Both the position numbers and the translations under genes were made by a program. The notes below the pieces were generated by a model that was not told where the DNA came from, did no database searches, and worked only from the letters and a program-made list of their open reading frames with translations. From Haloprofundus halophilus (GTDB taxonomy: Archaea; Halobacteriota; Halobacteria; Halobacteriales; Haloferacaceae), in assembly GCF_003439925.1 (NCBI RefSeq), contig NZ_QQRR01000001.1, positions 1,426,001 through 1,490,000 on the forward strand: a stretch of DNA of 64,000 bases, in the 5' to 3' direction. Positions 1 through 64,000 of this stretch are shown one piece after another (position 1 is the first letter of the stretch; every line of letters begins with the position of its first letter).

Positions 1-142
1 GTTCTGTTCCAGCCATCGTTACGAATCGAAACGGTGCACGAGCATAAAGGTTCATGGAATGGTACGCGTCAACTCGGTGCAACGAGGCGACGAAAATGCA
101 CGAAAATCAAATGCACATCGGACATACCACAGGTACGACAGC

Positions 143-352
143 ATGTTCCGCCTCGTGAAGTCGGTGCTACGGAGACTTCCACTCGCAGCGTTCTGTGCCG
201 GGAGTTTCCTGCTGCTGACGACGACACAGCGGTACGGAGGGACGAATTTCTTCACAGGATGGGGTCTCGACGAGTTCGTCTGGGCGGCGCGGGCTGTCGG
301 GTGGGTTCTCGCGCTCGGTGGTTTCGTCACGGTGTGGTTGTTCTACGATTGA
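143..352 (+). CDS. Small membrane protein, unknown function
   Basis: A 69-residue protein with a basic N-terminus (MFRLVKSVLRR) and two hydrophobic segments at about residues 12-28 and 48-67, so probably a two-pass membrane protein. The frame stays open upstream to an ATG at 59, but the codons between 59 and 142 are AT-rich, Asn/Arg-rich and unlike haloarchaeal coding sequence, so the ATG at 143 is preferred. I do not recognise a family. It converges on the lipoprotein gene ending at 365. Confidence 0.5.
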   Translation: MFRLVKSVLRRLPLAAFCAGSFLLLTTTQRYGGTNFFTGWGLDEFVWAARAVGWVLALGGFVTVWLFYD

Positions 353-364
353 ACATCAGCGAGG

Positions 365-1426
365 CTACAGCGTCCGTGAGACTGCCTGCACCGACCATCC
401 AGTCCCCACGTAGACGGAGTTCGAGCCGACTGTTGGTTTCGTAACCGTCGGCGCTCCGAGTTCGAATCGCCAGTGCTGCGTCCCGCTTTCGGCCGCCACC
501 GCGTACAGAGAGTTGTACTGGTCGGCGACGTACACCACACCGTCTCGAACCGATGCCGAGCCCGTGATCTCACGTTGTGCGTCGAACTGCCACCGTCGAC
601 GTCCGTCGGTGTCGGCGAGGGCGTACAGGTGTCGGTCTGCAGTTCCGACGTAGAGTGTGTCACCAGCGACGGTGGGCGACGCGAACACCGGACTCTCGAG
701 GTCGGTCTCCCACTGCCGCGTCCCGGTGGTTGCGTCCACGGCGGTGATCGCGCCGGACCGGTCGCCGAAGTAGAGCCGTCCGTTCGAGAGCGGGAAGTCG
801 GTCCCACCGATGGCCGAAGTCACTCGGTATCGCCACGTTCGTGCTCGGCTTTCGAGGTCGAACGCGCTCACGACGCCATCGGTGTCGCCGACGTACGCCG
901 TTGCCTCGTCGACAGTGAGAACGAGAGCGTTTCCCGACAGGGAGCCGACTGTGTCGAGTCGGTCACCGGTTGCTGCGTCGAGTCTGTACACTCCCGCGGT
1001 GTCTCGGTGTCCGCCGACGTAGACGGTACCGTCGACGACGACCGGCGGCGTCACGAGCGGGCGGTCAAGCGACGTTCGCCAGCGACGTTCGCCGCTCGCG
1101 GCATCGACTGCGTGGACGCCCCCCGAGTGATCCGTGAGATAGACGAGTCCGTCTGCCGTCGAGAGTCGCCGTGACCGTACCGGCTCGCCGAACTGATACC
1201 GCCACTCGACAGTTCCGCTGTCGGCCCGGAACGCGTACAGGACGCCGTCGTCACAGCCGGCGTAGAGCCGAGGCCCGTCGAGTGTCGGCGCTGTAAACGG
1301 GTCGCCGTCGGTCGTATAGCTCCACCGCTCTCGCCGTTCGAGCACGCCGGATAGGCAACCAGCGAGGCCACTAGCAGCCACGCTCACGCCGGCGGCGAGT
1401 AGTTCACGACGGGTAGTGTGCGGCAT
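365..1426 (-). CDS. PQQ-like beta-propeller lipoprotein
   Basis: A 353-residue secreted protein. The N-terminus has twin arginines (residues 6-7), a hydrophobic stretch and a lipobox LAGC with Cys24, which together indicate Tat export and lipid anchoring on the cell surface. The rest consists of about seven repeats of the type YVGxxDGxVYALDAxTGxxxWR, the blade motif of PQQ-binding-like (BamB/pyrrolo-quinoline quinone) propellers. Such haloarchaeal proteins are usually of unknown substrate; a scaffold or binding role is as likely as enzyme activity, since no quinoprotein catalytic residues can be pointed to. Its start lies 9 nt after the stop of a 54-codon frame on the same strand, so the two are probably co-transcribed. 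Confidence 0.85.
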   Translation of the reverse strand: MPHTTRRELLAAGVSVAASGLAGCLSGVLERRERWSYTTDGDPFTAPTLDGPRLYAGCDDGVLYAFRADSGTVEWRYQFGEPVRSRRLSTADGLVYLTDHSGGVHAVDAASGERRWRTSLDRPLVTPPVVVDGTVYVGGHRDTAGVYRLDAATGDRLDTVGSLSGNALVLTVDEATAYVGDTDGVVSAFDLESRARTWRYRVTSAIGGTDFPLSNGRLYFGDRSGAITAVDATTGTRQWETDLESPVFASPTVAGDTLYVGTADRHLYALADTDGRRRWQFDAQREITGSASVRDGVVYVADQYNSLYAVAAESGTQHWRFELGAPTVTKPTVGSNSVYVGTGWSVQAVSRTL

Positions 1427-1435
1427 GTGGAGTGC

Positions 1436-1600
1436 TCAGTTGCGCAGGACGATGTGTGCACCCGAGGAAGCGGTGACCGTAGTACCCTCCAGTTCGTTTC
1501 GAACGCTCGCAACCGTATCCTCGTCGAGGAACGCTGTCGTCGACTGGTAGTAAGCAGTGTTGACGATACCAGCGAGGAGACGCTGGATTTTCTTGTGCAT
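1436..1600 (-). CDS. 54-aa small protein upstream of the PQQ lipoprotein
   Basis: Reading the minus strand from the ATG at 1600 gives a 54-residue frame beginning MHKKIQRLLAGIVNTAYYQS and ending AHIVLRN. Codon use is haloarchaeal, and the frame ends 9 nt before the lipoprotein start. An AT-rich TATA-like stretch sits about 20-35 nt before the ATG, fitting a leaderless mRNA. Residues 5-13 are hydrophobic but short, and no complete membrane helix is evident. No family recognised. The coupling to the lipoprotein suggests a joint transcript. A longer frame in another phase across the same bases has poor composition and was not chosen. Confidence 0.55.
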   Translation of the reverse strand: MHKKIQRLLAGIVNTAYYQSTTAFLDEDTVASVRNELEGTTVTASSGAHIVLRN

Positions 1601-1619
1601 GACTGTGTGGCACGGGGAG

Positions 1620-1634
1620 AATATTTAAATTTTC
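1620..1634 (-). promoter_or_regulatory. TATA-box region for the 54-aa gene and lipoprotein
   Basis: An AT-only island in GC-rich surroundings (minus strand GAAAATTTAAATAT) centred about 27 nt before the ATG at 1600, the spacing of an archaeal TATA box on a leaderless transcript. Confidence 0.5.
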
Positions 1635-1738
1635 GTTATAGTACGTTTTCCCAACACCTGTGTCACGCAGAGAGCACAGTACCCGCTGCCGACACCGAGA
1701 GCGAACGGCTTTTGACGCCGCATATCACATCTTCGGGT

Positions 1739-2053
1739 ATGGCGACCGAAACAGCGACCGGTCTCTCCAGTCACATGCGGGGGGTGACCGTCACGACGCT
1801 CGCGTGTCTCGCGGGTATCGGGGCGGCCGTCGCCTCCGCGTTCGTGGTGGGGACGACCGTCGACGACGCCGTGAACTCGCTCTCGCTTGCCGTGTTCGTG
1901 GCGTTCGTCCTCGTGCAGTTCCCCCTGTTGCGCCTCGTCGGCGTCGACATGGACGGGTTCGGCGCGAAAGATTACCTCTACGTCGTGTTCATGACGTTCG
2001 CGCTCTGGTTCATCAGCTACACCGTCTTCCTGAGCACGGGTGTGACGTTCTAA
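1739..2053 (+). CDS. EMC6-like membrane protein
   Basis: A 104-residue protein with three hydrophobic segments at about 17-41, 46-63 and 75-98, the last ending WFISYTVFLSTGVTF. Size and topology, with the K-D-Y-L-Y-V-x-F-M-T-F signature before the last helix, resemble the archaeal EMC6-like family, a relative of the ER membrane protein complex subunit; this assignment rests on recall of the family, not a search. The ATG at 1739 begins where coding composition begins, although the frame stays open further upstream. Its stop shares one base with the ABCE1 start (TAATG), so the two are translationally coupled. Confidence 0.6.
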   Translation: MATETATGLSSHMRGVTVTTLACLAGIGAAVASAFVVGTTVDDAVNSLSLAVFVAFVLVQFPLLRLVGVDMDGFGAKDYLYVVFMTFALWFISYTVFLSTGVTF

Positions 2054-3870
2054 TGGCCGACGACAGCATCGCCGTGGTCGACCTCGACCGATGTCAACCC
2101 GACCGCTGCAACTACGAGTGCGCGAACTACTGCCCGCCGAACCGCACGGGCAAGGAGTGTATCACCACTCGCGGCGAGGACACCGAAGAGGGCGACCCCG
2201 ACCAGATTCGCATCTCCGAGGAGATCTGCCTCGGCGAAACCTGCGGCATCTGCGTCGAGAAGTGTCCGTTCGACGCTATCGAGATCATCAACCTGCCGCA
2301 GGAACTCACCGAGGACCCCACTCACCGCTACGGCGAGAACGCGTTCGCGCTGTACGGCCTCCCGGTGCCGGAGCCGGGGAAGGTGACGGGTATCCTCGGG
2401 CCGAACGGTATCGGTAAGTCCACCGCCGTTCGCATCCTCGCCGAGGAGATAACGCCGAACCTCGGCGACTACGGCGCGGAGCCCGACTGGGAGACGGTGC
2501 TCGACCGCTACCGCGGCACGGAGCTCCAGAACTACATCGAGCGCCTGATGGACGGCGACATCACCGTCGCCCGCAAGCCGCAGTACGTCGACCAGATTCC
2601 GAAGCAGTTCGACGGGAAGACCCGCGAACTGCTCGAACACACCGACGAGCGCGGCCAACTCGACTACCTCGTCGACGAACTCTCCATCGCCCCGGTGATG
2701 GACCAGTCCATCGACTCCATCTCCGGCGGCGAACTCCAGCGCGTCGCGCTGGCGGCGACGCTCGCGCGCGACGCCGACTTCTACTTCCTCGACGAGATTA
2801 CGCCGTACCTCGACATCGGCCAGCGCGTCAAGGCCGCGCGCCTGATTCAGGAACTCGCCGAGGACGACGCCGACCGTTCGATGCTCGTCGTCGAACACGA
2901 CCTGGCGATTCTCGACCTCCTGACCGATACGCTCCACATCGCCTACGGCGAGCCGAGCGCGTTCGGTGTCGTCACCCCGCCGAAATCGGTTCGCAACGGC
3001 ATCAACGAGTACTTGAAGGGCTACCTCTCGAACGAGAACATGCGCATCCGGCCGAACGCCATCACGTTCGAGCAACACGCGCCCCGAGAGACGGCCAAGA
3101 GCGCGCCGCTGGTCGAGTACCCCGACCTGACCAAGTCGTACGGCGAGGGCGAGTTCTCGCTCGACGTCGAGGGCGGAACCATCCACCACGGCGAAGTGCT
3201 CGGCGTCGTCGGTCCCAACGGTATCGGGAAGTCGACGCTGGCGAAGATGTTCGCCGGACAGCTCGAGCCCGACGAGGGCGAACTCGACTTCCTGCTCGAC
3301 ATCGCCTACAAGCCGCAGTACATCGAGATCGACCAGCCGATGCGCGTCGACGTCTTCCTCTCCTCTATCACCGACGACTTCGGCTCGTCGTACTGGAACA
3401 CCGAGGTCGCCCAACCGCTCCAACTCGAACGCATCATGGAGCAGAACCTCACCGACCTCTCCGGCGGCGAGCGCCAGCGCGTCGCCATCGCGGCCTGTCT
3501 GTCGAAAGACGCCGACCTCTACGTGCTCGACGAGCCGTCGGCGCACCTCGACGTCGAACAGCGCGTGCAGGCGACGACGGCCATCCGCCGCTACGCCGAG
3601 AACCACGACGCGACGGTGCTCGTCATCGACCACGACATCTACATGATGGACCTCTTGGCCGACCGCCTGATGGTGTTCGACGGCGAACCCGCCCAGCACG
3701 GTCACGCCTCGACGCCCCAGGAGATGCGCGCCGGGATGAACGACTTCCTCTCGGACCTCGAAATCACGTTTCGCCGCGACGAGCGGACGGGACGCCCGCG
3801 CATCAACAAGCCCGGCAGCCAGTTGGACCGCGAGCAGAAGAAGCAGGGCGAGTACTACTACGCGCCGTAA
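2053..3870 (+). CDS. abce1: Ribosome recycling/biogenesis ATPase ABCE1 (RLI)
   Basis: A 605-residue ABC protein that splits post-termination ribosomes together with aRF1/Pelota and acts in the cytoplasm. The N-terminus carries two ferredoxin-type cysteine clusters (Cys-rich stretch at residues 14-36 and CLGETCGICVEKCPF at about 60-74) that bind two 4Fe-4S clusters. Two ABC domains follow: Walker A GPNGIGKST at 116 and again at 387, with signature motifs SGGELQR and SGGERQR, and LDE Walker B motifs after each. Length matches the archaeal family. Start is fixed by the TAATG overlap with the upstream membrane gene. Its release partner aRF1 lies about 5 kb downstream on the other strand. Confidence 0.97.
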   Translation: MADDSIAVVDLDRCQPDRCNYECANYCPPNRTGKECITTRGEDTEEGDPDQIRISEEICLGETCGICVEKCPFDAIEIINLPQELTEDPTHRYGENAFALYGLPVPEPGKVTGILGPNGIGKSTAVRILAEEITPNLGDYGAEPDWETVLDRYRGTELQNYIERLMDGDITVARKPQYVDQIPKQFDGKTRELLEHTDERGQLDYLVDELSIAPVMDQSIDSISGGELQRVALAATLARDADFYFLDEITPYLDIGQRVKAARLIQELAEDDADRSMLVVEHDLAILDLLTDTLHIAYGEPSAFGVVTPPKSVRNGINEYLKGYLSNENMRIRPNAITFEQHAPRETAKSAPLVEYPDLTKSYGEGEFSLDVEGGTIHHGEVLGVVGPNGIGKSTLAKMFAGQLEPDEGELDFLLDIAYKPQYIEIDQPMRVDVFLSSITDDFGSSYWNTEVAQPLQLERIMEQNLTDLSGGERQRVAIAACLSKDADLYVLDEPSAHLDVEQRVQATTAIRRYAENHDATVLVIDHDIYMMDLLADRLMVFDGEPAQHGHASTPQEMRAGMNDFLSDLEITFRRDERTGRPRINKPGSQLDREQKKQGEYYYAP

Positions 3871-3997
3871 CCGGTCGGTGCCCTCGTCCGACGGGGTGAC
3901 CTTCGTCGTCGCCAACTGCGGGATTCGAGTGACATAGTTCTTCGCCAGACGGTTTATCGGGTTAGTCGTCGGACTTCGAACCCGAGATGATCGGTCG

Positions 3998-4993
3998 ATG
4001 AGCGACGAGGGGAAGACGAACGAAGAGGGCGACTCGCTGAACGCCGTCCAACGGTGGCTGTATCTGACGGGGAGTCGGCGAATCATCACGCTCGTCGTCG
4101 TCCTCGGCGTGTTCGTCGTCGTACGCTTACTCACCGAGGTGGGCGTCCTCCACGTCGCCAGCGGTAGTTACCTCGCGACGCTGATGGGCAGCGGGACGTT
4201 CTCGGGGCTGTTGACGCTCGTGACCGTCGTCCTCTCCATCAACCAGCTCATCCTCTCGCGGGTGTTCGGGTCGCCGTCGGACCTCTCCGAGCAACTGGAG
4301 GGGAACCTCGAGTTCCGACGGAACGTCGAAGACGTCGTCGGCGCACCGAACAGCCCGAACGAGCCGGGACCGTTTCTGGCGTTCCTCGGCGACGCGCTCC
4401 AGCGGGAAGCGGGGAGTCTTCAGGAACGGCTGGACGGGGAGGACCGTGAACTCGCGGGGGAGGTCGAGAGCTACACCGCGGCACTCGTCGACTACGGCGA
4501 GCACCTCACGCACGGGCGGTCGGACAACAGCACCGTCGACGTGCTGCTCCTCTGCCTGGGAAGCGAGTACGCCGACCACCTGGACGCGACGCGGAAGCTG
4601 AAACGACAGCACCACGACAGGCTCTCCGAGGAGGCCTCGGAGCAGTTCGACGACCTGCTCGAACTGCTCAAGGGCGTCGCCACCGTCAGGCAGTTCTTCA
4701 AGACGCTCGCCATCCAACAGGACCTCGCGCGGCTCTCGCGGCGGCTCATCTACCTCGGACTGGGCGCGCTCTTGGTCGTCTACTGCTTCACGCAGGTGTA
4801 CAAGAGCCCGTCGTCGATGTCGCCGACGCTCACCGCGTCGACGCTGCGGTGGGTGTCGAGCGTCGTCGCCGCCGTCGTCTTCGCACCGGTGGCGCTTCTG
4901 ATGTCGTACCTGCTCCGCGTCGCCACCCTCACGCTGTACACCGTCTCCGTCGGGTCGTTCGTCCCCCCGGAGGAGCGGTTGGAGAGCCCGTAG
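3998..4993 (+). CDS. Four-helix membrane protein with soluble middle domain, unknown
   Basis: A 331-residue protein: acidic N-terminus, two membrane segments at about 27-46 and 60-86, a charged cytoplasmic-type region of about 160 residues rich in Glu/Arg/Leu (likely helical; contains LEFRRNVEDVVGAPN), then two membrane segments at about 248-268 and 285-320. Not recognised beyond a haloarchaeal membrane protein. It stands alone: 127 bp of spacer before it and a 23-bp tandem array directly after it. TATA-like GGTTTATCG lies about 40 nt before the ATG. Confidence 0.7.
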   Translation: MSDEGKTNEEGDSLNAVQRWLYLTGSRRIITLVVVLGVFVVVRLLTEVGVLHVASGSYLATLMGSGTFSGLLTLVTVVLSINQLILSRVFGSPSDLSEQLEGNLEFRRNVEDVVGAPNSPNEPGPFLAFLGDALQREAGSLQERLDGEDRELAGEVESYTAALVDYGEHLTHGRSDNSTVDVLLLCLGSEYADHLDATRKLKRQHHDRLSEEASEQFDDLLELLKGVATVRQFFKTLAIQQDLARLSRRLIYLGLGALLVVYCFTQVYKSPSSMSPTLTASTLRWVSSVVAAVVFAPVALLMSYLLRVATLTLYTVSVGSFVPPEERLESP

Positions 4994-5027
4994 GCGAACG
5001 GAGCAGTCGGCCGCGCCCGCAGTCGTT

Positions 5028-5096
5028 TTTTGACGGGCGGTCGACATCTCTTTTGACCGGCGGTCGGCATCCCTTTTGACCGACGGTCGACGCCCC
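5028..5096. repeat. Tandem repeat, 3 x 23 bp
   Basis: Three adjacent units starting TTTTGAC at 5028, 5051 and 5074, each of exactly 23 bp and differing at a few positions (core GRCGGTCGRC). The array begins 35 bp after the stop of the four-helix membrane protein. The TTTT runs, read on the + strand, could also serve as archaeal transcription terminators. Confidence 0.85.
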
Positions 5097-5185
5097 TCGA
5101 CCGCCGACCGACGGTTCCGCGTGACGACCGCCCCCGTGCGAGAGAGTAGCAAAGATATTGGTCGAGCGCGTCGACCCCACCACCG

Positions 5186-5647
5186 ATGTCGCTTCGTCTC
5201 ACGAGTCCGGCGTTCGACGACGGAGAGCCGATACCGGAGCGCTACGGCCGCGAGCGGGAGAACGTCAACCCGCCGCTCGCCGTCGGGGGAGTGCCGGCGG
5301 ACGCGAAGTCGCTGGTGCTCGTCGTCGACGACCCCGACGCGGAGGCCGTCGCCGGAAAGGTGTGGAACCACTGGCTCGTCTGGAACGTCGACCCGGACGT
5401 ATCGAAGATACCCGAATCGTGGTCGCCGGGGCAGAACGGCGCGATAGAAGGGAAAAACGACTACGGCGAACTCGGCTACGGCGGGCCGAACCCGCCGGAC
5501 CGTCGCCACCGCTACCGGTTTCAGCTGTGGGCGCTCGACCGGGAACTCGCGCTCGTCGCGGGCGCGACGCGGCGGGAACTCGACGCGGCGATGCAGGGAC
5601 ACGTGCTCGCGGAAGCGTCGCTTTCGGGGACGTACGACCCGATTTGA
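5186..5647 (+). CDS. YbhB/YbcL-type phosphatidylethanolamine-binding-like protein
   Basis: A 153-residue cytoplasmic protein of the PEBP/Raf-kinase-inhibitor-like family. Visible family features are the N-terminal SPAFDDGEPIPERY, LVLVVDDPDA at about 43-52, NHWLVWNV at about 61-68, and GYGGPNPP with HRYRFQLWALD, which line the anion-binding pocket. Length is typical of prokaryotic members. The biochemical role of this family is not established in archaea. Monocistronic, with a TATA-like AAAGATATTGG about 30 nt upstream. Confidence 0.9.
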   Translation: MSLRLTSPAFDDGEPIPERYGRERENVNPPLAVGGVPADAKSLVLVVDDPDAEAVAGKVWNHWLVWNVDPDVSKIPESWSPGQNGAIEGKNDYGELGYGGPNPPDRRHRYRFQLWALDRELALVAGATRRELDAAMQGHVLAEASLSGTYDPI

Positions 5648-5678
5648 GGCGGGGGGTGCCGACCCCCAACAATCGTCG

Positions 5679-6200
5679 TTAGCCGAACGTCCGGCTACAC
5701 GTCCCGCAGAGGTTCTCTTCTTTCACGTCGACCTCTCGGACCGTCGGGGAGAAACTCATCACGCATTTCGAGTTGTCGCAGTGCTCGAGACCGAACGTGT
5801 GGCCGATCTCGTGGACGACCTCCTTTCTGACGCGGTCTGCGAACACTTCCGCGGTGGGTTTCGTCGAGATGCCGCCGTCCGAGGACGTCTGGAGACGGTA
5901 CGTGGAGATAACCGACCCGTTGCCGTTGAGATACGCCAGCCCGAAGACGTAGTTTCGGCGTCGGTAGTAGAGATCCATCGGAGTGACGCCGATGTTCTTC
6001 TCGCCGTCGCCCACACGGCTCGCCAGTTCGATGAACTGCTCCGCTCGGTACTGGTTGCGGTTGCGGTCGTACGCGCCCTCGGGGATACCCTGCTCGTCGT
6101 GGACCGTCACGTCACAGCTGTAAACCGACCGCAGTGCGGCGGAGGCCTCGCGCTTGACTTGCGCGGGCACGTCCCCGATAGGCACGATGTCGACAAGCAT
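5679..6200 (-). CDS. amzA: Archaemetzincin zinc metalloprotease
   Basis: A 173-residue metzincin-like peptidase. The zinc site HEIGHTFGLEHC (HExxHxxGxxH followed by Cys) is followed by CVMSFS and a closing CGTC, giving the CX4CXMX17CXXC structural zinc site that defines archaemetzincins. The ATG at 6200 (MLVDIVPIGDV) was chosen because a TATA-like TTTATGA lies 24-30 nt before it; an ATG nine codons earlier, at 6227, would sit inside that box. Natural substrates are not known. Divergently transcribed from the UPF0146 gene, with only 39 bp between starts. Confidence 0.93.
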   Translation of the reverse strand: MLVDIVPIGDVPAQVKREASAALRSVYSCDVTVHDEQGIPEGAYDRNRNQYRAEQFIELASRVGDGEKNIGVTPMDLYYRRRNYVFGLAYLNGNGSVISTYRLQTSSDGGISTKPTAEVFADRVRKEVVHEIGHTFGLEHCDNSKCVMSFSPTVREVDVKEENLCGTCSRTFG

Positions 6201-6204
6201 GCAA

Positions 6205-6230
6205 GCGGTTAAGGTGGGCCTTGTCATAAA
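6205..6230. promoter_or_regulatory. Interlocked divergent promoters (amzA / UPF0146)
   Basis: Minus-strand TTTATGA (6224-6230) lies 24-30 nt before the amzA ATG. Plus-strand GGTTAAGG (6207-6214) lies about 27-33 nt before the GTG at 6240. Both would give leaderless messages, and the two boxes are less than 20 bp apart, so polymerase binding in one direction may exclude the other. Confidence 0.45.
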
Positions 6231-6239
6231 CTTCCCGAC

Positions 6240-6683
6240 GTGAAACATCGGAGAGAAGCGGCGCTCGTCGGCCGTCTGTCGCGGTACGACTCGCTCTGCG
6301 AGGTCGGTGTCGGCCGGCGACCCGACGTCGCCGGGGCGCTCGTCGACGCCGGATGCGCCGTGGCGGCGACGGACGTCCGGGAGTTTCCGGTCCCCGAAGG
6401 AGTCGAGTTCGTCCGCGACGACCTCGTCGACGCCAGCGAAGCGGCGACGCCCGGCGAGCACTACCACGTGGACGCGCTGTACGCGCTGAACCTGCCGCCG
6501 GAACTACATCGGCCACTCCGGGACGTCGCTCGGGCGGTCGACGCCGACGGCCTGTTTACGACGCTCGGGTTCGACGAACCGACGGTCCCGGTTCGGCGCG
6601 AGCAACTCGACGGAGAGACGCTGTACGTCGTCGACGCCGACGCGCGCACGAGCGGCGGTTCGGCTCCGAGTCGGCACGGATAA
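6240..6683 (+). CDS. UPF0146 family protein
   Basis: A 147-residue protein that starts at [30 protein letters not shown] at about 22-48 (key residues V-G-x-G-R-R-P-D-V-A and A-T-D-V/I-R) is the hallmark of archaeal UPF0146, whose N-terminus looks like a Rossmann nucleotide-binding half-domain reminiscent of methyltransferases. Residues 75-115 ([13 protein letters not shown]) match the rest of the family. Biochemical function unknown. The last 15 residues ([12 protein letters not shown]) are low-complexity and probably not part of the fold. Confidence 0.85.
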
Positions 6684-6804
6684 CGGCTGTGTCGGGTCAG
6701 CGCGGACGACGGCTGTGGGGCCACGGGCGCGCTCGACCGCAGAAATCCGGCGAATTCGGGGGTTATCCGGAACGCATTTCCTATCTCCGGTTCGCACGCA
6801 AGGT

Positions 6805-7668
6805 ATGCAGACCGACGCGGTCGTTCTCGATGTAGATGGCGTTCTCGTCGACGTCGCCGACTCCTATCGCCGCGCCGTCGTCGAGTCCGTCGACCGGGTG
6901 TACGGACGGACGGTTCCGGTGGAGGAGCTTCAGGCGTTCAAGGACGCGGGGGGGTTCAACAACGACTGGGAGTTGACGTACGCCGTCGCGCTGTACGTGC
7001 TCGCTCAGCGGGAGGGACTGAAGATGCCGACCGAAGAGTTCGCGGCGCACATCGCCGACCACGGCGGCGGCCTCGACGCCGCGCAGTCGGTCGTCGCCGA
7101 CATGCCGAGCATCTCGCAGGCGCGGGTCCGCGACAAGTGGAAAACCGACCACCTCCGCGACGTGTTTCAGGCGCTGTACCTCGGCAGCGACCTCTACCGG
7201 GAGTTCGAGGGCGACGAACCGCCGTTCGAGACCGAGGGCTACATCCACGACGAACCGGTCATCCTCACCGAGGAGACGGTCACAAACCTCACGAGTCGGT
7301 TCGACGTCGGCGTGCTAACCGGTAGACCGAGCGCCGAAGCCGATATCGCACTCAACAGAGTCGGCCTCGGCGTGGCCGACGAGCACCGCTTCACGATGGA
7401 CGACTGGGAGGAGGGCAAACCCCACCCGAAGGCGCTCGTGACGCTCGCCGAACGGTTCGAGGCGGAGACGGTGACGTTCGTCGGCGACACCCTCGACGAT
7501 ATCCGGACGGCGGTGAACGCCGCCGAAGCCGACGCGAGTCGGACGTACCGCGGCGTCGGCGTGCTGACCGGCGGCCTCACCGGCGAAGAGGGACGACGGA
7601 AGTACGAATCGGCGGGCGCAGCGGCCGTCGTCGACAGCGTGAACGACCTGCCCGCGCTGTTGGAGTGA
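6805..7668 (+). CDS. HAD-family hydrolase (TIGR01548-type)
   Basis: A 287-residue phosphatase-like protein. Motif I DVDGVLVD (residues 7-14, nucleophile Asp7), motif II LTGRPS at about 171-176, a lysine in GKPHPKAL and motif [12 protein letters not shown] at about 227-235 define the HAD superfamily. The size and GVLTGG segment fit the haloarchaeal TIGR01548-type group, in which some members adjoin histidine-biosynthesis genes; no such neighbour is seen here. The ATG at 6805 is preferred over upstream starts because coding composition begins there. Downstream membrane gene starts 4 nt after its stop. Confidence 0.85.
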
Positions 7669-7672
7669 CCTG

Positions 7673-7909
7673 ATGGCCCGACGACGTTTCTGGGCGTTCC
7701 TGCTCACTATGTTGGCGCTGGACGCCGTGATGCTCGTCGCGATCCCGTTCGTGGTGCCGCCGGACCCGACGGCGCGACTGATGGTGTTCGCCGCCGTGTT
7801 GGCGACGATTCCGGCGCTCGCGTTCTGGTTGGCCTACCGCGGCGGGTTCGAGCGCCTCGGCGTCTGGTCGCCGGAAGTGGAGTCGGAAGATTCGGCCGAC
7901 GACGAGTGA
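7673..7909 (+). CDS. Two-pass small membrane protein
   Basis: A 78-residue protein with hydrophobic segments at about 7-29 and 36-56, basic N-terminus (MARRRFW) and acidic C-terminus (ESEDSADDE), probably N-in/C-in. Four nucleotides separate it from the HAD hydrolase stop, so the two form an operon. Family not recognised with confidence; similar DUF proteins are common in halophiles. Confidence 0.75.
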   Translation: MARRRFWAFLLTMLALDAVMLVAIPFVVPPDPTARLMVFAAVLATIPALAFWLAYRGGFERLGVWSPEVESEDSADDE

Positions 7910-7995
7910 GTTCGACACGGCGACCGAACCCGACGACTGCCGACAGTTCTCACCGCTCGCGTAACGTTTAGGGGACGGCCCGCCTCACATTCACC

Positions 7996-8664
7996 ATGCG
8001 AATCGCGTTACTCGGCGGAACCGGCGACATCGGCGAGGGACTGGCGCTGCGGTGGGCGTACGACACCCCCCACGAGGTGCTCATCGGCTCTCGCGACCCC
8101 GACCGGGCGCGGCAGAAAGCCGAGGAGTACGAGACGGAACTCGACAGCCGCGGCGTCGACGTGAAGATAAACGGCTTCGACAACGAGATGGCCGCCGACA
8201 GGGCGGACATCGTCGTGCTCGCCGTTCCGCCGTACCACGTCGCCGACACCGTCGAAGCGGTCGCGCCGAAACTCGACGACGCGGACGTGCTCGTCAGTCC
8301 GGCGACGGGGATGAAGCGCGACGACGACGGCTTTCACTACCACCCGCCGAGCGCCGGGAGCGTGACGCAGTTGGTCGCCGACAGCGCGCCCGACGACGTA
8401 CCCGTCGTGGGCGCGTTCCACAATCTCGCCGCGGGGCGACTCGCCGACCTGGACGCCGACCTCGACATCGACGTGTTGCTCGTCGGCGACGACCCCGACG
8501 CCAAGGAGACGGTTCGGATGCTCGCGGAGGCGATAGCGGGTCTGCGCGCGCTCGACGCGGGCGGCATCGCCAACGCGGCGGAGGTCGAGAGCGTGACGCC
8601 GCTGCTGGTGAACGTGGCGGCGAACAACGACGGGATGCACGACCTGGGCGTTCGGTTCGAGTGA
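7996..8664 (+). CDS. npdG: F420H2:NADP+ oxidoreductase
   Basis: A 222-residue cytoplasmic enzyme that exchanges hydride between coenzyme F420 and NADP. The N-terminal GGTGDIGEGLALRWA (residues 7-21) is the Rossmann NADP site, followed by IGSRDPDRARQKAEEY with the SR pair that selects the 2'-phosphate of NADP. IVVLAVPPYHV, GAFHNLAA and the C-terminal GGIANAAEVESVTPLLVNV are characteristic of the archaeal NpdG/Fno family, and length is normal. An F420-type LLM oxidoreductase at 59.3-60.3 kb is a possible user of the reduced cofactor. Confidence 0.93.
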   Translation: MRIALLGGTGDIGEGLALRWAYDTPHEVLIGSRDPDRARQKAEEYETELDSRGVDVKINGFDNEMAADRADIVVLAVPPYHVADTVEAVAPKLDDADVLVSPATGMKRDDDGFHYHPPSAGSVTQLVADSAPDDVPVVGAFHNLAAGRLADLDADLDIDVLLVGDDPDAKETVRMLAEAIAGLRALDAGGIANAAEVESVTPLLVNVAANNDGMHDLGVRFE

Positions 8665-8755
8665 GCGCGGCCGCCCGGGCCCGTCGGTGCGTTTGCAGTC
8701 GCTGAGAATCGTTCTCAACGAGTGAGAAAATACCGAGGGGAGCGAGTAGCGGCGC

Positions 8756-10000
8756 TTAGACGCCGGTGGAGTACCGAAGGATGCCCGCGATGCCGCCGAA
8801 GGCGTCGTACAGTTGCTCGCCTTTCTCGAAGTCGGTGCTGATGAACTTCGTTTCCGTACCGCGCTGGTCGGCGATCGCCATCAGGTGTTCGATGACGTCC
8901 TCGCGCTCGACGACCTCGGCCTCGCCGCCCTCGACGCACTCGTGTTCCGGCGTCGAGTGGCGGGCGTCGACGACCTCGTACTCCTCGGTCCCGTCGCAGT
9001 CGTAGACGACGACGTCTCTGCGGAGGTCCTCGCTGATGAGCAGGCGGTCGACCGAGCCCATGACGAGGTTCTTTCTGGTCGCCTCGAACCCGTAGGTGGC
9101 GAGGTCGCCGGCGTGGAGGCTCTCGAAGAACTCCTCCATCTCGGCTTTGTCCTTCATCACCTCCTGGTCGGCCAGCACCTCCTGTGCGGCGTCGACCAGG
9201 TCGTAGAGGCCCGACTCGTCGGTGTAGGAGACGTCGAACTTCCCGACGACTTTGTCCTGAATCTCGTGGTGGAGGTAGTCGCCGTCGAGGAACTCGTCCT
9301 TCGTCGGTGAGGGACCGCCGACGAGGATGCCGTCGATGTCGTGGCGCTTGGCGACGAACAGGTCGTTGGCCATCTCGGCGACCTCCTGGTAGAAGTTGTC
9401 GATGGCTTCGAGGCGGAGGCGGGCGAAACGCTGGGCGGACTGGCCACCTTTGCGCTGCTTGCCCGGCACGAGCGAGGAGGCGGATTTGACCGGTTCGACG
9501 CGCTTGCCCTTCAGCCACCCGACGTTGGCCTCGCGGCGGTCGAGGACGATGAGGCCGAACAGCCCCTTGTCCGAGAGCATCTGCTCCAGCGGTTCGGTCA
9601 GAAAGGCCGAGTCGCAGTGGTAGCGGAACGACTGGACCGGTTCCGGCGGGCTCTCCAGCGTCTTGGTGACCATCGTCGTCTGGCCGCCGCCGGAGTTGAT
9701 AGCGCCCGAGAAGATGACGATACCGTTGTCCGGCGGGAACGTGTCGAAGTAGCGCAGGCGGTCTTTGATGCTCGTGAGCGCGTCCTGAACGTTCGTCCGC
9801 GTCTGCTTGGACTTGATGTTGGCCGCCTCGCTGTGTTCCTGGACGACGTGGTCGACCACGTCCGAAATCTGCTTGTCGGGAGGGATGTAGATGGTGACGA
9901 GCTGGGTTCCGGAGCCTTCGTACTCCGACAACTCCTCTATGACCTTCCGGAACTCGTACTTCCGGCGGTCGTCGCTCGGCCCCTCGGCGTCAGCACTCAT
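8756..10000 (-). CDS. prf1: Peptide chain release factor aRF1
   Basis: A 414-residue class I release factor of the archaeal/eukaryotic type. NIKS at 61-64 (domain 1) reads the stop codon, and GGQ at 185-187 in KQRKGGQSAQRF (domain 2) triggers peptidyl-tRNA hydrolysis. The C-terminal domain, which binds ABCE1, ends GIAGILRYSTGV. Length is that of haloarchaeal aRF1. Start at 10000 gives the typical MSADAEGPSDDRRKYEFRK beginning. Divergent from the MinD-like gene. Confidence 0.97.
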   Translation of the reverse strand: MSADAEGPSDDRRKYEFRKVIEELSEYEGSGTQLVTIYIPPDKQISDVVDHVVQEHSEAANIKSKQTRTNVQDALTSIKDRLRYFDTFPPDNGIVIFSGAINSGGGQTTMVTKTLESPPEPVQSFRYHCDSAFLTEPLEQMLSDKGLFGLIVLDRREANVGWLKGKRVEPVKSASSLVPGKQRKGGQSAQRFARLRLEAIDNFYQEVAEMANDLFVAKRHDIDGILVGGPSPTKDEFLDGDYLHHEIQDKVVGKFDVSYTDESGLYDLVDAAQEVLADQEVMKDKAEMEEFFESLHAGDLATYGFEATRKNLVMGSVDRLLISEDLRRDVVVYDCDGTEEYEVVDARHSTPEHECVEGGEAEVVEREDVIEHLMAIADQRGTETKFISTDFEKGEQLYDAFGGIAGILRYSTGV

Positions 10001-10107
10001 TACCTCTACTAGTCCGGGCGGGCGGTAAGTATGCTTTGACTGGCGGGCCGCCGGACTGCGAGCGCCTCTGACGGCCGTCGGCGGTCCGACGACGGTCGGG
10101 GGCTACA

Positions 10108-10114
10108 TTTATAT
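10108..10114 (+). promoter_or_regulatory. TATA box of the MinD-like gene
   Basis: TTTATAT at 33-39 nt before the ATG at 10147, which implies a transcript start near 10137 and a leader of about ten nt. A GTG at 10132 would fall upstream of that start, which supports the ATG. Confidence 0.5.
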
Positions 10115-10146
10115 CCCCGACACGGGAGGATGTGTACAACTCAACT

Positions 10147-11457
10147 ATGGCTTGGATATACGCGGTCGCGAGTGCGAAAGGCGGCGTCGGAAAAACGACG
10201 ACGACGGCGAATCTGGGCGCGGCGTTGGCGGCGGCCGGCCACGACGTCGCCGTCGTCGACGCGGACCTCGCCATGCCGAACCTCGCGGCCGCACTCGGCG
10301 TCGACGTCTCGGACGCGACAGTGCACGACGTGCTCGCGGGACGGGCGTCCGTCGACGACGCGACGTACCGCTCGGACGCCGGCGTCGACGTCGTCCCCGG
10401 CGACGGCAGTTTAGACGCGTTCGCCGCCGCGGAGCCGACCGAGCTACGCGCCGTGTTCTCGGCGCTCGAACCGTACGATTTCGTGCTCGTCGACACCGGC
10501 AGCGGCCTGAGTCACGACGCCGTCCTCCCCCTGGGTCTGGCCGACGCCGTCTTTCTCGTCTGCAACACCGAACGCGACGCCCTCGGCGACACCGACAAGA
10601 CCCGCGAGGTGACCGAGCGACTCGGCGGCACCGTCGCGGGCGTCGTCCTGACGCGCGTCGACCCCGAGAACCCGAACGCCGAGGAGGTCGCCGAGCGCCT
10701 CGACGCGGCGGTCGTCGAGGCGGTGCCGGCCGACGACGCGGTCGCCGAATCGGTGGCCTCGTCGGTGCCGGTGTCGACGCACGCCCCCGACAGCCCCGCC
10801 GCCGTAGCCTACGCGACGCTCGCCGAAGCCGTCGCGGCGTACGACCCGGACGCCGAGGTCGACGACGGAGTCGAGGTGCGGACCGACGAGATCGACGAAT
10901 CCAGCGAAACCGGTTCAGTGGTCACCGGATCGGAGGCTACCGAATCGGGGGACACTGAGTCGGAGGCTACCGAATCGGGGGACACCGAATCGAAGACTGC
11001 CGAATCGACGAACACCGAACCGGACGAGGGTGAGAGCGCCGACGCTGCGGACGGAACGCTGTCTATCGCCAGCGCGGAGGCGAAACTCGGCGTCGACGAG
11101 GGCGAGTCCGGCGAGGTCGGACGGGGAGCGACGGAGGAAGCGGCCGAAGACGACACCGCCGAGTCCAACGTCGAGCCCCTCGCCGACGCCATCGCCGAAG
11201 CAGAGGAACCGACCGATACGGCCGAGGGCTCCGAGAGCGACCGACCGGACGCTGCGGGTGGGTCCGAGGAGGAGGAGGAAGACGGCGTGTACGACACCGC
11301 GCTCGTCGAGGAGGCCGAAAACGCCGAGAGCGAGTCCGGCGGTTCCGGCGACGAACAGCCCCACGACGACGGCGAGACGACGCAAGCGAACGGGAACGAG
11401 GAGGACGAGGAGGCCGACACCGAACAGAAGGGGTTCCTCGGTCGACTCCTGCGGTGA
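10147..11457 (+). CDS. MinD/ParA-type ATPase with long acidic tail (MinD4-like)
   Basis: A 436-residue protein. Residues 1-225 form a deviant-Walker ATPase: KGGVGKTT at 11-18, DADLAMPNL near 37-45 and LVDTGSGLS near 113. Residues 230-430 are an acidic, Glu/Ser/Thr-rich tail with two copies of a ten-residue unit EATESGDTES, and the extreme C-terminus is KGFLGRLLR, a short basic-hydrophobic end that could contact the membrane or a partner. A long acidic tail is known from haloarchaeal MinD4, which positions archaella and chemosensory arrays at the poles; assignment to that paralogue is inference. No archaellum or chemotaxis genes are in the window. Confidence 0.85.
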   Translation: MAWIYAVASAKGGVGKTTTTANLGAALAAAGHDVAVVDADLAMPNLAAALGVDVSDATVHDVLAGRASVDDATYRSDAGVDVVPGDGSLDAFAAAEPTELRAVFSALEPYDFVLVDTGSGLSHDAVLPLGLADAVFLVCNTERDALGDTDKTREVTERLGGTVAGVVLTRVDPENPNAEEVAERLDAAVVEAVPADDAVAESVASSVPVSTHAPDSPAAVAYATLAEAVAAYDPDAEVDDGVEVRTDEIDESSETGSVVTGSEATESGDTESEATESGDTESKTAESTNTEPDEGESADAADGTLSIASAEAKLGVDEGESGEVGRGATEEAAEDDTAESNVEPLADAIAEAEEPTDTAEGSESDRPDAAGGSEEEEEDGVYDTALVEEAENAESESGGSGDEQPHDDGETTQANGNEEDEEADTEQKGFLGRLLR

Positions 11458-11497
11458 AAACGGGAAGTTCTTTTAGGGAACCCGCCACAGCAACGGT

Positions 11498-11638
11498 ATG
11501 GCCGAAGACGAAACCGTCCCCTTCTGGTGGGTCGTGTTGTTTCTCGTGCTCGCACTCGGTGCGGGCGCGATAGCCGTCACATCCGTCGGCGGTAGTCTCG
11601 TTAGCTCGCCGGGTCTCGCACTCCCGCTTCTCTTCTGA
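11498..11638 (+). CDS. 46-aa single-pass membrane protein
   Basis: A small frame read directly: acidic start MAEDETVPFWW, then a helix VVLFLVLALGAGAIAVTSV, then a hydrophobic end ALPLLF. ATG at 11498, TGA at 11636-11638, 40 nt after the MinD-like stop and 9 nt before the convergent argS stop. The layout (charged head, one helix) is typical of haloarchaeal small membrane proteins. Function unknown; it may be co-transcribed with the MinD-like gene. Confidence 0.6.
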   Translation: MAEDETVPFWWVVLFLVLALGAGAIAVTSVGGSLVSSPGLALPLLF

Positions 11639-11647
11639 CCCGCCGCC

Positions 11648-13420
11648 TCACATCGAGGTCGGCGCTTCGACGCCGAGCGCGTCGAGCGCGTTGGCGACCG
11701 CGTGGCGAGCGCCCGCGACGAGCGCGAGACGCGCCTCCCTGCGGTCGCCCTCGGCGGTGAGCACCGGACACTCGCGGTAGAAGGCGTTGAACGTCTCCGC
11801 GAGTTCTCGGGTGTACGTGGCGACGACGTGCGGTTCGAGGTCCTCGGCGGCTTCCTCGATGACCGCCGGGAACCGGGCGAGCGTCCGGACGAGGTCGCGC
11901 TCCTCGGGCGCGTCGAGGAGGTCCGCGTCGACGGCGGCGAGGGTCAGCGACTCGCCCCCGGCGACGTCGACGCCAGCCTCGGCGAGGATGCCGCAGCAGC
12001 GCGCGTGGATGTACTGGACGTAGGGCGCGGACTGGGCCTCGAAGTCGAGCGCGCGGTCCCACTCGAACGTGATGGCCTTCGTCGGCTGTTTCGAGACGAT
12101 GTCGTAGCGGACGGCCCCGATACCGACCTGGCGAGCGATGCGTTCGATGTCTTTCTCCGAGAGGTCGTCGTCGCGGATGCGCGAGTCGAGGCGGGACTCG
12201 ACCTCCTCGCGGGCGCGGGCGATGGACTCGTCGAGCAGGTCGTCGAGGTCGACACCGGTCCCCTGTCGGGTGCTCATCTTCCCCTCCGGGAGGTTGACGT
12301 AGGAGTAGATGGCGTGGCGAAGCTGGGAGGTGTCGTTGCCGAGCAGTTCGAGCGCCGCGCCCAGCTGTTCGGCCTGCAGTTTGTGGTCCTCGCCGAGGAC
12401 GGTCACGGCCTCGTCGTAGTTTGCGAACTTCCACTCGTGGTGGGCGAGGTCGCGCGTCGTGTACAGCGTCGTCCCGTCGGAGCGGAGAAACACCATCTTC
12501 TTCTCGATGTCCCAGTCGGTGAGGTCGAGTTGCCACGCGTCCTCTTCGTAGACGGAGTGGTCGGACTCCTTCAGGCGCTCGACCACGTCGTCGGCGGAGC
12601 CGTCGCGCATGAACCGCGACTCCTTGACGAACTCGTCGAACACCGCCGGCAGACGGGCGAGCGACTGACGCATCCCGCCGAGCACCTGGTCGACGACGAC
12701 TTCGACGCGCTCGTACGTCTCCTCGTCGCCCTCCTCCAACCCTCGCATGATGGCTTCGATCTCGGCCTCGGCCGCTTCCACTTCGTCGGCGTCGCCCGCT
12801 TCGAGGAACTGGTTGCCTTTGCGGTAGTAGCGCACGAGGTCGTAGTCGGCGCGGTCGCGCTCGGGTTCCGGGAGGTCGGCCTCGTCGAACGTCTCGTAGG
12901 CCCACGTGAAGACGGCGACCTGCCGACCCGCGTCGTTGACGTAGTAGTGGCGTTCGACGTCGTTGCCGGCGTAGTCGAGGACGCGCGCGACGGCGTCGCC
13001 GAGAATCGGGTTGCGCGCGCGGCCGACGTGGACCGGGCCCGTCGGGTTGGCGCTCGTGTGTTCGACGACGACGGACTTCCCGGTGTCGGGGAGGCGACCG
13101 AACTCCTCGTCGGTCGCCGCGGCGTCGAGGGTGTCGGCGAGGTAGGCGTCGGTCGCGGCGAAATTGACGTACGGGCCCTGCGTCGTCGCGTCGGCGACGT
13201 ACTCGTACTCGCCGACGTCGAGTTCGTCGACGAGTCGGGCGGCGACCTGTGGCGGGGCCGCGCCGAGTTCGCCGGCGAGGCGGAACGCGACGCTGGAGGC
13301 GAGCACGGCGTCGACGTCTTCGGGCGGTTCTTCGACGCCGAGGTCGTCGGTCGGCGCGTCGAGCGAAGACAGCGCGTCGGTCAGCGCCGACTCGACCTGA
13401 CTGCGAAACTCTCTGAACAT
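11648..13420 (-). CDS. argS: Arginyl-tRNA synthetase
   Basis: A 590-residue class I synthetase that charges tRNA-Arg. HVGRARN within [15 protein letters not shown] is the HIGH-type motif, and KMSTRQG at about residue 385 replaces KMSKS as in archaeal and many bacterial ArgRS. The N-terminal Add-1-like domain ([17 protein letters not shown]) and the C-terminal DALRA anticodon domain ending GVEAPTSM are both present. A long antisense open frame covers the gene but is a composition artefact. Confidence 0.96.
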
Positions 13421-13587
13421 GCCCGTTGGTTTTCGAGGGTCGGATAAATGTATTTCCGAACAACCGGCCGACCGAGGCGGTCACACGGTAGCCGGTAACG
13501 TATCGTCGCGACCGATGAACTTAGATGTGAGAACGACATTACGTTCGGTAGGCACTGCCTTTCGGCGGTAGTCGTCGCATAACACAT

Positions 13588-13603
13588 CTGAGACGCATCT
13601 CAG
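13588..13603. promoter_or_regulatory. Operator-like inverted repeat upstream of rbkR
   Basis: Perfect 6-bp arms CTGAGA and TCTCAG separated by CGCA, ending 40 nt before the rbkR start and about 10 bp before a TATA-like ATACTTATG (13611-13619). RbkR proteins are known to bind DNA and control riboflavin genes, so autoregulation through this site is a natural inference. The specific motif of halophilic RbkR is not something I can confirm from memory. Confidence 0.45.
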
Positions 13604-13643
13604 TTTCGTCATACTTATGCGGTCGGCGACCGGAGTGAGACGT

Positions 13644-14342
13644 ATGCCAGATACGGTAGTCGCCGTCGGCCACGACGAGTTGGCCGCGTTGAAGCACGTC
13701 GCCTTAGATGGCGGATTGACCGGCCCGGTGAAGGTCTCCTGTGCCGGACTCGCCGGACGTCTCGACGCGTCCAACCAGACGGCGTCACGCCGCCTCCAGC
13801 GACTCGACGAGGCCGGCCTCGTCGAACGCGACATCGTCAGCGACGGACAGTGGGTGTCGATAACCGACGACGGCGAGAGCGCGCTCCGAGGGGAGTACGC
13901 CGACTACCGCCGAATCTTCGAGGACGACTCCGAACTCACCCTCACCGGCACCGTCACCAGCGGGATGGGCGAAGGCCGCCACTACATCTCGCTTTCGGGC
14001 TACATGGAGCAGTTCGAGGAGCGGTTGAGCTACGAACCGTTCGCGGGGACGCTCAACGTCGAACTCACCGACGAGTCGGTTCGGACGCGCGCCGGGATGG
14101 CGAACCTCGACGCCGTTCCCATCGACGGGTGGGAGGACGACGAGCGGACGTTCGGTCCGGCGGCCTGCTACGCCGCGACGGTCGAACGCGGAGAGTCGAC
14201 GTACGAGGCGGCTCACATCATCGTCCCCGAGCGGACCCACCACGACGAGCGCCAACTGGAGATCATCGCCCCCGAGAAGCTCCGGGACGTGCTGGCGCTG
14301 GAAGACGGGTCGACGGTCACCGTCTACGTGGAGGACGCCTGA
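13644..14342 (+). CDS. rbkR: RbkR: HTH regulator fused to CTP-dependent riboflavin kinase
   Basis: A 232-residue bifunctional protein. Residues 8-75 form a winged helix ([25 protein letters not shown]), and residues about 90-230 form the archaeal CTP-dependent riboflavin kinase: [16 protein letters not shown] binds CTP and FAGTLNVEL follows. The kinase makes FMN from riboflavin; the HTH-bearing versions (RbkR) also regulate riboflavin genes. The ATG at 13644 is preferred over 13617 because a TATA-like box lies about 25-30 nt before it. Its stop overlaps the ribB start by one base, putting two steps of flavin synthesis in one operon. Confidence 0.93.
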
Positions 14343-15046
14343 TGACGCAACGCGCGAGCGACGACGCGGGCGCGAGCGCGAACGGCGGCGTCCGCGCCGC
14401 CGTCGACGCCTTCCGGAGCGGAGCCCCGGTGCTCATCCACGACTTCGACGACCGAGAGGGCGAGACGGACATCGTCTACCCCGCGGGCGCGGTGACGCCC
14501 ACGGCCGTCTCGCATCTGCGGAACGACGCCGGAGGGCTGGTCTGCACCGCGTTCTCTGACGCCGTCGCCGACGCGGTCGGCCTCCCCTTTCTCGACGACG
14601 CGCTCGACCACCCGAGCGCCGGTGACCACGACCTCAGATACGACAGTCGGTCGTCGTTCTCGCTGCCGGTGAACCACCGCGACACGTTCACCGGCATCAC
14701 CGACGAGGACCGCGCGCTGACCATCACGAAACTCGCGGAGGCGGCGACCGCGGTCGAGGCCGTCCCGGCGAGTTACGGGCCCGAGGAGTTCGCCGCCGAG
14801 TTCCGCTCGCCCGGCCACGTCAACCTGCTCCGCGGCGCGCCCGACCTGCTCGCCGACAGACGCGGACACACCGAACTCGGTCTGGCGCTCGCCGCCGAGG
14901 CCGACCTCCCGGCGGCCGTCGTCGTCTGCGAGATGCTCGACGACGAGAGCGGGCGGGCGCTGTCACCGGCCGATGCCCGCGCCTACGCCGACCGACGCGG
15001 GTTCGTCTACCTCGAAGGCCAGCAGTTGGTCGAGGAACTGGCGTAG
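14342..15046 (+). CDS. ribB: 3,4-dihydroxy-2-butanone 4-phosphate synthase
   Basis: A 234-residue enzyme converting ribulose 5-phosphate to the four-carbon riboflavin precursor plus formate. DFDDREGETDIVYPA holds the acidic metal/substrate loop, HRDTFTGITDEDRALTI corresponds to the bacterial RHGHTEA-type substrate region, and GHVNLLRG plus RGHTELGLAL carry the second metal-site His and Glu. Somewhat diverged from bacterial RibB, as usual in haloarchaea. TGATG overlap with rbkR indicates coupled translation. Confidence 0.92.
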   Translation: MTQRASDDAGASANGGVRAAVDAFRSGAPVLIHDFDDREGETDIVYPAGAVTPTAVSHLRNDAGGLVCTAFSDAVADAVGLPFLDDALDHPSAGDHDLRYDSRSSFSLPVNHRDTFTGITDEDRALTITKLAEAATAVEAVPASYGPEEFAAEFRSPGHVNLLRGAPDLLADRRGHTELGLALAAEADLPAAVVVCEMLDDESGRALSPADARAYADRRGFVYLEGQQLVEELA

Positions 15047-15074
15047 TCGAACGCTGGCTCGATATCCTCCGTTC

Positions 15075-15962
15075 TCACCGCTCTCGCCAGCTACGCGTCG
15101 GCTTCCACCCGAGTATCCGTCTCGCCTTCGACGTGTCGACGAGGCTCTCGTGGCCGGAGAGGTCGCCTCGCGTCTCGACAGCCGGATACAGTTCGGCCAC
15201 CAGCTCGGTCGTCGGGGAGTCCACCGTCGTCTCCGCCGCCGCCGCCCAGAACGCCTCGTAGCCACCGAACTCGGCTTCGATACAGCGACGAAAGAGGTCT
15301 GCGAGGTCGTCGAGGTGGACGTACGCGAACAGCGTGTTCCGCGCCGAGTGAAAGAAGGGCGCGTCCCGAATCGCGTCGAGCGAGCGGTCGGCGTCGCCCA
15401 GCGCGTCCCGCAGCTGTTCGTCGTCCATGGCGATGGGGAAACGGACCGCGCTCACGCTCGCGGGCCCCGCGTTTCGGCGGGCGATTCCTTCGGCCGTCCG
15501 TTCGAGCACGTGCTTGCCGAGCGCGTACGGGTCCCGCGGGTCGACCGGATGCGACTCGTCGACCGGGAGGTAGTCGAGGCGAACCGGGTCCGGGTCGAAC
15601 CCCGCGCCGAGCGCGCTCATGCTCGACGCGACGGCGACGCTGTCGATATCGAGGTTCTGAGACGCTTCGAGCACGTGGTACGTCGACATCACGTTGCTCT
15701 CGAAGGTGACGTGGCCGGGACCGGTGTCGGGGCGCGGAACCATCCCGAGGTGGACGACGCCGTCGGCGTCGCTCGACGCGAGCGAGCCGTACACTTCGCC
15801 CGCGTCGAGGAGGTTCGTTCGGCGATACTCGTCGGCGAGCGACTCGCGCCGCGACCCGCGGCTGAGATTGACTGTTCGGTAGCCGCAGCCGCGTAACTCC
15901 GCGAGCACGGCGCGACCGACCTGTCCGTTGCCGCCGGTGACGGCGACAGTCTCGATGGCCAT
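15075..15962 (-). CDS. NAD-dependent epimerase/dehydratase family protein
   Basis: A 295-residue extended SDR. TGGNGQVGRAVLAEL (residues 9-23) is the Rossmann glycine motif; SSMSALG and Tyr-x3-Lys in YALGKHV complete the Ser-Tyr-Lys catalytic set. Residues 250-285 (SLVDTSKARRILGWKPTRSW) match the C-terminal substrate lobe of UDP-sugar epimerase relatives. Substrate cannot be predicted. The ATG at 15962 gives the canonical MAIETVAVTGG start; the frame upstream of it is antisense to the ilvE leader. Confidence 0.85.
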   Translation of the reverse strand: MAIETVAVTGGNGQVGRAVLAELRGCGYRTVNLSRGSRRESLADEYRRTNLLDAGEVYGSLASSDADGVVHLGMVPRPDTGPGHVTFESNVMSTYHVLEASQNLDIDSVAVASSMSALGAGFDPDPVRLDYLPVDESHPVDPRDPYALGKHVLERTAEGIARRNAGPASVSAVRFPIAMDDEQLRDALGDADRSLDAIRDAPFFHSARNTLFAYVHLDDLADLFRRCIEAEFGGYEAFWAAAAETTVDSPTTELVAELYPAVETRGDLSGHESLVDTSKARRILGWKPTRSWRER

Positions 15963-16077
15963 AGCTCGGAGTGCGGTCCCCGCCCGCAAAACCCCTCCCA
16001 CCGATTGGCCGACGGCCGGAGGATAGACCGTGAGGAATACGGGGTGTTTTATACGCTCACCCGCGAATGAGGCCACC

Positions 16078-17007
16078 ATGAGCTTCGACGAGATGGACGT
16101 TGACACCATCTGGATGAACGGCGAGTTCGTCGACTGGGACGACGCGAAGATTCACGTGCTGTCGCACGGCCTCCACTACGGGACGGGCGTTTTCGAGGGC
16201 GTTCGCTGCTACGACACCGAGAACGGACCGGCCATCTTCCGCTGGGAGGAGCACCTCGAACGGTTCTACGACTCCACGAAACCGTACGAGATGGAGATTC
16301 CGTACGAACCGTCCGAACTGACCGAGGCGACGCTCGAACTCATCCGCAGACAGGACCTCCAGAGCTGTTACATCCGGCCGATCGCGTACTACGGCTACGA
16401 CTCGCTGGGCGTGAGCCCCGGCGACTGCCCGACGGACGTCACCATCGCGGCGTGGCCGTGGGGCGCGTACCTCGGCGAGGAGGCGCTGGAGAACGGTATC
16501 GAGGTGATGGTCTCCTCGTGGCGCAAGCACGCCTCCAGCCAGATTCCGACGAACGCGAAGACGACGGGGCTGTACGTCAACAGCCTGCTGGCCGGCGAGG
16601 AGGCGCGGCGCAACGGTTACGCCGAGGCTATCGTCCTCAACAAGGAAGGAAACGTCGCCGAGGGTCCGGGCGAGAACATCTTCCTCGTCCGCGACGAGAC
16701 CATCTATACGCCGGGGCTCTCCCAGAGCATCCTCGACGGAATCACCCGCGACACGGTCATCAAACTGGCCCGCGAGCGCGGCTACGAAGTCGACGACACG
16801 GCGACCATCAGCCGCGGCGAACTCCACACCGCCGACGAGCTGTTCTTCACCGGCAGCGCCGCCGAGGTGACGCCGATTCGGCAGGTCGACAACGTCGAGA
16901 TCGGCAACGGCTCGCGCGGTCCCGTCACGGAAGAACTGCAGTCGGCGTTCTTCGACCTCGTCGAGCGGCGGACCGACGACCACGACGAGTGGTTCGACTA
17001 CGTCTGA
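16078..17007 (+). CDS. ilvE: Branched-chain amino acid aminotransferase
   Basis: A 309-residue fold-type IV PLP transaminase for Leu, Ile and Val. The N-terminal IWMNGEFVDWDDAKIHVLSHGLHYG matches family consensus (key W-x-N-G, H-x-L-x-H-x-L-H-Y-G), Lys161 in NAKTTG is the PLP lysine, and EGPGENIFLV and LDGITRDTVI are the phosphate-cup and substrate segments. A TATA-like TTTTATA at 16047-16053 lies 25-31 nt before the ATG, supporting this start. Confidence 0.96.
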   Translation: MSFDEMDVDTIWMNGEFVDWDDAKIHVLSHGLHYGTGVFEGVRCYDTENGPAIFRWEEHLERFYDSTKPYEMEIPYEPSELTEATLELIRRQDLQSCYIRPIAYYGYDSLGVSPGDCPTDVTIAAWPWGAYLGEEALENGIEVMVSSWRKHASSQIPTNAKTTGLYVNSLLAGEEARRNGYAEAIVLNKEGNVAEGPGENIFLVRDETIYTPGLSQSILDGITRDTVIKLARERGYEVDDTATISRGELHTADELFFTGSAAEVTPIRQVDNVEIGNGSRGPVTEELQSAFFDLVERRTDDHDEWFDYV

Positions 17008-17194
17008 GGAGAACAGAGCGAACAGGCGAGACTCCCGTCGTATCCGTGTGACGCGCCGGGAGTTCTCGCGCACCCGCCTCGGTCCCGACGCGGCGGCGGT
17101 TCAGCGCACGCGGGGGTGTTGCCCCGGCATCACGTTTCAACCTACGCAGCGACGACGCCGGGCGTCGGGCCGTCACCGCCGAACTCGCCGCGGT

Positions 17195-17827
17195 TCAGTC
17201 GTCGTTCGACCGCTGGATGTCGTCGACGGAGACTTCGTCGATGACGTCGATGTCGATGCCGGGGTCGGACTCCTCGCCGAATCCGGCGCTGAGGATGCGC
17301 GTCAGCGCCTCCTCGACGCGTTCGTCGGTCTCTTCGACTCGATCTTCGTCGACTTCGACGACGAATCCGGAGGTGATGTTCGGGGCGGTCGGGAGAAAAA
17401 GGACGACCCGACCGTCGTCGGTTCGTTTGCCGGTCTTGAACGCGGTCATGCGCATGCCGTTCCACGTCTCGATACGAACCGGTGTTTGGAGTTCTTCGGT
17501 GCCGGTGAGTGCGGTTTCGACCGCGAGTTTGGAGGCGTTGTAGAGAACGCGAATCAGGGGTACTTGGTTCATCGCGGCGTCGATGCCGTCTTCGACGAGT
17601 CGGCCGAAGGTCGTCCGCATGAGGTAGCCGACCGAGAAGACGAGCAACAGGAAGATAGCGAGAATCGTCAGCACGGCCATCCACTCGTACTGCATCTGTC
17701 CGACCAGATACTCGATGACCGGCAGGTCGGCGATCTGCTGGTAGAACCAGTTGAGGACGAGGAGGATAACCAGAAGCGGAGTGAGGACGACGAGACCGCT
17801 CGCAAAGTCGCGTTTCCACGTGGACAT
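17195..17827 (-). CDS. DUF502 family membrane protein
   Basis: A 210-residue protein with two membrane helices at about 9-29 and 49-70 followed by a soluble domain. LVVLTPLLVILLVLNW, GYLMRTTFGR and PLIRVLYNASKLAVETAL are DUF502 hallmarks, as is the FLPTAPNITSGFVVEV beta-rich stretch. The family is widespread in bacteria, plants and halophiles; its molecular function is not established. Acidic C-terminus (DIQRSNDD). Confidence 0.88.
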   Translation of the reverse strand: MSTWKRDFASGLVVLTPLLVILLVLNWFYQQIADLPVIEYLVGQMQYEWMAVLTILAIFLLLVFSVGYLMRTTFGRLVEDGIDAAMNQVPLIRVLYNASKLAVETALTGTEELQTPVRIETWNGMRMTAFKTGKRTDDGRVVLFLPTAPNITSGFVVEVDEDRVEETDERVEEALTRILSAGFGEESDPGIDIDVIDEVSVDDIQRSNDD

Positions 17828-17919
17828 TCTCGCTCGCTACTCCGTCCGGTGGGGTTAAGAGGTCTTCTACCGAGTTGCCGCGTCGTCGCGTCGCGTTTCG
17901 CGTCGACCCGCCCGTCGCC

Positions 17920-18759
17920 TCAGATGCCCGTGATAGCGCGGAGGGCGAACAGCGCGTTCTCCTTGCGCTCGCGGACTCGCCGGTAGAAGTACGAGAACCA
18001 CTTCCCGCCGTAGGGAGCGTACTGCCACACCTCGTAGCCGTCGTCGGCGAGGTCGCGCTGGGCCTCCTCGCGGACGCCCATCAGCATCTGAATCTCGAAC
18101 TCGGTGCCGTACTCGTCGTGGAGGTCCGTCGCGTACTGAATCATCGCCGGGTCGTGGCTGCCGACGGCGATACCGCCGTCGAACTCCTGGAACATGAACT
18201 CCAGATTCTCGCGGTAGGACTCGTCGACGTCGGCTTTGTCGGTGTAGGCGATCTCCTCGGGTTCGTCGTACGCCCCCTTGACGAGGCGGACCTTCCCGGG
18301 GACGTCGACCAACCGTTCGAGGTCGGTCCGCGTCCGCCGGAGGTTCGCCTGCACGCAGACGCCGACGTTGCCGCCGGTCGCCTCCGCGAACGTCTCGTAC
18401 GCGGCCAACGTCGCGTCGGTCGTGTCGTGGTCCTCCATGTCGACCCAGACGAACTCGTCGTGTTCGGCCGCCGCGTCGGTGATGCGTTCGAGATTCTCCC
18501 GGAACGCGTCCTCGCCGACGTCGAGGCCGATCTGGGAGGGCTTGACCGAGATGCAGGCGTCGAGGTCCGTGCGACCGAGGTCGGCCAGGAGGTCGACGTA
18601 CGCGTCGGCGTCGGCGTCGGCCGGTTCTCGGGTGTCGTAGTGTTCGCCTAACAGGTTGAGGATGACCTTCACGCCGTCGACGTTCGTCCGGCGGGCGTGT
18701 TCGAGCGCCGTCGCTGACGTCTCGCCCGCGACGAACCGACCGGCGATGGGCGGAATCAT
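17920..18759 (-). CDS. Proline dehydrogenase
   Basis: A 279-residue FAD-dependent monofunctional PRODH oxidising proline to pyrroline-5-carboxylate. TIM-barrel motifs are visible: SVKPSQIG, VWVDMEDHDTTD, RLVKGAYDEP, GSHDP and EIQMLMGVR, with the C-terminal YAPYGGKWFSYFYRRVRERKEN (key Y-x-P-Y-G, R-R-x-x-E-N) that binds the substrate carboxylate. Length is typical of monofunctional enzymes. No P5C dehydrogenase gene is nearby. Confidence 0.93.
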   Translation of the reverse strand: MIPPIAGRFVAGETSATALEHARRTNVDGVKVILNLLGEHYDTREPADADADAYVDLLADLGRTDLDACISVKPSQIGLDVGEDAFRENLERITDAAAEHDEFVWVDMEDHDTTDATLAAYETFAEATGGNVGVCVQANLRRTRTDLERLVDVPGKVRLVKGAYDEPEEIAYTDKADVDESYRENLEFMFQEFDGGIAVGSHDPAMIQYATDLHDEYGTEFEIQMLMGVREEAQRDLADDGYEVWQYAPYGGKWFSYFYRRVRERKENALFALRAITGI

Positions 18760-18859
18760 GCAACCCAGTTGCGACCACCCAGTTATCAGCGTTATCCTCT
18801 CAGCCCGGGCGGCGACCCGACAGAAGAGGGGTTAAATGCCGCCCGTGAGTGGTCGCAGT

Positions 18860-19402
18860 ATGGTCATCTCGTACCTGGTCTCTGCGGTCTGGTCGATGCT
18901 GCCCGCCTACGTGCCGAACAACGCCGCCGTGCTCTCCGGCGGCGGCGACCCCATCGACGGCGGCCGGACGTTGGGCGACCGCCGACTGCTCGGCGACGGG
19001 AAGACGTGGCGCGGGACCGCCGTCGGCAGCGTCGTCGGCGTGCTCCTCGCCGTCGGTCTCAACCTCGTCCGCGAGCGCGCCGAGAGACGGTTCGGCGTCT
19101 CGCTGCCGGAGTTCAGCCTCGGCGGGGCCGTCGGTCTCTCCCTCGGCGCGATGCTCGGCGACATCGCGGCCTCGTTTCTCAAACGTCGAAGCGGACGTGA
19201 ACGCGGTGCGTCCTTCCCGCTTCTCGACCAACTCGATTTCGTCGTCGGCGCGCTCGGACTGGCGAAACTCCTCTCGCCGGCGTGGTTCTCGCGGACGTTC
19301 ACCCCGGGTCGAATCGTCGTCGTCGCCGTCGTCACCCCGGTGTTTCACCTCGTGACGAACGGCATCGCGTATCTGCTCGGGCTGAAAGACGAGCCCTACT
19401 GA
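18860..19402 (+). CDS. carS: CDP-archaeol synthase
   Basis: A 180-residue integral membrane enzyme that transfers CMP from CTP to digeranylgeranylglyceryl phosphate in archaeal ether-lipid synthesis. Characteristic motifs are [29 protein letters not shown] (cytoplasmic active-site loop, residues about 32-51), [21 protein letters not shown] and [12 protein letters not shown]. Four to five helices. The ATG at 18860 gives the standard short N-terminus; an upstream ATG at 18836 overlaps a TATA-like GTTAAATG. Confidence 0.95.
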
Positions 19403-19618
19403 CGCACCTTTTTGCTGCGGAGGGTGCGCTCTGCGCACCCCCACTTGCAAAAATCTGTCTTCGTGAGCGAAGCGAGACCGAAGGTCTCGCAGGCCATGCG
19501 GGTGACTCGCGGGTCGCCCGCAGACGAAGCGAAGGAAGGCTCGGGAGAGCTCCGCTCTCCCGGTGCACCAAAAAGCCCGCTCGCTCGTTCCGCTCGCTCG
19601 CGGCTCAGAAACTCGCTT
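19403..19618 (+). repeat. Hairpin-rich intergenic element A
   Basis: Directly after the carS stop. Four stem-loops in a row: 19422-19440 (8-bp arms, loop TCT), 19472-19490 (8-bp arms, loop GAA), 19498-19521 (9-bp arms with one mismatch) and 19543-19561 (8-bp arms, loop TCC). The first hairpin is framed by TTTTTGC and GCAAAAA, themselves an inverted repeat. Then follow CCAAAAAGC and repeated CGCTCGCTCG. The T-run after the stop can act as an archaeal terminator. The same scaffold recurs at 24446-24544 and 49627-49760. Confidence 0.75.
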
Positions 19619-19681
19619 CTGACCGCGACCGTCCGCCGCCAACCGGCCCGTTTATCACGCTCGGCGAACCCACAGCGACCA

Positions 19682-20203
19682 ATGACGAAAGCGGAACTCA
19701 TCGCGGCGCTTCGCGACGCGGAGGCGGTCCAGTTCGGCGAGTTCGAACTCTCCCACGGCGGGACGAGCGACTACTACGTGGACAAGTACCTGTTCGAGAC
19801 CGACCCGCGATGTCTGCGCCTCGTCGCGGAGGCGTTCGCCGAACACGTCGGCGACGAGAAACTCGCGGGCGTCGCCCTCGGCGCGGTACCGCTCGTAGCC
19901 GTCACCTCGGTCGAGACGGGTCGGCCCTACGTCATCGCGCGCAAGAAGGCGAAGGAGTACGGAACCGCGAAACGCATCGAGGGCCGCCTCGACGAGGGCG
20001 AGGAAGTGCTGTTGCTCGAAGACATCGCCACGACCGGACAGAGCGCCGTCGACGCCGTCGAAGCTCTGCGCGACGCCGGGGCGAACGTCGACCGCGTGCT
20101 CGTCGTCGTCGACCGCGAAGAGGGCGCTACGGAACTGATGGCCGAACACGATATCGAACTCCAGTCTCTGCTGACCGCGACCGACCTGTTGGCCGACCGG
20201 TAG
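19682..20203 (+). CDS. pyrE: Orotate phosphoribosyltransferase
   Basis: A 173-residue type I phosphoribosyltransferase converting orotate and PRPP to OMP in pyrimidine synthesis. [17 protein letters not shown] at the N-terminus, [15 protein letters not shown] (flexible loop) and [13 protein letters not shown] (PRPP-binding motif) are diagnostic. The frame is open far upstream through element A, but coding composition and a TATA-like GTTTATC 25-33 nt upstream support the ATG at 19682. Confidence 0.95.
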
Positions 20204-20283
20204 GCGACGCGTTCGGGTCACGCGGGCAGCCGCCCGAGAACCATACTCGTGCGCAAAACTCGCCTCGAAGATATCGAAGTGTT

Positions 20284-20295
20284 CATAGTTGTGCA
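20284..20295. promoter_or_regulatory. Operator-like motif upstream of the PRT-type regulator
   Basis: CATAGTTGTGCA, whose complement TGCACAACTATG matches the core of the perfect palindrome before the neighbouring permease (TGCACAACTGTG). It ends 17 nt before the regulator's ATG, where a repressor could block transcription initiation. Confidence 0.5.
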
Positions 20296-20312
20296 AACGC
20301 GAAACGCGGGGT

Positions 20313-21026
20313 ATGAACAGAGCCGAGAAGGCCGCCCTCCAACTGCAGGCGGTCGCTGTCCTCCGTATGCTCAAGGAGACGCGCACGTACGACGAACTCT
20401 CGTCGGTGACGGGGCTTCCGGCCGGTGACCTGAACCGGTACGTCAACGGTCACGTCCTCCCCGGAAGCGAGCGCGCACGCGAAGTCGTCGAAGGCGTTGG
20501 CCGCGACGCTCTCTCGTCGGAACTGGAAGCGCGCGTCCGCTTCGACGACGAGGGGTACGTCGACAACTCCGGCGTCGTCTTCGACCAGTCGTTCCTCGAC
20601 CTCGTCGCGCCCGTCGCCGCCAACAGTTTCGGCTTCGAGCGCCCCGACGTGATACTCACCGCCGCCACCGACGGTATCACGCTCGGCGCGGCGATGGCGC
20701 GCTACTTCGACGCCCGCCTCGCCTACGCCAAGAAGTCCAAAGAGACCGCCGTCGAGGAGTTTATCGAGTCGCGCCAGCGTCTCGCCTCCGGCATCGAACT
20801 CACCTACTACCTCCCCGCGAGCGCCCTCTCGTCGGGCCAGCGCGTGCTCGTCGTCGACGACCTGATTCGCTCGGGCGAGACTCAGGAGCTGCTCCTGGAC
20901 ATCGCCAAACAGGCCGACACCACCGTGACCGGCGTGTTCGCGCTCATCGGCGTCAGCGACAAGGGACTCGGCCGCGCCAGAGAGCTCACCGACGCGCCCG
21001 TCGGCGCGCTGACGACGCTCGATTAA
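20313..21026 (+). CDS. HTH-phosphoribosyltransferase regulator (PurR-like)
   Basis: A 237-residue two-domain protein. Residues 1-60 are helix-turn-helix-like (VLRMLKETRTYDELSSVTGL, then DLNRYVNGHVLP). Residues 80-237 are a type I phosphoribosyltransferase fold with the PRPP loop VLVVDDLIRSGETQ at 178-191. Fusion of HTH to PRT is the plan of bacterial PurR, and of GfcR in haloarchaea, although the N-terminus differs from GfcR. Adjacent to a purine-type permease and sharing an operator-like motif with it, so a PRPP- or purine-responsive control of uptake is inferred. A catalytic salvage enzyme is the alternative. ATG at 20313 chosen by composition. Confidence 0.82.
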   Translation: MNRAEKAALQLQAVAVLRMLKETRTYDELSSVTGLPAGDLNRYVNGHVLPGSERAREVVEGVGRDALSSELEARVRFDDEGYVDNSGVVFDQSFLDLVAPVAANSFGFERPDVILTAATDGITLGAAMARYFDARLAYAKKSKETAVEEFIESRQRLASGIELTYYLPASALSSGQRVLVVDDLIRSGETQELLLDIAKQADTTVTGVFALIGVSDKGLGRARELTDAPVGALTTLD

Positions 21027-21066
21027 CGAGTTCTGCCGACGTTTCGGACCGCCGACATCCACATCG

Positions 21067-21082
21067 GTGCACAACTGTGCAC
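21067..21082. promoter_or_regulatory. Perfect palindrome upstream of the purine permease
   Basis: GTGCACAACTGTGCAC: 7-bp arms with a 2-nt centre, ending 44 nt before the permease ATG and about 15 bp upstream of the TATA-like TTCTTAAG (21096-21103). That is where haloarchaeal activators or repressors next to the BRE bind. Core shared with 20284-20295. Confidence 0.6.
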
Positions 21083-21126
21083 GAATGGATGGCAATTCTT
21101 AAGTTGATAATGCATCATCGACCAAC

Positions 21127-22557
21127 ATGGGGTTACTGGATTCGTACTTCGAATTCGAGGAGCACGGGACGAACTTACGAACGGAGGTTCTCGCGGGGAT
21201 AACGACGTTCCTGACGATGAGCTACATCGTCGTGGTCAACCCGCAGATTCTGAGCGCGGCCATCGACGTGCAGAACCGAACCGACGCGCAGACGATACAG
21301 ATGCTCGCCGTCGTGACGCTCATCTCGGCGGCGGTGGCGACGTTCGTCATGGCGCTGTACGCGAAGCGACCGTTCGCGCAAGCGCCCGGGTTAGGGTTGA
21401 ACGCCTTCTTCGCGTTCACCGTCGTGTTGGGGCTCGGAATTCCGTGGCAGACGGCGCTGGCCGCCGTCGTCGTCGAAGGGGTGCTGTTCATCGCGCTCAC
21501 CGCCGTCGGCGCGCGCGAGTACGTCATCGAACTCGTCCCCGAACCCGTCAAGTTCGCCGTCGGCGGCGGTATCGGCCTCTTCTTGGCCATCATCGGGTTG
21601 CAGGCGATGCGCGTCGTCGCCGGCGACTCGGCGACGTTCGTCACGTTCAATCCCGTCTTCGCACAGGACCCCGTCGCCATCATCTCGGTCGTCGGCCTGT
21701 TCTTGACGTTCGCGCTCTACGCCCGCGGCGTCCGCGGCTCTATCATCATCGGTATCGTCGCCACATCGGTTCTCGGATACGCGGCGTCGGCGCTCGGTTA
21801 CAGCGCCTACGCCGCCGACCAGGCACCGCAGGGAACGACGCTCGCGGCGTCGTCGCTCGTCGGCGACACGACGCTCACCTACGACGTCGCGGGCTACGAC
21901 ATCACCCCGCTCGTCGGCGCGTTCCTCGAAGGGCTGTCGAACGTCGACGCCCTCGCCTTTTCGCTCGTCGTCTTCACGTTCTTCTTCGTCGACTTCTTCG
22001 ACACCGCCGGAACGCTCGTCGGCGTCAGTCAGGTCGGCGGTTTCCTCGACGACGAGGGGAACCTCCCCGACATCGACCGACCGCTGATGGCCGACGCCGT
22101 CGGCACCACCGTCGGCGGGATGCTCGGCACCTCCACGGTGACGACGTACATCGAGTCCTCGACGGGCGTCGAGGAGGGCGGTCGGACCGGGATGACCGCG
22201 CTCGTCGTCGCGCTCCTGTTCCTCGCCTCGCTGGCCGTCGTCCCGCTGGCGGCGGCGATTCCGATGTACGCATCTCACATCGCGCTCGTCGTCGTCGCGG
22301 TGCTGATGCTGCGTAACGTCGTCGACATCCGGTGGAACGACATCACCCACGCCGTCCCCGCCGGGCTGACCATCCTCGTGATGCCGTTTACGTTCTCTAT
22401 CGCCTACGGTATCGCCGCGGGCATCATCTCCTATCCGCTCGTCAAAATTGCCGCCGGGGAGCGCCGCGACGTGTCCGCAGGCCAGTGGATTCTCGCAGGC
22501 GCGTTCGTGCTGTACTTCTTCGTCCGCACGAGCGGCCTCCTCGCCGGGCAACTGTAG
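21127..22557 (+). CDS. NCS2-family purine permease (AzgA-like)
   Basis: A 476-residue transporter with about 12-14 helices. RTEVLAGITTFLTMSYIVVVNP at the N-terminus, PGLGLNAFFAF, the AVGGGIGLFLAIIGLQ segment and FVDFFDTAGTLVGV are typical of the AzgA branch of NCS2, which imports adenine, guanine or hypoxanthine by proton symport. Xanthine/uracil transport is the less likely alternative. Transcribed after the PRT-type regulator, with its own promoter and palindrome. Confidence 0.9.
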   Translation: MGLLDSYFEFEEHGTNLRTEVLAGITTFLTMSYIVVVNPQILSAAIDVQNRTDAQTIQMLAVVTLISAAVATFVMALYAKRPFAQAPGLGLNAFFAFTVVLGLGIPWQTALAAVVVEGVLFIALTAVGAREYVIELVPEPVKFAVGGGIGLFLAIIGLQAMRVVAGDSATFVTFNPVFAQDPVAIISVVGLFLTFALYARGVRGSIIIGIVATSVLGYAASALGYSAYAADQAPQGTTLAASSLVGDTTLTYDVAGYDITPLVGAFLEGLSNVDALAFSLVVFTFFFVDFFDTAGTLVGVSQVGGFLDDEGNLPDIDRPLMADAVGTTVGGMLGTSTVTTYIESSTGVEEGGRTGMTALVVALLFLASLAVVPLAAAIPMYASHIALVVVAVLMLRNVVDIRWNDITHAVPAGLTILVMPFTFSIAYGIAAGIISYPLVKIAAGERRDVSAGQWILAGAFVLYFFVRTSGLLAGQL

Positions 22558-22647
22558 CAGCGGTTGTAGCTGACAACCGACAGACAGTAGCGCGTTTCCG
22601 TCGACGTAAACACCAACTTTCATAGCGGCGACGACTAATCGAGGGCC

Positions 22648-24045
22648 ATGGATATGCCCTCCAGACGATGGATTCTGCGAGCGCTCGTGGCGTTCGCAGT
22701 CATCGGCCTGTTCGTCCCGGCCGGAATCGCGGCCGTGACGCACGACTCCGGCGACGAGACCACGTTACAGCGCGGGACGGTGACCGAACGCGCGAACGGG
22801 TCGACCGTCGTCAGCGTCCAAGGATTCCACTTCCAAGGCGAAGGGAACAAGAAGAAACCCGCCCGTCTCGTCTCCGTCGACGAACGCGGCGAGACCGAGT
22901 GGGTGTACGACGGCGACGAGCGCGGCGCGACGTGGTTCTACGACGTCGACCCGCTCGACAACGGCAACCTGTTCGTCGTCTCGACGCGTCCGGGGAAGAC
23001 GCTCGTCTACGAACTGAACCCCGAGACCAAAGAGCGCGTCTGGCAGGAGGAGTTCGACATAGAGGACACCCACGACGCGACGATGCTGAACGACGAGGAG
23101 ATCGCCGTCGCCAACATGCGACAGTGGAACGACTCCGCCGGCCGCAGCGACGACCGCGTCTTCATCTACAACCGCACGACCGACGAGATAACCTGGGAGT
23201 GGTACTTCCGCGACCACTACGACGTCAACACCGACGGCGGGATGAGCGACGACTGGACGCACGTCAACGACATCGAAGCCGTCGGCGACGAGCATTTCCT
23301 GCTGTCGCCGCGGAACTTTGACCAGGCCATCCTCGTCAACCGCACCAGCGGGGATATCGACCTCCGACTCGGCGAGGACGACAACTACGAGATACTGAAC
23401 GAGCAGCACAACCCCGACTACTTGGAGAGCGAGGACGGCAACCCCGTCATCCTGGTCGCCGACTCCGAGAACCACCGCGTCGTCGAGTACGAACTGATAG
23501 ACGGCGAGTGGGAGCGGACGTGGGAAGTCGGCGAAGGCCAGTTGACGTGGCCGCGCGACGCCGACCGCCTGCCGAACGGCAACACGCTCATCACCGACAC
23601 GATGAACCACCGCGTCATCGAGGTGACGCCGGAGGGCGAGATCGTCTGGGAGTACTACGCGACGTGGGGGCCGTACGACAGCGAGCGAGTCGCCCACGGC
23701 GGCGGGTCGAACGGCCCGACCGTCAGCGACATGGACGCGGAGGGGAGCTACGAACTCTCCGGCAGCGCCGGCCTCGAACCGGGCGAGGGCGACCGCGTCT
23801 CCTTCAGCAACTGGGTCGTCGGACCGTTCCTCGACACGCCGCTGGAGGAGCCCGTCAGCGAGTTCGCCACGATGTGGAGCCACCTCACGCCGTGGATTCG
23901 ACCGGTGTGGCTCTCCAGTTGGGACTTCGTCTACAGCGTACTCGGTGCGCTGCTCCTCGTCGGCTGGGGCGCCGCCGAACTCGTCGTCAACCGCGGCCAC
24001 ATCCGCCGACACGTCGCCGCGACGAGACAACGGCTGGAGCTGTAG
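22648..24045 (+). CDS. Membrane-anchored arylsulfotransferase (ASST)-like protein
   Basis: A 465-residue protein. One helix at about 9-30, an extracellular beta-propeller with repeats such as WFYDVDPLDNGNLFV, DTHDATMLNDEEIAV, WPRDADRLPNGNTLITDTMNHRVIEV and IVWEYY, then a C-terminal helix near 433-452 and a basic tail. The propeller resembles the ASST/arylsulfate sulfotransferase family. Whether it transfers sulfate cannot be told from the sequence; a surface-binding role is possible. Stands alone, with a 10-bp tandem array right after its stop. Confidence 0.8.
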   Translation: MDMPSRRWILRALVAFAVIGLFVPAGIAAVTHDSGDETTLQRGTVTERANGSTVVSVQGFHFQGEGNKKKPARLVSVDERGETEWVYDGDERGATWFYDVDPLDNGNLFVVSTRPGKTLVYELNPETKERVWQEEFDIEDTHDATMLNDEEIAVANMRQWNDSAGRSDDRVFIYNRTTDEITWEWYFRDHYDVNTDGGMSDDWTHVNDIEAVGDEHFLLSPRNFDQAILVNRTSGDIDLRLGEDDNYEILNEQHNPDYLESEDGNPVILVADSENHRVVEYELIDGEWERTWEVGEGQLTWPRDADRLPNGNTLITDTMNHRVIEVTPEGEIVWEYYATWGPYDSERVAHGGGSNGPTVSDMDAEGSYELSGSAGLEPGEGDRVSFSNWVVGPFLDTPLEEPVSEFATMWSHLTPWIRPVWLSSWDFVYSVLGALLLVGWGAAELVVNRGHIRRHVAATRQRLEL

Positions 24046-24047
24046 CG

Positions 24048-24117
24048 CGACCGAACACGACCGAACGCGACCGAACACGACCGAACGCGAGCGAATACGA
24101 CCAAACGCGACCGACGC
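24048..24117. repeat. Tandem repeat, 7 x 10 bp
   Basis: Seven units of CGACCGAACR, beginning 3 nt after the ASST-like stop; the first four are perfect apart from an alternating last base, and the last three carry substitutions. Period equals about one DNA turn. No reading frame is maintained. Confidence 0.9.
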
Positions 24118-24190
24118 GACTGGACTCCAGTGTGCGCGCCCGCCGCACGCTCCCAGTGGGCTTTACCTTCCTGCGACCGAACGTCCGCCG

Positions 24191-24445
24191 ATGTCTAACC
24201 TCGTACTGTACGAACTGGAGGGCTGTCCCTTCTGTACGAAAGTGAGGAACAAGCTCGCGGAACTCGACCTGGAGTACGAGTCGCGGAAAGTGCCGCGTTC
24301 GCACTCCGAGAGAACCGAAGTGAAGGAAGTCAGCGGACAGACCGGCGTCCCGGTGCTCGTCGACGAGAAGCACGACGTTCACGGGATGCCCGAGAGCGAC
24401 GACATCGTCGCCTACCTCGAAGAGACGTACGGCTCGGCGAGTTGA
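24191..24445 (+). CDS. Glutaredoxin-like protein
   Basis: An 84-residue thioredoxin-fold protein. CPFC at residues 12-15 is the redox site, TGVPVLVDE at about 51-59 holds the cis-proline, and GMPESDDIVAYLEETYG is the closing helix that binds glutathione or an equivalent thiol in the family. Halophiles use gamma-glutamylcysteine instead of glutathione, so the in vivo reductant is uncertain. The last 55 bp before its stop are repeated exactly 158 bp downstream. Confidence 0.92.
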   Translation: MSNLVLYELEGCPFCTKVRNKLAELDLEYESRKVPRSHSERTEVKEVSGQTGVPVLVDEKHDVHGMPESDDIVAYLEETYGSAS

Positions 24446-24544
24446 ACCGCGAGCGAACGAAGTGAGTGAGCGGCTTTTTGGTCCAGATTTTTGCACCGAG
24501 CGGTCCGCTTCGCGGACCCGAGGTGGAAAAAGGTGGACGTCGAC
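24446..24544 (-). repeat. Hairpin intergenic element B
   Basis: Related to element A but in the opposite orientation. Plus strand reads CCGCGAGCGAACGAAG, then GGCTTTTTGGTCC, AGATTTTTGCA, a hairpin GGTCCGC-TTC-GCGGACC (24502-24518), then GGAAAAAGGTGG. Reversed, it follows the end of the minus-strand gene at 24612 just as A and C follow their plus-strand genes. It lacks the roughly 100 bp of extra hairpins found in A. Confidence 0.7.
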
Positions 24545-24599
24545 TGCCCGAGAGCGACGACATCGTCGCCTACCTCGAAGAGACGTACGGCTCGGCGAG
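24545..24599 (+). pseudogene. Duplicated 3' end of the glutaredoxin gene
   Basis: A 55-bp exact copy of 24387-24441 that encodes the last 18 residues of the glutaredoxin (PESDDIVAYLEETYGSAS) and then a different stop (TAG instead of TGA). No start codon or CPFC half accompanies it, so it is a gene fragment. Together with the original it flanks element B as a direct repeat. Confidence 0.9.
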
Positions 24600-24611
24600 C
24601 TAGCCCCGGAC

Positions 24612-24953
24612 TCACCACTCGACGCCGCGGGCCATCTCGTAACTCCGCCTGACGAACGGCAGCAGCGACTCGAGTTCGTCCGGCGAGATGCACACCGTCG
24701 CCCACGTCTCCACGATACCCGTCTCGCCGCGGAACGGGTCGGCGAACCACTCCTTCTCCAGCGCCTCCCGCGCCTCGCTCGTGAGGTCCGTGAGCGCCAA
24801 GCGCATCCCGTCGACGACGGCGAACGGTCGGTCGCCGACGCAGTACGTCGCGTAACCGTTGCGATGGCTGATGCGGACGCCCGGCCACGAGAGGACGAGG
24901 TTCTCGAACGCCTCGCTCAGCCGTCCCGACCGCTCTGCACTCGGGTAGACCAT
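24612..24953 (-). CDS. Small protein, possibly MmcQ/YjbR- or DUF5519-like
   Basis: A 113-residue soluble alpha/beta protein: LSEAFENLVLSWPGVRISHRNGYATYCVGDRPFAVVDGMRLAL (residues about 12-54), then two helices and a hydrophobic C-terminal helix LESLLPFVRRSYEMARG. The order (helix, PGV, strand pairs with F-A-V-V-D) recalls the MmcQ/YjbR cyclic-amidohydrolase-like or luciferase-type DUF5519 folds, but I cannot decide between them. Monocistronic; ends next to the duplicated glutaredoxin tail. Confidence 0.7.
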   Translation of the reverse strand: MVYPSAERSGRLSEAFENLVLSWPGVRISHRNGYATYCVGDRPFAVVDGMRLALTDLTSEAREALEKEWFADPFRGETGIVETWATVCISPDELESLLPFVRRSYEMARGVEW

Positions 24954-25054
24954 GTGTCGACGTACGCTACGCGCGGAGAAGAACTCGCCGACGGTCCGCC
25001 GTTTGGCGGTCCGGTCGGTTGGCGGTCCGGTCGAATAGTCCGGTCGGTCGGCGC

Positions 25055-26023
25055 TCAGTCCGCGGGTTCGTCGGCGCGTTCGCGGATGAGGTCACGGACG
25101 TCGTCCGGGTCGTTCATCGCTTCGAGTTCGTCGCAGCCGACGAGTGCGGTCCCCTCGACGGAGTCGCGCTTGGCGCGCTTCTCGACGAAGTAGACCGAGC
25201 GCGTCCGCGTGACCGCACCGAGCGACGACATGATGCGGGCGCGCTTCTCGGCGGAGCGGGTGAACGCCGAGTGCCCCGTCAGGAGGTTCTCCTCGCTGCT
25301 GCCGCTGTCCTCGCCGACGGCTTTGAACGGCGCGCGCGCGGTCGGATGCATCTCGAAGCCCGCGCGGGTGAGCACGGTGACGACGTGGGCGTCCTCGGGG
25401 TCGGCCTCGGGGTCCTGCGGCGTCGGGTCGGCGTCGCGCACCTCGTCGGCGCCGTCGAGCACCGAGACGGGCGTGCTGAACGGCTGCTCGAACAGTTCCT
25501 CGAGCTGGATGGCGACGTCGATGCTGGCGTTCATCCCGTCCTCGTACTTCGAGACGGTCCGCCGGGAGACGCCGAGTTCGGAGGCCAGACGGCCGAGACT
25601 CCACCCGCGGCGCTCGCGTTCGTCGGCGAGCAGGTCGCCGTCGATGTCGACGTACAAGCCGCCGGGGGCCGCGTAGATGAGCGGCGGCACCTCCTCGATG
25701 AAGAGGTCGTACGCCGTGTCCGGGTTGAACACCGGGACGCCGTGACGGAAGTACACCACGCCGGGCTTGAGGTCCTCGTCGCGGGTCCGCAGGCCGAGCA
25801 CCATCGGCGTCGCCGAGAGGTAGTTGCCGAGGCGACGCATCTCCGCGCCCGTCACGGCGTCGAACGCGTCGATGTTGCCCAGAATCTTGAGGAGGAGGAG
25901 GTCCTCGCCGCGGCGGGCGGCGAGGTCGAAGCTCTTTGGGCGCACGGCACAGCGCTCGCTGACGACGAAGTCGGCGTCGCGCAGCATCGCGGTGACGTTA
26001 CCCACCAGAGCGGAGCGGGACAT
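25055..26023 (-). CDS. HTH-type transcriptional regulator (archaeal MTH967-like family)
   Basis: A 322-residue protein. Residues 1-115 form an N-terminal alpha/beta domain ([38 protein letters not shown]) with the look of a nuclease-like fold, then an XRE-type HTH at about 130-165 ([28 protein letters not shown]), then a C-terminal domain. This arrangement is the archaeal 'putative HTH-type transcriptional regulatory protein' family. Target genes unknown. The ATG at 26023 is the first with good composition. Confidence 0.85.
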
Positions 26024-26170
26024 GGGGGGTAATAGGCCTGTCCTCGTACATAGGCGTTTCGCCGACCACCCTCTCGCAGTCGTCCGATTACTTTCGTGCA
26101 TGACCGATAGCATTAAGTGGGAGACGACGAGGCGAAAGCGGGATGTAGACCCCCCGACAATCGCCGGCTA

Positions 26171-27442
26171 GTGACGGTCATCGGCCTCGACGACACCGAC
26201 TCCCGCGAGCGGGGGATGTGCACGACGTACGCGGCGACGCTCGTCGCCGACGCGATTCGGGAGGCGGGCGGGCGCGTCGAGCGGCGACTCCTCGTGCGGC
26301 TCAACCCCGCCGTGAGGCACAAAACCCGCGGTAACGCCGCGTTGGCGCTCCACACGGACGTCGCGCCGGAGACGGCGATGGACCTCGCCGCGGACGTCGT
26401 CGACCGGTTGGCCGTCGGCGACGACCCGCGAACGAGTCCGGGCGTCGTCGTCGCCGACGGCGACCCCTCGGCGGTTCCCGAGCCGGTTCGGACGTTCGCC
26501 CGCGACGCGGTCCGCGACTTCCACGCGACCGACGACGCCCTCGACCTCGCCGAGTCTTCGGGGTATCGCCACCGCGGGTGGAGCGGCGGCCGGGGACGCA
26601 TCGGCGCGCTCGCGGCCGTCGGCGCGTGGGCGGCGTTCGACGAGTGGACGTACGAACACATCTCCTACCGCGAGTTCGACCGCTGCGGCACGCCGCGCGT
26701 CGTCGACGACGACTCCGTCTTCGCGGCCGCCGAGGCCGCCTACCCAGACGCGTGGGACACGGTCGACACCGAGGAGCGACAGGCGGTCTGCGTCCCGAAC
26801 GCTCCCGGTCCGATTCTCTACGGCGTCCGCGGCGACGACGCCGACGCGGTCCGCCGCGTCGCAGGCGACATCGAGAGCGAACCGACCGAGCGGACGGCGC
26901 TGTTTCTGACGAATCAGGGGACCGACGCCCACCTCCGGTCGGGAGCGCTCGACTCCGTCGAAGATGGCCGTGCCTACCGCCTCGACGGCCGGGTGTACGA
27001 CGCGCCTGAGACGCGCGTCGGGGGCCACGTGTTCGTCACCCTCGCGGACGAGCACGGGGAGACCTTACCCTGCGTCGCCTTCGAACCGACGAAGCGGTTC
27101 CGCGACCGAGTTCGGGCGCTCCGAGAGGGCGACGAGCTCACCGTCTGCGGCGAGGTGTCGGACGGGACGCTCAAACTCGAGAAGTTCGCCGTTCGGGGGT
27201 TGAACCGGACCGAGACGGTCGTTCCCGACTGCCCGGAGTGCGGAAAGCGGATGAAGAGCGCCGGCCGAAACCAGGGGTACCGCTGTCGGACGTGCGGGAC
27301 GAAGAACGCGGGGAAAACCGAACGGGAGGTGCAGCGCGACCTCGAAGAGGGCTGGTACGAAGTGCCGCCTTGCGCGCGACGCCACGTCGCAAAACCGCTG
27401 ATCAGAGGAGGGTTCGACGCCCCGACTCACCCCGAGCGGTAA
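26171..27442 (+). CDS. tiaS: tRNA(Ile2) 2-agmatinylcytidine synthetase
   Basis: A 423-residue enzyme that attaches agmatine to C34 of tRNA-Ile(CAU) so that it reads AUA. Begins at GTG with VTVIGLDDTDSRERGMCTTY, the conserved ATP-binding start of the family. Kinase-like domain to about 200, an OB-fold near 280-345, then a zinc ribbon CPECGKRM...YRCRTCG at about 355-380 and a basic C-terminus. The frame stays open upstream, but the family starts at this position. Confidence 0.94.
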   Translation: MTVIGLDDTDSRERGMCTTYAATLVADAIREAGGRVERRLLVRLNPAVRHKTRGNAALALHTDVAPETAMDLAADVVDRLAVGDDPRTSPGVVVADGDPSAVPEPVRTFARDAVRDFHATDDALDLAESSGYRHRGWSGGRGRIGALAAVGAWAAFDEWTYEHISYREFDRCGTPRVVDDDSVFAAAEAAYPDAWDTVDTEERQAVCVPNAPGPILYGVRGDDADAVRRVAGDIESEPTERTALFLTNQGTDAHLRSGALDSVEDGRAYRLDGRVYDAPETRVGGHVFVTLADEHGETLPCVAFEPTKRFRDRVRALREGDELTVCGEVSDGTLKLEKFAVRGLNRTETVVPDCPECGKRMKSAGRNQGYRCRTCGTKNAGKTEREVQRDLEEGWYEVPPCARRHVAKPLIRGGFDAPTHPER

Positions 27443-27575
27443 GGCGACCCGAACCGGAGACAACGCCGCATACCGTCGGTTCCAGCGGATACATCCGAGA
27501 TTACGTCGTAGTAAATACAACCGTACACTCGGTAGCGAGTCGATAGTAAAGACCGGGGGTGTAGACGTACTATCC

Positions 27576-27764
27576 GTGACAAACGAGTGGAAAACCCCTC
27601 CGGAACTCTCGTGGTTGTTCGAGGTCGACCACGTCATCTCGCCGAGCAGTTTCGGTCCGGACCGCTGTACGCTGTTCCCCGCGGACGCGACGGACGAGGA
27701 ACTGCTCACCACGTGGGTGTCGGCGGACGAGGGCGCGTACGTCCCCCTCGACGAGATGCTCTGA
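27576..27764 (+). CDS. DUF7511-type small halophile protein
   Basis: A 62-residue protein beginning at GTG. FGPDRCTLFPADATDEELLTTWVSADEGAYVPLDEML (key residues D-R-C-T-L-F-P, W, A-D-E-G-x-Y-V-x-L) matches a halophile-only small domain known as DUF7511 as I recall it. Function unknown. About 130 bp of AT-richer spacer precedes it, with a TATA-like AGTAAATA at 27511-27518. Confidence 0.7.
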   Translation: MTNEWKTPPELSWLFEVDHVISPSSFGPDRCTLFPADATDEELLTTWVSADEGAYVPLDEML

Positions 27765-27899
27765 GCGGCGCTGTTACGTCGGGTTTCGGGCGACGAACAG
27801 TCCCGTGTCCGTAGTGGCGCGAAAGGCGCTATCGCCCGTCTGGGACCGCCGAGGCGAGCGAGCGCGTCGCGCTGCGGGGTCGACCGCCTCCCGGCGGTG

Positions 27900-28979
27900 T
27901 TACTGTTTCAACCCACTCCCCGTGAGCGGGACGACTACGTCGTCGTCGGCGTCGAGGACGCCGCGTTCACGGTACGCGCGGAGCGCGGCGGGCGCGACGG
28001 CGCAGGTCGGTTCGGTGTAGAAGCCGGCGCGGTGGAGCGCGTCGAGTTCGTCGGCGACGACCGACTCGCCGAGCGCGATGGCGTCGCCGTCGGTGTCGTC
28101 GATGGCGCGGAGAATCGCCTCACGCTGGACAGGCTCTCGAATCTGGATGCCGTCGGCGACGTCGTTGCTCCCGCCCGCGTCTCTCCCGTGGAGTTCCGTC
28201 GCAATCGGCGCATACCCCGCCGCCTGCGCGCCGAGCAGTCGCGGCACGCGGTCGGTCCACCCGGCGTCGTAGAGAGCGCGAAAGCCGTAGTAGGCACCGA
28301 GGAACAGCGTTCCGTGACCCAGCGGCGTCACGACGGCGTCGGGGACGTCCCAGTCGCGCTGGAGCGCCGTCTCGTAGGCGAACGTCGCCGTCCCGGCGAA
28401 GAAGGCCGGGTTCCACGCGTGGCTGGCGTACCAGCCGTCGCCGGAGTCGACCGCCGAGAGACAGGCGTCGGTCACGTCCTGTCGAGAGCCCTCGACGCGA
28501 ACCGGCGTCGCACCCGCCCGCTCGATGGCGCGGAGTTTCGACTCCTTGACCGACGCGGGGACGTAGATTTCGGCGTCGATGCCCGCGCGGGCGGCGTAAG
28601 TGGCGATCGCTGCGCCCGCGTTACCCGAGGAGTCCTCGACGACGGTGTCGACGTCGAGCTCCGCCGCGCGCGACAGCGTCGTCGTCGCGCCGCGGTCTTT
28701 GAAACTCCCGGTCGGGAAGACGTACTCCAGTTTGAACTGCGCGTTCCACTCGTCGGCGTCGACGAGCGGCGTCAGTCCCTCGCCGAGCGACACCCGACGC
28801 TCGACGGGCAGAAACGCCGAAAACGACCACAGCCCGTCGCGGACGTCGAACGAAGACGGGTCGGGGGCGGAACCGTCGGGGAGCGGTCGCTCGGCGAAGT
28901 CGAGCGGGTGGCCGCACTCGCAGCGCCAGCGGTCCTCGTACGTTCGGCCGCAGTCGGGGCAGGAGAGGTGAGTCGGCAT
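27900..28979 (-). CDS. thrC: Threonine synthase
   Basis: A 359-residue fold-type II PLP enzyme making threonine from O-phosphohomoserine. An N-terminal zinc-ribbon (CPDC, CECG at residues 7-23) precedes the catalytic domain with Lys94 in PTGSFKDRGA, the PLP-phosphate segment and the Asn of DSSGNAGAA near 115. The terminal VPLTGSGLK loop is typical. Related halophile enzymes include cysteate synthase-like proteins; threonine synthase is favoured by overall similarity. Its product feeds the threonine deaminase at 44.1 kb. Confidence 0.88.
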   Translation of the reverse strand: MPTHLSCPDCGRTYEDRWRCECGHPLDFAERPLPDGSAPDPSSFDVRDGLWSFSAFLPVERRVSLGEGLTPLVDADEWNAQFKLEYVFPTGSFKDRGATTTLSRAAELDVDTVVEDSSGNAGAAIATYAARAGIDAEIYVPASVKESKLRAIERAGATPVRVEGSRQDVTDACLSAVDSGDGWYASHAWNPAFFAGTATFAYETALQRDWDVPDAVVTPLGHGTLFLGAYYGFRALYDAGWTDRVPRLLGAQAAGYAPIATELHGRDAGGSNDVADGIQIREPVQREAILRAIDDTDGDAIALGESVVADELDALHRAGFYTEPTCAVAPAALRAYRERGVLDADDDVVVPLTGSGLKQ

Positions 28980-29057
28980 ACACCCGTAACGGCAGCCTAC
29001 ATACCAGTAACTGGCGGTTTTTGGTGTTGTAGGCGGGGCGTAGTCGGCGCTAGGTCG

Positions 29058-30017
29058 CTAGACGGTGTCGACGTTCACGCCCACCGAACAGACGTACTCG
29101 CCGGAGGCGACCTGCGGGAGGCGGCGCGAGCGCCAGAAGATGCCCGCGTTGTCGGCGGTGACCCGGCCCTTCAGTTGCCCGAACACGTCGGTCACCTCGA
29201 ACAGCGTCTCTCCGGCGGAGACGCGGTCGCCGAGGTCGCACTTGAAGTCGACGAGGCCGCCGGCGGGCGACCCGTACTGGTCGAACCCGCCGGCGCGGGT
29301 CTGCGGCTCCGAGTCGGCGTCGCCGTCGAGGAAGCCGTAGCCGTGGAGCACGTTGAAGATGCCGCGGACGCCGAGTCGGATGCTCTCGTCGTCCCACCCG
29401 ACGCAGCCGCCGAGTTCGGGGTCGACCGTGGGAATCCCCTCGTCGGGGCCCGCGCGGGCGAGTTGGCCGTCCGGGCCCTTCTGGTCGAGGATGTAGCCGC
29501 AGCCGAACGTCTTCGCCAGTTCGAGACACTCGCGGTGGAGGCGGTGTCGCGGACCGCAGCGGACGCGAACCTCGTTTATCATCCGGCTCGTCGACCCCTG
29601 GTGGAGGTCGAGGATGAGGTCCGCGCGCGTCGCCGCCTCGAACGTCGCCGCCGCGATGCGCTCGGTCGACGTGCCGTTCTCGTCGCCGGGGTACGCCCGG
29701 TTCATCTTCGTGTCGTCGATGGGGTTGCGATGCTGGGCGACCTGAAAGGCGTAGTAGTTGACGATGCCGACGACGAGTATCGTTCCGGATAGCTCCGCCG
29801 GGTCGATCTGCGGAATCGCCCGCTGGACGACGCCGACTCCGTTGAGTTCGTCGCCGTCGCTCGCTGCCTGAACGTAGAGCGTCTTGCCGTCGCGTGCGCC
29901 GTTTACCACTGCGACGGGCAGTCCCACCGAACTGCCGTCGCGTGCCTCACCGATTTCCAGTCGGCCCGTGTCGAACTCGCCGGGGGCCGCGCTCGCAGTT
30001 CCGAGCGTCGTCGTCAT
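29058..30017 (-). CDS. Succinylglutamate desuccinylase/aspartoacylase family protein
   Basis: A 319-residue M14-like zinc hydrolase. The metal ligands are not complete in canonical form: the usual HGxE is replaced by QAASDGDELNGVG (Asp/Glu present, His absent), while HQGSTS (DLHQGS) and NRAYPGDENGTSTERIA are normal. The C-terminal beta domain (VDFKCDLGDRVSAGETLFEVTDVFG) resembles a biotinyl-like lid. Substrate is not predictable. Divergent from the DUF7504-type gene over 123 bp. Confidence 0.82.
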   Translation of the reverse strand: MTTTLGTASAAPGEFDTGRLEIGEARDGSSVGLPVAVVNGARDGKTLYVQAASDGDELNGVGVVQRAIPQIDPAELSGTILVVGIVNYYAFQVAQHRNPIDDTKMNRAYPGDENGTSTERIAAATFEAATRADLILDLHQGSTSRMINEVRVRCGPRHRLHRECLELAKTFGCGYILDQKGPDGQLARAGPDEGIPTVDPELGGCVGWDDESIRLGVRGIFNVLHGYGFLDGDADSEPQTRAGGFDQYGSPAGGLVDFKCDLGDRVSAGETLFEVTDVFGQLKGRVTADNAGIFWRSRRLPQVASGEYVCSVGVNVDTV

Positions 30018-30108
30018 TGGTCGAAGGACGGACGCACCTACCTTTAGGGGTTCGGTCCCCGCGTATCGGACGGGAAACGCGCCTCGGAGGCGGTCGGTTA
30101 CTCCAAAA

Positions 30109-30117
30109 CTTTATCAT
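30109..30117 (+). promoter_or_regulatory. TATA box of the DUF7504/CHAT-like operon
   Basis: CTTTATCAT 24-32 nt before the ATG at 30141, inside a locally AT-rich stretch (30100-30140). Spacing fits a leaderless mRNA. Confidence 0.55.
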
Positions 30118-30140
30118 ATACGTTATCTAACAAAAGACCA

Positions 30141-30818
30141 ATGCGTGCCGAGGGCCGAAGTCGCGGAGAGGAGTCGGTAGACCCGCTCCGAGGGAAGCTG
30201 ATGCAGTTGAAGAGCCGGGGCTGCAATCTCCTCGTCACGGGGGCAGTGTCGGAGTCGGTGACCGCCCGAGCGACCCAGCGACTGCTCGGGTCGCCGGTGG
30301 AGGACCGCAAGCGACTCGTGACGCTGACCGAGGCGCCGACGAGAGGCGTCGACGCCCGGCTCCCCATCGGCGTCTCCGCCGACGACGCGGACGTGAGGGT
30401 CGTCGAACGTCGGCGCGCCGACCGGTCGACCGCCGAGCGTGCCGGACACGACGTATCGGACGGCGACACGGAGCTCCGCCGTCTCGAACGCGACATCTCG
30501 CGCGCCATCGACTCGTTCGACGACGGGAGTGGATTCGCCCCGAGCGAGCTTCGGCTCTCGGTCGATTCGCTGGGGACGCTCTCGGAGACGTACGAGACGC
30601 CGCAGGTCTGCGGCTTCCTCCGTCGAGTCTGCGACGTCGTCGAAGACAGGAAGGGGATGGGCCACTACCACCTATCCCTCCCGGACGACAGTCCGCGGGT
30701 CGACCAGTTCGAGCACGTGTTCGACGCGCGCATCGAGCTCCGTCAGCGCGAACCGTACGGCCCCGAACAGCGGTGGCACGTCCCGGGCTACGGGACGACG
30801 GGGTGGATACAGATATGA
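30141..30818 (+). CDS. DUF7504-type protein (degenerate RecA/KaiC-like fold)
   Basis: A 225-residue cytoplasmic protein. GCNLLVTGAVSESVTARATQRLLG and RKRLVTLTEAPT open it, a variable acidic middle (about 85-125) follows, and the end has SELRLSVDSLGTLSETYETPQVCGFLRRVCDVVEDRKGMGHYHL (key residues R-L-S-V-D-S-L, M-G-H-Y-H-L), which resembles the second half of RecA/KaiC ATPases. No Walker A motif exists, so ATP hydrolysis is unlikely. It matches a halophile-only family (DUF7504 as I recall). The CHAT-like gene starts 10 nt after its stop, preceded by GAGGGGG, so one operon. Confidence 0.78.
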   Translation: MRAEGRSRGEESVDPLRGKLMQLKSRGCNLLVTGAVSESVTARATQRLLGSPVEDRKRLVTLTEAPTRGVDARLPIGVSADDADVRVVERRRADRSTAERAGHDVSDGDTELRRLERDISRAIDSFDDGSGFAPSELRLSVDSLGTLSETYETPQVCGFLRRVCDVVEDRKGMGHYHLSLPDDSPRVDQFEHVFDARIELRQREPYGPEQRWHVPGYGTTGWIQI

Positions 30819-30828
30819 GGGGGAAGCC

Positions 30829-32940
30829 GTGAGCACGCTCCGCTGCGTCCCATTGAACGGGCGGGACGGTATCCGCCTCGTCGACAGTATCGAGAACGCG
30901 CGGTTCGAGCTGTACACGCCCGAACCGGTCGTTCCGCGGCAGGCGGGCCCCTCGGCGTTCTGTTTCCCGGTCGGCCTCGCGGTCGAACTTCGCACGACCT
31001 CGCTTCGCCTGCCGAAGTTGGCAGGGGTGATCGTACGAACCCAGGACGGACGGACCGTCACGCAGTCGATGAACCGCACCGGCCTCTCGCTCGACGCCGA
31101 CGCCTACGACGTCGAGGTGACGACGGCACCGATGAAGCTGTTCGTCGCCGTCGACGACGCCGTCTCGATACGCTACGGCGAGCGGAGCACGACGTTCGAG
31201 TTCGACGGTCCGACGCGCGTCTACGTCGGCGCACGGTCGTTCCACGAGCGGCCGGCCGGTACCGTCGTGACGCCGGACGACCCCGAGGAGACGATGCGCG
31301 CCGTCTCGCTGCTCGGGTCGGCGTTGAAGACGACGACGCCGGAGCGGTCGTTTCCGACGCTTCGGGGCCACCCGCCGCTCGTCGAGCGCGGGGAAACGTT
31401 CGACGCCCCCGACCGCCTCGAAGCGCCGGAGACGGGCGTGACGCTCGTTCTTCCCCCGGAGCGCTCGGCGGTGTACGCCAGCGCGCCGCTGGCGTACTAC
31501 CTCGGAGCCACGGTCGTTCCCGGGTCGGAGGCGCGGCTCGACGTCGCCGGCCGGTCGTTCCCGCTCGCACCCGACGGCGACGTCGAGCGCGAGCTCGGGC
31601 GGACGCTCCGGCAGGTGTTCTTTCTGGACTGTCTCACGCGGACGGAGGGGTACTACCCCGTCGACCTCCACGAGCGGCACGCCGTCGAGACGGCGTTCGA
31701 CGTCGCGTTCGCCTCGCTGTACGAGTTGCCGCTGGACGAACAGCTCGCGGAGTACCTCTCGATGCCGTTCGAGGACCTCGAACCGTACCTTCCGGCGTGG
31801 AACCTCACGACGGACGTCCGACCGACCGCGGAGAACGTCGAGATGCTCCCGTTCGTCGCCAACGACCTCTCGTTGGTTCGGTGTCCCGACCGACTGTCGC
31901 TCACGCCGCCGGAGCCCGAACCGAGGGCGGTGACGGATTTCTTCCGCCGAGCCACCCGCGCACCGGCCGCGAACGGGGCGAGCGAAACGCTCGTCCGCGG
32001 CGCGTCCGACGCGGCGGAAACCGAGGAGATAGTCCACCCGCGACCCGCGGACACGGTCGAACACGCCTGGGTCGGTGAAGGGTTCCCGCTCGGGGCGAGC
32101 AAGGCGACGGCGGCGTCGTACCGCCGCCGCCTCGAACGCGACGTCTCCGGACGGACGAGCATCGACATCACCGTCGTCTGCAACGACGAGCAGATGCGCG
32201 AGGAAGGAGTCGTCGCCGAGCTGTACGGCCTCAGGGACCTGTTGCAGTTCGAAATCGACATCCGGTACGACCTCACCCGCGAGGAGCTGACCGAGGTGCT
32301 CTCGCGGCCGACGAACTTCCTGCACTACATCGGCCACGTCGACCACCGCGGAATGCAGTGCGTCGACGGCTTCCTCGACGCGCAAGAGCTCGACGACGTG
32401 GCCGTCGAGTCGTTTCTGCTCAACGCCTGCAGTTCGTACAAGCAGGGCGAGGCGCTGGTCGAACGCGGAAGCTACGGCGGCGTCGTGACGCTCTCGGACG
32501 TGACGAACACGACGGCGACGAAACTGGGACAGACGCTGGCGCGGTTGCTGAACTGCGGGTTCACGCTCCGGTCGGCGCTGACGATAGCCCAACAGGAAGT
32601 GTTCACCGCGAACCGGTACATCGTCCTCGGCGACGGTGGGTTGTCGCTGTGTCAGAACGAAAGTGGGGTTCCGAGTGTACTCCACCTCGACCACAAGCAG
32701 GCTGACGACACGTACGAAATAGAGATAGAGTACTATCCGGCGAAAGCCTACGACTTGGGTTCGCTGGCAAAGCCGCTCATCAGCGCGACCGACAAGTACT
32801 ATCTGGCGACTGGCTCTATCGGAAAGTTCGAGGTGAGCGCCGACGAAACCGAACGGTTCCTGAGAATGGAGCGGGCGCCAGTGAAAATCAACGGTTCGCT
32901 TCGGTGGAGCGACGAGTTCTGTACGAACCGCGACGAGTAA
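30829..32940 (+). CDS. CHAT/caspase-like cysteine protease homologue
   Basis: A 703-residue protein beginning at GTG after a GAGGGGG ribosome-binding-like run. Residues 1-430 are a large beta-rich region of unknown fold. Residues about 440-620 have the layout of a CHAT peptidase: RTSIDITVVCNDEQM, then FLHYIGHVDHRG (His499, His503), DGFLDAQEL, FLLNACSSYKQGEALVERGSYGGVVTLSDV (catalytic-type Cys534) and a closing RYIVLGDGG that parallels the CHAT 'GDP' end. H-x3-H and N-A-C match the dyad of CHAT, separase and caspases. A 60-residue C-terminal extension follows. CHAT proteases act in type III CRISPR and gasdermin defences; here the role is inference. No signal peptide. Confidence 0.75.
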   Translation: MSTLRCVPLNGRDGIRLVDSIENARFELYTPEPVVPRQAGPSAFCFPVGLAVELRTTSLRLPKLAGVIVRTQDGRTVTQSMNRTGLSLDADAYDVEVTTAPMKLFVAVDDAVSIRYGERSTTFEFDGPTRVYVGARSFHERPAGTVVTPDDPEETMRAVSLLGSALKTTTPERSFPTLRGHPPLVERGETFDAPDRLEAPETGVTLVLPPERSAVYASAPLAYYLGATVVPGSEARLDVAGRSFPLAPDGDVERELGRTLRQVFFLDCLTRTEGYYPVDLHERHAVETAFDVAFASLYELPLDEQLAEYLSMPFEDLEPYLPAWNLTTDVRPTAENVEMLPFVANDLSLVRCPDRLSLTPPEPEPRAVTDFFRRATRAPAANGASETLVRGASDAAETEEIVHPRPADTVEHAWVGEGFPLGASKATAASYRRRLERDVSGRTSIDITVVCNDEQMREEGVVAELYGLRDLLQFEIDIRYDLTREELTEVLSRPTNFLHYIGHVDHRGMQCVDGFLDAQELDDVAVESFLLNACSSYKQGEALVERGSYGGVVTLSDVTNTTATKLGQTLARLLNCGFTLRSALTIAQQEVFTANRYIVLGDGGLSLCQNESGVPSVLHLDHKQADDTYEIEIEYYPAKAYDLGSLAKPLISATDKYYLATGSIGKFEVSADETERFLRMERAPVKINGSLRWSDEFCTNRDE

Positions 32941-33075
32941 TCACGGACCGTTGATGCAGATCGAGTGGTTCGCCGCCACGGCTCCCGCCTGCGAGAGCAG
33001 GAGGGTCATCGTGAACAGGACGCCGATCATTCGCGGGTGGTCGCGCAGGTAGCTTGCGATTGGGTGGTCGCTCAT
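32941..33075 (-). CDS. 44-aa membrane peptide (DUF7503-type)
   Basis: Read directly from the minus strand: MSDHPIASYLRDHPRMIG, one hydrophobic helix (VLFTMTLLLSQAGAVAA, residues 19-35) and a short end NHSICINGP with a single Cys. Its stop abuts the stop of the CHAT-like gene with no base between them. An ATG two codons earlier (33081) is possible. It matches a halophile-only small family (DUF7503 as I recall) that I associate with DUF7504 neighbours. Small size and a lone helix suggest a membrane-active or substrate peptide; no function is shown. Confidence 0.75.
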   Translation of the reverse strand: MSDHPIASYLRDHPRMIGVLFTMTLLLSQAGAVAANHSICINGP

Positions 33076-33100
33076 GTACATCCGCTACGACACGCGGTGG

Positions 33101-33140
33101 TGAAATTTAATTAACTAAAATAATCTTATAAATGTATAGT
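33101..33140. promoter_or_regulatory. AT-rich divergent promoter region
   Basis: Forty bases almost free of G/C (contains TTAATTAA and CTTATAAATG). On the minus strand, TTAATTAAATTTC lies about 26-40 nt before the 44-aa peptide start. On the plus strand, TTATAAATG could serve the HTH gene through a leader of about 120 nt. This is the lowest-GC stretch of the window. Confidence 0.5.
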
Positions 33141-33285
33141 GCTAAAAACTCATACACTTCCCGGCTGTGAGTTTCGCCGTCAGCGACCGAAAAATGTCCC
33201 GAAACCGTTCAGGTTCGGACTCGACCCGTGGTCGAGTTGACAGTCTCTGCTCGTTACTTTTGCCGCTCCGTTCGGTAGACCCCCT

Positions 33286-33936
33286 ATGGGCGTCGTTGCC
33301 GAGTTCTCTATCCCGGTGGAGTCGTTCGCACTCGCAGAGACGTTCGACCGCGTTCCCGACGTACACGTCGAGGTCGACCGTCTCGCAACGCACAGTCGAG
33401 AGTGGGTACTGCCGTTCCTCTGGGTGTCCAGCGAGAGCGAGTCGACGGAGGTGGTGCGGGAGACGGTAGCCGACGACTCGACGGTGGACGAACTCACCGT
33501 CGTCGGCGAGTGGGCGTCGATCGCGCTCTACAACGTCCACTGGAGCGAGTCAGTCCAGCAGTTGGTCGACGAGATAACCGACCAACACGGTGTCGCCCTC
33601 TCGGCGAGGGCCCACGACGGCAAGTGGTCGCTCAGGCTCCGGTTCGTCGACCGGTCGATATTCGAGGACTTCCGGACGTACTTCGACGACCACGACCTTC
33701 GGTTCGAGTTGGTGCGCATCCGGGAGATGCAGGAACCGAAACAGCGCGAGTACGGCCTCACGACCCCGCAGCGGGAGACGCTCGTCACCGCGTTCGAGAT
33801 GGGCTACTTCACGGTTCCGCGGAAGACGAACATCACCGACCTGGCCGACGAACTCGGCGTGTCGCCGAACGCCGTCTCGCAGCGGCTTCGGCGGGCGAAC
33901 GCGTCGCTCGTACAGAACACGCTGCTTCTCGACTAA
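33286..33936 (+). CDS. Bacterio-opsin-activator-type HTH regulator
   Basis: A 216-residue transcription factor. Residues 1-150 form a sensor-like domain (MGVVAEFSIPVESFALAETF...VHVEVDRLATHS) common in halophile Bat-like proteins. Residues 158-210 are an HTH_10 domain: LTTPQRETLVTAFEMGYFTVPRKTNITDLADELGVSPNAVSQRLRRA (key residues Q-R-x-x-L, G-Y-F, P-R, L-A-x-x-L-G-V-S). Ligand and targets unknown. Located just beyond the CHAT-like module and may regulate it. Confidence 0.9.
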   Translation: MGVVAEFSIPVESFALAETFDRVPDVHVEVDRLATHSREWVLPFLWVSSESESTEVVRETVADDSTVDELTVVGEWASIALYNVHWSESVQQLVDEITDQHGVALSARAHDGKWSLRLRFVDRSIFEDFRTYFDDHDLRFELVRIREMQEPKQREYGLTTPQRETLVTAFEMGYFTVPRKTNITDLADELGVSPNAVSQRLRRANASLVQNTLLLD

Positions 33937-34042
33937 CGCTCCGACTGCGGAGGCGGGCGACCGGCGTCTGACCGGGGCTCGTCCGGCCTCGGGTCGCCTT
34001 CAGAGTTGAGTGCGCGGCGTCAAGGAGGTCGCAGAACTGTGG

Positions 34043-34414
34043 ATGTGTATGAACGGACCGACGGCGACGAACTCCCCCGAAGCGACCGAACTCGACGCGG
34101 ACGAGTGGAACGAACTGTTCGACGCGCTCGCGGTCGACCGCCGACGGACGGTTCTGCTCGAACTCGTCGAGCGGGGTGCCCCGTTGTCGGTGGACGCGCT
34201 GGCAGAGGCCGTCTTCGAGCGGCACGGGCCGGGAGCGGACGCACCGCACGCCGAGTCGACTGCCGGAATCGAGCGCCTCCGAATCGAACTGTACCACGTC
34301 GACCTCCCGAAGTTGGCCGCCGCGGACCTCGTCGCGTTCGACGAGGAGACGCAGCGGGCCTCGGCGACCGAGCGGACGGCCGCGAGCGCCGAACTCCTCG
34401 ACGGGTTGCGATAG
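34043..34414 (+). CDS. DUF7344-type winged-helix protein
   Basis: A 123-residue protein. LFDALAVDRRRTVLLELVERGAPLSVDALAEAVFE (key residues L-x-V-x-R-R-R, L-x-x-L, L-A-x-x-V) is the opening of the halophile winged-helix DUF7344, followed by LYHVDLPKLAAADLVAFDEETQ, the wing that ends with the usual H-x-x-L-P-x-L. Probably a DNA-binding regulator. Starts at 34043 or six nt later. Follows the HTH regulator by 106 bp on the same strand. Confidence 0.75.
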   Translation: MCMNGPTATNSPEATELDADEWNELFDALAVDRRRTVLLELVERGAPLSVDALAEAVFERHGPGADAPHAESTAGIERLRIELYHVDLPKLAAADLVAFDEETQRASATERTAASAELLDGLR

Positions 34415-34479
34415 CCGCCGGTCGCACGCCGCCGAAGCGGAGCGACGAGATTTTGGGCCCCTGCGTCCATTCAGTACTC

Positions 34480-34767
34480 GTGAGCGACGTTCCTGAGCGA
34501 CCGAAGTCGGGCGGCCTCGTGCGGGCGCTGTCGGTTCCCCAGCACGCGAAAGTCGGCGTCGCGTCGGGTGTGCTGCTGGCGCTCTCTGCGTATCTCTTCC
34601 GAGTACTCGAACTGTTCGGGCCGTTCGGCGGCACCCAGCAGTTCCCGCTCGTCGGCCCGGAGGGGTGGTTTCTCCTGCTGGCGTTCGTGCTCGCGACGAC
34701 GACGGCGATGCTCGTCACCGCCGCCTTGACCGTCGTCTCGGCGTATCGGTTGGCGCGCGAGCTCTAA
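34480..34767 (+). CDS. Two-pass membrane protein, unknown
   Basis: A 95-residue protein beginning at GTG (VSDVPERPKSGG). Helices at about 24-46 (KVGVASGVLLALSAYLFRVL) and 62-88 (GWFLLLAFVLATTTAMLVTAAL), with a Gly/Pro-rich loop between. It lies 65 bp after the DUF7344-type gene on the same strand. No family name can be given with confidence. Confidence 0.65.
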   Translation: MSDVPERPKSGGLVRALSVPQHAKVGVASGVLLALSAYLFRVLELFGPFGGTQQFPLVGPEGWFLLLAFVLATTTAMLVTAALTVVSAYRLAREL

Positions 34768-34804
34768 CACCGTCGGTCGAACGTACCGTTGCTCGGACGT
34801 ACCG

Positions 34805-36043
34805 TCACTCGAACTCTCGGGGGTCGCCCGCGAGTTCGCTGAGGCGCTCGGCCCCCGCGCGAGTCCCCTTCGCGATGATGACGTCGCCGGCGTGAAGTTC
34901 GGTCGCCGGTCCCGGCGAGACGACCCACTCGCCGTCGTGTCCCTCTTCGGTCGACTCGGGACGGCGGACGGCGATGACGCGCATCCCCGTCTCCGTTTTC
35001 ACCATCCGCTCGGCGAGCGTCGCATCCGCGAGCGTGCTCCCTGCACCGACGGTGAGGCGGACGATTATCTCGTCGGACTCCTCGACGGCGGCGGCGACGA
35101 CCGGGTGAGCGTCCAGGCCGCGGAGAACGCCCTCGCTGATTTCGAGGGCGGCGTCGCTTATCTCCTCGGTGGCGGTGGCGAGGTGGACGAGGCCGCGAAG
35201 CGAGATGGGGTCTTCGACGCGGGCGGCCGCGCGGAGCACCCACGCCTCGAAGCGCGACTGGAGCGCGTCGACTTCGGCCTCCAGTTCGTGGACCTCCTCG
35301 GCGACGCCCTCGCTGTCGAACAACACCGCGCCGTAGGCGAGGTCGACGGCGAGTTCGCTCATGTTCTTCATCAACACGATGGAGTCGACGGCTCGGCCCA
35401 GGTCGTCGATGGTCGGGGCGGGCGCGTCCGGCGCCTCGTACGCATCGCCCGTCGCCGTCTCGTAGACGGTGTCGAGCCCCTCCGTTCGGCCCCTGAGGAT
35501 GACCACGTCGCCGGCGCGCAGCGTCGCGTCCCGGTCGGGGTTCGTCAACCACCCCGTCTTCCCCGTCGGCTGCGACTGCCGGATGGCGATGACCCGGACG
35601 CCGGTCTCGGTCTCCATGTTGATGTCTGCGAGCGTCCGGCCGTCGTACGGCGTCCCCTCGACGAGTTCGGCGCGGACGACCGCCTCGACGGCTTCGGGAA
35701 GCGCCGCGCGCATCGCCTCGGGGAGACCGATGTCCTCGAGGACGATCTTGGCGATATCGCCGGCGGCGTCGGCGATTTTCTCCGCCGCGCCGACGACGCC
35801 GAGCACGGGCGCGAGCGCCTCCGCGTCCTCGGTGCTGCGCGCGGACATCAGGAGACTCATTCGGGCTTTGAGCTGGAGGATGTCCATCTGCTCTTCGAGC
35901 GTCAGTACCTCGGCGGCGAGTTGGTCGCTCCCGTGCAACACGGCGGAGTACGAGAGGTCGATGAGCAGTTCGGCGGTGTCTTTCATCTCCGAGAGCACCG
36001 CTTTCACGCTCACGGGTTCGTACTTGACCTCTCCGGGGTCCAT
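34805..36043 (-). CDS. PhoU/TrkA-C double-repeat protein (ion transport regulation)
   Basis: A 412-residue cytoplasmic protein built from two similar halves, each with a helical PhoU-like domain (VSVKAVLSEMKDTAELLIDLSYSAVLHGS at about 13-41; VLMKNMSELAVDLAYGAVLFDS at about 225-246) and a TrkA-C/RCK-C domain (TLADINMETETGVRVIAIRQ; TLADATLAERMVKTETGMRVIAVRR). TrkA-C domains bind nucleotides such as c-di-AMP and gate potassium channels, so control of K+ uptake is a plausible role. No channel gene is adjacent. The ATG at 36043 gives the likely start (MDPGEVKYEP). Confidence 0.87.
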   Translation of the reverse strand: MDPGEVKYEPVSVKAVLSEMKDTAELLIDLSYSAVLHGSDQLAAEVLTLEEQMDILQLKARMSLLMSARSTEDAEALAPVLGVVGAAEKIADAAGDIAKIVLEDIGLPEAMRAALPEAVEAVVRAELVEGTPYDGRTLADINMETETGVRVIAIRQSQPTGKTGWLTNPDRDATLRAGDVVILRGRTEGLDTVYETATGDAYEAPDAPAPTIDDLGRAVDSIVLMKNMSELAVDLAYGAVLFDSEGVAEEVHELEAEVDALQSRFEAWVLRAAARVEDPISLRGLVHLATATEEISDAALEISEGVLRGLDAHPVVAAAVEESDEIIVRLTVGAGSTLADATLAERMVKTETGMRVIAVRRPESTEEGHDGEWVVSPGPATELHAGDVIIAKGTRAGAERLSELAGDPREFE

Positions 36044-36165
36044 GCTGTCGAATTCTCGGCGCGACGGCAAAAGGGTTGTCAGGCCGTCGCACCGGCGAAG
36101 GTAAAACCCGGCAGTGAAGGCGAGAACGGCAACGCTTTTTTGAAAGGGTCATGAACCTTCGTGAC

Positions 36166-37305
36166 ATGGCAGACGAGCTAAAACGGGGCCTTGAAGGCGT
36201 CCTAGTCGCCGAATCCGAACTCAGTCACATCGACGGCGACGAGGGCCGTCTCATCTATCGCGGCTACACCATCGAGGACCTCGCGCGCAACGCGAGCTAC
36301 GAGGAAGTGCTCTATCTGCTGTGGCACGGGGAACTTCCCACACGCGAGGAACTCGACTCGTTCTCGGCGTCGATGGCCGAGGAGCGACACCTCGACGACG
36401 GCGCGTACGACGAAATTCGCGAACTTGCCGAACAGGACGAAGAGCCGATGGCGGCGCTCCGGACCATCGTCTCGTCGTTCTCGGCGTACGACCCCGACGC
36501 CGACGTCGAGGACGTCACCGACGAGGAGGTCAACGCCCGCAAGGGGCGGCGTATCACGGCGAAGCTCCCGACGGCGCTGGCGGCGTTCAACCGCCTCCGA
36601 AACGGTAACGACCCGGTCGAACCGCGCGAGGACCTCGGTCACGCAGCGAACTTCCTCTACATGCTCAACGACGAGGAACCCGACGACGTGCTCGCCGAGA
36701 CGTTCGACATGGCGCTCGTGCTCCACGCCGACCACGGTCTGAACGCCTCGACGTTCTCGGCGATGGTCACCGCCTCCACGCTGTCGGAACTGCACAGCGC
36801 CATCACGAGCGCGGTCGGCACGCTCTCGGGGAGCCTCCACGGCGGCGCGAACGCGAACGTGATGAAGATGCTCAAAGAGGTCGACGAGAGCGACCGCGAC
36901 CCGACCGAGTGGGTGAAGAAGGCGCTCGACGAGGGTCGCCGCGTCCCCGGCTTCGGCCACCGCGTCTACAACGTCAAGGACCCGCGCGCGAAGATTCTCG
37001 GCGAGAAGTCCGAGGAACTCGGCGAGGCGGCGGGCGACACGAAGTGGTACGAGATGAGCGTCGCCGTCGAGGAGTACATCTCCGAGGAGAAGGGCCTCGC
37101 GCCGAACGTCGACTTCTACTCGGCCTCGACGTACTACCAGATGGGCATCCCCATCGACATCTACACGCCCATCTTCGCGATGTCGCGCGTCGGCGGGTGG
37201 GTCGCCCACGTCCTCGAACAGTACGACGACAACCGTCTCATCCGACCCCGTGCCCGCTACGTCGGCGACGAGCACAACGAGTGGGTCGGCATCGACGAGC
37301 GGTAG
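36166..37305 (+). CDS. citZ: Citrate synthase
   Basis: A 379-residue TCA-cycle enzyme joining oxaloacetate and acetyl-CoA. It begins MADELKRGLEGVLVAES, the normal haloarchaeal start; the ATG five codons earlier is less likely. Active-site segments are visible: SGSLHGGANANVM (His of the oxaloacetate site), GFGHRVYNVKDPRA (second His) and NVDFYSA (catalytic Asp). Length fits the type II short archaeal form. Acetyl-CoA from the beta-oxidation genes at 52-64 kb would enter here. Confidence 0.96.
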   Translation: MADELKRGLEGVLVAESELSHIDGDEGRLIYRGYTIEDLARNASYEEVLYLLWHGELPTREELDSFSASMAEERHLDDGAYDEIRELAEQDEEPMAALRTIVSSFSAYDPDADVEDVTDEEVNARKGRRITAKLPTALAAFNRLRNGNDPVEPREDLGHAANFLYMLNDEEPDDVLAETFDMALVLHADHGLNASTFSAMVTASTLSELHSAITSAVGTLSGSLHGGANANVMKMLKEVDESDRDPTEWVKKALDEGRRVPGFGHRVYNVKDPRAKILGEKSEELGEAAGDTKWYEMSVAVEEYISEEKGLAPNVDFYSASTYYQMGIPIDIYTPIFAMSRVGGWVAHVLEQYDDNRLIRPRARYVGDEHNEWVGIDER

Positions 37306-37459
37306 TCCTCACGGTCCGCTCTCCGGGGCGAACGCGGTGAGCGTGCGCAGCGTAAAAGGCCGCCTCACGCCCCGTTGACGGCGTCGACGGACGGTTCAGC
37401 GTTCGTGAATTCCACCGGGCCACAAGGGTTTTACAGACAAACGGCCTACGGCGCGGTGC

Positions 37460-37702
37460 ATGGCACAACGACGCGTCGACACCGACGAGATGAAGCAGCG
37501 AGCGAAAGTTCGAGCCAAGGCCGAAGCCGACAAACAAGCCGACGTGCTCCGCTCTCGACTGGGCGAACTCGCCGTCGAGGCCGCCGAGGAGTACTTCCCC
37601 GAACAGTACCAGCGCCGCCGCCGCGAAGACATGGCGAAGGCGTTCGCGGCGGGCGTCGCGGTCGGCGTGCTGTCGCGGTGGGCACTCAAACGACAGCGGT
37701 AG
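37460..37702 (+). CDS. Small basic coiled-coil-like protein, unknown
   Basis: An 80-residue protein, unusual here for its high Arg/Lys content: MKQRAKVRAKAEADKQADVLRSRLGELAVEAAEEYF then a short hydrophobic KAFAAGVAVGVLSRWALKRQR that may touch the membrane. Strongly helical by composition. Family not recognised. About 155 bp after the citZ stop. Confidence 0.65.
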   Translation: MAQRRVDTDEMKQRAKVRAKAEADKQADVLRSRLGELAVEAAEEYFPEQYQRRRREDMAKAFAAGVAVGVLSRWALKRQR

Positions 37703-37877
37703 TTCGGTCACCCGTCCTCGTTTCTTTCGTCCCGCGCCCCAGCGACAGTTCCGGGTCGAACTGCGTCCGCCTCGTTCGAACGGTCGCCGCCGTTCAGTTT
37801 TCGGGAGTGACTAGTCACTGAGAGTGTAACTTCGCACACACAGCGTTTTTGTCCACGGCGTGAGGACAGTACACTCG

Positions 37878-40800
37878 ATGAACGACAGGGACACTGTGGC
37901 GACGGAGCTACAGTTCCAAACGCTACTCGACTGCACCGACGGGGTCGCGGTGTTCGTTCTGGATGTCGACGGGCAGGTCGTGTCGTGGAATGCGGGAGCG
38001 GAGCGGATGACGGGTCGAACTGCTGACGATGTGGTCGGACAGCCGCTGTCGGTGTTCTACCGACCGTGCGCGGAGACAGAGACGCCGGCGTCGCTGTGCG
38101 ACGCCGTGACTCGGAACGGTCGCGCCGAATCGACCGGGTGGGGCCGCGGGCCCGACGAGGAGAGGCGTCGCCTCGATTTGGAACTGCGACCGGCGGAAGA
38201 CGGAACCGGCACCGAGGACCGATTCGTCGCCGTACTACGCGAACACGACGGCGAAGATACCGAAACCGAGGGGGACGATAGGGGGGTCGACGAGGACGAT
38301 AGAAGGGTCGACGAGGACGATAGAAGGGTCGGCGAGCGGCGAGACGGAATCGACGACGACCGAAGCCCCGGGGACCCGGTTATCTCAGACGGCCTCTTCG
38401 AGGTCGCCGGGGACGCGCTCTATCGCCTCGACACGGACAGGCGGTTCGTCACGGTGTCGGAGGGTGTCGCGTCGATAACAGGGTACAGTCAGGAGCAACT
38501 GCTCGGCGAACACGTCTCGAGGCTGTTCGACGCCGAGACCGCCGAGCGGTTGCACCCGCTTGACGGCGCGTCGACTGCTCCCGACGACGGCGACGTGAGG
38601 ACGGCGACGACCGCGCTGAAAACGGCGGACGGGTCGTCCGTCCGCTGTGAGGTTCGGAGTCGGATGGTCGGCACCGGTGACCGGGTTCGAGGGAGCGTCG
38701 GCGTCGTCGAGCGCGCCTCCGACCGCGTCGGCGACCCGTCCAGCCCGGCCCACCGGCGCGAAGTCGTCCAGCGACTTCTCAACACGGCACCGGTCGCGCT
38801 CGCGGTCAGGGAGAGTCAGACCGGGGTCACGGTGGGCAACGCACGGGGGCGAGAGCTGTTCGGTTTCGCCGCCGAGGACGACTCGCGGGCGGTGGGACCG
38901 TCGGTTCGCTTCTTCGACGCCGAAGGCGAGCCGATGGCCGTCGACGACCGACCGATACGCCGCGCGGAGCGGACGCTCGAACCGGTGTACGGCGAGGAAC
39001 TCGTGGTCGAACGCGCGGGCGGCAGTCGCCGGTCGCTCCGCGTCGACGCCGTGCCCGTGACCGACGAGACGGGCGAACTCAGACACGTCGTCGCCGTGGC
39101 CGAAGACGTCACCGAACGGAAGCAGCGGACCGAGACGCTTCGGCAGCAGCGACGACAGCTCCGAACGGAGCTGAGCGAGGTGCTCGGCCGGGTGACCGAC
39201 GCCGTGTTCGCGCTCGACACCGAGTGGCGCTTCACGTACGTCAACGAGACGGGCGAGAGGCTGCTCCGGCGCACGGAGGAGGGGCTGCTCGGCGAGTCCG
39301 TCTGGGACGCGTTTCCGGAGGCGGTCGGCACGACGTTCGAAGACGAGTACCGGGAGGTGATGCGCCGGCAGGAGCCGACGACGTTCGTCGAGTACTTCCC
39401 TCCGCTGTCGGCGTGGTTCGAGGTCCGAGCGTACCCCTCGGAGACCGGCGTGTCGGTCTACTTCCGCGACGTCTCCGACCGGCACCGACGCGAACAGGAA
39501 CTCGAACAGTACGAGGCCGTCGTCGAGACGGTCGACGACGCGGTGTACGTCGTCGACGGGGAGTCGCGCTTCGCCGCCGTGAACGACGCGTTCACCTCGC
39601 TGGTGGGGTACTCGCGCTCGGAACTGCTCGGCGAGAAGAGCGAACTGCTCCGCGCCGACGACGTCGGCGGGACCGTCGAGCGACTGACCCGCGAACAGCT
39701 CGACGGCGACCGAACCAGAGCGGTCGTCGAGAGCGAGATTCGACGGCGCGACGGCAGCGTCTTCCCGGCCGCGACGACGGTTACTCCGTTCCCGAGCGAC
39801 GACGGCGGTTGCGGGCGCGTCGGCGTCGTTCGCGACATCAGCGAGCACAGAGAGCGCGAACGACAGCTCGAATCGCTCTCGAAGGCCGCCGGACGGTTGC
39901 TCGACGCGGACTCCCAGCGGGAGATGGCGACTATCGCCGTCGACACCGCGGCGGGGGTGCTCGACGGACCGTTCGTCTCGGTCGCGCTGTACGACGAGAC
40001 GAGCGGGGCGCTCCGCCCGCAGACGGGGTCGGCGACCGACGGGCGGCTCGCCGACGTGGAGCGATTGCTCGACCCGGAGGCGGAGCTCGCCTGGCAGGCG
40101 TACGTCGACGGCGAGCGGTACGTCTTCGAGGACGTCGAACCGGTCGACGAGGAGTCAGATCCGTTCGACGTCGCCGTCTACCCGCTGGGCCGTCACGGCG
40201 TCTTCCTCCTCGGGGGGAGCCCGGACCCGAAGACGGCGAGTTTCGCCCGCATCCTCGCGGCCAACACCGAGTCGGCGCTGGACCGCGGCGACAGGGAAGC
40301 GCGTCTCGTCGAGCAGCAGACGCAGCTACGCGAGCAGAATCGGACGCTCGGCCGCCTCAACCGCGTTAACGGGGTGACGCGTCAGATTCTCCGGACGCTC
40401 GTCGACGCCACCTCCCGCGCGGAGATAGAGCGGTCGGTCTGCGAGCAGTTGACGACGACGGGACCGTATCGGTTCGCCTGGATCGGCGGCCGCGACGTGG
40501 TCGACGACACGATCGCGCCTCGGACGTCCGCCGGGTTCGAGAACGGTTACCTCTCGGAACTGCGGGCGCTCACGGACCGAACGCATCCGTCGGTTCGGGC
40601 GGTCGAGAGCGCCAACCCCGTCGTCGTCGACGACCTCCACGACGACCCGCCGTTCGACACGTGGCGCAGCGAGGCGCTGAAACGCGGCTACCAGTCGCTC
40701 ATCTGTCTCCCGCTTCGCTACCACGGCACGTCGTACGGCGTGCTCTGCGTCTACGCCGACCGACCGGACGTGTTCGACGAGATGGAGCGGTCGGTGCTGC

Positions 40801-41528
40801 GCGAACTGAGCAACACGACGGCGTACGCTATCAACGCCGCCGAGAGCAAGCGAAGTCTCGTCGGCGACGCCGACGTCGAGCTCGAACTCACCGTCGAGGA
40901 CGACTCGGTCTCGTATCTCCGCGCGAGCGAGGAACTGGACTGTTCGCTGGAGCTCGACGACCTGGTGACGCAGGAGGAGGGCGGTCTCCGCGCCGTCTTC
41001 ACCGCCCGCGGGGTGGATTCGGAGTCGTTCGTCGCGCACACGAAGCAGACGCTGGACGTTCGAGAGCTCCGTCTGGTCGACGAGAGCGGGTCGGACGCGG
41101 TGTTCGAGTGCACCGTCGGCGTCGAACACATCTTCCAGACGTTCGTCGACTACGGCGTCGTCCCGCGGCGGTTCGACGCCGCGGACGGCGTCGGCAACGT
41201 CACGGTCACCGTCTCCGACCAGTTCGACGTCCGGTCGTTCGTCGAGACGCTGCGGACGCAGTACGACCGCGTCGAACTGACCGCTCGCCGGGAGCGACCG
41301 CGGGAGTCGCCGACGCTCGGGGAGATGCGCGCGCAGTTGAACGCGCAGCTCACCGACCGACAGCGGCAGGCGCTGGAGACGGCGTTCGCCAACGGGTTCT
41401 TCGAGTCGCCGCGGTCCAGCACCGAACGCGAGATCGCCGACCGCCTCGGCATCGCTCAATCGACGCTCAACGGCCACCTCAGGGCCGCACAGCGGAAAGT
41501 ACTGGAGTACCTCTACGAGCCCGACTGA
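37878..41528 (+). CDS. Multi-PAS/GAF sensor with Bat domain and HTH_10
   Basis: A 1216-residue one-component sensor-regulator. PAS-like domains start near residues 12 (TLLDCTDGVAVFVLD), 175 (VAGDALYRLDTDRRFV), 300 (NTAPVALAVRES), 430 (RVTDAVFALDTEWRF) and 545 (ETVDDAVYVVDGESRF); two GAF domains follow (about 675-810 and 845-1000), then a bacterio-opsin-activator sensor domain (about 1010-1150) and a C-terminal HTH_10 (LTDRQRQALETAFANGFFESPRSSTEREIADRLGIAQS). Between the first two PAS domains lies a 21-bp repeat. Bat proteins respond to light or oxygen; the signal here is unknown. ATG 37878 chosen over an upstream GTG. Confidence 0.93.
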   Translation: MNDRDTVATELQFQTLLDCTDGVAVFVLDVDGQVVSWNAGAERMTGRTADDVVGQPLSVFYRPCAETETPASLCDAVTRNGRAESTGWGRGPDEERRRLDLELRPAEDGTGTEDRFVAVLREHDGEDTETEGDDRGVDEDDRRVDEDDRRVGERRDGIDDDRSPGDPVISDGLFEVAGDALYRLDTDRRFVTVSEGVASITGYSQEQLLGEHVSRLFDAETAERLHPLDGASTAPDDGDVRTATTALKTADGSSVRCEVRSRMVGTGDRVRGSVGVVERASDRVGDPSSPAHRREVVQRLLNTAPVALAVRESQTGVTVGNARGRELFGFAAEDDSRAVGPSVRFFDAEGEPMAVDDRPIRRAERTLEPVYGEELVVERAGGSRRSLRVDAVPVTDETGELRHVVAVAEDVTERKQRTETLRQQRRQLRTELSEVLGRVTDAVFALDTEWRFTYVNETGERLLRRTEEGLLGESVWDAFPEAVGTTFEDEYREVMRRQEPTTFVEYFPPLSAWFEVRAYPSETGVSVYFRDVSDRHRREQELEQYEAVVETVDDAVYVVDGESRFAAVNDAFTSLVGYSRSELLGEKSELLRADDVGGTVERLTREQLDGDRTRAVVESEIRRRDGSVFPAATTVTPFPSDDGGCGRVGVVRDISEHRERERQLESLSKAAGRLLDADSQREMATIAVDTAAGVLDGPFVSVALYDETSGALRPQTGSATDGRLADVERLLDPEAELAWQAYVDGERYVFEDVEPVDEESDPFDVAVYPLGRHGVFLLGGSPDPKTASFARILAANTESALDRGDREARLVEQQTQLREQNRTLGRLNRVNGVTRQILRTLVDATSRAEIERSVCEQLTTTGPYRFAWIGGRDVVDDTIAPRTSAGFENGYLSELRALTDRTHPSVRAVESANPVVVDDLHDDPPFDTWRSEALKRGYQSLICLPLRYHGTSYGVLCVYADRPDVFDEMERSVLRELSNTTAYAINAAESKRSLVGDADVELELTVEDDSVSYLRASEELDCSLELDDLVTQEEGGLRAVFTARGVDSESFVAHTKQTLDVRELRLVDESGSDAVFECTVGVEHIFQTFVDYGVVPRRFDAADGVGNVTVTVSDQFDVRSFVETLRTQYDRVELTARRERPRESPTLGEMRAQLNAQLTDRQRQALETAFANGFFESPRSSTEREIADRLGIAQSTLNGHLRAAQRKVLEYLYEPD
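38274..38336 (+). repeat. In-frame tandem repeat, 3 x 21 bp
   Basis: Units starting GACGATA at 38274, 38295 and 38316, the third shortened in similarity. In frame they encode DDRRVDE-type heptads in the linker between the first and second PAS domains of the sensor, so copy number changes would alter linker length without a frameshift. Confidence 0.85.
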
Positions 41529-41621
41529 GCGGTACCCTATCAGTATCGCCCCGGACAGACCGGGAGCCGATGTGGATAGTGGAATCTCACATGGGGCTGG
41601 ATTGCGTATCGAAAATCGAGA

Positions 41622-41942
41622 ATGTCCGATACGGTTACTAAATGGGCCACCAGTAGTCGGCCGGTTTCTATCACTGCGGTCGAGGCTGTCGCCGAGTGTC
41701 TGAACAGAAACCCGATGGAGCTCGAGATGTCGCTCGTCGAAGTTGTCGACGCGGACGCCCTCGACGACCTGTTCGACGGAGCCCACCGAAGAGCCAGCGA
41801 CGACGGTCTGCTCCTCACGATATTCACGTTCTGCGGATGCGAGGTCACGGCTTACGACGACGGAAAAGTCACCGCGACGCGACTCGACAAGCGTGCCAGC
41901 GTCACGTCGAACAGCGGTTCGAAAGCGTCGCTCCGACGCTGA
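41622..41942 (+). CDS. HalOD1 output-domain protein
   Basis: A 106-residue protein. SITAVEAVAECLNRNPMELEMSLVEVVDADALDDLFDGA, followed by LTIFTFCGCEVTAYDDGKVTATR (key residues V-x-x-A-V-A, L-x-x-V-x-D-x-D-A-L-x-x-L-F, F-x-x-x-x-V-x-x-x-x-D-G), is the halobacterial output domain 1, a small module found alone or behind receiver domains. It lies 93 bp after the large PAS/GAF sensor on the same strand and may act with it. The last 15 residues are low-complexity. Confidence 0.85.
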   Translation: MSDTVTKWATSSRPVSITAVEAVAECLNRNPMELEMSLVEVVDADALDDLFDGAHRRASDDGLLLTIFTFCGCEVTAYDDGKVTATRLDKRASVTSNSGSKASLRR

Positions 41943-41985
41943 GCGTACGCTGACGCTGAGCGTCGCTCCGACTCACAGCGGCCCG

Positions 41986-43359
41986 TCACCCTTCGGTCGC
42001 GCTTCCTCGCTCGGCCATCATTCTCGCCGCGCGACTCGCCCAGTCGCTTCTGCGGAAACTCCAGCCGACGACGAGCGCCATCCAGAGATAGCTGAGTCCG
42101 ATGCCGAGATACGCGCCGAGCGGACCGTAACCGAGCGTCTCGCCGACCAGCCACGAGAAGCCGAGAAAGAAGCCGAGCATCCCGGTAGTGCGCGCGACGA
42201 ACGGCGTCCGCGTCTCGCTCGCACCCTGTAACGCCCCCGAGAGCGCGACGAACACGACGAGCACGCACCCCGAGAGCCCGTACACCCGCGCGAAGTTCGT
42301 CGCGTACCGGACCGTCTCGGGGTCGTCCGAGAAGAGGCGGACGAACCATCCCGCGCCGAGCACCAAGAGGAGGCCGACGACGCCGACGGTGACGACGCCG
42401 AGCGCCGCGACGGCCCACCCCTCGAACCTGGCCCTCTCTGGGTCAGCGTCGCCGAGTGCCTGCCCGACGACGACGCTGGCGGCGACGCTGTACCCGCGAG
42501 AGAGCGGACCGGTCACCTGTTGGTACATCCGGCGACCGATCTGGAACCCGGCGTTGACGGCGGTGCCGAAGCCCAGAAGCAGCGAGTTGAACGGGAACTC
42601 CGCGAGCGTGGCGACGAACCCCTCGGCGATGCGCGGGAGACTGACCTCGACGAGTTGCCGAGCGATGACCAGGTCGCGGGGCCGCGCGAACGACGCCTCG
42701 CTCCACGGCGTCCACATCGCAAGCAGGAGAAGCGCCGCCGTCACGACGTTGGCTGCGGCCGTGGAGACGCCGACGCCGACGACGCGCAGCTCCGGGAAGC
42801 CGAACAGGCCGAGGCCGAGCACGACGGTTCCCGAGATGTTGAGCGCGTTGGCGAAGACGTTGATGTACATCGGCGTCCGCGTGTCGCCGGTTCCCTGCAA
42901 CGAACGCGCGCCGATGAGCGCGACGTGACGTGCCGGTGCGGTGGCGAAGATGAGCGCGAGATACTGCCCGCCGAGCCGGGCGACTCGCTCGGAAGCGCCG
43001 AGTATCGAAATCGCCCACTCGCCGAAGAAGACCCCGAACAGCGCGAACGGGACTCCCGTCAGAACTCCCATCAACAGCGCCTGCGTGATGGCCTCGTCGC
43101 GGTTGGCCGTCGCGCCGCTCCCGGTGTCCTGACTCGAGAGCGCGATGGCGCCGCCGCCGAGTCCGAGACCGATGCGGAGCGGGAACCGGGCGTAGAGGTC
43201 CGCGAGGCCGATGGCGACGACGGCCGCCGGCGAGAACAGCGCCGTCACGATGACGTCTGTCGTCCGCATCAGCGTCCGGAACGTCTGCTCGGCCATCACC
43301 GGCCAGGCCAACGAGAGCACCCGCCGCCAGACCGGCCGGAGCCGTCGCCACAGACTCAC
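41986..43359 (-). CDS. MATE-family efflux transporter
   Basis: A 457-residue exporter with about 12 helices in two halves. SLAWPVMAEQTFRTLMRTTDVIVTA (helix 1 with the conserved P and Q region), GARSLQGTGDTRTPMYINV and its second-half equivalent SGALQGASETRTPFVARTTG are the paired MATE motifs (L-Q-G-x-G/S-x-T-R-T-P). Drives export of cationic compounds with Na+ or H+. Start chosen at 43359 (MSLWRRLRPVWRR). Monocistronic. Confidence 0.93.
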   Translation of the reverse strand: MSLWRRLRPVWRRVLSLAWPVMAEQTFRTLMRTTDVIVTALFSPAAVVAIGLADLYARFPLRIGLGLGGGAIALSSQDTGSGATANRDEAITQALLMGVLTGVPFALFGVFFGEWAISILGASERVARLGGQYLALIFATAPARHVALIGARSLQGTGDTRTPMYINVFANALNISGTVVLGLGLFGFPELRVVGVGVSTAAANVVTAALLLLAMWTPWSEASFARPRDLVIARQLVEVSLPRIAEGFVATLAEFPFNSLLLGFGTAVNAGFQIGRRMYQQVTGPLSRGYSVAASVVVGQALGDADPERARFEGWAVAALGVVTVGVVGLLLVLGAGWFVRLFSDDPETVRYATNFARVYGLSGCVLVVFVALSGALQGASETRTPFVARTTGMLGFFLGFSWLVGETLGYGPLGAYLGIGLSYLWMALVVGWSFRRSDWASRAARMMAERGSATEG

Positions 43360-43454
43360 GGTCGACCCTCGTCGTCTCCGCGCATACGCGGACCAGGATA
43401 CAGACCGTGTTACGCCCCCCGAAGGGGGAAGTGGCTGCCGGTACTCTCTCCGGT

Positions 43455-43886
43455 ATGGACTTCTTCGTGTACGGGACGCTCACGGACCCCGAACGCGTCG
43501 CCGAGCTCGTCGACTCGTACGTGTTCGTCGGCCCCGCCCGACTCTCCGGTCTCCATCCCGTCTCGGGGCGGTATCCGACGCTCGCGCCGGGCGGCGAGGT
43601 GGCGGGACGGCTCCTCCGAACCGACGACGTGGAGACGCTCGACCGCTACGAGGGCGTCGACGCCGGGCTGTACGCCCGCGTCCAGGTTCCGCGAGCCTCG
43701 GCAGCCGCGAACACGGCCGCCGACAGCGGCGACGACGAGACGCCACCGGACGTAGCGGTGTACGTCGGCGACCCCGAGCGTCTCGACACCGAGGAACCGA
43801 TTTCGTGGCCGGGCGACGGTCCGCTCGAAGCGCGAGTCCGCCAGTACGTCGTCGACCACGACGTGCGGATACACGAACTCGACTGA
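43455..43886 (+). CDS. Gamma-glutamylcyclotransferase-like (GGCT/AIG2) protein
   Basis: A 143-residue protein of the GGCT/AIG2 fold. YGTL at residues 6-9 is the family substrate-binding loop, GxYPxLxPG (SGRYPTLAPGG) and the Glu in LDRYEGVDAGLY, the catalytic acid position, are present. Halophiles use gamma-glutamylcysteine as thiol, so turnover of gamma-glutamyl compounds is plausible but unproven. ATG at 43455 fits family length; the longer upstream frame overlaps the MATE promoter. Confidence 0.88.
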   Translation: MDFFVYGTLTDPERVAELVDSYVFVGPARLSGLHPVSGRYPTLAPGGEVAGRLLRTDDVETLDRYEGVDAGLYARVQVPRASAAANTAADSGDDETPPDVAVYVGDPERLDTEEPISWPGDGPLEARVRQYVVDHDVRIHELD

Positions 43887-43908
43887 CGGTTCCGCGAGCG
43901 TCGAAACC

Positions 43909-43950
43909 GACATCTGGTCGACATCTGGTCGATACCTGGTCGACATCTTC
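43909..43950. repeat. Tandem repeat, about 4 x 11 bp
   Basis: GACATCTGGTC at 43909 and 43920, GATACCTGGTC at 43931 and a partial GACATCTTC at 43942; starts 22 bp after the GGCT-like stop. No frame is maintained. Confidence 0.85.
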
Positions 43951-44036
43951 CCGCGACAGACGAGTGGCCGACAAGCGTCTGACGGTCGTTCGAGGTCGAC
44001 GCCGTCTGTCACTTTCACTTTCACTCTGCGTGCCTG

Positions 44037-44085
44037 ATTTTTATATACTCCCACCACTTAGCGGAGGTTGCACGTCACACGTGCA
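44037..44085 (+). promoter_or_regulatory. ilvA promoter and inverted repeat
   Basis: ATTTTTATATAC (from 44037) is a strong TATA box. About 25 nt further, TGCACG-TCACA-CGTGCA (44069-44085) is an inverted repeat with perfect 6-bp arms at the expected transcription start, leaving a leader of about 70 nt before the ATG at 44140. A second TATA-like GGATAAAC at 44102 would give a short leader. The repeat could be an operator for an Lrp-type regulator or a leader hairpin. Confidence 0.45.
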
Positions 44086-44139
44086 TTCCCCTTTCCCCTA
44101 AGGATAAACGATTAACAACCACCGACAGGTATCTCGGAT

Positions 44140-45351
44140 ATGCTCTCTCTGTCGGACGTTCTGGCGGCCCGCGAACGAGTCAACGAGGTCGCACGTCACA
44201 CGCCACTGGAGTACTCGCACACGTTCTCGGATATGACCGGGGCGGACGTCCACCTGAAACTGGAGAACTTCCAGCGGACGGGGTCGTTCAAGATTCGGGG
44301 TGCGACGAACCGCATCGTGACGCTCTCGGAGGAGGAGAAAGCGGCCGGCGTCGTCACCGCCAGCGCCGGCAACCACGCGCAGGGCGTCGCGCTCGCTGCC
44401 ACGCGCGCGGGCGTCGAGTCCACCATCGTGATGCCGAAGTACGCGCCGATTTCGAAGGTGAAGGCGACCGAGCGCTACGGCGGCGACGTCGTCCTCTCGG
44501 GCGTCGACTACAACGACGCGCAGGTGAAAGCTCACGAGATAGAGGAAGCCGAAAGCCGGACGTACGTCCACGCGTTCGACGACGAGTACGTGATGGCCGG
44601 GCAGGGAACCATCGGCCTCGAAATCGTCGAGGACTGCCCGAACCTCGACACCGTCGTCGTCCCCATCGGCGGCGGCGGCCTCATCTCGGGCATCGCCACC
44701 GCGATAAAGGCGAAGAAGCCCGATGCACGCGTCGTCGGCGTCCAGGCCGAAGGCGCGTCGAGCGTCGCCGACTCGCTGCAGAAGGGCGAGATACACGAGT
44801 TAGAGAGCGTCGACACGATCGCCGACGGCATCGCGACGCGGAACGTCGGGACGGCCCCGTTCGAGGTCATCCGAGAACGCGTCGACGAGGTCGTCACCGT
44901 CTCCGACGAGGAGATAGCCGTCGCGCTGATGTACCTGCTCGAACGGAGCAAGACGCTCGTGGAGGGCGCGGGCGCTGTCGCGCTCGCGGCGCTTCTGTCC
45001 GATACGTTCGACTACGAGGCGGGCGAGACCATCGTCCCCGCGCTCTGTGGCGGCAACATCGACCTCAACACCCTCACGACGGTCATCCTCCGCGGCCTGG
45101 TCGAGACCGGCCGTTATCTCAAGGTTCGGACCGTGCTCAAGGACCGCCCGGGCGCGCTGGAGGACCTCATCCACATCGTCGCCGAGCAGCAGGCGAACAT
45201 CTACGCCATCCGCCACGACCGAACGTCGCGCGACATCGGGATGAGCGACACCGAGGTCGAACTCGACTTGGAGATGCGCGGCCCGGAGCACGTCGAGGCG
45301 TTGCTCGCCGAGATACGCGAGCGGGGGTACGAAGTGGAAGTGCTGGTCTGA
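44140..45351 (+). CDS. ilvA: Threonine ammonia-lyase (biosynthetic/catabolic, with ACT domain)
   Basis: A 403-residue fold-type II PLP enzyme converting threonine to 2-oxobutyrate and ammonia, the first step to isoleucine. Lys51 in GSFKIRGA binds PLP, ASAGNHAQGVA near 75 positions the substrate, IGGGGLISG binds the cofactor phosphate. Residues about 325-403 form one ACT domain (LKVRTVLKDRPGALEDLIHIVAEQQANIY), the short one-ACT form. Feedback by an amino acid is likely. The RidA gene nearby removes its enamine by-product, and ilvE (16.1 kb) completes isoleucine. Confidence 0.96.
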   Translation: MLSLSDVLAARERVNEVARHTPLEYSHTFSDMTGADVHLKLENFQRTGSFKIRGATNRIVTLSEEEKAAGVVTASAGNHAQGVALAATRAGVESTIVMPKYAPISKVKATERYGGDVVLSGVDYNDAQVKAHEIEEAESRTYVHAFDDEYVMAGQGTIGLEIVEDCPNLDTVVVPIGGGGLISGIATAIKAKKPDARVVGVQAEGASSVADSLQKGEIHELESVDTIADGIATRNVGTAPFEVIRERVDEVVTVSDEEIAVALMYLLERSKTLVEGAGAVALAALLSDTFDYEAGETIVPALCGGNIDLNTLTTVILRGLVETGRYLKVRTVLKDRPGALEDLIHIVAEQQANIYAIRHDRTSRDIGMSDTEVELDLEMRGPEHVEALLAEIRERGYEVEVLV

Positions 45352-45378
45352 AGCGGTCGAGCGCGCCGTGGTCCGTCC

Positions 45379-45756
45379 CTACCGCGACGATTCGAGGAGC
45401 GGACATGCGGCGAGAGCGAGCGAGACGAGGGCGGCAACCGCGAGCACGACGCCGAACCCGAGCAACGGTCGAGTCGGCGGCACGGCGTACCGGACCCCCG
45501 CGAGGGCGACGACGGCGTAGCCGAATCCGGCGACCGACTCGGCGATTCGCCGCGCCGTCGTCGACTCCGGCGACCGGAGGTGACGGTACGACACGAATCC
45601 CGCGAGAGCGGCACCGACGAGACCGGCGGGGATGCCGAGAAAGAGCGAGAACTCGATAACCGACGACGCGAGTTCGGTGACGAGGCCGCCGACGAGCAGG
45701 AGCGTGGAGAGCGCGACGCCGACGGCGACGACGAACGCGTAGCGAGAGGAGTTCAC
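45379..45756 (-). CDS. Four-helix membrane protein, unknown
   Basis: A 125-residue protein with hydrophobic segments at about 6-27, 33-55, 74-90 and 95-116 and short loops (RHLRSPESTTARR). Converges on ilvA and diverges from ridA. Resembles generic halophile DUF membrane proteins; no function assigned. Confidence 0.7.
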   Translation of the reverse strand: MNSSRYAFVVAVGVALSTLLLVGGLVTELASSVIEFSLFLGIPAGLVGAALAGFVSYRHLRSPESTTARRIAESVAGFGYAVVALAGVRYAVPPTRPLLGFGVVLAVAALVSLALAACPLLESSR

Positions 45757-45846
45757 GACGAGGCGTATCGGCGTCTGAGGAGAAGAAGGTACGTCTCGGT
45801 CGCCGGGTCCCCGCGTATTAAGTCGTGTCCGCGAGAGCCACCGAGC

Positions 45847-46227
45847 ATGAAGCGAATCATCAGCACGGACGACGCGCCCGCCGCCGTCGGCGCGTACAGT
45901 CAGGCGACGACGAACGGTTCCATCCTCTTCACCGCCGGTCAGATTCCGCTGACACCGGACGGCGAACTGCTCGACGACGCCGACATCGCGACGCAGACCG
46001 AGCAGTCGCTCGACAACGTGATGGCGATTCTCGACGCCGAGGACGCCGACGCGAGCGACGTGCTGAAGATGACGGTGTTCCTCGGGGATATCGACGACTT
46101 CGACGAGATGAACGAGACGTACGCGACGTACTTCGACGAGGAGCCGCCGGCGCGTAGCGCCGTCGAAGTCGCGGAACTCCCGAAGGGCGTCGGCGTCGAA
46201 ATCGAGGCCATCGCGTCGCTGGAGTGA
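45847..46227 (+). CDS. ridA: RidA family enamine/imine deaminase
   Basis: A 126-residue YjgF/YER057c/UK114 protein. MKRIISTDDAPAAVGAYSQATTNGSILFTAGQIPL is the typical N-terminus, and the catalytic Arg and Glu occur in RSAVEVAELPKGVGVEIEAIA. RidA hydrolyses reactive 2-aminoacrylate or 2-aminocrotonate released by threonine/serine deaminases, so its place about 500 bp from ilvA fits. The frame is open upstream but this ATG gives the standard length. Stop overlaps the next gene's GTG. Confidence 0.95.
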   Translation: MKRIISTDDAPAAVGAYSQATTNGSILFTAGQIPLTPDGELLDDADIATQTEQSLDNVMAILDAEDADASDVLKMTVFLGDIDDFDEMNETYATYFDEEPPARSAVEVAELPKGVGVEIEAIASLE

Positions 46228-46424
46228 ATCGACGCGTCAAGTCGAGTCTCCTCTGGGGGCTGGTCGGGTTCTTCGCGTTCCTCGTACTCGTGCAGGGGTA
46301 CGACCTCGCGGTCGGACGACTGCCGCTCGGCTTTCTCGCGCGGGTCGGCGTCGCGGTCGGCGTCGGGGCGGTCGCCGCGGGCGTCTCGTACGTCGCGGAG
46401 CGGCGGTTGCTCGCGAGACGGTGA
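46224..46424 (+). CDS. Small two-pass membrane protein
   Basis: A 66-residue protein beginning at GTG and overlapping the ridA stop by four bases (GTGA), so translation is coupled. Helices at about 8-27 (LLWGLVGFFAFLVLVQGYDL) and 38-56 (ARVGVAVGVGAVAAGVSYVA); Arg-rich ends. Family not recognised, though similar short proteins occur widely in halophiles. Confidence 0.75.
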   Translation: MNRRVKSSLLWGLVGFFAFLVLVQGYDLAVGRLPLGFLARVGVAVGVGAVAAGVSYVAERRLLARR

Positions 46425-46450
46425 CGGCGAGACGGTGACCGCGAACCGGT

Positions 46451-46690
46451 TCAGACGTCCTCTCGGAGGCGAATCTCGCCTTCGCTCACCGTCTCGACGT
46501 ACTCTCCCCCGACGGCCAAGTCGTCGGCGTCGGCGTCCTCGCGGCCGAAGACCGCCATAATCGCGTCGGTGACACCGGGGTCGGGGTCGACGTAGGCGAC
46601 GTTTCCGTCGACGGACGTCACGAGACCGAGTTTCTCGCCCGCGGCGTCGACCAGCACTTTGCCCTCGTCTTCGGAAGTCAGCGTTGCCAT
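46451..46690 (-). CDS. PRC-barrel-like small protein
   Basis: A 79-residue acidic protein. EDEGKVLVDAAGEKLGLVTSVDGNVAYVDPDPGVTD has the look of a PRC-barrel start (G-K-x-V-x-x-x-x-G-E-x-x-G-x-V), a small beta domain found in RNA-processing and photosynthetic proteins. The C-terminal half (YVETVSEGEIRLREDV) is also beta-rich. Role unknown; monocistronic and divergent from the tRNA gene. Confidence 0.72.
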   Translation of the reverse strand: MATLTSEDEGKVLVDAAGEKLGLVTSVDGNVAYVDPDPGVTDAIMAVFGREDADADDLAVGGEYVETVSEGEIRLREDV

Positions 46691-46746
46691 CGCCGGTAGT
46701 TCGGCCCGTGGTACCGTAGTGCTGTCGGGCGGTGCGAAAGGAAGGG

Positions 46747-46754
46747 TTTAAACG
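46747..46754 (+). promoter_or_regulatory. TATA box of the tRNA-Ser gene
   Basis: GTTTAAAC, 26-33 nt before the first base of the tRNA, the usual archaeal spacing. Confidence 0.6.
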
Positions 46755-46779
46755 AGACACCGGCCAAAATTCGATGCGA

Positions 46780-46860
46780 GCCAGGATGGCCGAGTGGTAA
46801 GGCGCACGCCTGGAAAGCGTGTTCCCTCTGGGATCCAGGGTTCAAATCCCTGTCCTGGCG
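46780..46860 (+). tRNA. tRNA-Ser (anticodon GGA)
   Basis: An 81-nt gene that folds fully: acceptor GCCAGGA/TCCTGGC with discriminator G, anticodon stem CACGC/GCGTG around loop CTGGAAA (anticodon GGA), a long variable arm with stem TCCC-TCT-GGGA, and T arm CAGGG-TTCAAAT-CCCTG. The extra arm and G73 are serine identity elements. No intron and no encoded CCA. Its last 22 bases recur three times within the next 450 bp. Confidence 0.96.
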
Positions 46861-46940
46861 TTCTCGTAGCACAACACTCCTGAGCGGCGCGTCTCGTCGC
46901 GCCGCGGGGCGGTGTTGTACGTCGGAACCTGACGACAGGT

Positions 46941-47312
46941 GATTTGAATCAGGGAAGTCGCAACCTGCGAGCAGAGCGAGCAGGTCCGTCTTCACGTGGT
47001 TCAAATCCCTGTCCTGGCGCTTCTACCGCGAACACCACGGCGAACAGCTTGTCTGTTCGCCACCTCGTGAGCGGTGAACGGGAGCCGCAGAGATTTGAAG
47101 TAGACCGGACGCGCGCAGCGACGCGAGCACGTCCGGGCGTGGTTCAAATCCCCGTCCTGGCGTTCTCCGACGAACAACACCGCGAACACCGCGAAGCGTG
47201 TGCGAGCATCTCAGTGAGTCGGAAACGACTACTGCCAGGATTTGAGCCAGCGAGTCGCAGCGCGAACGGAGTGAGCGACCGTCTCGCGTCGTTCAAATCC
47301 CTGTCCGTAGCG
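46941..47312 (+). repeat. Three modules ending in copies of the tRNA-Ser 3' end
   Basis: The 600 bp between the tRNA and the next gene holds no protein gene but three related modules (46941-47019, 47092-47162, 47239-47312). Each begins GATTTGA, has a GC-rich imperfect stem-loop (for example CGGACG...CGTCCG in the second), then a conserved CGTGGTTCAAATCCC. The closing 22 bases equal tRNA 46839-46860 exactly in the first, with one change in the second and several in the third. GATTTGAA is the reverse complement of TTCAAATC, so each module is bounded by an inverted repeat derived from the T loop. Confidence 0.85.
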
Positions 47313-47461
47313 CGTCTCCCCCGACAACACCTCCGAGTAGTACACCTCGTCCTCGGCGACTCGCGACGTCCGTCTCCGGCGCGGAGAGTGGTCGCACGTT
47401 CGACACGACAGCGAGAATCAGAGAAAGATTGATACGGGTGGCAGACAATCACAAACACGAA

Positions 47462-47647
47462 ATGCCTGACACGAAAAGCGGCCGCGAGAGGAAGGGCAGA
47501 AACAAGCGTGCACAGCTGGAGCACCACCTCGCTCGTCGGGAGGTACGGACGCTTGACGTGAACGACGAACCGGAGATATACGACGACGTGGAGGAACTCG
47601 ACGAAGCCGTTCTCAACCTCTACGCCCTGAACGGTCGAGAGCAGTAA
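47462..47647 (+). CDS. 61-aa charged small protein, unknown
   Basis: A 61-residue protein with a very basic first half (MPDTKSGRERKGRNKRAQLE) and an acidic second half (EPEIYDDVEELDEAVLNLY). This two-sided charge is typical of a nucleic-acid-associated small halophile protein, but no family is recognised. The ATG at 47462 is preferred over one at 47429, which lies within a TATA-like ATTGATAC region. Confidence 0.6.
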   Translation: MPDTKSGRERKGRNKRAQLEHHLARREVRTLDVNDEPEIYDDVEELDEAVLNLYALNGREQ

Positions 47648-47664
47648 CCGAACTCCCCGTTTCG

Positions 47665-47671
47665 CTTTTTT
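47665..47671 (+). terminator. T-run terminator after the 61-aa gene
   Basis: A run of seven T beginning 18 nt after the stop; oligo-T stretches are the archaeal intrinsic termination signal. Confidence 0.45.
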
Positions 47672-47955
47672 TGGGTCGACGGCCGAGCCACGCGTCTCGT
47701 ACGCACAGCGAAGAGACGTACGCTGTCACGCGGAGTCAGTTGCAGATGGCCGTCTGCGGTCGATTTTGTATATAAAAGGCCGATTTTTCCGCCCCGAGCG
47801 TCGATTCGAGATTCCTGTTAACACAGTTCATTAGTATCCGGTTCACGGGTCCGGTCCGTGTGTTTTCGAGCGGTGAGTGACAGTGTGTGGCGTGGCGTTC
47901 GATAGCTCGTCAGCGGAACTTTTTTATAGAAGCACAAACAATCCCGGTGTAGACC
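47672..47955 (+). promoter_or_regulatory. Thermosome upstream region
   Basis: No protein gene seen. TTTTTATAG (47922-47930) lies 26-34 nt before the thermosome ATG and is its probable TATA box. A second, stronger box GTATATAAAAGG (47768-47779) lies 180 nt upstream and could start a long-leader mRNA or a small RNA. GTTCGATAGCTCG just before the proximal box may be part of a heat-shock element. Confidence 0.45.
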
Positions 47956-49623
47956 ATGAGCCAGCGAATGCAACAGGGTCAGCCGATGATCATTCTCGGA
48001 GAGGATTCCCAGCGCGTCAAGGACCGCGACGCGCAGGCGTACAACATTCGCGCGGCCCGCGCGGTAGCGGAGGCCGTCCGCTCCACACTCGGGCCGAAGG
48101 GGATGGACAAGATGCTCGTCGACTCGATGGGCGACGTCACCGTCACGAACGACGGCGTCACCATCCTCAAGGAGATGGACATCGACAACCCGACGGCCGA
48201 GATGATAATCGAAGTCGCCGAGACCCAGGAGGACGAGGCCGGCGACGGGACGACGACGGCCGTCGCCATCGCGGGCGAACTCCTCAAGAACGCCGAGGAC
48301 CTCCTCGAACAGGATATCCACCCGACGGCGGTCATCAAAGGCTACACCCTCGCCAGCGAGAAAGCGCGCGAGGAAGTCGACAACATCGCGACGCAGGTCG
48401 ACCCCGACGACGAGGAGCTGCTGAAGAAGGTCGCCGAGACCTCGATGACGGGCAAGGGCGCGGAGCTCAACAAGGACGTGCTCGCCGACCTCGTCGTCGG
48501 CGCGGTCCAGCAGGTCACCGTCGAGGCCGACGACGGCTCGCACGTCGTCGACATGGAGAACGTCAAGATCGAGACGCAGACCGGTCGCTCCGCCGGCGAG
48601 TCCGAACTGCTCCGCGGCGCGGTCATCAACAAGGACCCCGTCCACGACGACATGCCCGTCGAGTTCGACGAGGCGAACGTCCTGCTGCTCAACGAGGCCG
48701 TCGAAGTCGAGGAGGCCGGCGTCGACACGAACGTCTCCATCGACAGCCCCGACCAGCTCCAGCAGTTCCTCGACCAGGAGGAGGAACAGCTGAAGAAGAA
48801 GGTCGACCAGATCGTCGACTCCGGTGCGGACGTCGTCTTCTGTCAGAAGGGCATCGACGACCTCGCCCAGCACTACCTCGCCAAGCAGGGCGTGCTCGCC
48901 ATCCGCCGGACGAAGAAGTCCGATATCGAGTTCCTCAAGAACGTCGTCGGCGGCAGCGTCGTCACCGACCTCGACGACGTCGGCGACGCCGACCTCGGCT
49001 TCGGCTCGGTCCGCCGCGACGAGGAGGACGAACTGTTCTACGTCGAGGGTGAGGACGCCCACGGCGTCACGCTCCTGCTCCGCGGTTCGACCGACCACGT
49101 CGTCGACGAACTCGAACGCGGCATCCACGACGCGCTCGACGTCGTCGCCACCACCGTCTCCGACGGCCGCGTGCTCGCCGGCGGCGGCGCTATCGAGGTC
49201 GAACTCGCCTCCCGGCTCCGCGACTTCGCCGACTCCGTCTCCGGTCGCGAGCAGCTCGCCGTCGAGGCGTTCGCCGACGCGCTCGAACTCGTCCCGCGCG
49301 TCCTCGCCGAGAACGCCGGTCTCGACGCCATCGACACGCTCGTCGACCTCCGCGCGGCCCACGAGGACGGCGACGTCCGCGCCGGCCTGAACGCCTTCAC
49401 GGGCGACGTGGAAGACACGTTCGAGGCGGGCATCGTCGAACCCGCTCACGCCAAAGAGCAGGCGCTCTCGTCTGCCACCGAGGCCGCGAACCTCGTACTG
49501 AAGATAGACGACATCATCGCCGCGGGCGACCTCTCGACCGGCGGCAACGACGACGAGGAAGGCGGCGCACCCGGCGGCATGGGTGGCATGGGCGGTATGG
49601 GCGGCATGGGCGGCGCGATGTAA
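47956..49623 (+). CDS. Thermosome (group II chaperonin) subunit
   Basis: A 555-residue ATP-driven chaperonin subunit that builds a double ring with a built-in lid. N-terminal [29 protein letters not shown], the ATP motifs [13 protein letters not shown] and [15 protein letters not shown], and a Gly-Gly-Met-rich C-terminus (repeated GGMGGM) typical of halophile Cct/Ths subunits. Halophiles have up to three paralogues; which one this is cannot be said without comparison. A lone gene with its own promoter. Confidence 0.96.
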
Positions 49624-49626
49624 CAC

Positions 49627-49760
49627 GACCTTTTACGCTACACTCGGGCGGCAACGCCGCCCTCGTTCGGTAAAAGCTCGGCCAAAAGCACTCGTCGCTC
49701 GCTTCAGTCGCTCCGCGACTTCCGCTTGCGACTCGGCCCGCTCGGGCCTGACGGCCCTCG
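49627..49760 (+). repeat. Hairpin intergenic element C
   Basis: Starts just after the thermosome stop. Outer inverted repeat CTTTTAC (49630-49636)/GTAAAAG (49670-49676) encloses a hairpin GGGCGGC-AAC-GCCGCCC (49646-49662). Then come GGCCAAAAGC and CGTCGCTCGCTTC-type repeats. The order T-run, hairpin with 3-nt loop, A-run, CCAAAA, CGCTCG-repeats equals element A. Likely also the thermosome terminator. Confidence 0.65.
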
Positions 49761-49863
49761 CGGTGGGTGAACTGGACGACTTCCGCCTGTGGTACCGCCG
49801 TTCGACCGACTCTCGAATTTTTCAAACACAAAACATATACTGGGTTTCCGAGTAGCGGCGGCT

Positions 49864-50763
49864 ATGCCCTCCAGACGTACAGTCGTCGCTGCCGGATTGG
49901 TCGCGATCTCCGGGTGTTCGACTGGTTCGAGTGACGAAGGGAAAACGGACGAGAACCGGCAGACGGAGTCTCGGTCGAATCTGACGACGGCCGACGAAGA
50001 AACCGAGAGTGCAACGCCGGTGCAGGAACTTCGCGTCGGCGAGACGGCAGACATCGACGGCGCTTCCGTCACCGTGTCAGCGATAGACACACAGGAGTCG
50101 GTCTACGTCACACGAACCGACTGGATGGACGTTCTCACCGCCCACCCAGCGCGATTCGTCTTCGCGTCGGTAACTGCCGAGACCGAGTCAGAGTTCCCAG
50201 TATCGCGGTTCAGCCTCGTCGACGACGACGGGCACACCAGCGAATACACCGATTTCGGGAGTCGTCCCGGCTACTCCATCGTGCCCGATAGCGAACCGCA
50301 TCAGTCGCTCGATGCCGACGGTTCGGAAGGGTGGATCGGATTCTCCCTCCCCGCACCGTACGACGGTGACGGACTCCGACTGACGTTGACCGCAGGTAAC
50401 GAGACGGCGACGTGGGAACTCCCGGAAAAACTCGTCAAAACGCTTCGTACGCCGCTTCCGACGTTCGAGTACGTCGAGGTCGAGATACCCGAGGGAGCGT
50501 CGCTCGACGGTTCTTTCGAGGTGTCTGTTACGGTCCGGAACACGAGCGATGTAGACGGAACGTTTCGCGGGAGTCCGAACGTCAACGAGATGCTGTACGG
50601 CCCGTTCTCGCTGTCCGTTCCGGCCGGAATGGAGGAGACGTGGACGACCGAGATTCGAACGTCGGAGTACGCCGACGAGAACGGCGACGAAATCCGTATC
50701 TCCCTGTACAGTCCGCTGGAAACCGTCGAACGAACCGTCGTCGCCGACGCCTCGCAGTCGTAG
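49864..50763 (+). CDS. Secreted lipoprotein, unknown
   Basis: A 299-residue protein with a short export signal (MPSRRTVVAAGLVAISGC: twin Arg, lipobox ISGC with Cys18), a Ser/Thr/Glu linker to about 55 and two beta-rich domains, the second like an archaeal Ig-type fold (SFEVSVTVRNTSDVDGTFRG). The GC content is visibly lower than in its neighbours, and codons such as ACA, GCA and TCG mix, hinting at later acquisition or relaxed bias. TATA-like AACATATAC 22-30 nt upstream. Confidence 0.82.
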   Translation: MPSRRTVVAAGLVAISGCSTGSSDEGKTDENRQTESRSNLTTADEETESATPVQELRVGETADIDGASVTVSAIDTQESVYVTRTDWMDVLTAHPARFVFASVTAETESEFPVSRFSLVDDDGHTSEYTDFGSRPGYSIVPDSEPHQSLDADGSEGWIGFSLPAPYDGDGLRLTLTAGNETATWELPEKLVKTLRTPLPTFEYVEVEIPEGASLDGSFEVSVTVRNTSDVDGTFRGSPNVNEMLYGPFSLSVPAGMEETWTTEIRTSEYADENGDEIRISLYSPLETVERTVVADASQS

Positions 50764-50825
50764 CCGCGACTAACCCCACCGAAGCTTAGCAGTAACTAAA
50801 TAGGCGCTCCGCAAAATTTGCGAGC

Positions 50826-51818
50826 ATGAAGACGCTGCTCCTCAACAGCGAGGACGTACACCACAACGCTCGGATGCCGGAGCTCATCCGAGCCATCGAG
50901 GACGCCTTCGCCGCCTACGAGCGCGGCGACGCGCAGATGCCGCCCAAGTCGTACATCGACCTGCCGCAGTACAACGGCGACTTCCGGTCGATGCCTGCCT
51001 ATCTGGAGGCCGCCGACTGGGACGCCGCCGGCATCAAGTGGGTGAACGTCCACACGGACAACCCCGGCGACCACGACCTGCCCACCGTCATGGGGACGAT
51101 GATCTACTCGGACCCCGAGACGGCGTTCCCGCTCGCCATCATGGACGGCACCGAGTTGACGATGCAGCGCACCGGCGCGGCCGCCGCCGTCGCCACCGAC
51201 CACCTCGCCGTCGAAGGGGCGAGTTCGATGGGTATCGTCGGCGCGGGCGTCCAGTCGTACACGCAACTGCGAGCGATTTCCGAAGTGCGGCCCATCGAGG
51301 AAGTCGTCGTCTCCGACCTCGACGAGGAGCGCGTCGCGCGCTTCCTCGACACCTTCGAAGACGAGTTCGACATCCGCGCGGGCAGCATCGAGGAGGCCGC
51401 CTCCTGCGACGTGCTCTCGACGGTGACGCCCGTCGAATCGCCCATCGTCCCCCGCGAGGCCGTCGGCGAGCACACCCACATCAACGCGATGGGCGCCGAC
51501 GCCGAGGGGAAACACGAACTCGCCGACGAGGTGCTTCTGGACGCCAAACTCGTCATCGACGACTACGAGCAGACGACCCATTCCGGCGAGATCAACGTCC
51601 CCTACAACGCGGGCGTCCTCGGCGACGACGACATCTACGGCCAGATCGGCGAGATCGTCGTCGGCAAGAGGGAGGGTCGCACGGAAGACGACGGAATCAC
51701 CGTCTTCGACTCGACCGGACTGGCGATTCAGGACGTCGCCGCCGCCCACGTCGTCTACGAGCACGCCGACGAGAACGACAACGGCTACCCGTTCGACCTG
51801 TTGGGTCTGGACGGGTAG
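50826..51818 (+). CDS. Alanine dehydrogenase/ornithine cyclodeaminase family enzyme
   Basis: A 330-residue NAD-binding enzyme of the OCD/mu-crystallin family, whose archaeal members include alanine dehydrogenase. LLLNSEDVHHNARMPELIRAIEDAF is the N-terminus, KWVNVHTDNP holds the catalytic Lys, and MGIVGAGVQSYTQLRAI is the Rossmann motif. The last DSTGLAIQDVAAAHVVYE is the family's C-terminal signature. Alanine dehydrogenase is favoured over ornithine cyclodeaminase by similarity to archaeal Ala; not certain. Confidence 0.88.
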   Translation: MKTLLLNSEDVHHNARMPELIRAIEDAFAAYERGDAQMPPKSYIDLPQYNGDFRSMPAYLEAADWDAAGIKWVNVHTDNPGDHDLPTVMGTMIYSDPETAFPLAIMDGTELTMQRTGAAAAVATDHLAVEGASSMGIVGAGVQSYTQLRAISEVRPIEEVVVSDLDEERVARFLDTFEDEFDIRAGSIEEAASCDVLSTVTPVESPIVPREAVGEHTHINAMGADAEGKHELADEVLLDAKLVIDDYEQTTHSGEINVPYNAGVLGDDDIYGQIGEIVVGKREGRTEDDGITVFDSTGLAIQDVAAAHVVYEHADENDNGYPFDLLGLDG

Positions 51819-51856
51819 TCGTCGGTTAGGAGGTCGGGCTTCGTCGCCGTCTCACG

Positions 51857-52090
51857 TTACTCCGCTTCCGTCTCGTCGGTTTCTCTGCGCCGGTCGATGC
51901 GTTCGAACACCCGCGTGAGCAACCAGACGATTATCACGAACGGGAGCAGCGGGACGATGAGAATCACCAGAAGCAGCGCGTACGTCAGGCCGATGACGTT
52001 CATCTCGGTGTCTGGGCGACTCTTGTACCCCGGGGTCACCGTCCGGTAGGCTTTCGTCATCAACCCCGGCGTCTCGTCGTCGGAACTCAT
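51857..52090 (-). CDS. DUF7535-type small membrane protein
   Basis: A 77-residue protein: MTKAYRTVTPGYKSRPDTEMNVIGLTYALLLVILIVPLLPFVIIVWLLTRV (key residues Y-R-T-V-T-P, R-P-D-x-E-M, P-L-L-P-F). The signature of a polar head and one long helix with a Pro kink fits a halophile-only family, DUF7535 as I recall. Function unknown. 112 bp after the stop of the fatty acid transporter on the same strand. Confidence 0.75.
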   Translation of the reverse strand: MSSDDETPGLMTKAYRTVTPGYKSRPDTEMNVIGLTYALLLVILIVPLLPFVIIVWLLTRVFERIDRRRETDETEAE

Positions 52091-52202
52091 GAGTGAGTGT
52101 ACGACGTCCGCCGGATTAAGCGTTGGTCGGCCGACGGGCCGTTCTCGTCGAACCGGCGGCAGTCGCGGCGCCGAAAGGACGAAAAACGCGTCTGTGCGCC
52201 GA

Positions 52203-53642
52203 CTACGCGCCGATTCCCATCCCGAGGAACAGAGTCATCGTGATGGCCATGATGATGAACCCGGCGACCATGGCGACGGTGGTGTAGCCGAGGATGTCGC
52301 GGGCGCGTAGTTGCGCCAGTGCGAGCGCCGGAACCGCCCAGAACGGCTGAATCATGTTCGTCAGTTGGTCGCCCATCATCTCGATGACGACGGCGGTGTA
52401 CAGCGGCATGCCGAGTTCCCGCGTCGTCTCGAGGAGAATCGGTCCCTGTGCGACCCACTGACCGCCGCCGGAGGGGACGAACACGTTGACGATACCCGCG
52501 CTGATGAGGCCGAGCACCGGCCACGTCAGCGGCGTGGCGATGTCGGCGAAGAAACCGGCGATGGCCGCGGCGAGTGCGGTTCCCGTGAGCAGTCCAGCGA
52601 TACCTGCGTAGAAGGGGAACTGAAAGAGGATGCCGGCGACGTTCTTCACGCTCTTGTCCATCTGCGTGACGATGCGCTTCGGCGTCACCCACAGTACGAT
52701 GGCGCAGAAGATGAAGAACGCGTTGATGGTGTTGAGGTTGATGGCACCGAGACCGCTCTGAAGGACGTCGGAGAGGAAGTAGTACGCCGGGAACAGCGCG
52801 ATAATCAGACCGAGGAACCGCGAGTTGTTGAGACGGTCGGCGGCGGTAACGCGCGACTGTTCCCCTGTAGCGACGCCGCCGTCGGCGGCGACGCCGGAGT
52901 CGGGTGCGTCGTCCTTCGTCTGCAGGCCGGTCGCGATCTCGTCGTAGACGTTCTCCGGTAGTTCGGTTATGTCCTCGCTACCTTTCGGGTGGAGACTCCC
53001 CATTACGAGGGGGATGACCGCGAGCAGGAGCACGACGGTGACGATGTTGGTCAGACTACCGATGGTCTCACCGAGCGGGATACCGCCCTGTGCGTACTCG
53101 GGGAACGTCGACGGGATCGCCGCCGGGTCGGCCATGATGAGACCGCTCGACGTGGTGATGCCGGAGTGCCAGATCATGAGCGCCGTGTACCCGGCGGCGA
53201 TGAGAAGCGGGTAGTGAAGCTTCAGTCCCTTCTCCTTGCCGCGGAACGCCACCTGACGGGCGATGACCGCGCCGACGATGAGGCCGATGGCCCACGAGAT
53301 GAGACCGGCGAGCATGGCGACGAACGAGGTCAGCGCGACGGCCGAGAACTGCGATTTCGGGAGCCCGGCGATTCGTCGTAAGAGCCTCGACACCGCGGGC
53401 GACTTCGCGATGGCGTCGCCGACCATCAGCGTGAGCGCGAACTGGGCCATGAACACCAGCAACGTCCAGACGCCGCCGAACCACGCGTCCATCACGCCCG
53501 TCGGCGAGGTGCCCACCAACAGCGCCCCGACCGCAGCGATGAGCGTGAGAATGATGACGAGCACGTACGGGTCCGGTACGTACTCCATCGCGATGTCTGC
53601 AAACCATTCGCCTAGTCGCTTCACCGGGTCAGTAAGTGCCAT
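52203..53642 (-). CDS. Short-chain fatty acid transporter (AtoE-like)
   Basis: A 479-residue integral membrane transporter with about 12 helices. VPDPYVLVIILTLIAAVGALLVG, GLISWAIGLIVGAVIARQVA and VNVFVPSGGGQWVAQGPI are hallmarks of the TIGR00366/AtoE family that takes up acetate to butyrate-size acids. A hydrophilic insert of about 60 residues (EDITELPENVYDEIATGLQTKDDAPDSG) sits mid-protein. Begins the catabolic block: the thiolase gene is divergent from it across 232 bp. Confidence 0.92.
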   Translation of the reverse strand: MALTDPVKRLGEWFADIAMEYVPDPYVLVIILTLIAAVGALLVGTSPTGVMDAWFGGVWTLLVFMAQFALTLMVGDAIAKSPAVSRLLRRIAGLPKSQFSAVALTSFVAMLAGLISWAIGLIVGAVIARQVAFRGKEKGLKLHYPLLIAAGYTALMIWHSGITTSSGLIMADPAAIPSTFPEYAQGGIPLGETIGSLTNIVTVVLLLAVIPLVMGSLHPKGSEDITELPENVYDEIATGLQTKDDAPDSGVAADGGVATGEQSRVTAADRLNNSRFLGLIIALFPAYYFLSDVLQSGLGAINLNTINAFFIFCAIVLWVTPKRIVTQMDKSVKNVAGILFQFPFYAGIAGLLTGTALAAAIAGFFADIATPLTWPVLGLISAGIVNVFVPSGGGQWVAQGPILLETTRELGMPLYTAVVIEMMGDQLTNMIQPFWAVPALALAQLRARDILGYTTVAMVAGFIIMAITMTLFLGMGIGA

Positions 53643-53657
53643 ACGCTACAGTCCCGA

Positions 53658-53670
53658 ATGAATAATTCAT
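53658..53670. promoter_or_regulatory. Palindrome in the transporter/thiolase promoter
   Basis: ATGAAT-A-ATTCAT, perfect arms of six, 15 bp before the transporter start, inside the AT-rich half (53643-53760) of a 232-bp divergent intergenic region. A second imperfect dyad (ATGG-TTTG-CCAT, 53676-53687) follows. No gene is seen in this spacer. TATA-like GCTTAAGC at 53843 serves the thiolase. Confidence 0.45.
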
Positions 53671-53874
53671 ACATAATGGTTTGCCATGTTATCGCATCAC
53701 AGTCGACAGAAAATTGAGGTTATCTGATATACGTTACTGGTATCGTCAGTACTTGCCATTTCCGCCGAGGTCGTCGGTCCTCCGCCGCAATCGCCGGTTC
53801 TCCGGCCCGGCCGTCCCCGCCGCGGCCTTCCGGCGACGTGACGCTTAAGCACCGGGGCCACGGACACACCGCCG

Positions 53875-55038
53875 ATGAACGATGTGTGTGTGGTTGGCAC
53901 GGGAACCACCGAGTTCGGCGTCCGCGAGGAGGGCATCGTCGAACTCGGCGTCACGGCGGTCGGGCGGGCGCTCCGCTCCTGCGACGTCGACAGGGAGGAC
54001 GTCGACGCGCTCTACCTCGGGAACTTCGTCGCCGGGATGCTCGAAGGACAGGAGACGCTCGCGCCGCTGGTCGCCGACAGCGTCGGTCTCGTCGGCGTCC
54101 CGACGATGAAGACCGAGGGCGCGTGCGCGAGTTCGGGTATCGCGTTCAGACAGGCGTATCAGGCGATCCGAACCGGTATCCACGACGTGGTCGTCGTCAC
54201 CGGCGTCGAGCGGATGACGAGCGCCGAGACGTCGGAGTTCACCCGCGCGCTCGGAAGCGCCGCCGACCACGGCACCGACGGCGCGACGGGGTTGACGTTT
54301 CCGGGCTTCTACGGGCTCGTGCTCGACCGCTACATGCACGAGTACGGCGCGACCCGCGAACAGGTCGCCGCCGTCTCGGTGAAAAATCGGAGAAACGGCG
54401 CGTCGAACCCGCGGGCGCGGTTCCGGTCGCCGGTGACCGTCGAGGACGTCGTCGACTCCCGACTGGTCGCTGACCCGCTCCGCCTCTACGACTGCTGTCC
54501 CGCCGCCGACGGGGCCGCCGCGGTCGTGCTCGCGTCGGCGGACGTCGCCGACTCGTACACCGACGCGCCGATACCGGTGCTCGGCAGCGGACACGCGACG
54601 GGCCGAAGCGCCGCGTACCGCTACGACGACCTGACGACGCTCGAAGCGACGACGCTGGCCGCCGAGGAGGCGTACGACGAGGCGAACATCTCGCCTTCGG
54701 ACGTCGACGTCGTCGAGCTCCACGACTGTTTCTCGGCGGCCGAAATCGGCGACTCAGAGGACCTCGGCTTCTTCGAGAAGGGCGAGGGCGCGGCCGCCGT
54801 CGCCGAGGGTCGGACCGCCGTCGACGGCGAACTCCCCATCAATCCGAGCGGCGGGTTGCTCGCGAAGGGTCACCCGGTCGGTGCGACCGGCATCGGCCAG
54901 ATTTACGAAGTGTGTCTGCAGTTGCTCGGCGAACACGAGAACCAGGTCGACGGAGCCGAGGTCGGACTGGCGCACAACCTCGGCGGGAGCGGTGCGGTGA
55001 GCACCGTCACCGTCCTCGGAGGGCCGTCGCGTGTCTGA
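53875..55038 (+). CDS. Thiolase-family acetyl-CoA acyltransferase
   Basis: A 387-residue thiolase of the archaeal/SCP2-like type. Cys84 in TEGACASSG is the nucleophile, HDCFSAAEI (about 285) supplies the His, and NPSGGLLAKGHPVGATG the C-terminal active-site loop. Archaeal members work with a DUF35 OB-fold partner; that gene follows directly and overlaps by eight bases. Probable function is acetoacetyl- or 3-ketoacyl-CoA cleavage (or formation). Confidence 0.92.
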   Translation: MNDVCVVGTGTTEFGVREEGIVELGVTAVGRALRSCDVDREDVDALYLGNFVAGMLEGQETLAPLVADSVGLVGVPTMKTEGACASSGIAFRQAYQAIRTGIHDVVVVTGVERMTSAETSEFTRALGSAADHGTDGATGLTFPGFYGLVLDRYMHEYGATREQVAAVSVKNRRNGASNPRARFRSPVTVEDVVDSRLVADPLRLYDCCPAADGAAAVVLASADVADSYTDAPIPVLGSGHATGRSAAYRYDDLTTLEATTLAAEEAYDEANISPSDVDVVELHDCFSAAEIGDSEDLGFFEKGEGAAAVAEGRTAVDGELPINPSGGLLAKGHPVGATGIGQIYEVCLQLLGEHENQVDGAEVGLAHNLGGSGAVSTVTVLGGPSRV

Positions 55039-55366
55039 GTCGCCCCCGAGGTTCCCGGCGACGCGGTGCGCCGACTGCGGCCACCTGTACGGACACGAGG
55101 CGTACATCTGCCGCGAGTGCGGCTCCGAGACGTTCGCGGAGGCACCGCTCGACGGGACTGGGACGGTGTACGCGCGGACGACGATTCGGGTTCCGGGGTC
55201 CGACCAGCAGGGAGAGGAGCCGTTCGAGGTGGCCGTCGTCGACGTCGGCGGCGAGGAGACGGTGAGAGTGACCGCGCGCCTCGAAGAGAACCCCGAACTC
55301 GGCCCCGACGACCCCGTCGAGTTCGTCGACAGACGAGACGGCGTCTTCTACTTCCGGGCGGCGTAA
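55031..55366 (+). CDS. DUF35 Zn-ribbon/OB-fold acyl-CoA-binding partner of thiolase
   Basis: A 111-residue protein beginning at GTG within the thiolase stop. CADCGHLYGHEAYICRECG (four Cys, residues about 13-31) is the rubredoxin-like zinc ribbon, followed by an OB fold (YARTTIRVPG...FEVAVVDVGG...VTARL). In archaea these proteins bind CoA and bridge thiolase to HMG-CoA synthase. Stop-start overlap indicates stoichiometric production with the thiolase. Confidence 0.92.
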   Translation: MSESPPRFPATRCADCGHLYGHEAYICRECGSETFAEAPLDGTGTVYARTTIRVPGSDQQGEEPFEVAVVDVGGEETVRVTARLEENPELGPDDPVEFVDRRDGVFYFRAA

Positions 55367-55430
55367 CGCTCCGGGGGTCGAATCGCCGTCTCGGGGTCGA
55401 ACTTTTCACCTCCGGAACCAATGGCTCCCC

Positions 55431-56393
55431 ATGCGTGCCATACGGTACCACGAACACGGCGACCCGGACGTGCTCCGCGTCGAGGACGTCGAGAAACCGA
55501 CGCCGAGCGAGGGCGAGATTCGAGTCGAACTGAAGGCGGCGGGCGTCAACCCCGTCGACACCTACTTCCGCGACGGGTCGTACCAGCCCTTCACGCTCCC
55601 GATGGTTCCCGGCGTCGACTTCGCGGGCGTCGTCGACGAAGTGGGGACAGGAGTCGAGGGCTTCGACGTCGGCGACCGGGTGTTCGGAACCGGGTTGGGG
55701 AACGACCGCTACGGCAGCACGGCCGAGTACGTCATCGCGCCCACCGACCGAATCGCTCACCTCTCGGACGGCGTCTCGTTCGTCGAAGCGGGCGCGGCGG
55801 GCGTCGCGACCGTCACGGCGTGGCGGGCCATCGTCGACCACGCGGCGCTCGAACCGGCGGAGTACTGTCTCGTACACGGCGGCAGCGGCGGCGTCGGTCA
55901 CGCGGCCGTCCAGATCGCCGCCGCGTCGGGCGCTCGCGTCGTGACGACGGCGAGCGAGCGGTATCACGACGCCCTCTCGGAACTCGGCGCGCGGACGGTA
56001 CTCGACTACGAACGCGACGACCTCCAGTCGGCGGTCGCGGAGGCGACCGACGGCGGTCCGAACGTCGTCGTCGACCACATGCTCGAACGTTACCTGCAGT
56101 TCGACTGCGACGTCGCCGCGCCGTACGCCCGCATCGTCCTCTTCCGCAACCGACATCTCGAAGCCGGGTTCACGAACGTCCCCGCCGCCGGGGGGAAGGA
56201 ACTGCAGTTCCACCTCATGAGCATGTACAACGCGCCGCGGCTGGCCGACCCGCTGGCGCGCGTCGACCGCCTGCTGGCGGACGGTCTCCTGCGCGTCGAA
56301 GTCGCCGGCGAGTACGGCTTCGACGAGGTGGCGGAGGCCCACAGGCGGGTGCGCGAGGAGAGCTTCCTCGGAAAACTCGTCGTCGTTCCCTGA
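55431..56393 (+). CDS. NADPH:quinone reductase-like MDR protein
   Basis: A 320-residue medium-chain dehydrogenase without zinc sites. MRAIRYHEHGDPDVLRVEDV, GVNPVDTYFRDG, PGVDFAGVVDEVG and VHGGSGGVGHAAVQIA (NADPH motif, about 145-160) are typical of quinone oxidoreductase/zeta-crystallin relatives. Substrate may be an enone or quinone. 64 bp after the DUF35 gene; TATA-like ACTTTTCA upstream. Confidence 0.9.
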   Translation: MRAIRYHEHGDPDVLRVEDVEKPTPSEGEIRVELKAAGVNPVDTYFRDGSYQPFTLPMVPGVDFAGVVDEVGTGVEGFDVGDRVFGTGLGNDRYGSTAEYVIAPTDRIAHLSDGVSFVEAGAAGVATVTAWRAIVDHAALEPAEYCLVHGGSGGVGHAAVQIAAASGARVVTTASERYHDALSELGARTVLDYERDDLQSAVAEATDGGPNVVVDHMLERYLQFDCDVAAPYARIVLFRNRHLEAGFTNVPAAGGKELQFHLMSMYNAPRLADPLARVDRLLADGLLRVEVAGEYGFDEVAEAHRRVREESFLGKLVVVP

Positions 56394-56421
56394 CGGCTCG
56401 TGGAACGACCGCCGTCGACCG

Positions 56422-58131
56422 CTACGCCCCGTCTTCGCGGAGTTCGACGCGGCGAATCTTCCCGCTCGATGTCTTGGGGAGTTCGTCGAGGAACTCGATT
56501 TCTCGGGGGTAGGCGTGTTTGGCGAGTCGCTCGCGAACGAACCCCCGAATCGAGGCGGCCACCTCGTCGTCGTGGCCCCACCCCTCGGTCGTGACGACGT
56601 ACGCCTTCACGAGTTCGCCGCGCTTCTCGTCGGGGACGCCGACGACGGCCGCCTCTGCGACCGCCTCGTGTTCGAGCAGCGTGCTCTCGACCTCGAAGGG
56701 GCCGATGCGGTAGCCCGACGAGAGGATGACGTCGTCGGCGCGGCCGACGAACCAGAGGTAATCGTCGCCGTCGCGTTCGGCGGCGTCGCCGGTCAGAAAC
56801 AGCTCTCCGCCCTCGTGTTCGACCCACGCTTCGGCGGTCTTCCGCGGTTCGTTCCAGTAGCCCCCGAAATACGTCGCCTCGCCGCGGGCGACCGCGAGTT
56901 CGCCGACTTCGTCGGCCTCGGTTTCGGCCCCCGTCTCGGGGTCGACGACCCGGACGTCGAACCCCGGGAGCGGCCGTCCCATGCTCCCCGGCTTCACGTC
57001 CATCTCGCAGGCGTGATGGTTGCCGGCGACCATCCCGCACTCGGTGACGCCGTAGTGGTCGTACACGGTGACGCCGAGTTCCTCGTCGAACCAGCGCATC
57101 ACCTCCGGGTTCAGCGGTTCGCCCGCGCTGTTGCCCTTCCACAGCGAGAGGTGGTACGACTCGTGGGCGTCGCCGGCGGCGACGAGTCCGCGATACGCCG
57201 TCGGACTCGTGGCGAGGCTCGTCACGTCGTAGCGCTCCATCACCCCGTACCACGCCTCGGGGTCGAACTCGCCCTCGTAGAGCACGTTCGGCACGCCCAT
57301 ACTCACGGGAGCGATGCCCGCCGTCAGCAGGCCGTACATCCACCCGGGGTCGGCCGCCCCCCACACCGTCTCGTCGTCGCCGAGAGCCATCGAACAGTCC
57401 AGATACGGGTAGAGCGCCGCCAGTACTCGATGCGTGAGCTCGCAGCCCTTCGGCGGACCGGTCGTCCCGCTCGTGTACTCCAGCGTGCAGAGGTCGTCGG
57501 CGGACGTCTCGGCCGTCTCGTACGTCGACGGTTGGTCGGCGACGAGCGCCTCGTACTCGATATCCTCGCCGTCGAGGCTTTCGCCGTCATCGCCGACGAC
57601 GCCATCGACGTCGCTGTCGCCGACGCCATCGCCGTCGGGTCCGTCGCCCCGACGGTCGATGACGACGACGTTCTCGATACCCACCTCGTCCTCGACGGCC
57701 GCTATCTTCTCTCGGTACTCGGTCGTCGTGAACACCGTCTTCACGCCCGCGTCGGCCGCGCGGACCTCGATGGCGTTCGGGCCGAACGCCGTGAACAGCG
57801 GGACGTACACTGCGCCGCGCCGCCAGATACCCAGAAACGTCGGGTAGAGCTCCGGGAGGCGAGGAACGAGCGTCGCCACGGGTTCGCCGCGCTCGACGCC
57901 AAGCGATTCGAGGGCGTTCGCCACCCGCGCGCTCCGCTCGTCGAGGTCGGCGTAGGTGAGCGTCTCGCGCTCGCCCTCGGCAGCACCCTCCCAGTAGAGC
58001 GCCGGGCCGGAGCCGACGTGCCGACAGACCGTCTCGTGGGCGACGTTGAATCGGTCGGGGGCGTTCCAGTCGAACCCCGCCCAGACCTCGCCCCACGAGA
58101 AGGACGCGCCGAGTTCCTCGTACGTCGTCAT
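56422..58131 (-). CDS. Acyl-CoA synthetase (AMP-forming)
   Basis: A 569-residue ANL enzyme activating a carboxylic acid to its CoA thioester. P-loop YTSGTTGPPKG near 225, DHYGVTECGM (A5), FLTGDAAERDGDDYLWFVGRADDVILSSGYRIGP (A7/A8) and the C-terminal lysine region LPKTSSGKIRRVEL are present. Between residues about 145 and 185 is a Gly/Asp-rich insertion (DGDGVGDSDVDGVVGDDGES) not usual for the family. Its ATG overlaps by four bases (ATGA) with a 46-codon frame of Ser-Thr-Asp repeats. Confidence 0.93.
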   Translation of the reverse strand: MTTYEELGASFSWGEVWAGFDWNAPDRFNVAHETVCRHVGSGPALYWEGAAEGERETLTYADLDERSARVANALESLGVERGEPVATLVPRLPELYPTFLGIWRRGAVYVPLFTAFGPNAIEVRAADAGVKTVFTTTEYREKIAAVEDEVGIENVVVIDRRGDGPDGDGVGDSDVDGVVGDDGESLDGEDIEYEALVADQPSTYETAETSADDLCTLEYTSGTTGPPKGCELTHRVLAALYPYLDCSMALGDDETVWGAADPGWMYGLLTAGIAPVSMGVPNVLYEGEFDPEAWYGVMERYDVTSLATSPTAYRGLVAAGDAHESYHLSLWKGNSAGEPLNPEVMRWFDEELGVTVYDHYGVTECGMVAGNHHACEMDVKPGSMGRPLPGFDVRVVDPETGAETEADEVGELAVARGEATYFGGYWNEPRKTAEAWVEHEGGELFLTGDAAERDGDDYLWFVGRADDVILSSGYRIGPFEVESTLLEHEAVAEAAVVGVPDEKRGELVKAYVVTTEGWGHDDEVAASIRGFVRERLAKHAYPREIEFLDELPKTSSGKIRRVELREDGA

Positions 58132-58268
58132 GGCCGTCCACTCCCGTCGGCCAAATCGGTCACGTCGGTCGCGTCGGTCGAGTCGGTCGAGTCGGTCGAG
58201 TCGGCCGAGTCGGTCGAGTTAGCCGAGTCGGTCGGATTCGGTCGCCCCTCCGTGCGTTGTGTGCTCAT
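58128..58268 (-). CDS. Possible 46-aa Ser-Thr-Asp repeat peptide
   Basis: A short frame beginning MSTQRTEGRPNPTDSANSTD, continuing with S-T-D and A-D-S repeats encoded by the 9-bp array 58164-58235 and ending DGSGRP. It ends at a TGA that shares ATGA with the acyl-CoA synthetase start, a pattern of translational coupling. The 9-bp period maintains the frame. It may instead be a chance frame in an expanding repeat; no partner or family known. Confidence 0.35.
   Translation of the reverse strand: MSTQRTEGRPNPTDSANSTDSADSTDSTDSTDATDVTDLADGSGRP
58164..58235. repeat. Tandem repeat, 8 x 9 bp
   Basis: Units GTCGGTCGA with small variation at 58164, 58173, 58182, 58191, 58200, 58209, 58218 and 58227, between the enoyl-CoA hydratase stop and the acyl-CoA synthetase start. 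The period is a multiple of three. Confidence 0.9.
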
Positions 58269-58324
58269 ACCATGGCGATTCGAACAGGAGGGCATAAACT
58301 TCGGTGTCGAGGCGAGGTACCGCC

Positions 58325-59089
58325 TCACTCGGCGAAGTCGGGGTCTCGGCCTTCGAGAAACGACAGCGCCCCCTCGCGGGCGTCCGGCCCCGAGAAGAGG
58401 TAGCCGAGTCCGTTCCGCATCGCCTCGTCCTCGCCGGCAAAGCGCAGCGACGCGTTGAGCCACGTCTTCGTCGTCTCCAGCGACGCGGGCGAGGAGCGCC
58501 CGAGCGTCGCGACGATATCCGAGACGGCGTCGTCGACCTCGCCGTCGTCGACGGCTCTGGCGAACAGCCCCCACTCGACGGCCTCCTCGGCACCGAGTTC
58601 CCGACCCGTCAGCGCGAGGTCGGCCGCGCGCTGTCGACCCACGAGGCGGGCGAGTCGCTTCGCGCCGTAGAACGGGTACGCCCCGATACGCGTCTCCGGG
58701 AGTGCGAAGACGGCGTCGCGCGGGGCGACCGTGAGGTCTGCCGACATCAGGAGTTCGAACCCGCCGCCGTAGGCCGACCCGTTCGCCTTCGCGACGACCG
58801 GCACCGGCGAGCGTTCGATAGCGCCGAAACAGCCGAGGACGGTGTCGGCGAGTTCGCGGGCGTCCCGGGGGTTCTCGATGTCGGCGAGCGACCCGATGTC
58901 GTCGCCCGCGCAGAACACGCGCCCGCTTCCGGTGAGGACGATTGCGCGAGCACCGTCGTCGTCGGCGCGCCGCACTCCGTCGGCGACGGCGTCCCACATC
59001 TCCAGCGTCATCGCGTTCAGTTTCTCGGGGCGGTCGAGACGAACCGTGCTCACGCCGTCGGCGAACTCGTAGCTGACGTGTTTAGTCAT
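58325..59089 (-). CDS. Enoyl-CoA hydratase/isomerase family protein
   Basis: A 254-residue crotonase-fold enzyme that hydrates enoyl-CoA in beta-oxidation. FADGVSTVRLDRPEKLNAM, the oxyanion hole VLTGSGRVFCAGDDIGSL near 51-68, and VVAKANGSAYGGGFELLMSADLTVA near 97-123 are characteristic. Glu at the second catalytic site is present in PETRIGAYPF. Substrate range undefined. The spacer of about 200 bp beyond its start holds the 23-bp array. Confidence 0.93.
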   Translation of the reverse strand: MTKHVSYEFADGVSTVRLDRPEKLNAMTLEMWDAVADGVRRADDDGARAIVLTGSGRVFCAGDDIGSLADIENPRDARELADTVLGCFGAIERSPVPVVAKANGSAYGGGFELLMSADLTVAPRDAVFALPETRIGAYPFYGAKRLARLVGRQRAADLALTGRELGAEEAVEWGLFARAVDDGEVDDAVSDIVATLGRSSPASLETTKTWLNASLRFAGEDEAMRNGLGYLFSGPDAREGALSFLEGRDPDFAE

Positions 59090-59150
59090 GTGGTGACAAC
59101 CCGCACAGTACCGGATAGTTCGTGCGGTTCCGGAAAACGCGGGAGCGAGT

Positions 59151-59311
59151 GCGTCAGCGACTCGCGGGTGAGGGCGTCAGCGACTCGTGAGTGAGCGCGT
59201 CAGCGACTCGCGGATGAGGGCGTCAGCGACCCGTGAGTGAGCGCGTCAGCGACTCGCGGATGAGGGCGTCAGCGACCCGTGAGTGAGCGCGTCAGCGACT
59301 CGCGGGTGCCA
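59151..59311. repeat. Tandem repeat, 7 x 23 bp, overlapping a gene end
   Basis: Seven units starting GCGTCAGCGA at 59151, 59174, 59197, 59220, 59243, 59266 and 59289, all exactly 23 bp; alternate units are more alike, giving a 46-bp higher-order period. The last unit contains the stop and last codons (SR) of the LLM oxidoreductase, so the array seems to have grown out of that gene's 3' end. Spacer 59090-59150 holds nothing else visible except the promoter side of the hydratase gene. Confidence 0.92.
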
Positions 59312-60278
59312 ACGCCTCTATCGTCCGAAGCGTCAGGTCGTCGTCTGCCTGTCGCGGGACGGTGACCATCGGTCGGTCGAGCACGTCGAGGTCGAGAATC
59401 GTCTCTAATCGCCCTCGGGCCGCGTCGGGCGTTCCGGCGACGCCGAGCGCGCGGACCATCTCGTCGGTAACGGCGTCGCTCGCCGCGGCGCGGTCGCCGC
59501 TCCGCCACGCCTCGGCCACTCGGTCGGCCTCCTCGGGGAACGCGGTGGCGACGGCGCGTCGATAGCCCTCGCCGCTGCCGACGTAGTAGGCGAGGTGACC
59601 GCGGACGGCGTCGTACGCGTCGGTTTCGTCCTCGGAGACCGCCGCCGGAACGTACGGCGCGACGGCGATGTTTTCCGGGTCACGTCCGGCCTCGCGCGCC
59701 GCGTCGGCGACGACATCGAACGCCTCCGAGAGACCCTCGAACGGGATGTTGTGCGGAATCCAGCCGTCGCAGACGCGGCCGGTCGCCCGTCTGTTCGCCG
59801 GGCCGAGCGCCGCGTTGTACACCGGCACGTCGGCGTCGAGGCCGGGGAAGTCAGCCACCTCGAACAGTTCGCCGTCGTAGTCGACGGCGTCGGCGTCGCT
59901 CAGGTAGGCTTTGACGAGTTCGACCGTCTCGTGGATGCGGCGGACTGGCTGGTCGTAACTCGTCCCGTGGAGGTCTTCGACGGCTTTCGGCGTGCTCGCG
60001 CCGACGCCGAGGGTCACTCTCCCGGGTGCGAGTCGCTCGACCGACGCGGCAGCCATCGCGATGACCGCCGGCGACCGCGAGAACACGTTGACGATGGCCG
60101 TGCCGAGGCCGACCGTCTCGGTGCGCATCGCGAGTTCCGCGAGTTGGACGAACGCGTCGGTGCCCCAGAGTTCGCTCACCCAGACGGCGTCGTAGCCGAG
60201 TTCCTCCGCCCGCTCGGCGACCGAGGCGGGTGACTCGGCGGCGACGTCCGGGAGCAGCAGTCCGAGCGAGGTCGGCAT
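59292..60278 (-). CDS. LLM-class F420/FMN-dependent oxidoreductase
   Basis: A 328-residue TIM-barrel flavin/deazaflavin enzyme of the luciferase-like monooxygenase class. MPTSLGLLLPDVAAESPASVAERAEELGYDAVWVSELWGTDAF, GTAIVNVFSRSPAVIAMAAASVERLAPGRVTLGVGAST and DGWIPHNIPFE match halophile F420-type members (TIGR04024-like as I recall). Placed among acyl-CoA genes, it may reduce or oxidise a CoA intermediate with F420; NpdG at 8 kb could supply F420H2. Three nt separate it from the dehydrogenase stop... start at 60278 and 60282 respectively. Confidence 0.87.
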   Translation of the reverse strand: MPTSLGLLLPDVAAESPASVAERAEELGYDAVWVSELWGTDAFVQLAELAMRTETVGLGTAIVNVFSRSPAVIAMAAASVERLAPGRVTLGVGASTPKAVEDLHGTSYDQPVRRIHETVELVKAYLSDADAVDYDGELFEVADFPGLDADVPVYNAALGPANRRATGRVCDGWIPHNIPFEGLSEAFDVVADAAREAGRDPENIAVAPYVPAAVSEDETDAYDAVRGHLAYYVGSGEGYRRAVATAFPEEADRVAEAWRSGDRAAASDAVTDEMVRALGVAGTPDAARGRLETILDLDVLDRPMVTVPRQADDDLTLRTIEALAPASR

Positions 60279-60281
60279 CCG

Positions 60282-61496
60282 CTACTCCTCGTACCGCGTG
60301 ACGTTCTCCAGCTCGGAGTCGTCGATTTCGGAGAAGGCGTCGCGGGCGATGACGCGCTTGTGCACCTCGTCCGCGCCGTCGACGAAGCGGAACTGCCGGA
60401 CGTTCTGGTAGAAGTCCGCGAGCGGGAGGTCCTCGCCGACGGCGTTCGCGCCGCACATCTGCATCGCCGTGTCGATGGCCTCCTGAACGACGTTCGACGT
60501 GTAGAGCTTGCTCATCGACACCTCGATTCTGGCCTCGTCGCCCGCGGTGATGCGGTCGGCGGCGTGGCGGACCATGCAGCGCGCCGCGTGGAGTTCGGTC
60601 TCGGCCTCGGCCACCGAAAAGCGGATTCCCTGTTTCTCGGCGACGGGCGAGCCGAACGCCTCGCGCTCGCTGGTGTACGCCTTCGCCACGTCGAGCGCGC
60701 GCTGGGCCATCCCCGAGTAGCGCATGCAGTGGGTGAGTCGCGCGGGACCGAGACGCTGCTGGGCGATGGAGAAGCCCTCGTTCTCCTCGCCCATGAGGTT
60801 CTCGACGGGGACGCGGACGTCGTCGAACTTGATTTCGGCGTGGCTCGTCCCGAGCAGTCCGTCGGCCATGTGCGGGATGCCGCGCTCGACCTCGACGCCG
60901 GGCGTGTCGGCGGGGACGAGGATGATAGAACAGCCGCTGTAAGGATGGGCGTCGAAATCCGTGCGGGCCATCACGAGCAGGATGTCGGCCTCCAGTCCGT
61001 TCGTCGTCCACCACTTGTGGCCGTTTATGACCCACTCGTCGCCCTCCTTTCTCGCCTCGGTCTTGAGCATCTTCGGGTCCGACCCGCCGCCCTGCATCGG
61101 CTCGGTCATGCAGAAGCCGGAGCGAATCTCTCCGGCGACGAGCGGGCGGAGCCACTCCTCTTTCTGCTCCTCGGTGGCGACGAGTTCGAAGGTGTGCATG
61201 TTGCCCTCGTCGGGGGCGTCGACGCGAATGGCGGGCGCGGCCAACAGGCTCCGCCCGGCCTCCTCGAACGCCGGGAGCACGTCGCGGAACTGCATCCCCA
61301 TCCCGCCGTACTCGGTCGAAATCTGCGGCGCGTAAACGTCGCGCTCGCGGGCTTCGTCCCGCAGGTCGGCCAGTCGGTCCTCGCCTATCGGCCCGTCGCC
61401 CAGCAGGTCGCGCTCGACGGGAATCACCGTCTCGTCCACGAACTCGCGAACGCGTGCCGCGACCGCCTCCGCCCGTTCGGAATCGTCGTACTCCAT
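60282..61496 (-). CDS. Acyl-CoA dehydrogenase
   Basis: A 404-residue FAD enzyme making the 2,3-double bond of acyl-CoA. GFCMTEPMQGGGSDPKML (FAD/substrate loop), WVINGHKWWTTNG, and the C-terminal AMQMCGANAVGEDLPLADFYQNVRQFRFVDGADEVHKRVIAR (key residues Q-x-x-G-A, R-x-x-R, D-G-A-x-E-V-H) are typical of the ACAD10/11-like branch, which favours long or branched substrates. Runs directly (3 nt) into the LLM gene, so one operon. Confidence 0.94.
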   Translation of the reverse strand: MEYDDSERAEAVAARVREFVDETVIPVERDLLGDGPIGEDRLADLRDEARERDVYAPQISTEYGGMGMQFRDVLPAFEEAGRSLLAAPAIRVDAPDEGNMHTFELVATEEQKEEWLRPLVAGEIRSGFCMTEPMQGGGSDPKMLKTEARKEGDEWVINGHKWWTTNGLEADILLVMARTDFDAHPYSGCSIILVPADTPGVEVERGIPHMADGLLGTSHAEIKFDDVRVPVENLMGEENEGFSIAQQRLGPARLTHCMRYSGMAQRALDVAKAYTSEREAFGSPVAEKQGIRFSVAEAETELHAARCMVRHAADRITAGDEARIEVSMSKLYTSNVVQEAIDTAMQMCGANAVGEDLPLADFYQNVRQFRFVDGADEVHKRVIARDAFSEIDDSELENVTRYEE

Positions 61497-61678
61497 AATC
61501 GTTCATGCGCGTTCTGTGCTAAAAGTTCTCTCACCGCGGCGATTTGCCGCTGGAGGGCGCGGAACGCGCGCCTTGGGGCGTTATCGGGCGTGTCTGACGG
61601 TTCGCCAGCGTTGGCGGTCCGTCGGCATCAGACGGCTCGTCGGCATCAGACGGCTCGTCGGACTCGAACGGGTCGCCG

Positions 61679-62452
61679 TTACCGGGCGGTCCACCCGCCG
61701 TCGACGGCGAGACAGGCGCCGGTGACGTAGCTGGCGGCGTCGCTCGCGAGGAAGACGACCGGCCCCGCGAGTTCTTCGGGGTCGGCGAAACGGTCCAGCG
61801 GCGTCCGGTCGACGATGGACTGCCTGAGCGTGTCGTTCTCGCGCACCTCCGCCGTGAGGTCGGTGGCGACGTACCCCGGTGCGACGACGTTCGCGCGCAC
61901 GTCGGGAGCCCAGTCGAGCGCGATGCTCTTCGTGACGCCGACGAGGCCGTGTTTCGAGGCGACGTAGGGGTGCTGCCGCGGGAGGCCGACGACGCCGCCG
62001 ACGCTGGCGACGTTGACGAGCGACCCGCCGTCGCTCTCGGCGAGGTACTTCGCGGATTCCTGCGCGCAGCGGAACGCCCCGCGGAGGTTCACGTCCAAAA
62101 CGAAGTCGTAGCCGTCGGGGTCGACGTCCTCCGGTCGGCCGAGCGCCGCGGCGGGGTTGACGCCCGCGTTGTTGACGACGACGTCGACGCCGCCGAACGC
62201 GTCGGCCGTCCGCTCGAACAGCGCTCTGATGTCCTCGTCGTCGGTCACGTCCGTCGGGGCGACGAGGCTCTCGGCGCCGTAGGACTCGATTCGCTCGGCT
62301 GCCGCTTCGACGTCCGACTCGGTTCTGGAGGTCGGAACGACCGTCGCGCCGGCGGAGGCGAGTCCTTCGGCGATGGCGAGGCCGATGCCGCGCGTGCCCC
62401 CGGTGACGACGGCGACGCGACCGGTGAGGTCGAACTGGTCGAGGGCGTTCAT
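61679..62452 (-). CDS. Short-chain dehydrogenase/reductase
   Basis: A 257-residue classical SDR. TGGTRGIGLAIAEGL (Rossmann), NNAGVNPAAAL, and YVASKHG (Tyr-x3-Lys) with Ser in VASVGGVVG form the catalytic set; the end FLASDAASYVTGACLAVDGGWTAR is the FabG-type consensus. Likely 3-hydroxyacyl-CoA dehydrogenase or a related step given its neighbours. Its ATG overlaps the stop of the upstream ligase gene by four bases (ATGA). Confidence 0.93.
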   Translation of the reverse strand: MNALDQFDLTGRVAVVTGGTRGIGLAIAEGLASAGATVVPTSRTESDVEAAAERIESYGAESLVAPTDVTDDEDIRALFERTADAFGGVDVVVNNAGVNPAAALGRPEDVDPDGYDFVLDVNLRGAFRCAQESAKYLAESDGGSLVNVASVGGVVGLPRQHPYVASKHGLVGVTKSIALDWAPDVRANVVAPGYVATDLTAEVRENDTLRQSIVDRTPLDRFADPEELAGPVVFLASDAASYVTGACLAVDGGWTAR

Positions 62453-64000
62453 CGGCTCACCTCCTCGGAGGTGGCGTCCGAATCGGACGCTGGCTCGGAT
62501 TCGCGGTCCCAGTGGTTCACGCTCTCCTCCTTCTCCCGCGTCCGGAGCTTCTGTTTCTGTATCTTCCCGGTCGGCGTGTAGGGGAACTCCTCGACGAACT
62601 CGATATATCGAGGGATTTTGAACGAGGCGAGTTGGTCGCGGCACGTCTCGACGACCTCCTCCTCCGTCAACTGGTGGCCCTCCTTGACGCTGACGAGCGC
62701 CTTCACGACCTCCGTGTAGAACTCGTCGGGACTCGGGATGACCGCCACCTCGTCGACGGCGTCGAGCGCCTTTATCACCCCTTCGACCTCGTACGAGGAG
62801 ATGTTCTCGCCCGCTCGCCGGACGATGTCCTTCTTGCGGTCGAGGAAGTAGACGAAGCCGTCCTCGTCGAGTTTGCCGTAGTCGCCCGTGTAGAACCAGC
62901 CGTCGTGGACGGCCTCGGCCGTCTTGTCGGGTTGGCGGTGGTAACCGGCCATCAGCGCCGGGCAGTGCTGGATTATCTCGCCCTTCTCGCCGGTCGGGAC
63001 GGGGTCGCCGTCGTCGTCGACGACCTTGATTCGCTTCTCCGCCGGCGGGAGCCCGATGCTCCCGATGCGACGTTTCTCGGGGTCGGTCGGGTTGAGCATC
63101 AGAAGCGGGTCCTCGGTGAGCGAGTAGCCCTCGACGACGCGCAGGCCGAAGCGCTCCTCGAACGGTTCGATGAGTTCCGGCGGCGTCCCCGCCGAGAAGA
63201 CGAGTTCGACCGGGTTGTCCGCGTCGTCGGGCGACTCGGCGACGTTGTCGAGCATCTTCAGCATGCTCCCCATGGCGTTGAACTCGGTGACGCCGTGCTC
63301 GCGGCACCAGTCCCACCAGCGCGAGGAGGAGAACCGCTCGTAGATGACCACCTCCGCGCCCGCCGCCGCCGCGCCGAGCGTCGAGTAAATCTGGGCGTTG
63401 GCGTGAAACAGCGGCAGCGCGGTGAACAGCGTGTCCTCGTGGGTGAAGCCCATCCGCTTCTGGAAGTCGACGGCGCTCAGCGTCCAGTTCTCGTGCTGGC
63501 ACTCGACGGCCTTCGGCGGCCCCGTCGTCCCCGAGGTGTACATGTGGAGGCCGACCGAGCTCTCGTCGCCGTCGTGGGAGCCGACCTCGGTCGACTCGTC
63601 GGCCGAAAGCGCCGGCAGCGACTCGTAGTCGTCGACGGCCTCGGTCGTCAGGATTCGCTCGACCGAGGTGCCCTCAACGGCTTCCTCGGCGACTTCGAGC
63701 AGCTCGGGTGTCGTAACGAGCAACTCGGGCCGCGAGAGCTCCAGCGAGTGACGCAGTTCGTCGGGTTTGTACTCGGGGTTCGACGGCGCGGTGATGCCGT
63801 CGAGGTAGCCGTTCGCGAACATGAGAAACAGGAACTCGGGGCAGTTCGGCAGAAAGAGGCCGACCGCGTCGCCCGCCTCGACGCCGAGCGACGACAGCGC
63901 GTTCGCGTAGCGCTTCGACTCCTCGGCCGTCTCCTCGTAGCTGTAGCGCTCGTCGGGAAACGTCAGAAACGGCTTCTCCGGCGTCTTCTCCACCCGGCTT
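62449..64000 (-). CDS. Long-chain acyl-CoA synthetase (AMP-forming), 5' end outside window
   Basis: At least 514 residues of an ANL ligase. The reading frame is open to the window edge, so the true start probably lies beyond 64000; the GTG at 63993 is only the first possible start inside. Visible motifs are MYTSGTTGPPKAVECQH (P-loop), GYSLTEDPLLM (A5), FYTGDYGKLDEDGFVYFLDRKKDIVRRAGENIS (A7/A8) and the C-terminal PYTPTGKIQKQKL lysine. A short acidic tail ends in DATSEEVSR. Overlaps the SDR gene by four bases, so the two are translationally coupled. Confidence 0.92.
   Translation of the reverse strand, partial: SRVEKTPEKPFLTFPDERYSYEETAEESKRYANALSSLGVEAGDAVGLFLPNCPEFLFLMFANGYLDGITAPSNPEYKPDELRHSLELSRPELLVTTPELLEVAEEAVEGTSVERILTTEAVDDYESLPALSADESTEVGSHDGDESSVGLHMYTSGTTGPPKAVECQHENWTLSAVDFQKRMGFTHEDTLFTALPLFHANAQIYSTLGAAAAGAEVVIYERFSSSRWWDWCREHGVTEFNAMGSMLKMLDNVAESPDDADNPVELVFSAGTPPELIEPFEERFGLRVVEGYSLTEDPLLMLNPTDPEKRRIGSIGLPPAEKRIKVVDDDGDPVPTGEKGEIIQHCPALMAGYHRQPDKTAEAVHDGWFYTGDYGKLDEDGFVYFLDRKKDIVRRAGENISSYEVEGVIKALDAVDEVAVIPSPDEFYTEVVKALVSVKEGHQLTEEEVVETCRDQLASFKIPRYIEFVEEFPYTPTGKIQKQKLRTREKEESVNHWDRESEPASDSDATSEEVSR

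Follow-up and report, generated by a model that had tools for sequence, protein, structure and literature searches.

The window, a 64,000-nucleotide stretch of Haloprofundus halophilus contig NZ_QQRR01000001.1, holds three related elements at the ends of protein-coding genes (Table 1; the classes and gene X are described below). The earlier note had proposed a common order of parts and a common type of stem for them, and the sequence at A, B and C bears this out. The inner stems are GGGTGCGC/tct/GCGCACCC in A, GGTCCGC/gaa/GCGGACC in B and GGGCGGC/aac/GCCGCCC in C. T-run, hairpin and A-run had been taken as separate features. When A and C are folded, T-run and A-run pair with each other as the outer arms of a single palindrome; each element is thus a long palindrome around a strong inner stem and not a series of three parts. 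The fold energy of A stands clear of dinucleotide shuffles (z -4.4), and the difference is weak for B (z -1.5) and C (z -1.9). The reverse strand of a typical unit reads TTTTTGGTCCAGATTTTT, then the stem, then AAAAAGGTGG, the first of these containing two T-tracts. Because the T-run and the A-run are the two arms of a palindrome, a T-tract would be met first by an RNA polymerase arriving from either side.

Table 1. Elements, repeats and flanking genes at the three sites in the window
Feature	Coordinates	Strand	Basis
Element A, class I, with a second repeat nested inside	19403..19618	+	T-run after stop codon; fold
Nested second repeat within A, forming part of its extra hairpins	19455..19540	+	Four matches in the same genome
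Protein-coding gene immediately upstream of A	18860..19402	+	Codon-usage call
Element B (class II, hairpin type), antiparallel to the abutting + strand gene	24446..24544	-	Sequence, repeats, core pattern, congeners
Gene X of B, 84-aa glutaredoxin / GST N-terminal-domain protein	24191..24445	+	Codon-usage call; family search
X tail (glutaredoxin-like), first copy of 55-bp exact direct repeat	24387..24441	+	Repeat search
Detached second copy of X tail, beyond B	24545..24599	+	Repeat search, congener comparison
Convergent gene beyond the detached tail	24612..24953	-	Codon-usage call
Element C (L014), class I	49627..49760	+	Core pattern, stop adjacency, congeners, fold
Protein-coding gene immediately upstream of C	47986..49623	+	Codon-usage call

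As previously described, A and C follow plus-strand genes, whose stop codons end at 19402 and 49623. B had been placed simply after a minus-strand gene. It begins at 24446, right after the plus-strand stop at 24443-24445 and antiparallel to that gene, and the 55-bp exact tail copy at 24545-24599 separates it from the minus-strand gene that ends at 24612. B is flanked by exact 55-bp repeats, one being the end of the glutaredoxin-like gene and the other its detached copy. The proposal that orientation tracks the upstream gene therefore survives for class I and fails for B. The extra hairpins ascribed to A are present, with the correction that they include a different repeat with several hairpins, which has four matches in the genome: in A, in the element at the L027 site, at L219 and, partially, at L220. 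Loci noted for this second repeat are 19455-19540, L218, L219 and L220, with nesting in two of the putative terminator elements; the copy at L219 lies 9 nt after a tRNA-Lys gene.

A dispersed family with two placements

The family was searched with the core pattern AAAANNTNNNCCAAAA, and the same pattern reversed served as control. Further copies, expected by the earlier note, are plentiful: the pattern has 32 matches in this genome against one for the control, is present in 109 of the 145 genomes covered by a Halobacteria-wide search, and occurs 12-26 times in each of the four congeners searched. It finds B and C in the window (0.03 expected) and misses A because the second repeat sits inside A. 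An exact 21-mer returned 16 stretches from a species-level genome set, all haloarchaeal by title, with genera including Haloferax, Natrinema, Halococcus, Halorussus and Halosimplex. The elements are a real, dispersed haloarchaeal family with fixed position and orientation, and across 30 placed copies their orientation relative to genes is non-random, as had been anticipated.

Copy number is very uneven: in one genus of the same family (n = 15), ten genomes have no copy, four have one and one has two, set against 32 here. Genome G133 (L138, L170 and other loci) carries a variant core, AAAATCTCCTCCAAAA, in many copies. Half elements also occur, consisting only of a AAAAATCTGGACCAAAAA-type double T-tract after a stop, with neither left T-run nor tail repeat (L241, L252, L253, L255; L129, L103, L213). 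Searches for a known counterpart were negative within their scope. Twelve loci gave no family match in Rfam, the two matches returned (E 0.73 and 0.89) being below the gathering score and outside the elements; the gene before A had no match in a plasmid collection; a literature search covering few subscription journals found no printed description of the repeat; and of 50 papers whose text has one or more of four motif strings, none of the 20 listed was haloarchaeal by title. A viral contig with an 18-mer match was taken as chance, its DNA being AT-rich and the palindrome absent.

Genes were called by codon usage, and 30 of the 32 copies in this genome, those with loci returned, could be placed. 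In class I the T-run comes right after the stop: it starts 1-8 nt past a same-strand stop in 15 of the 30 copies, which amounts to 15 of the 18 outside class II. The 15 include L009, which follows a stop and yet has a tail copy on its other side. The remaining three are L027, with a degenerate T-run, L028, with an extra T-run nearer the stop (both judged by eye), and L005, a true exception. As background, TTTT lies within 12 nt of the stop in 2 of 54 called genes in the window, and these two are the genes before A and C. For other genera we used an unchosen set (n = 30), in which 16 other genomes are represented by their first match and 14 by a second match as well; a T-run 3-7 nt after a stop was found in 9 of 30. 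In two Halococcus species the unit lies directly 3' of a tRNA-Ala gene. No direct repeats flank class I copies within the range searched.

A stem beyond shuffles (p<0.02, in a test that preserves base composition only) was found in 13 of 16 copies here that have no tail repeat and in 7 of 20 others outside class II. These 20 stems have 18 distinct arm sequences, and 19 of them have a 3-nt loop; the frame of T-run and A-run is conserved while the stem sequences are not. Only 2 of 21 tail-repeat copies have such a stem. Selection on structure, as suggested earlier, thus agrees with the hairpin-type copies and not with most copies that have a tail repeat.

Class II is a second class that the first reading had missed. 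Here the element runs opposite to a gene, X, whose tail is repeated on the far side of the element. It comprises 12 of the 30 placed copies, at 8 loci, B included, and the duplicated gene has the same orientation to the element at all 8. In the unit next to X, the distance between the stop of X and the CCAAAA end is 7-14 nt, rising to 31 and 83 nt in the cases with a right arm. The flanking-repeat score was at least 23.5 in 11 of the 12 copies, while 240 random placements gave no score above 18; L018, the twelfth copy, scores 14 and shares an array with L019, and L009 and the remaining copies also score below 23.5. Across 24 class II loci the flanking direct repeats are 29-110 bp long. Some loci in this genome hold two or three units in tandem, repeating every 96-103 bp, and longer arrays occur elsewhere. 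The repeat score was at least 19 in 9 of the 30 copies of the unchosen set, L141 (19.0) being barely above the control maximum, and 12 of the 30 fit neither class. At 16 named haloarchaeal loci the score was at least 21 in nine; the left T-run is absent in four, and none of those four has the repeat. At L221 (G088, about 2100-3216) two elements, 1.1 kb apart, have two different copies of one gene tail and enclose two small genes; G049 also has the second of these tail copies.

The X genes are ordinary ones: GatA, GatB, IlvD, Dph6, TYW1, an M29 peptidase, a radical SAM protein and the glutaredoxin-like gene, with family searches covering 10 proteins. Judged by resemblance of tails or protein ends, several X genes seem to recur across haloarchaeal families: radical SAM (L016, L151, L172), M29 (L018, L021, L169, L174), IlvD (L030, L175) and Dph6 (L010, L150). 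Deep vertical conservation of the tail-element unit was considered for the M29 peptidase and rejected: among the best-scoring 30 orthologue loci from 59 genomes, 27 have neither unit nor repeat, so descent alone does not account for this recurrence. A single cassette integrated site-specifically was likewise ruled out, since a different gene tail is repeated at each locus.

Turnover at orthologous sites and divergence of detached tails

Comparison with congeners showed that sister species can lack an element at the syntenic locus. The B site is filled in only one of four congeners (G081) and is empty, with a single tail, in the other three. Between the two filled genomes the repeats have four differences, common to both copies within each genome; this identity within genomes implies either that the copies were converted to each other or that they arose independently. 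G021 has an empty L016 site and G055 an empty L006 site. The L021-23 array has three elements here, two in G021 and one in G081, whereas G055 has none and G099 retains only a degenerate remnant; in arrays such as this one, n elements are accompanied by n+1 tails. At L009 two different units flank the tail copy in this genome; a unit like the first is the only one in G055, and G021 has one like the second. At site A an element stands at the orthologous stop in 5 of 5 genus genomes compared, G055 and G081 carrying another subtype with other stems. Site C has the element in G099 and G081; it was not seen in G055 and is partly deleted in G021.

The detached tail (x) was compared with gene X at 24 loci, with only the copy next to X used. 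Nine of the 24 had been fetched on purpose, mostly for their array-like look, and two loci were left out: L164 (repeat present, no X called nearby) and L141 (not entered). Mismatches fall 13, 6 and 56 at codon positions 1, 2 and 3, and 60 changes are synonymous and 15 are not, against an expected synonymous fraction of 0.42 if x drifted freely with X under selection (p 3e-11). This bias implies that x and X diverged as coding sequence, and such divergence points to recombination between lineages. At L142, picked for having diverged most and the sole locus where x was compared with other lineages, the detached tail agrees with the X of congener G145 at 51 of 60 positions and with its own X at 47 of 60, while the own X matches that of the closest congener at 59 of 60. 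Together, the synonymous bias and L142 would fit a tail from another lineage, or an imported X allele that replaced X after the duplication.

Proposed function, origin and known systems

We propose that the family probably consists of bidirectional T-tract terminators. In Haloferax volcanii, T stretches are the intergenic termination motif, and the efficiency of T5C as a terminator in a reporter was 95% (PMC7237163); by analogy, transcription arriving from either side should stop at the unit. The outer T-run and A-run arms would present a T-tract to RNA polymerase on both strands. A class I unit would end the mRNA of the upstream gene 1-8 nt past its stop and block antisense transcription from the other side; in class II, X would end at the double T-tract of the reversed element. 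A terminator is likely given the stop-adjacent T-runs, the tRNA-Ala adjacency and the retention of an element at site A with different stems. Against it counts the position of the inner stem, which comes after the first T-tract.

That the hairpin instead stays in the transcript and blocks exonucleases, as a stabiliser or processing signal of the mRNA 3' end, would agree with class I stems being kept while their sequence changes. It is nonetheless very unlikely: the T-tract precedes the hairpin, and does so in both directions, and only 2 of 21 class II copies have a comparable stem.

The origin of the class II tail repeats is the most interesting part of the family. Tentatively, a chromosome with an element after X may have recombined illegitimately at the CCACC end of that element, the partner being an X tail from another lineage, and later recombination between the repeats would have expanded, shrunk or homogenised the array. 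Taken by itself this course of events is possible, with the chances somewhat against it. Its support is the synonymous bias, L142 and the two-unit L009. The combined explanation, bidirectional termination together with a lineage-recombination origin of class II, we hold to be slightly on the probable side. Counting against it are L005, an exception to class placement, the 12 of 30 unchosen copies that fit neither class, and the identity of the B tail repeats within each genome, which obliges it to include later conversion. A more speculative extension, which we regard as doubtful, is that terminators spread between lineages: an incoming X with its terminator would recombine at the outer end, the resident tail being kept as a fossil, and the arrays would form a layered record of the alleles that haloarchaea exchanged in the past.

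Insertions of a non-autonomous mobile element close to gene ends, each making a long target duplication of variable length that has since decayed in the old class I copies, would account for the clean empty sites with a single tail, the n+1 tails in arrays such as L021-23 and the presence of units in many genera. The mobile family raised by the earlier note gains from the empty sites and the in-place turnover, and loses from the fact that no target duplication of fixed length was found. Repeat length varies from 29 to 110, the orientation of the duplicated gene is constant at 8 loci, and the differences between x and X are mostly synonymous, unlike a free drift of x after insertion; we consider such an element unlikely. 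Local tandem duplication of gene tail and terminator, confined to one lineage and caused by slipped replication or unequal crossing-over, is less probable still. The tandem arrays and the variable repeat length agree with it; however, it predicts an element after the last tail, where there is usually a bare tail, and the synonymous bias and L142 require divergence as coding sequence.

If the combined explanation of two-way terminators and recombining tails is right, haloarchaea share a stock of ready-made terminators, gained and lost at gene ends, and gene 3' ends are remodelled as units. The detached tails would then be a direct handle on DNA exchange between archaeal lineages, and the units compact parts for stopping transcription in two directions in halophile genetics.

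Bacterial REP and BIME sequences are imperfect palindromes dispersed through intergenic regions, frequently just past stop codons, and are marked by a conserved palindrome sequence and a REP-associated transposase. The present units resemble them as dispersed intergenic palindromes often found past stops, and differ in that the stem sequence is not conserved, whereas the frame of T-run and A-run is.

The PATE, SMR and MITE repeats of Haloquadratum walsbyi are likewise short, dispersed, non-coding and palindromic, with strain-specific presence (PMC3119063). PATEs and SMRs are described there as lacking target duplications, and MITEs as carrying the terminal inverted repeats of known transposons. 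Here the copies stand at gene ends; direct repeats of 29-110 bp flank class II at 24 loci, so class II does not fit PATEs or SMRs so described. A MITE would have a target duplication of the length typical of its transposon; the repeats here vary from 29 to 110.

There is also a likeness to the T-stretch terminators of haloarchaea (PMC7237163), in which a T-run lies just past genes, with C or G as the next base, in a GC-rich genome. A T-run shortly 3' of a gene end was found for 15 of 30 copies in this genome and 9 of 30 elsewhere. Unlike those terminators as described there, the T-run is here an arm of a palindrome, each strand has a T-tract, the units form a recognisable dispersed family, and a repeated gene tail often accompanies them.

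What the first reader, a model, noticed from the sequence alone, without database searches (positions are those of the whole stretch)
30109..33140. Candidate undescribed module: DUF7504-type protein, CHAT-like protease and a convergent 44-aa membrane peptide
Seen: an operon of two genes (225 and 703 aa, 10 nt apart) and, stop-to-stop, a tiny membrane-helix gene on the other strand. The 703-aa protein has H499-x3-H503 and N-A-C534 motifs in CHAT order, with the usual G-D ending. Known: CHAT proteases in bacteria cleave gasdermins, sigma-factor inhibitors and similar partners in defence or programmed death. Inference: the degenerate RecA/KaiC-like protein may be a sensor or adaptor, and the small membrane peptide an effector or protease substrate, giving an archaeal regulated-proteolysis or cell-death system. 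Two regulators (Bat-type HTH and DUF7344 type) lie next to it.
Basis: partly seen in the sequence, partly recalled or inferred. Interest (0 to 1): 0.85.

Follow-up and report, generated by a model that had tools for sequence, protein, structure and literature searches.

The report
Archaeal caspase-like protease with hypervariable peptide
Nearly all salt-loving archaea carry a caspase-like (CHAT) protease gene facing, tail to tail, a tiny gene for what looks like an exported peptide; the peptide's last nine residues and the protease's last ninety change together in a sharply bounded hypervariable block, as in bacterial pheromone-receptor pairs, which would be a new kind of archaeal peptide-controlled proteolysis if confirmed.

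Summary
The 703-aa protein is a true CHAT (clan CD) protease: profile match to known CHATs (E 1e-11, controls negative), Foldseek hits to SAVED-CHAT, separase and caspases, His503/Cys534 invariant in 106/106 CHAT-bearing homologues. The 44-aa peptide is DUF7503. Family presence: CHAT 273/294 Halobacteria, DUF7503 251/294 and never without CHAT; every DUF7503 examined (114) is convergent with a CHAT gene. New here: (i) DUF7503 looks like a Sec signal peptide (A/V-x-A site, 85/86) releasing an uncharged 7-9-residue tail ending Gly-Pro; (ii) a ~300-bp hypervariable cassette spans exactly that tail and the CHAT C-terminal domain, in four genera, with elevated synonymous divergence, while flanks are conserved; tail and C-terminal domain co-vary (partial r 0.38-0.47) but the tail does not co-vary with the CHAT linker; peptide-less paralogues in the same genomes lack it. 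Best reading: a co-diversifying exported-peptide/CHAT-receptor pair. Defence or cell death is not supported: near-core distribution, housekeeping neighbourhoods, none in viral contigs. The nearby Bat/DUF7344 regulators are incidental; DUF7504 is a part-time partner. No function has been tested.

The parts
30141..30818 (+). DUF7504 protein, 225 aa; part-time upstream partner
   Evidence: Pfam PF24336 E 4.9e-50, weak DUF7090; 8 copies in the genome; upstream in 9 of 35 peptide-linked and 0 of 40 other CHAT-family genes
30829..32940 (+). CHAT-family cysteine protease gene, 703 aa
30829..32037 (+). N-terminal region (residues 1-403): predicted beta-rich domain plus helical region and a variable linker; no Pfam match
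32038..32664 (+). CHAT catalytic domain (residues 404-612)
   Evidence: hhalign to true CHAT E 1.1e-11 with negative controls; AlphaFold2 model pTM 0.66, Foldseek best hits SAVED-CHAT, separase, Craspase, caspases
32323..32337 (+). H499-x-x-G-H503 motif, catalytic His503
   Evidence: 106/106 conserved
32422..32436 (+). N532-A-C534-S-S536 motif, catalytic Cys534
   Evidence: N532, C534, S536 in 106/106
32665..32937 (+). hypervariable C-terminal domain of the CHAT protein (residues 613-703)
   Evidence: pN and pS jump at residue 612 in four genera
32941..33081 (-). DUF7503 precursor gene, 46 aa (44 aa from ATG at 33075), stop codon adjoining the CHAT stop
   Evidence: Pfam PF24335 E 6.1e-22
32971..33081 (-). 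conserved leader: YLxxHP[KR]M-x-G-V-L-F-T hydrophobic stretch ending in an A/V-x-A signal-peptidase-like site; synonymous sites also constrained
32944..32970 (-). variable tail NHSICINGP (predicted mature peptide), invariant Gly-Pro end
32665..32970 (.). hypervariable cassette spanning the convergent junction (CHAT C-terminal domain + peptide tail)

Best explanation
A co-diversifying pair of an exported peptide and the matching domain of a cytosolic CHAT protease. DUF7503 is made as a Sec-type precursor; signal peptidase would cut after A/V-x-A and free a 7-9-residue uncharged peptide ending in Gly-Pro. The CHAT protein's last ~90 residues are the specificity (receptor-like) domain for that peptide, and binding, most simply after re-import by an oligopeptide ABC transporter as in RRNPP/SHP-Rgg systems of Firmicutes, switches the protease on or off, so that proteolysis of unknown target(s) depends on self-type peptide. 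Tail-to-tail gene order puts the two specificity segments next to each other so that they recombine as one block between conserved flanks. Shown by sequence: protease domain and dyad, linkage, leader/cleavage signature, cassette and co-variation. Inferred: export, cleavage, re-import, binding, the sign of control, targets. DUF7504 is an accessory of some copies.
For: Protease. Linkage: CHAT 273/294, DUF7503 251/294 genomes, none without CHAT; all 114 peptides convergent, the stops mostly within about 25 nt of each other; the arrangement is also seen on an annotated plasmid, where the protease is called 'caspase family protein'. Precursor signature: residue -1 Ala 85/86, -3 Ala/Val 86/86, -2 free, tail 9/8/7 aa, uncharged in 78/86, Gly-Pro end 82/86. 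Cassette: in Halorubrum-type loci (n=42) pN/pS is 0.03/0.42 at residues 570-612, 0.39/0.78 at 613-645, 0.40/0.76 in the tail, 0.05/0.10 in the leader; similar in two other genera and Haloprofundus; boundary at residue 612 and, in Halorubrum-type loci, at the predicted cleavage site. Species pairs 94-96% identical in the catalytic domain differ to 58-70% in the C-terminal domain and to 57-77% in the tail, or agree in both. Partial Mantel tail vs C-terminal domain given catalytic domain: r 0.43, 0.47, 0.38; p 0.0005, 0.0005, 0.0065; tail vs linker not significant. Internal control: in the same two Haloprofundus genomes both peptide-linked paralogues have the cassette (pS 0.62-0.84), the peptide-less one does not (0.08-0.10). 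Oligopeptide-binding proteins are encoded.
Against: No biochemical or expression data. The CHAT protein has no recognisable membrane segment, so an exported tail must return or be met before export. Mantel tests do not fully remove shared ancestry, and two DNA segments side by side can be exchanged as a block without binding each other. pS in the C-terminal domain is near saturation and may be inflated by alignment. The leader is more conserved than an ordinary signal peptide, hinting at a further role. No regulator or target is linked to it.
Confidence: 0.45

Rival explanations
1. DUF7503 is the membrane-anchored substrate or effector of the CHAT protease (gasdermin- or Csx30-like logic): the protease cuts the cytosolic N-terminus at the invariant HP-[K/R]-M next to the helix, or docks there, and the freed helix acts in the membrane.
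For: K/R at this place in 86/86 peptides and a highly conserved helix; CHAT enzymes often cleave a neighbouring gene's product (own knowledge); the clade that lost the catalytic dyad also lost the peptide.
Against: Does not explain the hypervariable tail, its co-variation with the CHAT C-terminal domain, or the strict A/V-x-A motif. The joint loss is one event. Many intact CHAT copies live without the peptide.
Confidence: 0.2
2. Antagonism or kin discrimination: the exported peptide is a small toxin or non-self signal and the CHAT C-terminal domain gives allele-specific immunity or recognition.
For: Hypervariable, co-varying, block-exchanged cassette.
Against: One or a few copies in nearly every genome, no recognisable export or immunity genes beside it, uncharged 9-mer unlike known halocins (own knowledge).
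Confidence: 0.12
3. The cassette is a recombination hot spot or weakly constrained gene ends; the genes are linked only through convergent, overlapping transcription.
For: Adjacency alone can make two segments travel together; leader DNA is constrained even at synonymous sites.
Against: Gly-Pro has pN 0 inside the variable DNA; boundaries coincide with protein features; paralogues without peptide lack it in the same genomes. No RNA fold or pairing with the CHAT mRNA.
Confidence: 0.13
4. Anti-viral defence or programmed-death module.
For: CHAT domains occur in defence systems (SAVED-CHAT and Craspase are among the best structural hits); H. volcanii has caspase-like activity of unknown gene (PMC3615174).
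Against: Near-core, kept in housekeeping surroundings, no PADLOC match and no convincing PHROG match, no viral relatives.
Confidence: 0.05

Closest known systems
CHAT-domain proteases (Pfam PF12770): SAVED-CHAT, TPR-CHAT (Csx29, Craspase), separase
   Same: Caspase-like fold, His/Cys dyad in the same order, GH and NAC/SAC motifs; best structural hits
   Different: Own N-terminal region, extra hypervariable C-terminal domain, no SAVED, TPR or CRISPR parts, convergent peptide gene, near-core distribution
ComQXPA and other pherotype loci of Bacillus (PMC4408185)
   Same: Highly polymorphic peptide locus with matching receptor specificity; groups recognise their own peptide
   Different: No isoprenyl transferase, histidine kinase or response regulator; partner is a protease; archaeal; convergent genes; not shown to signal
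SHP-Rgg / RRNPP systems (own knowledge, not tested here)
   Same: Small hydrophobic precursor beside the gene of a cytosolic receptor; short C-terminal peptide
   Different: Receptor is a CHAT protease, not a TPR/HTH regulator; no sequence relation was tested
Pfam DUF7503 (PF24335), DUF7504 (PF24336)
   Same: The small gene and the upstream gene are members
   Different: Families of unknown function; no paper naming them was found

Membership tests
CHAT protease (PF12770, clan CD) | Sequence-profile match | tested here: met
   Pfam sub-threshold singly (17.3 vs 24 bits) but 29/30 members match; hhalign prob 97.4, E 1.1e-11 against 20 true CHATs, shuffled/reversed/other controls prob <=0.4
CHAT protease (PF12770, clan CD) | Catalytic His and Cys in order, conserved | tested here: met
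   H503 and C534 in 106/106, aligned to the CHAT His and Cys
CHAT protease (PF12770, clan CD) | Caspase-like fold | tested here: met
   Domain model pTM 0.66, pLDDT about 75-94 in the core; all 15 Foldseek hits below 1e-3 are CHAT/Craspase, separase, caspase or DdvA entries
CHAT protease (PF12770, clan CD) | Proteolytic activity | not testable with these tools
   needs biochemistry
DUF7503 / DUF7504 | Pfam model above cut-off | tested here: met
   77.4 and 170.9 bits against a cut-off of 27
Known anti-phage defence system | Match to a PADLOC model | tested here: not met
   0 families for all three proteins
Known anti-phage defence system | Patchy, island-bound distribution | tested here: not met
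   273/294 genomes, 69/78 genera; housekeeping neighbours
Peptide pheromone-receptor locus (works like) | Export/processing signature of the precursor | tested here: met
   A/V-x-A site and hydrophobic leader by sequence; export itself not tested
Peptide pheromone-receptor locus (works like) | Hypervariable peptide co-varying with an adjacent receptor segment | tested here: met
   that the segment is a receptor is inference
Peptide pheromone-receptor locus (works like) | Allele-specific response to the peptide | not testable with these tools
   needs experiment
Diversity-generating retroelement | Reverse transcriptase in the genome | tested here: not met
   no PF00078 match in the genome

The most novel reading that the evidence does not exclude
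A class-wide archaeal peptide communication or self-recognition system in which a secreted hypervariable 7-9-residue peptide controls a cytosolic caspase-like (CHAT) protease through a co-evolving C-terminal receptor domain; it would be the first peptide-pheromone-type system in archaea known to me, and one whose output is proteolysis. The family is also a candidate for the unidentified source of the caspase-like activity of haloarchaea.
Probability: 0.35. Interest if true: 0.95.

Novelty: new variant of a known kind. Interest (0 to 1): 0.8.

Why it matters
Caspase-like proteases were thought to be nearly absent from archaea, yet haloarchaea show very strong caspase-like activity with no gene assigned (PMC3615174); this near-universal CHAT family is a testable candidate in a genetically tractable model, Haloferax volcanii, which rings for DUF7503 and DUF7504. 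The hypervariable, co-varying peptide/protease junction is the signature seen in bacterial pherotype loci and would open peptide communication or self-recognition in archaea to direct test.

Tried and rejected
Full-length structure model was poor (pLDDT 64, pTM 0.34) and its PDB search uninformative. Sequence search of the PDB gave nothing. RNA structure of the peptide mRNA: no more stable than shuffles. Pairing of the leader mRNA with the CHAT mRNA: none beyond shuffles. Viral contigs: none. Positive selection on the tail: pN/pS 0.53, not above 1, so diversity is read from raised pS and block exchange, not from dN/dS. Retroelement-driven diversity: no reverse transcriptase. A shared membrane partner for the peptide-less CHAT clade: none found; a TbsP-like gene lies beside it. 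No paper naming DUF7503, DUF7504 or DUF7344 in the held library; one paper on archaeal KaiC-like signalling was not held.

Full report
What is there. The window (a Haloprofundus-like genome: 82% identity of the CHAT protein to Haloprofundus marisrubri) holds DUF7504 (30141-30818, +), a 703-aa protein (30829-32940, +) and, stop codon against stop codon on the other strand, a 46/44-aa gene (32941-33081) that is Pfam DUF7503.

The large protein is a CHAT protease. Pfam matches CHAT only below the cut-off, but 29 of 30 homologues do so independently. A profile of the family's domain matches a profile of 20 bona fide CHAT domains from the same phylum with probability 97.4% and E 1.1e-11 (single-template E-value), aligning H503 and C534 to the catalytic His and Cys; N-terminal region, DUF7504, reversed and shuffled profiles give probabilities of 0.4% or less. 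A model of residues 404-640 (pTM 0.66) finds SAVED-CHAT (9.5e-6), separase, the DdvA anti-sigma factor, Craspase TPR-CHAT and caspase-11 as its PDB matches below 1e-3. H499, G502, H503, N532, C534 and S536 are unchanged in 106 of 106 homologues that hold the domain.

Distribution. In 294 Halobacteria the CHAT family is in 273 genomes (69 of 78 genera) and DUF7503 in 251; comparing the two lists, none of the 21 CHAT-negative genomes has DUF7503. All 114 DUF7503 genes in the fetched loci face a CHAT gene; the stops overlap by 4 nt in 34 and adjoin in 18. Loci fetched for DUF7503 alone (L078-L087, L090-L127) all show the CHAT gene. An unbiased census of 75 CHAT-family genes in 32 genomes gives 35 peptide-linked genes, all with an intact dyad, 30 intact without peptide, and 10 with a lost dyad, none with peptide. 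The tree places the peptide as an old acquisition of one clade with about three losses, one of them together with loss of the catalytic dyad (a clade of nine pseudo-CHATs). Four genomes outside the class (from their sizes probably Methanocellaceae; inference from memory) hold older relatives without peptide. Neighbours are housekeeping genes: threonine synthase and an AstE/AspA-like gene in this family, elongation factor 2 and translation genes in others (identities partly read by eye). This, with no PADLOC match, no convincing PHROG match and no viral relative, speaks against a defence island.

The peptide. Across 86 distinct sequences the leader reads Y-L-x-x-[HN]-P-[KR]-M-x-G-V-L-F-T-x-x-L-L-L-[ST]-Q-A, then position -3 is Ala or Val in 86, -1 Ala in 85, -2 is free: the type I signal peptidase rule. 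What follows is a 9- (70), 8- (13) or 7-residue (3) tail, uncharged in 78, ending Gly-Pro in 82. In Halorubrum-type loci the leader is constrained even at synonymous sites (codon homozygosity 0.95 against 0.73 expected from the CHAT gene, p 5e-5; the codon GCA is kept in 42 of 42 although GCA is 6% of Ala codons in the window's genes); no RNA structure or pairing explains this. It may reflect recombination at the flank of the cassette (inference) and is otherwise unexplained.

The hypervariable cassette. Along the CHAT gene of Halorubrum-type loci pN is 0.02-0.15 and pS 0.28-0.43 (pN 0.27 and pS 0.45 in the linker), then from residue 612-613 to the end 0.40-0.45 and 0.78-0.82 (whose script stopped after printing these values; confirmed with n=42). 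In the peptide the leader is 0.04-0.05/0.10-0.34, the tail 0.40/0.76, and Gly-Pro 0/0.70. In Halorubrum-type loci the edge in the peptide falls on the predicted cleavage site: pS 0.18 at codon -10, 1.20 at -9. The pattern recurs in two further genera (n=15, 12) and in Haloprofundus. Raised synonymous divergence cannot come from relaxed protein constraint alone. Among close species (catalytic domain 94-96% identical, leader mostly 95-100%) some pairs agree in both C-terminal domain (0.79-0.90) and tail (0.80-0.93), others differ in both (0.58-0.70 and 0.57-0.77, with a few in between). Given the catalytic domain, tail identity tracks C-terminal-domain identity in all three genera (partial r 0.43, 0.47, 0.38; p 0.0005, 0.0005, 0.0065) but not the linker; in one genus (g27) it also tracks the N-terminal domain and the leader, more weakly. 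In the same two Haloprofundus genomes both peptide-linked paralogues show the cassette and the peptide-less paralogue does not. The cassette therefore goes with the peptide link, not with the gene end as such.

Interpretation. Two adjacent segments that vary together between conserved flanks, one of them a short exported-looking peptide, resemble pherotype loci such as ComQXPA (PMC4408185). The proposal is that the C-terminal domain recognises the mature peptide and so controls the protease. Since the protease looks cytosolic, re-import or recognition before export is needed; oligopeptide-binding proteins exist, but this step is inference. The substrate reading explains the invariant [KR]-M but not the tail. 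DUF7504 accompanies 9 of 35 peptide-linked genes and none of the 40 others (upstream, same strand), so it is an accessory; its role is unknown.

Link to an open question. H. volcanii extracts have a very strong zVAD-sensitive LEVDase activity whose gene was not known (PMC3615174). H. volcanii has DUF7503 and DUF7504 (controls) and so very probably this CHAT protein, though I could not show its gene (the Pfam CHAT model does not ring there). Against the link: such activity was also reported in archaea outside this lineage, and the authors themselves raise the proteasome.

Limits. All evidence is computational. Mantel tests do not fully remove ancestry; C-terminal pS is near saturation and alignment-dependent (the tail in Halorubrum is not, having no gaps); species-level sampling cannot show polymorphism within a species; the literature search covered open-licence papers only.

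Noticed in passing
L089, L171-L173, L175, L176, L180, L183, L186, L195, L196, L201, L204, L206, L209, L211, L214, L217 and others: A second CHAT-family clade with intact dyad but no DUF7503 sits in a conserved place beside a TbsP-like transcriptional regulator gene (PF19138/PF23336) in 19 of 20 loci.
   Followed up: partly
L162-L170: A clade of nine pseudo-CHAT proteins (N-terminal region kept, His and Cys lost) in Halorubrum and two other genera, coexisting with an active peptide-linked copy: a possible dominant-negative or scaffold.
   Followed up: partly
window 32971-33081 (-) and homologues: The DUF7503 leader is conserved at synonymous sites, keeping rare codons, without any RNA fold.
   Followed up: partly
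window 33286-33936 and 34010-34414: Bat-type HTH and DUF7344 genes lie beside the module here but have no counterpart in 74 other module loci, not even in Haloprofundus marisrubri.
   Followed up: yes
L158-L161: Full-length relatives in four genomes outside Halobacteria (sizes fit Methanocellaceae), one with the dyad degraded; no peptide.
   Followed up: partly
G000: DUF7504 occurs 8 times in this genome (7 above the family cut-off), mostly away from CHAT genes; its general role is unknown.
   Followed up: no
L026 and L037: The CHAT gene is split into separate reading frames in Halorubrum tebenquichense DSM 14210 and in the uncultured A07HR67 assembly, while DUF7503 is kept.
   Followed up: no

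Follow-up and report, generated by a model that had tools for sequence, protein, structure and literature searches.

CRISPR arrays grow beside a fixed leader-like anchor, a trait shared with the units described in this article, and casposons target the 3′ ends of tRNA genes. The units differ from both in that their repeat is a tRNA 3′ half and that the "spacer" carries the inverse of this repeat. The site of the CTX phage works as a folded single strand. So does the attC site of integrons (PMC9668308), a way of working that is also proposed for the units here. Integron arrays further resemble the units in being composed of short tandem units at one anchor, each ending in an imperfect palindrome of fixed polarity, in gaining and losing whole units, and in a content that follows from the anchor outward. 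However, the anchor of an integron is attI beside intI, whereas the anchor here is the T-loop of a tRNA gene. Moreover, the units here are gene-free, too short (80–186 bp) for usual cassettes, and possess a left arm that matches a particular tRNA.

Archaeal elements that target tRNA genes by means of a tyrosine recombinase, as treated in the passages of PMC8371274 that deal with them, likewise duplicate the 3′ part of the tRNA and leave the tRNA intact. Yet those elements are kilobases long and encode their integrase, and the attachment (att) repeats of two such elements read in this work contain neither the hairpin nor the inverted T-loop. The closest haloarchaeal relatives in appearance are the small mobile repeats (SMRs), the PATEs, and the partial tRNA duplications of Haloquadratum walsbyi, which are small, non-coding, and palindromic or tRNA-duplicating. 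In the sections of PMC3119063 devoted to them, PATEs and SMRs are treated as transposable elements or repeats with no link to tRNA genes, and the partial tRNA duplications form part of prophages or islands of kilobase length. Earlier descriptions of the units were sought in open-access full texts, a scope outside which most subscription papers lie, and none was found there. The units resemble miniature mobile cassettes of a hitherto undescribed kind.

The window analyzed here is a stretch of 64,000 nucleotides from Haloprofundus halophilus (contig NZ_QQRR01000001.1, positions 1,426,001 to 1,490,000), and all features lie on its + strand. The tRNA-Ser(GGA) gene at 46780..46860 (ARAGORN; Rfam RF00005, 63.2 bits) is the anchor of an array of three head-to-tail units of 159, 143, and 149 bp located on its 3′ side. 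Each unit consists of a spacer, a hairpin of the form GATTTGAA...TTCAAATC, and a 22-base copy of the tRNA end. This repeated block, termed repeat family D1, occupies 46839..46860 in the tRNA gene itself and comprises the 3′ half of the tRNA, meaning the T-loop, the 3′ strand of the T-stem, and the 3′ strand of the acceptor. The left arm of the hairpin is the reverse complement of the T-loop, and each 22-base copy starts within the right arm. The inverted repeat of the units is that of the tRNA T-arm. Unit 1 begins with a spacer that contains its own GC-rich stem-loop (46861..46940; fold of 46860–46940, z -3.6) and has a similar counterpart behind the same tRNA in a congener, G003. It continues with the hairpin at 46941..47007 and an exact copy of the tRNA 3′ half (22/22) at 46998..47019. 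Unit 2 contains a spacer at 47020..47091 (fold of 47019–47091, z -2.5; assigned also by comparison of tRNA-Ser(GGA) loci), a hairpin of the GTAGA.. core family at 47092..47150, and a copy with 21/22 identical bases at 47141..47162. Unit 3 is composed of a spacer at 47163..47238 (fold of 47162–47238, z -1.2, not significant), to which a similar sequence continues the array of G003 after unit 1, a hairpin of the GTCGCA/CCGTC core family at 47239..47299 with the left arm GATTTGAG, and a decayed copy (16/22) at 47290..47311. All three copies were recovered both as repeat family D1 and by the cognate-end search described below.

Folded as single-stranded DNA, the three hairpins reach -18.6, -19.2, and -16.8 kcal/mol with z values of -4.9, -4.3, and -3.1 against shuffled sequences. 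Folding of the spacers beyond shuffles is clear for the first, weak for the second, and not seen for the third. Over 46600–47700, Rfam places the tRNA alone above its gathering score and detects no other curated RNA family. The initial annotation of this locus had described the copies as spaced by 143–159 bp and each module as opened by GATTTGA, and both statements agree with the measured unit lengths and with stem-loops opening at 46941, 47092, and 47239. It had put the copies at 46998, 47141, and 47291; three copies are present, the last of which starts one base earlier, at 47290. The fall in identity with distance from the tRNA, noted there as well, applies to this array and is not universal, as tRNA-His in the same genome is followed by three exact copies.

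The array is not confined to tRNA-Ser(GGA). The pattern GATTTGA-N20-50-TTCAAATC matches the 3.47-Mb genome eight times, as opposed to zero times for the reversed pattern, and all eight sites lie just 3′ of tRNA genes. For a more general search, the last 22 bases of each of 47 Rfam tRNA hits (including one degenerate tRNA and one unnamed by ARAGORN) were compared with the 15–500 bp downstream of the same gene. A cognate copy with at least 16/22 identical bases is present behind 21 of the 47 genes, with at least 19/22 behind 18, and an exact one behind 11. The best match was at most 14/22 upstream of the genes (0 of 47) and at most 15/22 in reversed sequence (47 genes). Of 2162 comparisons with the ends of non-cognate tRNAs, 230 give at least 16, since the T-loop is common to tRNAs, and only 8 give at least 19. 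Chance is thereby left behind, and the repeat observed at tRNA-Ser(GGA) is confirmed as real. A degenerate tRNA with an unreadable anticodon (L114, G000:C2:503000-508500) is among the carriers; it is situated about 0.5 kb behind tRNA-Gly(gcc), has its own cognate 3′-half copy, and is also found in G003 and in a second congener, G001. A second, shorter type of unit occurs downstream of three tRNA-Arg genes (cct, L052; ccg, L049; gcg, L075). It repeats the T-stem and acceptor end only, together with an inverted copy of that part, and reads ..GCGTTTGCTCACTCCC plus acceptor in L052 and L049. At Arg-cct of G003, the shorter unit and a normal unit stand in swapped order.

The search behind other haloarchaeal tRNA genes that the initial annotation had suggested is strongly positive, as it extends from these 21 of 47 genes to 168 of 195 genomes of the order. 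The latter number refers to a longer pattern running from the tRNA T-loop over the inverted T-loop to the next T-loop, whose controls gave no match in the same 195-genome scan; the simpler hairpin pattern is present in 49 of 60 relatives. In a sample of the phylum, a hand count of rows gives the longer pattern in 76 of 81 genomes that belong to the order and in 2 of 311 that do not. Of the latter two, G609 shows nothing unit-like by eye, and G540 contains two matches. In addition, 84,980 species were scanned with the commonest core as an exact 30-base pattern. It matched 117 stretches, all haloarchaeal by title except two from one metagenome-assembled genome labeled only Euryarchaeota; an "Actinarchaeum" among them is Halocatena, of the class Halobacteria. 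In 116 of 125 core matches, a tRNA on the same strand ends 31–383 bp upstream, and these tRNAs belong to 16 isotypes. An antisense tRNA lies upstream of one match, and no match is followed by a tRNA on its own strand. Compared with the same-strand upstream tRNA over 12 acceptor-side bases, the copy is identical in 77 of the 116 cases and agrees in at least 10 of 12 positions in 103. Seven of the nine core matches devoid of a tRNA lie within 190 bp of the edge of their stretch. In these scans, the unit is class-wide, occurs on most tRNA isotypes, and is confined to haloarchaea. Among plasmid records, the query gave three haloarchaeal matches, and units are present in both of the two that were inspected. 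On a 987-kb plasmid of Natrinema thermotolerans (L429), the unit stands behind a partial tRNA-Glu, with no full tRNA in the 3-kb stretch.

A set of 150 units defines the common architecture. The median unit length is 122 bp (range 80–186), of which the hairpin makes up 36–79 bp. The left arm is complementary to the upstream T-loop of the unit itself at tRNA positions 53–61, most of which the search pattern fixes, and then continues into the T-stem. At positions 62, 63, and 64, the agreement of the left arm with the cognate tRNA is 0.84, 0.70, and 0.48 as opposed to 0.69, 0.55, and 0.31 for the best shuffles. From position 65 onward, it is mostly not above shuffles; positions 69 and 73 (0.40 and 0.33 versus 0.37 and 0.29) are slightly above and are given no interpretation. 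The left arm is tRNA-specific through positions 53–64. Correspondingly, tRNAs with TTCGAATC, TTCAACTC, or TTCGATTC have GATTCGAA, GTTGAA, or GATCGA-like arms. A full antisense copy of the tRNA 3′ half within the unit, in which the right part of the spacer would mirror the entire acceptor strand, was considered and rejected (4.79 versus 4.50 for non-cognate acceptors). As complementarity to the acceptor strand was not found, the claim is limited to the T-loop plus about three T-stem bases.

A few sequence families make up the cores enclosed by the arms, and they reappear behind different tRNAs and in genera far apart. Among 36 cores that form a joint family, A-T, G-C, C-G, and T-A pairs occur in the stem beside a constant internal loop; core stem positions 3 and 4 each pair in 0.86 of these cores (shuffle maxima 0.67 and 0.69). 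This covariation suggests that the folded single strand matters, which would hold for DNA and RNA alike. Many spacers contain, right behind the tRNA end, a recurring stem-loop like TTCTGCGACGAACGGACGTGAGGAGCGAA with possible tandem G.A mismatches. Units on the same acceptor are more similar than others in their spacers (0.38 versus 0.27) and slightly so in their cores (0.43 versus 0.39). Cores on different tRNAs are not more similar within than between genomes (permutation p 0.46); recent hopping between the tRNA genes of one genome was, thus, not seen.

An RNA would be expected to show stem covariation, too, and the units may be read as a functional RNA or terminator in the tRNA trailer. Herein, a hairpin and a second 3′ half in a read-through transcript would rival the tRNA fold or serve as marks of 3′ ends, while selection would preserve their specificity for the tRNA. 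The fixed orientation 31–383 bp behind tRNAs, the covarying stems, the complementarity of the left arm to the T-arm, and the stem-loop in some spacers are in line with this. However, a unit is present at fewer than half of the tRNA genes in a single genome, the number of units at orthologous genes of congeners is zero, one, or three, with differing spacers and cores, the distal copies decay, and Rfam recognizes the tRNA alone at this locus. We, therefore, regard a role as RNA or terminator as unlikely.

Whole units are gained and lost between relatives. At tRNA-Ser(GGA), 22 loci could be parsed out of 30 relatives; of these loci, 6 lack a copy, 12 contain a single one, 1 contains two, and 3 contain three. 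Two further loci were inspected besides. The congener G003 has unit 1 followed by the sequence similar to the spacer of unit 3, without unit 2, and G001 has one unit of the unit-3 type. Across orthologous tRNA genes of G003, G001, and the genome of the window, paired by their upstream sequence, the copy number varies widely. To relate empty to occupied sites, the trailer of the empty site was aligned to the occupied site both before the first copy and behind the copies, and matches were counted against the 95% shuffle value in 36 pairs. The native trailer is found solely behind the copy in eight pairs, which cover five tRNA genes (Leu-caa, Gly-tcc, Pro-tgg, Tyr, and Gly-ccc), in both places in 12, solely before the copy in four (Lys-ttt, Thr-cgt twice, and His barely), and in neither in 12, which are undecidable; with one genome compared per species, insertion and loss are not always separable without outgroups. 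Judged by these alignments, the eight trailer-behind pairs are empty and occupied states of an insertion that directly repeats the 3′ half of the tRNA and moves the native trailer downstream. The "both" and "before" pairs can be read as decayed units at the "empty" site or as another mode of growth. A decayed unit of this sort is visible by eye at the "empty" Arg-cct site of G001. Insertion in the manner of CRISPR or casposons, in which the tRNA end is duplicated together with the spacer, is seen at some loci (L006 and L029) but was rejected as a general rule, the native trailer standing solely behind the copy in 8 of 36 pairs at five tRNA genes.

Allelic differences provide a finer view of the junction. 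G57 is present in both the tRNA and the left arm at tRNA-Thr(tgt), and A57 in the displaced copy; of the empty sites, that of G003 represents the A57 allele and that of G001 contains G. The base before GTTC tracks the element and not the tRNA, with AGTTC copies behind GGTTC tRNAs, which places the junction at position 53/54. Where the alleles differ, the left arm follows the upstream T-loop in 33 and its stem partner in 11 of 44 cases (p 0.0013; Fisher 0.0034). In 90 units without selection for unequal T-loops, the arm, the downstream copy, or the upstream T-loop alone differs in 6, 5, and 1 cases. Because this pattern is explicable by plain decay, and decay of distal copies could yield the 33 versus 11 result as well, the allele test is not taken as proof of a circular unit.

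Units might also arise in place, without any transposition, if replication of the T-arm palindrome led to template switches and tandem duplications. The length of the repeats suffices for slippage, deletions mediated by repeats are reported for Haloquadratum (PMC3119063), and perfect tandem arrays exist, such as the three 108-bp units of Halorientalis (L378). However, the spacers and cores of new units are absent from the empty sister site at Leu-caa, Gly-ccc, and Pro-tgg, and independent rearrangements would not yield the same core families on different tRNAs and in distant genera. Rearrangement in place as the source of the units is, hence, improbable. The units of L378 (Halorientalis regularis) are near-identical, as are three tandem units of 146 bp in Halobacteriales archaeon YIM A00013 (L358); both arrays are likely products of recent amplification.

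Ordinary integrative elements occupy the same tRNA genes. Two hairpin loci without a nearby tRNA (L025 and L033) were followed outward, and each leads to an element of about 6 kb with a tyrosine recombinase (PF00589, 36 and 58 bits). These elements sit between the tRNA gene (Lys, L112; Gly, L113) and the hairpin array, which indicates that classical elements insert beside the tRNA and displace the arrays. Their att repeats are without the inverted T-loop hairpin, and that of the Gly element is 45 bp long and extends back to the anticodon stem. The remaining two core matches without a tRNA are arranged likewise, with a tyrosine-recombinase gene or its remnant between a partial tRNA end and the array. 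In L377, the Pfam score of 25.9 is just below the cut-off of 27.1, and the gene in L328 reads as broken.

The units could, accordingly, be seen as remnants of viruses or plasmids of this ordinary kind, shrunk by internal deletion, and the presence of genuine tyrosine-recombinase elements at the same tRNA genes (L112 and L113, also L377 and L328) speaks for such an origin. Yet the GATTTGAA hairpin is missing from the att repeats, which also extend deeper into the tRNA (45 bp in L113), and in the two elements read at both ends no attR is preceded by a unit hairpin. Moreover, the unit length is clustered (median 122, 80–186, n=150), unlike the outcome of random deletions, and the left arms match the host tRNA. 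An origin by shrinkage is, thus, very improbable. Of the two options in the initial annotation, leftover att sites of ordinary integration do not fit, as the att repeats are hairpin-free and the elements are tRNA-proximal of the array; a miniature element that mimics the tRNA 3′ half does.

We, therefore, favor, at about even odds, a reading of the modules as a non-coding, non-autonomous integrative unit that attaches to tRNA genes at their T-loop and 3′ half. The reading draws on the cognate 3′ halves, the tRNA-matched left arm, the differences by whole units between congeners, the displaced trailers, the junction at position 53/54, the covarying core stem, the fixed orientation behind tRNAs, and the near-identical 108-bp units of Halorientalis regularis. 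As is characteristic of tRNA-integrating elements, the 3′ part of the target tRNA is duplicated at both ends, both behind 21 of 47 genes and in the empty/occupied pairs. The order within a unit is T-loop and rest of the tRNA 3′ half, stem-loop spacer, inverted T-loop with the first T-stem bases, structured core, and next T-loop. A free and probably circular unit would recombine with the tRNA on the 5′ side of the T-loop. The incoming unit would, herein, provide the tRNA with a new 3′ half and shift the old half and the old trailer downstream. Recombination at this position would give the product that is observed, namely an intact tRNA, a unit, the old 3′ half, and the old trailer. Repeated events or tandem duplication would build the array. 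Growth adjacent to the tRNA, and with it the sequential growth proposed in the initial annotation, is consistent with the displaced native trailers, which fall short of proof. The four trailer-before pairs would result from growth downstream of the trailer or from a decayed unit at the "empty" site. More tentatively, the T-loop and its inverted copy may fold the single strand so that it takes on a double-stranded form resembling the tRNA att site, in the fashion of attC; such folding would force the arm to match each tRNA. The units are far too short (80–186 bp) for a recombinase gene of their own, and a tyrosine recombinase might act on them in trans. Against the reading, a free form was not detected in two scans of viral contigs with one core type or in phage records, and the core similarities gave no sign of recent hopping between tRNA genes.

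With hairpins that fold at z -3.1 to -4.9 and a core stem that covaries, the units may resemble attC in their fold. The IntI integrase (TIGR02249, curated cut-off) was found in 0 of 60 relatives, which show just weak matches of general recombinases below the cut-off, and the genome of the window gave no match at all. Given its absence above the cut-off in all 60 genomes, the parallel to integrons is at most a likeness in working and not one of membership. The main text of the archaeal integron paper (PMC9668308) contains neither "haloarchae" nor "Halobacteri" by word search. By analogy, one can envisage a broader system spanning haloarchaeal tRNA genes, although we consider it doubtful. T-loops would be its landing sites, and its non-coding cassettes would carry a replacement 3′ half and an inverted T-arm that folds into a copy of the att site. 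A tyrosine recombinase of the host or a virus would insert and remove them, so that tRNA 3′ halves would be continually replaced.

The reading as an integrative unit would, if true, account for a repeat without description in the literature searched, and it is open to a direct test in culturable haloarchaea. The tRNA genes of a whole archaeal class would then be fringed by a mobile family too short to encode anything. Its sequence, rewritten for each tRNA, would represent a novel means by which DNA exploits tRNA genes and a source of tRNA 3′-half replacement. In addition, the units would be a candidate for site-specific recombination via folded DNA beyond the classical integrons.
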